Below are positions 1-6,968 of a stretch of 6,968 nt of DNA, piece after piece. This DNA is from Anaerolineae bacterium. GTDB taxonomy: Bacteria; Chloroflexota; Anaerolineae; Aggregatilineales; Phototrophicaceae. The position numbers and the translations under genes were made by a program. Location of the stretch: contig JADLHH010000165.1 of NCBI GenBank assembly GCA_020848855.1, positions 1-6,968 of the forward strand. The letters are read 5' to 3'. The notes below the pieces were generated by a model. That model made no database searches, was not told where the DNA came from, and saw only the letters and a program-made list of their open reading frames with translations. How positions within the stretch are numbered: position 1 is the stretch's first letter; each line of letters begins with the position of its first letter.

Positions 1-29
1 AACTGCTTTTCTCAGTCCTCAGCACTCTA

Positions 30-965
30 TTAAACTACAAGTTTGTCGTAGAGCAACTCCTGGCTCAAGCCGGGGAGCACCGTCTCGCGGCTTTGCAGGG
101 TCAGCGCCGCCGCCGTCATGCCGAGCCGCATCGCCTCATCGACCGGCACTTCGTTGAGGAGTCCGAAGATCACCGCTGCGCTGAACGCGTCGCCCGCGCC
201 GGTGGCGTCAACCACCTGCGTACGCATGGCACGGATGAAGCCGCCGCCGCTGCCGTCGGCATAGGCGACCCCCTGCTCGCCGAGCGTGACGACGGCGATC
301 TGCACACCCATCGACACCAGATGCCGCGCCGCCTCAATCGCCGTTTCGCGCGTGCGAGCGGGGTCGGGCAGCCCACAGAGCGCGGTCGTTTCGGCAGCAT
401 TGGGCGCGATCATGTACACGCTCGACAGATAGGGATTCAGCCGCACCGCCAGCGAGGGCATGGTCGGGTCGGCACACACGCGCGTATGATAGCGGTACGC
501 CAGCTCGAACAGCGTCTCCAGCGCCTCGGCGCTTAGCGTGGCGTCGATCACGATCAGGTCGGAGTCTTCGAACAGCGGCTCGTGCTTCCACAGGTAATTC
601 GGGTCGACGCTGCGCACGATGTCGAAGTCGCTGATCGTCACCAGCGGCTCGCCGTCGTCCTCTTTCATGATCGAGACCCGGCTGCTGGTATGCGCATCGC
701 GGAGCGCGCGAACATGCTCGCAGTCGACACCATGATCCCGGCAATGGCGGAGCACCTGCCTGCCGAACGAATCCCTGCCGACGGCGGTTAGCAGCCGAGT
801 TTCGACTTCCAGCCGCGCCAGATTTTCGGCGATATTGCGGGCAACGCCGCCGACGCTGGTACGCACTCTACCGAGATTGGTGGTATCCCACAGCACCGGC
901 TCCGGGGCGATTGCCTTAACGTCAATCCCCGCTGACCCAACGACGAGCACTCGTCCTTCAGGCAT
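30..965 (-). CDS. PfkB-family carbohydrate/nucleoside kinase, pseudouridine kinase-like
   Basis: A 311-residue ribokinase-fold kinase, expected to transfer the ATP gamma-phosphate to a sugar or nucleoside hydroxyl in the cytoplasm. Visible motifs: N-terminal GSAGIDV (10-16), PfkB signature 1 GGVARNIAENLARL (39-52), APNAAET (187-193), and signature 2 DATGAGDAF (253-261) with catalytic base D259 in the GAGD anion hole. The GSAxIDV and GGVxRNIAxNLAxL pattern, together with TSS at 93-95, resembles pseudouridine kinase (PsuK/YeiC) more than ribokinase or fructokinase, but the substrate is inferred. No pseudouridine glycosidase gene is adjacent. An ATG at 992 would add nine residues; the ATG at 965 is preferred because GGGAGG lies just upstream and the start overlaps the methyltransferase stop by eight bases (ATGCCTGA). 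It is last in a six-gene string. The remaining 29 bases to the window edge show no convincing terminator. Confidence 0.9.
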   Translation of the reverse strand: MPEGRVLVVGSAGIDVKAIAPEPVLWDTTNLGRVRTSVGGVARNIAENLARLEVETRLLTAVGRDSFGRQVLRHCRDHGVDCEHVRALRDAHTSSRVSIMKEDDGEPLVTISDFDIVRSVDPNYLWKHEPLFEDSDLIVIDATLSAEALETLFELAYRYHTRVCADPTMPSLAVRLNPYLSSVYMIAPNAAETTALCGLPDPARTRETAIEAARHLVSMGVQIAVVTLGEQGVAYADGSGGGFIRAMRTQVVDATGAGDAFSAAVIFGLLNEVPVDEAMRLGMTAAALTLQSRETVLPGLSQELLYDKLVV

Positions 966-2130
966 CGGTTCCCTCCCGCTCCAGCCAGGCAATGAGATCG
1001 TGATCGCGTCGAGTATAGACCTTCGCGCGCCCGCCGTCGAACGGCTGTCCTGACGGGATCAGCCGCAGGCGCAGGCGATCCTGGCGCGGCTTGCCGTCGC
1101 GCTCCCAGTGGGCACTCGTCTCCTGCACCGCCAGCAGGGCGTCGGCGCTGCCGAAGCTGCGCGCCGCTCCCTTCGCCCCCACCGGGACGAAACAGGCGCT
1201 CCCCGGCGTGATCAGAGCGAAGCCGCCGCTGGTGATCCCGTAAGGCGACGTGTCCCGGTCGACGTGGTAGCGCGCCAGCACGAAGCTGTCCGGCACGTTC
1301 AGCACGAAATACGGCAGGAAGCCACGCCAATATTCCCAGCTATCGAGCTGGACGCCGAGATAGGTTTCTTCGGCATCGTCCGAAAGCAGCATTTGCAGCG
1401 CAGCGCTGTCGATGTGCGCGCTGGAATAAACGTACAAGCCGCTGGTGGCGACGCGCACGGCGGTTTCGGGACCGGACGCCTGCCCGCGCAGCCGGATGAA
1501 CCAGCACAGGCGGTTATCCCGGCTGTAGAGCGTGCCGTCCGGCTGAAGCGTCAGTGCGGCGCTGACTTCGAAGCCGTCCATCCAGATGGGGGCGACCAGC
1601 ACGCCTTTTGGCTTCATCTGGCGCACCCACGCGCGCGGCACATCCCACACGCCCGCCGTCGCCATGATGCGGTCGTAGCTGGCACGCGGGGCATACCCCA
1701 CCGCGCCGTCGCTTTCAACCACCTGCACCTGACTCATGGCGGCGCGCTGCAAATTCGCCCGCGCCTGTTCCGCGACCTGCGCGTCGATTTCGATGGTCGT
1801 GACCTTGCCTTCGTCTCCAACCAGATACTGCATCAGCGCGGCGTTGTAGCCCGTTCCGGTGCCGATTTCGAGGACGTTTTGCCCCGGCTTCAGGTCAAGC
1901 TGCTGAAGCATGATCGCCATCATCGATGGCTGGCTGGAAGAACTTAAAACCGTGCCGTCTTCATCGACCTTGATCGGCACGGCTTCATCTTTGTAGACCT
2001 GATCCAGCGGTAGATTGGGCAGGAAGGCGGCGCGTGGCAGGGCGCGAAACGCGGCTTCGAGCGCGGTATCAAGCAGACCAGCCCGCCTGATAGAGTCGAT
2101 CAGCGTTTGCGCCGTCGCCGCTTCAGGCAT
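958..2130 (-). CDS. Protein-L-isoaspartate O-methyltransferase family protein with long C-terminal extension
   Basis: A 390-residue SAM-dependent methyltransferase of the PCMT/PIMT family, which methylates isoaspartyl residues in damaged proteins. The N-terminal half carries the family motifs: SSSSQPSMMAIML (63-75, the usual 'SQP' region), SAM-binding motif I VLEIGTGTGYNAALM (86-100), acidic post-motif I TTIEID (111-116), ESDG (139-142), YDRIMATAGV (152-161) and MKPKGVLVAPIW (172-183). Classical PIMT is about 210 residues. Here about 200 further residues follow (190-390) that I do not recognise; they are mixed alpha/beta in character and include an aromatic-rich stretch around 265-280 (SWEYWRGFLPYF). 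Extended PCMT-like enzymes are also known from peptide-modification systems, so a specific protein target is possible. An in-frame ATG at 2148 would add six residues. The ATG at 2130 is preferred because it overlaps the upstream stop as ATGCCTGA. No strong ribosome-binding site precedes either start, which suggests translational coupling. Confidence 0.9.
   Translation of the reverse strand: MPEAATAQTLIDSIRRAGLLDTALEAAFRALPRAAFLPNLPLDQVYKDEAVPIKVDEDGTVLSSSSQPSMMAIMLQQLDLKPGQNVLEIGTGTGYNAALMQYLVGDEGKVTTIEIDAQVAEQARANLQRAAMSQVQVVESDGAVGYAPRASYDRIMATAGVWDVPRAWVRQMKPKGVLVAPIWMDGFEVSAALTLQPDGTLYSRDNRLCWFIRLRGQASGPETAVRVATSGLYVYSSAHIDSAALQMLLSDDAEETYLGVQLDSWEYWRGFLPYFVLNVPDSFVLARYHVDRDTSPYGITSGGFALITPGSACFVPVGAKGAARSFGSADALLAVQETSAHWERDGKPRQDRLRLRLIPSGQPFDGGRAKVYTRRDHDLIAWLEREGTDA
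971..976 (-). promoter_or_regulatory. Shine-Dalgarno site of the PfkB kinase
   Basis: On the minus strand this reads GGGAGG, about five to six bases before the ATG at 965. It lies inside the end of the methyltransferase gene. It supports the internal ATG over the upstream in-frame ATG at 992. Confidence 0.7.
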
Positions 2131-2440
2131 ACCGGTTGTACTCGGCATACCACGCGCGCCGCTTGCGCAGCGAGACGCCGGCTTCGGCGTCGCTGCGGCG
2201 GGCGGTGCGCACGCGCCCGCGCGCGTCGATGTGGACCTGCCCGGCGCGCTGCAGCCGCGCGAATTCTTCCGGTGTGATCACCGGGGCGGGTTCGCCGCCG
2301 AGCCGTTCCAGACGCTCGCTGTACTCGTCGTGGACGGCGCCATTCCCGGCTTCAGGCTGGTCGTGCGGAACCTGCTCAGCGTCATTGACGGGTGTCTCGC
2401 CGCTCGGCTGATTTGGGAGTTGATTCTGCTCGTCGTTCAC
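2123..2440 (-). CDS. Small orphan protein coupled to the E1/E2/JAB genes
   Basis: A 105-residue protein that I do not recognise. It starts at GTG, and that codon overlaps the E1 stop as GTGA; its own stop overlaps the methyltransferase start as ATGCCTGA, so it is almost certainly translated with its neighbours. Residues 1-37 are rich in N, Q, P, D and E, probably disordered and acidic. Residues 38-66 look helical (DEYSERLERL, TPEEFARLQRAG). Residues 67-105 are strongly basic (GRVRTARR, SLRKRRAWYAEYNRYA) and end in an aromatic tail. There is no Cys, no membrane segment, no signal peptide and no C-terminal Gly-Gly. It could be an adaptor, a substrate, or a highly diverged partner of the conjugation machinery. 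It does not look like a beta-grasp ubiquitin-like protein. Confidence 0.8.
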   Translation of the reverse strand: MNDEQNQLPNQPSGETPVNDAEQVPHDQPEAGNGAVHDEYSERLERLGGEPAPVITPEEFARLQRAGQVHIDARGRVRTARRSDAEAGVSLRKRRAWYAEYNRYA

Positions 2441-3324
2441 GATTTCTTATCCTCGTTCTCTTCCAGGACAATCCCCGTCATCTGCATCAAATCGTCCAGC
2501 GAGGATTCCTGCTCCTGCGCGGGACCGCCGCAGACCAGACAATGCGGATTGCGTTCTACCGTTGCCCAGACCGCCGAATATGGCGGGCTGATCTCGCCGG
2601 AGATGATCTCCAGCGACGTGTTCGCCAGTATAACGGTGTTGCCGGGCATCGCGCGGTGGACTTCCGTCCCCTTCAGCAGTTCGTTGAGCGCCATATCCGC
2701 CTGCACCGAGGCGATGCGGACGACGTGCAGCCACAAACCCGGCTCGGCTTCGAGCGTTCCACCTTCCCCGATCATACCATAATCGAGTTCGGCGGCGTCA
2801 TCCGGTTTCGCCAGCTCATCGCGCAGTTCCGCCGCCCAGCAGGCGTAGCACGGGCCGTCGTATGGGTGAATGATCGCTATGTCGCCGCCTTCGCCGCGCT
2901 CGTAAACCCCGGCATAGACAGCGGTCAGGCGACGCTCCAGGCACGCCTGATTGATGACGTATTTCGAGTTTTCGCCATCGACGCCGACCACCAGCAGGTC
3001 GAGTCCGTCGAGCGCGTCGAGATGCTGCTCGATCCGCCCCACGCGGGTCGAGACTTCGGCGTTCGGGTTGCGCTGGCGGATCAAACCCGCGACTGCTTCC
3101 GGCTTTGGGCGACCGACTTCGCGCAGGTCGGCGACGTGGCGCACGACGTTCGCCATCTCCAGCGTATCGTCGTCGATCAGCACGAACCTGCCGACGCCAC
3201 TCATCGCCAGGCTGAGGGCGACGAAGCCCCCGCCCGACCCCAAGCCGACGATGCCGACGCGCTTGTGCGCCAGCAAATCAAGGTTGCGCGAGCCGATCAG
3301 CCGCTCGACGCGATCCCAGGTCAT
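2437..3324 (-). CDS. E1-like ThiF/MoeB-family adenylyltransferase
   Basis: A 295-residue Rossmann-type E1-like enzyme, predicted to adenylate the C-terminus of a ubiquitin-like modifier using ATP. Features: N-terminal helix with R13, nucleotide loop GLGSGGG (27-33), acidic end of strand 2 LIDDD (49-53), then N59 and R62 (the E1 'N..R' pair), GRPKPEA with K74, and GVDGENSK with D116. A CYAC pair (C159, C162) and a CLVC pair (C262, C265) form the zinc-binding knuckles seen in MoeB and ThiF. At the position where ThiF/E1 enzymes carry the thioester Cys, the sequence reads DYGMIGEGG (181-189) with no Cys; the only other Cys is C128. The C-terminus is an acidic tail after residue 272. It starts at ATG overlapping the JAB stop (ATGA), with GAGG seven bases upstream. 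Its position between the JAB gene and the orphan gene supports a role in ubiquitin-like conjugation rather than thiamine or molybdopterin synthesis. Confidence 0.92.
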   Translation of the reverse strand: MTWDRVERLIGSRNLDLLAHKRVGIVGLGSGGGFVALSLAMSGVGRFVLIDDDTLEMANVVRHVADLREVGRPKPEAVAGLIRQRNPNAEVSTRVGRIEQHLDALDGLDLLVVGVDGENSKYVINQACLERRLTAVYAGVYERGEGGDIAIIHPYDGPCYACWAAELRDELAKPDDAAELDYGMIGEGGTLEAEPGLWLHVVRIASVQADMALNELLKGTEVHRAMPGNTVILANTSLEIISGEISPPYSAVWATVERNPHCLVCGGPAQEQESSLDDLMQMTGIVLEENEDKKS

Positions 3325-4358
3325 GATACTTCCTCAGACGATTCGGTCGATTCAGGCTTGGTGACGCCCAGATGCGCTTCGACCGCGCGAACGTAATCGA
3401 TCAGGTGCATCTCCGGCGTCCAGTCCAGGTCGAGATGAACCGCCTGCGATTCGACCCAGGCGTTAGCGAATACCTTGTACATGTCGTCGTCCGGCTGCAT
3501 CTGCACAAACGGCGCGACCCGCGCTTTCGGCGGGCGCTGCGGGTAATCGTGCGACGTGACCAGGATCAGCAGTCTGTCTGACCCCATACGCGCCGTCAGA
3601 AAGCAGATTTCCAGCGGCGGTTGGTTGTCGCTGTCCCACAGCACCAGCGTGATGAACAAGCCGTCATCTTCGAGCAGGCGCGTCTCGTCGGCGAAGCGCT
3701 CGCCGTGAACCAGATGCCAGGGATATTCGACCAGCGCCGGCAACTGGTCATTCGGGTAAAGCGTCGGCGTGACCGGCATGAACATGCGCGACTTGTTGTC
3801 GATATACCAGAAATCGACGCGCAGCGCCGTGCCGTCGGGCTGCGGCGCCATCAGAAAGTTGGTCAGGGCGTTGGACACGCCGATGGTATGCGGATGCCCC
3901 AGCGTGACAATCGGCGCGAGCAGAAAATCCATGTGATTGCTGGGGTCGTCCAGCCAGTCGAGCGCGGTCAGCAGGTCGCCGCCGCTGGGCTGGATCATGA
4001 AGCCGGGCTGCTTGTGCCAGTCGCCCAGGTAACGCAGCGGCACGTCCCATTTCTTCTGCGCGTGCAACTGGCGGTGCTGCTGCCAGTTCTCCTGCAGCCA
4101 CCAGATTAATTCGTCCTGCCGGTCGTCGCCCTGCTGGAAGGTGTGGAACTGCCGTACTGCCGTCTCGTCGGGCGAGATAGTGTCCAGCACGTAGAGCGTC
4201 GGCACGCCGTTGGTATGCGTGCCCGGCACCACCAGCCCGACCATCGCCTCGCCGGTTTCGTCTTCGATGCTGTAGCGCGCCGCCGCCGTCATTTTGTCGA
4301 TCACGCGGCGTGACACGACCAGATTCGGGACGCTGCGCCCCTGCCAACGATTGAACAT
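3321..4358 (-). CDS. JAB/JAMM (Mov34/MPN) metalloprotease-like protein with probable inactive E2-like C-terminal domain
   Basis: A 345-residue protein with two apparent parts. The N-terminal part (about 1-190) is a JAB/MPN domain: E37 in GEAMVG supplies the conserved Glu, and GDWHKQPGFMIQPSGGD (112-128) matches the JAMM pattern H-x-H-P-x6-S-x2-D in spacing, with H115, P118, S125 and D128. The second metal-binding His is Gln (Q117, codon CAG). JAB proteases remove ubiquitin-like modifiers or process their precursors. The C-terminal part (about 205-330) has hydrophobic strands (LFITLVLWD, LEICFLTAR, RLLILVTS), then HDYPQRPPKARV (270-281) and DLDWTPEMHLIDYV (310-323). This is the order of the E2 fold (strands, YPxxPP, W-P, helix) but without a catalytic Cys after the proline motif, so it resembles a UEV/RWD-like domain. 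That second call is inference from pattern. The start lies five bases after the E2 gene, with GGAG at its stop. Confidence 0.85.
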   Translation of the reverse strand: MFNRWQGRSVPNLVVSRRVIDKMTAAARYSIEDETGEAMVGLVVPGTHTNGVPTLYVLDTISPDETAVRQFHTFQQGDDRQDELIWWLQENWQQHRQLHAQKKWDVPLRYLGDWHKQPGFMIQPSGGDLLTALDWLDDPSNHMDFLLAPIVTLGHPHTIGVSNALTNFLMAPQPDGTALRVDFWYIDNKSRMFMPVTPTLYPNDQLPALVEYPWHLVHGERFADETRLLEDDGLFITLVLWDSDNQPPLEICFLTARMGSDRLLILVTSHDYPQRPPKARVAPFVQMQPDDDMYKVFANAWVESQAVHLDLDWTPEMHLIDYVRAVEAHLGVTKPESTESSEEVS

Positions 4359-4363
4359 CTCGG

Positions 4364-4834
4364 TTATCTCCAGCGCCGGGGCGGGAGCGGGGTATTCGGG
4401 TCGACTCGTTCCTCAATCCCGGGCCATTCTCCGGTCGAGCGCCAGGTATAGTAGGCATACAGCCACTGAATCGCCCAGCCCGCGACCGTCACCGCCGTCG
4501 AGCGGCCGGGGTTCCAGCCGTAGCGCTCGCCGTCCTTCGGGTTGAACAGGCACAACTGCCCGTCCTCGTACTGGTGCTTCTGGCTGTAAATGCGCGGCTT
4601 GAGCACGTAGGCTTCGGCGGGGCGGTTCGGGTAGTCGTTCGGATACACGATCTTGAGCGTGTGCTCCGGCGCGCGCAGCGTCGCCAGGTTCAACTCGACC
4701 GTCCCTTCCCAGTGCAGCAAATCGAACTGCGGCACGACCAGCCTGAAGGTGTTATCAAATGCCGCCCGCATCGCCTCGACTTCCAACCGCAAACGCGGAG
4801 AGACATTGCTCCGCGTTCCCCACCATGCAGCCAT
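4364..4834 (-). CDS. Bacterial E2-like ubiquitin-conjugating enzyme
   Basis: A 156-residue protein with the E2 (UBC) fold pattern, predicted to accept a ubiquitin-like modifier from the E1 as a thioester. Order of motifs: strand region HWEGTVELNL (41-50), LKIVYPNDYPNRPAEAYV (60-77, the E2 YPxxYPxxPP-type stretch), KHQYEDGQLCL (86-96) with candidate catalytic C95, WNP (107-109), a helix VAGWAIQWLYAYYTW (117-131), and a terminal TGEWPG (134-139). The eukaryotic HPN tripeptide is replaced by HQY (87-89), as is common in bacterial E2 families of the type found in Cap2 and in Bil/Bub operons. C95 is the only Cys in the protein. A TTG at 4846 is possible in frame, but the ATG at 4834 is chosen because GAGGAG lies four bases before it. 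It is the first gene of the minus-strand string. Confidence 0.88.
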   Translation of the reverse strand: MAAWWGTRSNVSPRLRLEVEAMRAAFDNTFRLVVPQFDLLHWEGTVELNLATLRAPEHTLKIVYPNDYPNRPAEAYVLKPRIYSQKHQYEDGQLCLFNPKDGERYGWNPGRSTAVTVAGWAIQWLYAYYTWRSTGEWPGIEERVDPNTPLPPRRWR

Positions 4835-4838
4835 GGCA

Positions 4839-4844
4839 CTCCTC
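4839..4844 (-). promoter_or_regulatory. Shine-Dalgarno site of the E2-like gene
   Basis: The minus strand reads GAGGAG followed by TGCC and then ATG at 4834. This strong site fixes the start of the E2 gene at the ATG and makes the in-frame TTG at 4846 unlikely. Confidence 0.75.
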
Positions 4845-4872
4845 AAGGAACGTCCGCATTACACTGCCCATT

Positions 4873-4881
4873 ATTGTACCA
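4873..4881 (-). promoter_or_regulatory. Extended -10 promoter of the six-gene operon
   Basis: The minus strand reads TGGTACAAT, an extended -10 element (TGn followed by TACAAT). No good -35 hexamer is present at 16-18 bases upstream, as is usual for extended -10 promoters. Transcription would start near 4866, giving a leader of about 30 bases before the E2 ATG at 4834. It is the only good candidate in the divergent intergenic stretch for the minus-strand string. Confidence 0.5.
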
Positions 4882-4972
4882 TGCCGCACGGACACAAACG
4901 CCTCAAAACTAGGTGTTTAATGTCTATACGCAAAAGCGCCGATGATGTTGCGAAGATCGCCGCGAAATGAGC

Positions 4973-5001
4973 ATGGCTTTATGTCATGGTTCGGGTACAC
5001 T
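4973..5001 (+). promoter_or_regulatory. Tentative promoter of the plus-strand genes
   Basis: TACACT at 4996-5001 could be a -10 hexamer with a poor -35 (ATGGCT, 4973-4978) 17 bases upstream, placing the start near 5008 and a short leader before the ATG at 5029. The -35 match is weak, so the call is uncertain. The rest of the divergent interval (about 4885-4970) shows nothing else I can name. Confidence 0.25.
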
Positions 5002-5028
5002 TGGCGTTCCGTAATTGCGGAGGAATCC

Positions 5029-5466
5029 ATGAGCTGGCAAAACCTGGTCGACGGCAACCCCGAACTCGCCGCCTACGGCGCAGCACGCTTTGACGACCAT
5101 GTCGCTTACCTGGCGACGACGCGCCCGGACGGTTCGCCTACCGTGCATCCGGTCAGCCCGATCCTGCGCGAAAACCGCCTGTTCGTGTTCATGTACCCCA
5201 CGTCGCCCAAAGCCCACGATCTACAGCGCGGGAGTCGCTATGCCCTGCACTGCGCTGTCGAGGATCGGTCAGGTGGCGCGGGTGAGTTTTACATTCGCGG
5301 CAGCGCGCAGCAGAACCTGAACACCGACGATTGGGAACTGGTGCGCCCCGAACACCCCGACGAGTTCAACACCAAATACATCCTGTTCGAGCTTGCGGTC
5401 GAACAAGCCTTCTCACTGATTTATGATGGCAACGAAATCCTTCAGAGCCGCTGGCGGCAGCGCTGA
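5029..5466 (+). CDS. Pyridoxamine 5'-phosphate oxidase-like FMN split-barrel protein
   Basis: A 145-residue protein of the PNPOx-like split beta-barrel family, which binds FMN or a related flavin/deazaflavin cofactor. The typical core is visible: HVAYLATTRPDGSPTVHPVSPI (24-45), the strand LFVFMYPTSPKAHDL (51-65) whose S59-x-K61 resembles the phosphate-binding segment, then YALHCAVEDRSGGAGEFYIRGSAQ (71-94). It is much shorter than true PdxH (about 220 residues), so the substrate is unknown; small redox enzymes and general stress proteins of this family are common. The start at ATG 5029 follows GGAGGA at 5019-5024 with ideal spacing. A longer in-frame opening from 4942 has no such site and would overlap the promoter region. 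The GNAT gene begins 12 bases after its stop, so the two are probably co-transcribed. Confidence 0.85.
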   Translation: MSWQNLVDGNPELAAYGAARFDDHVAYLATTRPDGSPTVHPVSPILRENRLFVFMYPTSPKAHDLQRGSRYALHCAVEDRSGGAGEFYIRGSAQQNLNTDDWELVRPEHPDEFNTKYILFELAVEQAFSLIYDGNEILQSRWRQR

Positions 5467-5478
5467 GCCGGAGCTGAT

Positions 5479-5943
5479 ATGGAATTTCGACCGATGACAC
5501 CCGACGACTACCCGGCGGTCGTCGTCCTGGAACTGGAAGTGCAGGCAATTCACGTCGAAGGCGCGCCGCGCCGCCACATTCCGTTCGGCGTGACCTCGCT
5601 GGAGAGCTATAAAGCAATTCTGGCAGACCCGGCGAATAGCGTGCTGCTCGGCATCGTCGATGGCGAAGTCGTCGGCTACATGCACTACGAGGTCATCGAC
5701 GAGCCGCAAGGCGAATGGCGTTATGCTCAGCGTGTCGTCCACGTCCACTCGCTGACGATCAAGGAAGAACACCGCCGTCACGGCTACGGCGAGCAGTTCA
5801 TGGACTACGTCACCGACGCGGCGCGCGAGCAGGGAGCCAGCCACGTCACGCTGGAAGTGTGGGCATTCAACCAGCCCGCGCACCGCTTCTACGAGCGGCT
5901 CGGCTTCGTCCCCACCCAGATTCAGATGGAGAAGAAGGTTTGA
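5479..5943 (+). CDS. GNAT-family N-acetyltransferase
   Basis: A 154-residue single-domain GNAT protein, expected to transfer an acetyl group from acetyl-CoA to an amine. The N-terminus MEFRPMTPDDYPAV is the usual first strand and helix. Motif A is VVHVHSLTIKEEHRRHGYGEQFMDYV (86-111), with the acetyl-CoA pyrophosphate loop RRHGYG (99-104). Motif B is VTLEVWAFNQPAHRFYERLGF (123-143), with N131 and Y138 in the standard places. The acceptor cannot be told from sequence. GGAG lies about five bases before the ATG. The stop TGA overlaps the TTG start of the next gene (TTGA), so translation is coupled. Confidence 0.9.
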   Translation: MEFRPMTPDDYPAVVVLELEVQAIHVEGAPRRHIPFGVTSLESYKAILADPANSVLLGIVDGEVVGYMHYEVIDEPQGEWRYAQRVVHVHSLTIKEEHRRHGYGEQFMDYVTDAAREQGASHVTLEVWAFNQPAHRFYERLGFVPTQIQMEKKV

Positions 5944-6758
5944 CCGACACCACATCCAATCGGCTGAAAACCGGCGCGCCGGTACGCCTGCGGGCAGTCG
6001 CCATCCCCGCCGAACATGGCGGCTGGAGCTTCCTGCTGGAGCCGATTGTGCTCGGCTTGCTGGTCGCGCCGTCGGTTCCTGGCTTGTTGCTCGGCATCGG
6101 CATGTTCTTTGCATTTCTGGCGCGGCATCCACTGAAGCTGGCGCTCTCCGACCGGCGGCGCGGCAAGCGTCTGGCGCGGACACCGGCGGCGGAACGCTTC
6201 GCGCTTGGCTACGCGGCGGTGAGCGCTGCCGGCTTCGGGCGGGCGGTCGCGCTCCACAGCCCCGAAGTCCTGCTGCCGCTCGTGGCAGCCGCGCCGTTGT
6301 TTACGCTGCAAGCCTATTTCGATGCGACCAATCAGGCACGCGCAGCCGCCGCCGAATTATTGGGCGTGGTCGCGCTGGCGGCGTCGGCAGCCAGCATCAC
6401 GCTGGCGGGCGGCTGGTCGCTGGTGCCCGCCTTCGCGCTGTGGGCGCTGCTGGCTGCGCGCGGGCTGCCGTCGATCCTGTACGTGCGCACCCGGCTGCGG
6501 CTGGAACGTGGGCAGCCTCACGACCGTCGGCTGTCACTGATCGCGCACATCGCCGCGTTGATCATCGTGAGCGTGCTGGCAGCAGGCGGCTTAATCCCCG
6601 CGTGGAGCATCAGCGCGCCGCTGGTGCTGCTGGCGCGGGCGGTGTATGGACTGTCGCCGTATCGCCGGGGTCGCACCGCTAAGCAGATCGGCGTACAGGA
6701 AGTGTTCTTCGGCGTGGTCGCCATTGCGCTGATCGCGCTGAGTTACGCCGGGAATTGA
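5940..6758 (+). CDS. YwiC-like multi-pass membrane protein
   Basis: A 272-residue integral membrane protein with the N-terminal signature PAEHGGWSFLLEP (23-35) of the YwiC-like family, whose function is unknown. About seven to eight hydrophobic segments follow: within 31-60 (probably two), 84-105, 109-123, 137-157, 160-180, 199-219 and 251-269. Basic loops lie between them (SDRRRGKRLAR 70-80, RTRLRLERG 183-191, YRRGRTAK 241-248). Short conserved-looking motifs are AARGLPS (172-178), RAVYGLSP (233-240) and GVQEVFFG (251-258). The start is taken as TTG at 5940, overlapping the GNAT stop as TTGA, with GGAG eight bases upstream inside the GNAT gene. No in-frame ATG or GTG would keep the HGGW motif with a better site. 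The reading frame stays open upstream to 5715, but that part is a frame shadow of the GNAT gene. No clear terminator follows the stop. Confidence 0.85.
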   Translation: MTDTTSNRLKTGAPVRLRAVAIPAEHGGWSFLLEPIVLGLLVAPSVPGLLLGIGMFFAFLARHPLKLALSDRRRGKRLARTPAAERFALGYAAVSAAGFGRAVALHSPEVLLPLVAAAPLFTLQAYFDATNQARAAAAELLGVVALAASAASITLAGGWSLVPAFALWALLAARGLPSILYVRTRLRLERGQPHDRRLSLIAHIAALIIVSVLAAGGLIPAWSISAPLVLLARAVYGLSPYRRGRTAKQIGVQEVFFGVVAIALIALSYAGN

Positions 6759-6784
6759 GGTCGCCAATTGAAAACCCGGACATT

Positions 6785-6800
6785 TGTGACCCCTTTCACA
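6785..6800. promoter_or_regulatory. CRP/FNR-type operator, perfect TGTGA-N6-TCACA palindrome
   Basis: TGTGA (6785-6789), six bases, TCACA (6796-6800) matches the core CRP consensus without a mismatch. Its centre is about 94 bases upstream of the predicted transcription start near 6887, close to one of the spacings used by class I activators in E. coli. Which CRP/FNR-family regulator would bind is unknown. Chance occurrence of a perfect ten-base palindrome in a short intergenic stretch is low but not negligible. Confidence 0.5.
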
Positions 6801-6803
6801 TAA

Positions 6804-6823
6804 CAATGATCCGCACATCATTG
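6804..6823. repeat. Inverted repeat, 7-base arms
   Basis: CAATGAT (6804-6810) and ATCATTG (6817-6823) are perfect inverted arms around a six-base loop. It lies between the CRP-like palindrome and the promoter. No T-run follows on either strand, so it is unlikely to be a rho-independent terminator; it may be an operator or the end of the upstream transcript. Confidence 0.5.
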
Positions 6824-6851
6824 AAATAAAGTAAAATATTTGAAATGATTA

Positions 6852-6880
6852 TTGACTTCGTGTGAAGCCGGCACTAGAAT
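6852..6880 (+). promoter_or_regulatory. Sigma-70-type promoter of the gene starting at 6956
   Basis: TTGACT (6852-6857) and TAGAAT (6875-6880) are separated by exactly 17 bases, each one mismatch from consensus. AT-rich sequence upstream (about 6823-6851) could act as an UP element. Transcription would start near 6887, leaving a leader of about 70 bases before the ATG at 6956. Confidence 0.7.
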
Positions 6881-6883
6881 CGA

Positions 6884-6929
6884 GATAGAAGAAAGAATTC
6901 TATCAACCACCCCCATTGGGTTTGTGGTT
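6884..6929 (+). promoter_or_regulatory. Tandem hairpins in the 5' leader
   Basis: GATAGAA (6884-6890) pairs with TTCTATC (6898-6904) around a seven-base purine loop. Directly after it AACCAC (6905-6910) pairs with GTGGTT (6924-6929), with an inner CCC/GGG pairing (6912-6914 with 6918-6920). The first repeat spans the predicted transcription start, so it could equally be a DNA operator. No known riboswitch class was recognised. Confidence 0.4.
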
Positions 6930-6933
6930 AGCA

Positions 6934-6949
6934 TCACCCAGAAAGGTGA
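6934..6949 (+). promoter_or_regulatory. Hairpin covering the ribosome-binding site
   Basis: TCACC (6934-6938) is complementary to GGTGA (6945-6949) around the loop CAGAAA. GGTGA, within AAAGGTGA, is the likely Shine-Dalgarno sequence, six bases before the ATG at 6956. A fold here would hide the site from ribosomes. Confidence 0.4.
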
Positions 6950-6955
6950 AACAGG

Positions 6956-6968
6956 ATGTACAACTGGG
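6956..6968 (+). CDS. Start of a gene cut by the window edge
   Basis: An ATG at 6956 follows AAAGGTGA with six bases between, downstream of a good promoter. Only the first four codons (M-Y-N-W) are in the window, so the product cannot be named. Its regulatory region suggests a controlled, possibly highly expressed gene. Confidence 0.5.

Follow-up and report, generated by a model that had tools for sequence, protein, structure and literature searches.

The window, a stretch of 6,968 nucleotides, carries genes for an E2 enzyme, a JAB-fold protein, an E1-like enzyme and a small protein, termed here the orphan (Table 1). We interpret them as a four-part conserved chromosomal conjugation system of Chloroflexota, with the small protein encoded alongside the enzymes as its likeliest modifier (probability about 0.4). 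The E2, JAB and E1 genes, first pointed out in an earlier note on this DNA, are real and lie at the positions given there.

Table 1. Features of the window, with positions counted from its first nucleotide
Feature	Position	Strand	Remarks
E2 (UBC-like) enzyme, 156 aa	4364..4834	(-)	candidate catalytic C95 within HQYEDGQLCLF
JAB/MPN-fold protein, 345 aa	3321..4358	(-)	JAMM motif; C-terminal half probably E2-like
E1-like adenylating enzyme (ThiF fold), 295 aa	2437..3324	(-)	zinc CxxC pairs
Small partner (orphan), 105 aa, candidate modifier	2123..2440	(-)	4-base overlap with E1 stop
PIMT-family methyltransferase, accessory	958..2148	(-)	extra C-terminal half
PfkB-family kinase, occasional neighbour	30..992	(-)	

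The E2, JAB and E1 genes were found in recurring order, as the earlier note had proposed: at 80 Chloroflexota E2 loci, a JAB gene was located downstream in 79 and an E1 gene in 77. Recurrence counts were obtained by tblastn, except for f3/f21; genes on the loci were called with a simple length-and-composition picker, which took the wrong strand in some loci. The PIMT and PfkB genes, previously named as the companions of the set, are both secondary (31/80 and 16/80 loci, respectively), and the fourth core part of the system is the orphan. No PIMT gene lies near the system in several divergent members; in the most divergent one (G211) the E2, JAB, E1 and orphan genes are consecutive with no neighbouring PIMT. 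If the PIMT gene instead started at 2130, it would overlap the gene of the small protein by 8 bases, an arrangement shared with many relatives.

Across 298 sampled genomes of the class, a strong E2 and the orphan were found in the same 20; scoring was limited in each genome to the top 16 first-look candidates for the orphan and the top 12 for the E2. These 20 genomes may be one lineage, and the co-occurrence therefore does not represent 20 independent events. The orphan was also present in 34 of 35 genomes selected for holding the E2. In one set of five genomes, two (L160 and L161) had no E1/E2 set by eye. The system looks like a resident, chromosomal one. Each of the 25 genomes with an E2 match had a single match, the recurrent flanking genes are metabolic or resemble iron transport genes, and a search for phage or viral-contig relatives found none, with two weak matches to plasmids.

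By sequence homology, the E2 is a UBC relative with a candidate catalytic Cys, as predicted for an active E2. It shares 76-97% identity with 23 relatives, and PF26395 is the precomputed domain of the E2 relatives. The Cys and the surrounding motif are invariant. The E1 resembles MoeB, ThiF and UBA5 in its adenylation fold and CxxC motif (zinc pairs 159/162 and 262/265), and its glycine-rich and zinc residues are retained. Unlike those enzymes, however, it lacks a catalytic Cys at the position used by MoeB/ThiF, a residue kept by the MoeB-type paralogues in the same genomes; the four zinc Cys are its only invariant Cys (74/74 sequences). The customary E1 thioester thus has no Cys at its normal position here. 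The possibility raised earlier that this E1 groups with MoeB/ThiF cofactor genes was not borne out, since it branched apart from the MoeB-type paralogues with a support of 100/99. The tree contained 14 triad sequences (13 hand-chosen loci and the window), seven of a second family and six paralogues; five of the 15 ThiF matches were the operons' own E1s, two (L167 and L173) had no match on extraction, and the fragments L175 and L176 were left out. One sequence in the tree, L172, is long-branched.

The JAMM motif of the JAB protein reads E34/E37..H115-K-Q117..S125..D128, with Gln in place of the second zinc His, so that the window's JAB does not have the residue set of an active JAMM (Glu, HxH, Ser, Asp). 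The same HxH to HxQ difference was found in 77 of 78 sequences and sets this clade apart from JAMM/MPN+ peptidases such as Rpn11, BRCC36 and the Caldiarchaeum Rpn11 homologue; three divergent relatives (L080, L128 and L130) keep HxH. The C-terminal half of the protein, about residues 210-332, is probably an E2-like (RWD/UEV) domain without the Cys, as suggested by model topology, weak Foldseek matches to UEV proteins (E 0.08-0.25) and a weak profile match to the E2 over only 24 columns (score 22.0, equalled by 1 of 200 shuffles). The JAB profile had no match among the sequences of solved structures, and the VIA-align rows span mainly model residues 6-207, short of the E2-like half. The earlier claim that the set conjugates and removes a ubiquitin-like modifier is not supported: no beta-grasp modifier gene was recognised among the proteins of the window, removal by a JAB with HxQ is doubtful, and the E1 lacks the thioester Cys.

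The orphan consists of a variable Pro/Glu/Asp-rich arm, a conserved core of about 50 residues ending in KRRAWY, and a short tail. Among 31 sequences the core has a mean amino-acid identity of 88%, compared with 46% at third codon positions, and is therefore selected as a protein. The predicted structure is a helix, a short hairpin and a helix (pLDDT 84-88 at residues 51-80, pTM 0.30, low confidence for the whole model); the protein is not predicted to be beta-grasp, and no match to the PDB was found at E<=0.001. In most relatives (108 of the 120 with the best scores) AWY is followed by one to three variable residues, so the raw C-terminus is not conserved and trimming would be needed. That the candidate trimmer, the JAB, lacks one zinc ligand in this clade is a point against the orphan as the modifier.

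A second Chloroflexota family of E1, E2 and JAB genes has a small protein of the same layout immediately before the E2 at 10/10 E2 places in seven genomes, one of them a partial frame. This protein mostly stops at [KR]PxRWF; the JAMM of the family looks intact, yet most members need no trimming of the small protein. By profile comparison it is probably related to the orphan: a 10-member profile, containing the near-copies L180/L184 and L185/L186, scored 23.4 against the orphan core, the maximum of 1000 column shuffles being 18.5. The link rests mainly on the helix-hairpin part (29 columns); full-length hhalign gave a P of 0.003 with a probability of only 4%, and a single member (L145) gave no support against the orphan profile (0.3 bits, with 248 of 2000 shuffles equally good). 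The layout pattern had no background matches in 966,873 bases from 57 of the 80 loci, KRRAWY frames excluded, in a scan that is descriptive only, because the pattern was written from the examples. It missed four of the 10 second-family E2 loci, of which three were recovered by ORF reading (L183, L185 and L186) and the fourth by a motif scan (L193 for L181) as a 47-residue frame without the motif start.

As a conserved enzyme set travels with a tiny non-ubiquitin-like protein, it may be a tagging system with an unusual tag. We infer the following steps. The E1 would adenylate the C-terminus of the modifier. With no catalytic Cys on the E1 to accept it, the activated modifier would go from the adenylate directly to C95 of the E2 and from there to a target. 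Conjugates would be held in position by the JAB-UEV protein, which might also cleave them where its metal site is intact. The leading candidate for the modifier is the small protein, whose aromatic end is conserved (AWY here and WF in the second family) and which is not predicted to adopt the ubiquitin fold. This fuller version, with a non-beta-grasp modifier joined through a W-Y/F rather than a Gly-Gly end, direct acyl-adenylate transfer, a resident role in a bacterial lineage and occurrence in the second family, we put forward only tentatively. Pup is likewise a small, largely disordered modifier without the ubiquitin fold, but it is ligated by PafA instead of E1 and E2, and ends in Gly-Gly-Glu/Gln.

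Among described systems, Bil (BilABCD) is similar in having separate E2, JAB and E1 genes and a fourth gene in one operon. Separate E1 and E2 proteins, held earlier to be unlike the familiar types, are thus shared with BilD and BilB, as described in PMC11354881. According to the same source, the Bil modifier BilA is a double beta-grasp Ubl, and the adenylation domain of BilD comes in two halves, one inactive and one active, whereas the fourth protein here is not predicted to be beta-grasp, no beta-grasp Ubl was recognised in the window, and the E1, 295 aa long, has one ThiF domain and no catalytic Cys. Types 6a-6e of Iyer et al. 2006 (PMC1779556) share an E1 without rhodanese, a JAB gene adjoining the E1 and an E2-like protein; here, however, no Ub-like gene was recognised and the JAB is joined to a probable E2-like half, not to the E1. 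Type 6d of that scheme has a rapidly diverging alpha-helical protein, in contrast to the highly conserved WY-terminal small protein. Type II-short CBASS has a stand-alone E2 in a CD-NTase operon that matches the same PADLOC E2 models as the E2 here (e.g. PDLC00876); in comparison with type II CBASS (Cap2/Cap3), the E1 is not fused to an E2 and, in agreement with the earlier note, no CD-NTase or effector was recognised among the window's proteins. Searches of one open-access literature library turned up no description of the E2-JAB-E1-small-protein set.

An ordinary beta-grasp Ubl of the MoaD/ThiS type, encoded elsewhere, could instead be conjugated, as with archaeal SAMPs, the small protein being an adaptor, activator or preferred substrate. 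MoeB-like E1s adenylate MoaD-like proteins, and all 20 positives contain at least one ThiS-family match, which leaves room for a Ubl acting from elsewhere. However, ThiS matches occur in 291 of the 298 genomes regardless of the system, two positives (G001 and G117) have one match each, and each of the four triad genomes examined has a separate MoeB-type E1 bearing the catalytic Cys. YukD, the other of the two Ubl families searched, was below the cut-off in 20/20 positives, with weak matches in four. Neither family therefore tracks the system, and we regard this explanation as rather unlikely.

It is improbable that the small protein is a substrate and not a tag, its C-terminus being activated by an MccB-like E1 and the peptide finished by the E2 and PIMT into a RiPP-like or regulatory product. 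The solved structures closest to the E1 include MccB and PaaA, and the best NCBIfam model for the PIMT-family gene is the FxLD-system methyltransferase (268 bits, under the cut-off of 320). In RiPP precursors, however, it is usually the core that varies while the leader is conserved, the opposite of the variable N-terminal arm and almost fixed C-terminal core seen here, and the PIMT gene does not adjoin several divergent members. There is a slim chance that the set is a degenerate, binding-only regulatory complex without protein tagging: the Cys-less E1, the missing JAB zinc ligand and the Cys-less E2-like half fit such a complex, but the invariant E2 Cys and motif, the retained glycine-rich and zinc residues of the E1 and the HxH of the three divergent relatives do not. 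An antiviral system of the CBASS, Bil or Bub type is very improbable given the single-copy resident setting and the lack of a recognisable CD-NTase, effector or beta-grasp Ubl in the window, even though PADLOC defence models pick up both the E2 and the E1, and a different genome of the class (L143) holds a true CBASS short operon (CD-NTase and E2), with L146 and L147 alike by eye.

To our knowledge, the modifiers of E1/E2 systems all have the beta-grasp fold, and the best-studied bacterial E1-E2-JAB operons are antiviral. A resident chromosomal E1-E2 system that tracks a small protein unlike ubiquitin would offer a way to ask, by reconstitution from four short genes, whether the ubiquitin fold is required for E1/E2 chemistry and what role such a cascade has outside defence. 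If the proposed tagging by the small protein is true, ubiquitin-style chemistry would act on a different tag and have become an established resident function of a bacterial lineage.

Inspection of the window revealed six tightly packed genes on the minus strand. The E1/E2/JAB set recognised there in the earlier note was correctly identified, and the 5-base gap and ATGA overlap claimed between these genes are both exact in the window coordinates.

Genes of the window, and loci of a second E1/E2/JAB family
Feature	Position or locus	Strand	Remark
E2	4834-4364	-	
JAB-fold protein	4358-3321	-	
E1	3324-2437	-	
Small protein, 105 aa	2440-2123	-	
PIMT-family methyltransferase	2148-958	-	
PfkB kinase	992-30	-	
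PNPOx-like protein	beyond six-gene run	+	score under Pfam cut-off
GNAT acetyltransferase	beyond six-gene run	+	
YwiC-like protein	beyond six-gene run	+	
Second-family loci	L145, L158-L159, L187-L195		WF-terminal small proteins

The window E2 matched its top PADLOC E2 model at 9.9e-17 and, among sequences of solved structures, UBE2L3 chains matched the E2 profile with E values between 1e-4 and 8e-3. The candidate catalytic residue C95 aligned onto the Cys of GQVCLP in chain L3A2-1 (5.6e-5), which we take to be the active site of E2 L3. C95 is present in all 24 aligned E2 sequences, the 23 relatives of the window E2 being 76-97% identical to it, and the surrounding motif is conserved in all 59 sequences extractable by script from 80 E2 loci. 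These loci are the best 80 of 120 places confirmed by an E2-profile scan of genome contigs. Their titles assign them to Chloroflexota, with the single exception of L024, which is labelled Bacteroidetes and has an E1 that pairs with the L010 E1 in the E1 tree (100/99).

Within the stretches examined at these 80 loci, tblastn found E2 at all 80, JAB at 79 and E1 at 77; the 105-aa protein was present at 33, PIMT at 31 and PfkB at 16. Two of the three loci without E1 (L008 and L017) stop inside JAB or shortly past its start; at the third (L026, genome G015) E2 stands by itself, and JAB-E1-small protein-PIMT lies at a separate place in that genome (L097). Viral contigs and phages yielded no relative, and plasmids two weak ones (33-34% identity). 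By eye, the E2 gene often has a divergently oriented neighbouring set resembling an ABC transporter of the iron type, with binding protein, permease and ATPase, at L041-L073 and other loci, and a similar set is present in the most divergent member (L128:11068-14803); the binding-protein family f3 occurs in 42 of the 80 stretches.

We conclude that the small protein is a fourth part of the E2/JAB/E1 system. A whole-genome profile search, which also counts cases not adjoining E1, found it in 34 of 35 genomes selected for carrying E2. In a class sample, the small protein was found in 20 of 298 genomes and the E2 profile matched at E <= 2.8e-55 in the same 20, though either could be missed since scoring was limited to the best 16 first-look candidates per genome for the small protein and the best 12 for E2; the set of 35 already included seven of the 20. 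Five more genomes gave weak E2 matches (7.7e-8 to 9.1e-14) and had no small protein. By coordinates, the two genes lie within 3 kb of each other in 13 of the 20 positives. In one (G161), two contigs break off within JAB, and the small protein is therefore probably linked to E2. The distance is about 12-13 kb in three (G029, G030 and G224), and in three others (G023, G234 and G301) the gene is distant or on another contig. The genome most divergent by E2 score, G211, has consecutive E2-JAB-E1-small protein-NUDIX genes without PIMT. Its NUDIX hydrolase, recognised by eye, follows the small protein at L128:7197-7856, and a similar family (f21) lies nearby in 16 of the best 80 loci.

Among the best 120 of 1623 relatives, the small protein has a variable, Pro/Glu/Asp-rich arm of 35-76 residues, followed C-terminally by the core LGGEPAPxITPEEFARLQxAGQVHIDxRGRVRxxRRxxxxxGVSLRKRRAWY, which averages 88% identity versus 46% at third codon positions (31 sequences). 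Past AWY there are 0-11 residues in these 120, with none in three and 1-3 in 108; at L139:9664-10014 the tail is exceptionally long, at 22 residues. Ubiquitin-like precursors have a conserved end and a short variable tail, and the small protein resembles them in this respect. In the predicted structure, a short hairpin is flanked by two helices, one of them C-terminal, with pLDDT of 84-88 at residues 51-80 and low values for the whole model (68, pTM 0.30), and no solved structure matched it at E <= 0.001. On this evidence, the protein is not recognisable as a beta-grasp protein.

G093 (L145), one of the genomes with a weak E2 match, and G381 (L159) carry a different E1/E2/JAB set marked by an HxHP motif. 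By eye, the JABs of both loci continue into an E2-like half. When 158 genomes from the class that includes G381 were searched with the E2 of this set, 10 E2 places emerged in seven genomes, three of the places in G689. Each of the 10 has a small protein upstream of E2, although at the tenth (L181, read in L193) it is only a 47-residue frame missing the motif start. These proteins have the approximate motif SLEELKxxIxxAxxVxVDxxGRLxxP, a linker of highly variable length and then [KR]P[QST]RWF, with Phe the last residue in seven of 10 and 3-8 further residues in three; the L145 protein has a looser version ending in VKPQVWALGA. Over 29 columns of the helix-hairpin part, the second-family profile scored 23.4 against the core of the first family's small protein, whereas 1000 column shuffles averaged 9.1 and reached 18.5 at most; an earlier comparison using the L145 protein alone had failed. 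Shared ancestry is likely, though not proven.

The window E1 has a ThiF fold (1.3e-30), and its closest solved structures are ThiF, UBA5, MoeB, TcdA and MccB. In 74 E1 sequences extractable from the loci and filtered as for E2, the only Cys residues conserved throughout are those of two CxxC pairs; position 128 holds Cys in 65. Residues 163-205, the MoeB/ThiF Cys region, hold no Ser, Thr or Cys conserved in >=95% of the 74; T190 is Thr in 68, and L191 is Leu or Ile in all. Likewise, none of the seven second-family E1s placed in the tree shows a Cys at the MoeB site. By eye, a Cys follows an RH pair in second-family E1s and in the E1 of L128, where the window has Ala. A MoeB-type paralogue with C-[AQ]-E-[GA]-G-V is present in the four triad genomes examined for paralogues (G006, G029, G211 and G301) and in G093. 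Five of six paralogues in the tree keep this motif; the sixth, L172, has a long branch and no CxxC was seen. The tree separates paralogues from triad and second-family E1s (100/99). Bub systems may employ non-cysteine intermediates, so a Cys-less E1 by itself may not be new.

Two ubiquitin-like families, ThiS and YukD, were searched as modifiers. YukD was below cut-off in all 20 positive genomes. A shared MoaD/ThiS tag is possible, since each positive carries at least one ThiS-family gene (a single one in G001 and G117), but ThiS does not track the system, being found in 291 of the 298 genomes. Most likely, E1 would adenylate the small protein, perhaps once its tail is trimmed back to the aromatic end, and the acyl group would pass directly to E2 C95; targets would then become modified, and the JAB-UEV protein would recognise the conjugates, with peptidase activity retained or lost by clade. 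Simple trimming by JAB is disfavoured because tails are most frequent in the clade whose JAMM motif is altered.

The window PIMT has an extra C-terminal half, and its nearest family is the FxLD-system methyltransferase, with a score of 268 bits against a cut-off of 320. Both genes could be read in 30 relatives, and in 21 of these the PIMT gene starts inside the last part of the small-protein gene, with an overlap of 4-14 bases. The substrate of the PIMT may be the small protein or damaged targets. In divergent members no PIMT adjoins the system, which suggests a later addition.

Bacterial E1/E2/JAB operons were described by Iyer et al. 2006 (PMC1779556). In later sources, Bub operons are termed putative immune pathways, phage protection not being demonstrated (PMC13373217), and a review classes Bil and Bub among UBL cascades (PMC12687455). 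At L143 (PADLOC) and, by eye, at L146 and L147, a CD-NTase lies next to a stand-alone E2 gene, the arrangement of CBASS type II-short. No published description of the Chloroflexota set or its small protein was found in the open-access literature searched. The earlier note saw the interest of the system in its separate E1 and E2; these are likewise separate in Bil, whose BilA is a beta-grasp protein (PMC11354881). That reason gives way to the tie between the cascade and the small protein, and the interest exceeds what was first seen: this is a resident cascade linked to a non-ubiquitin small protein.
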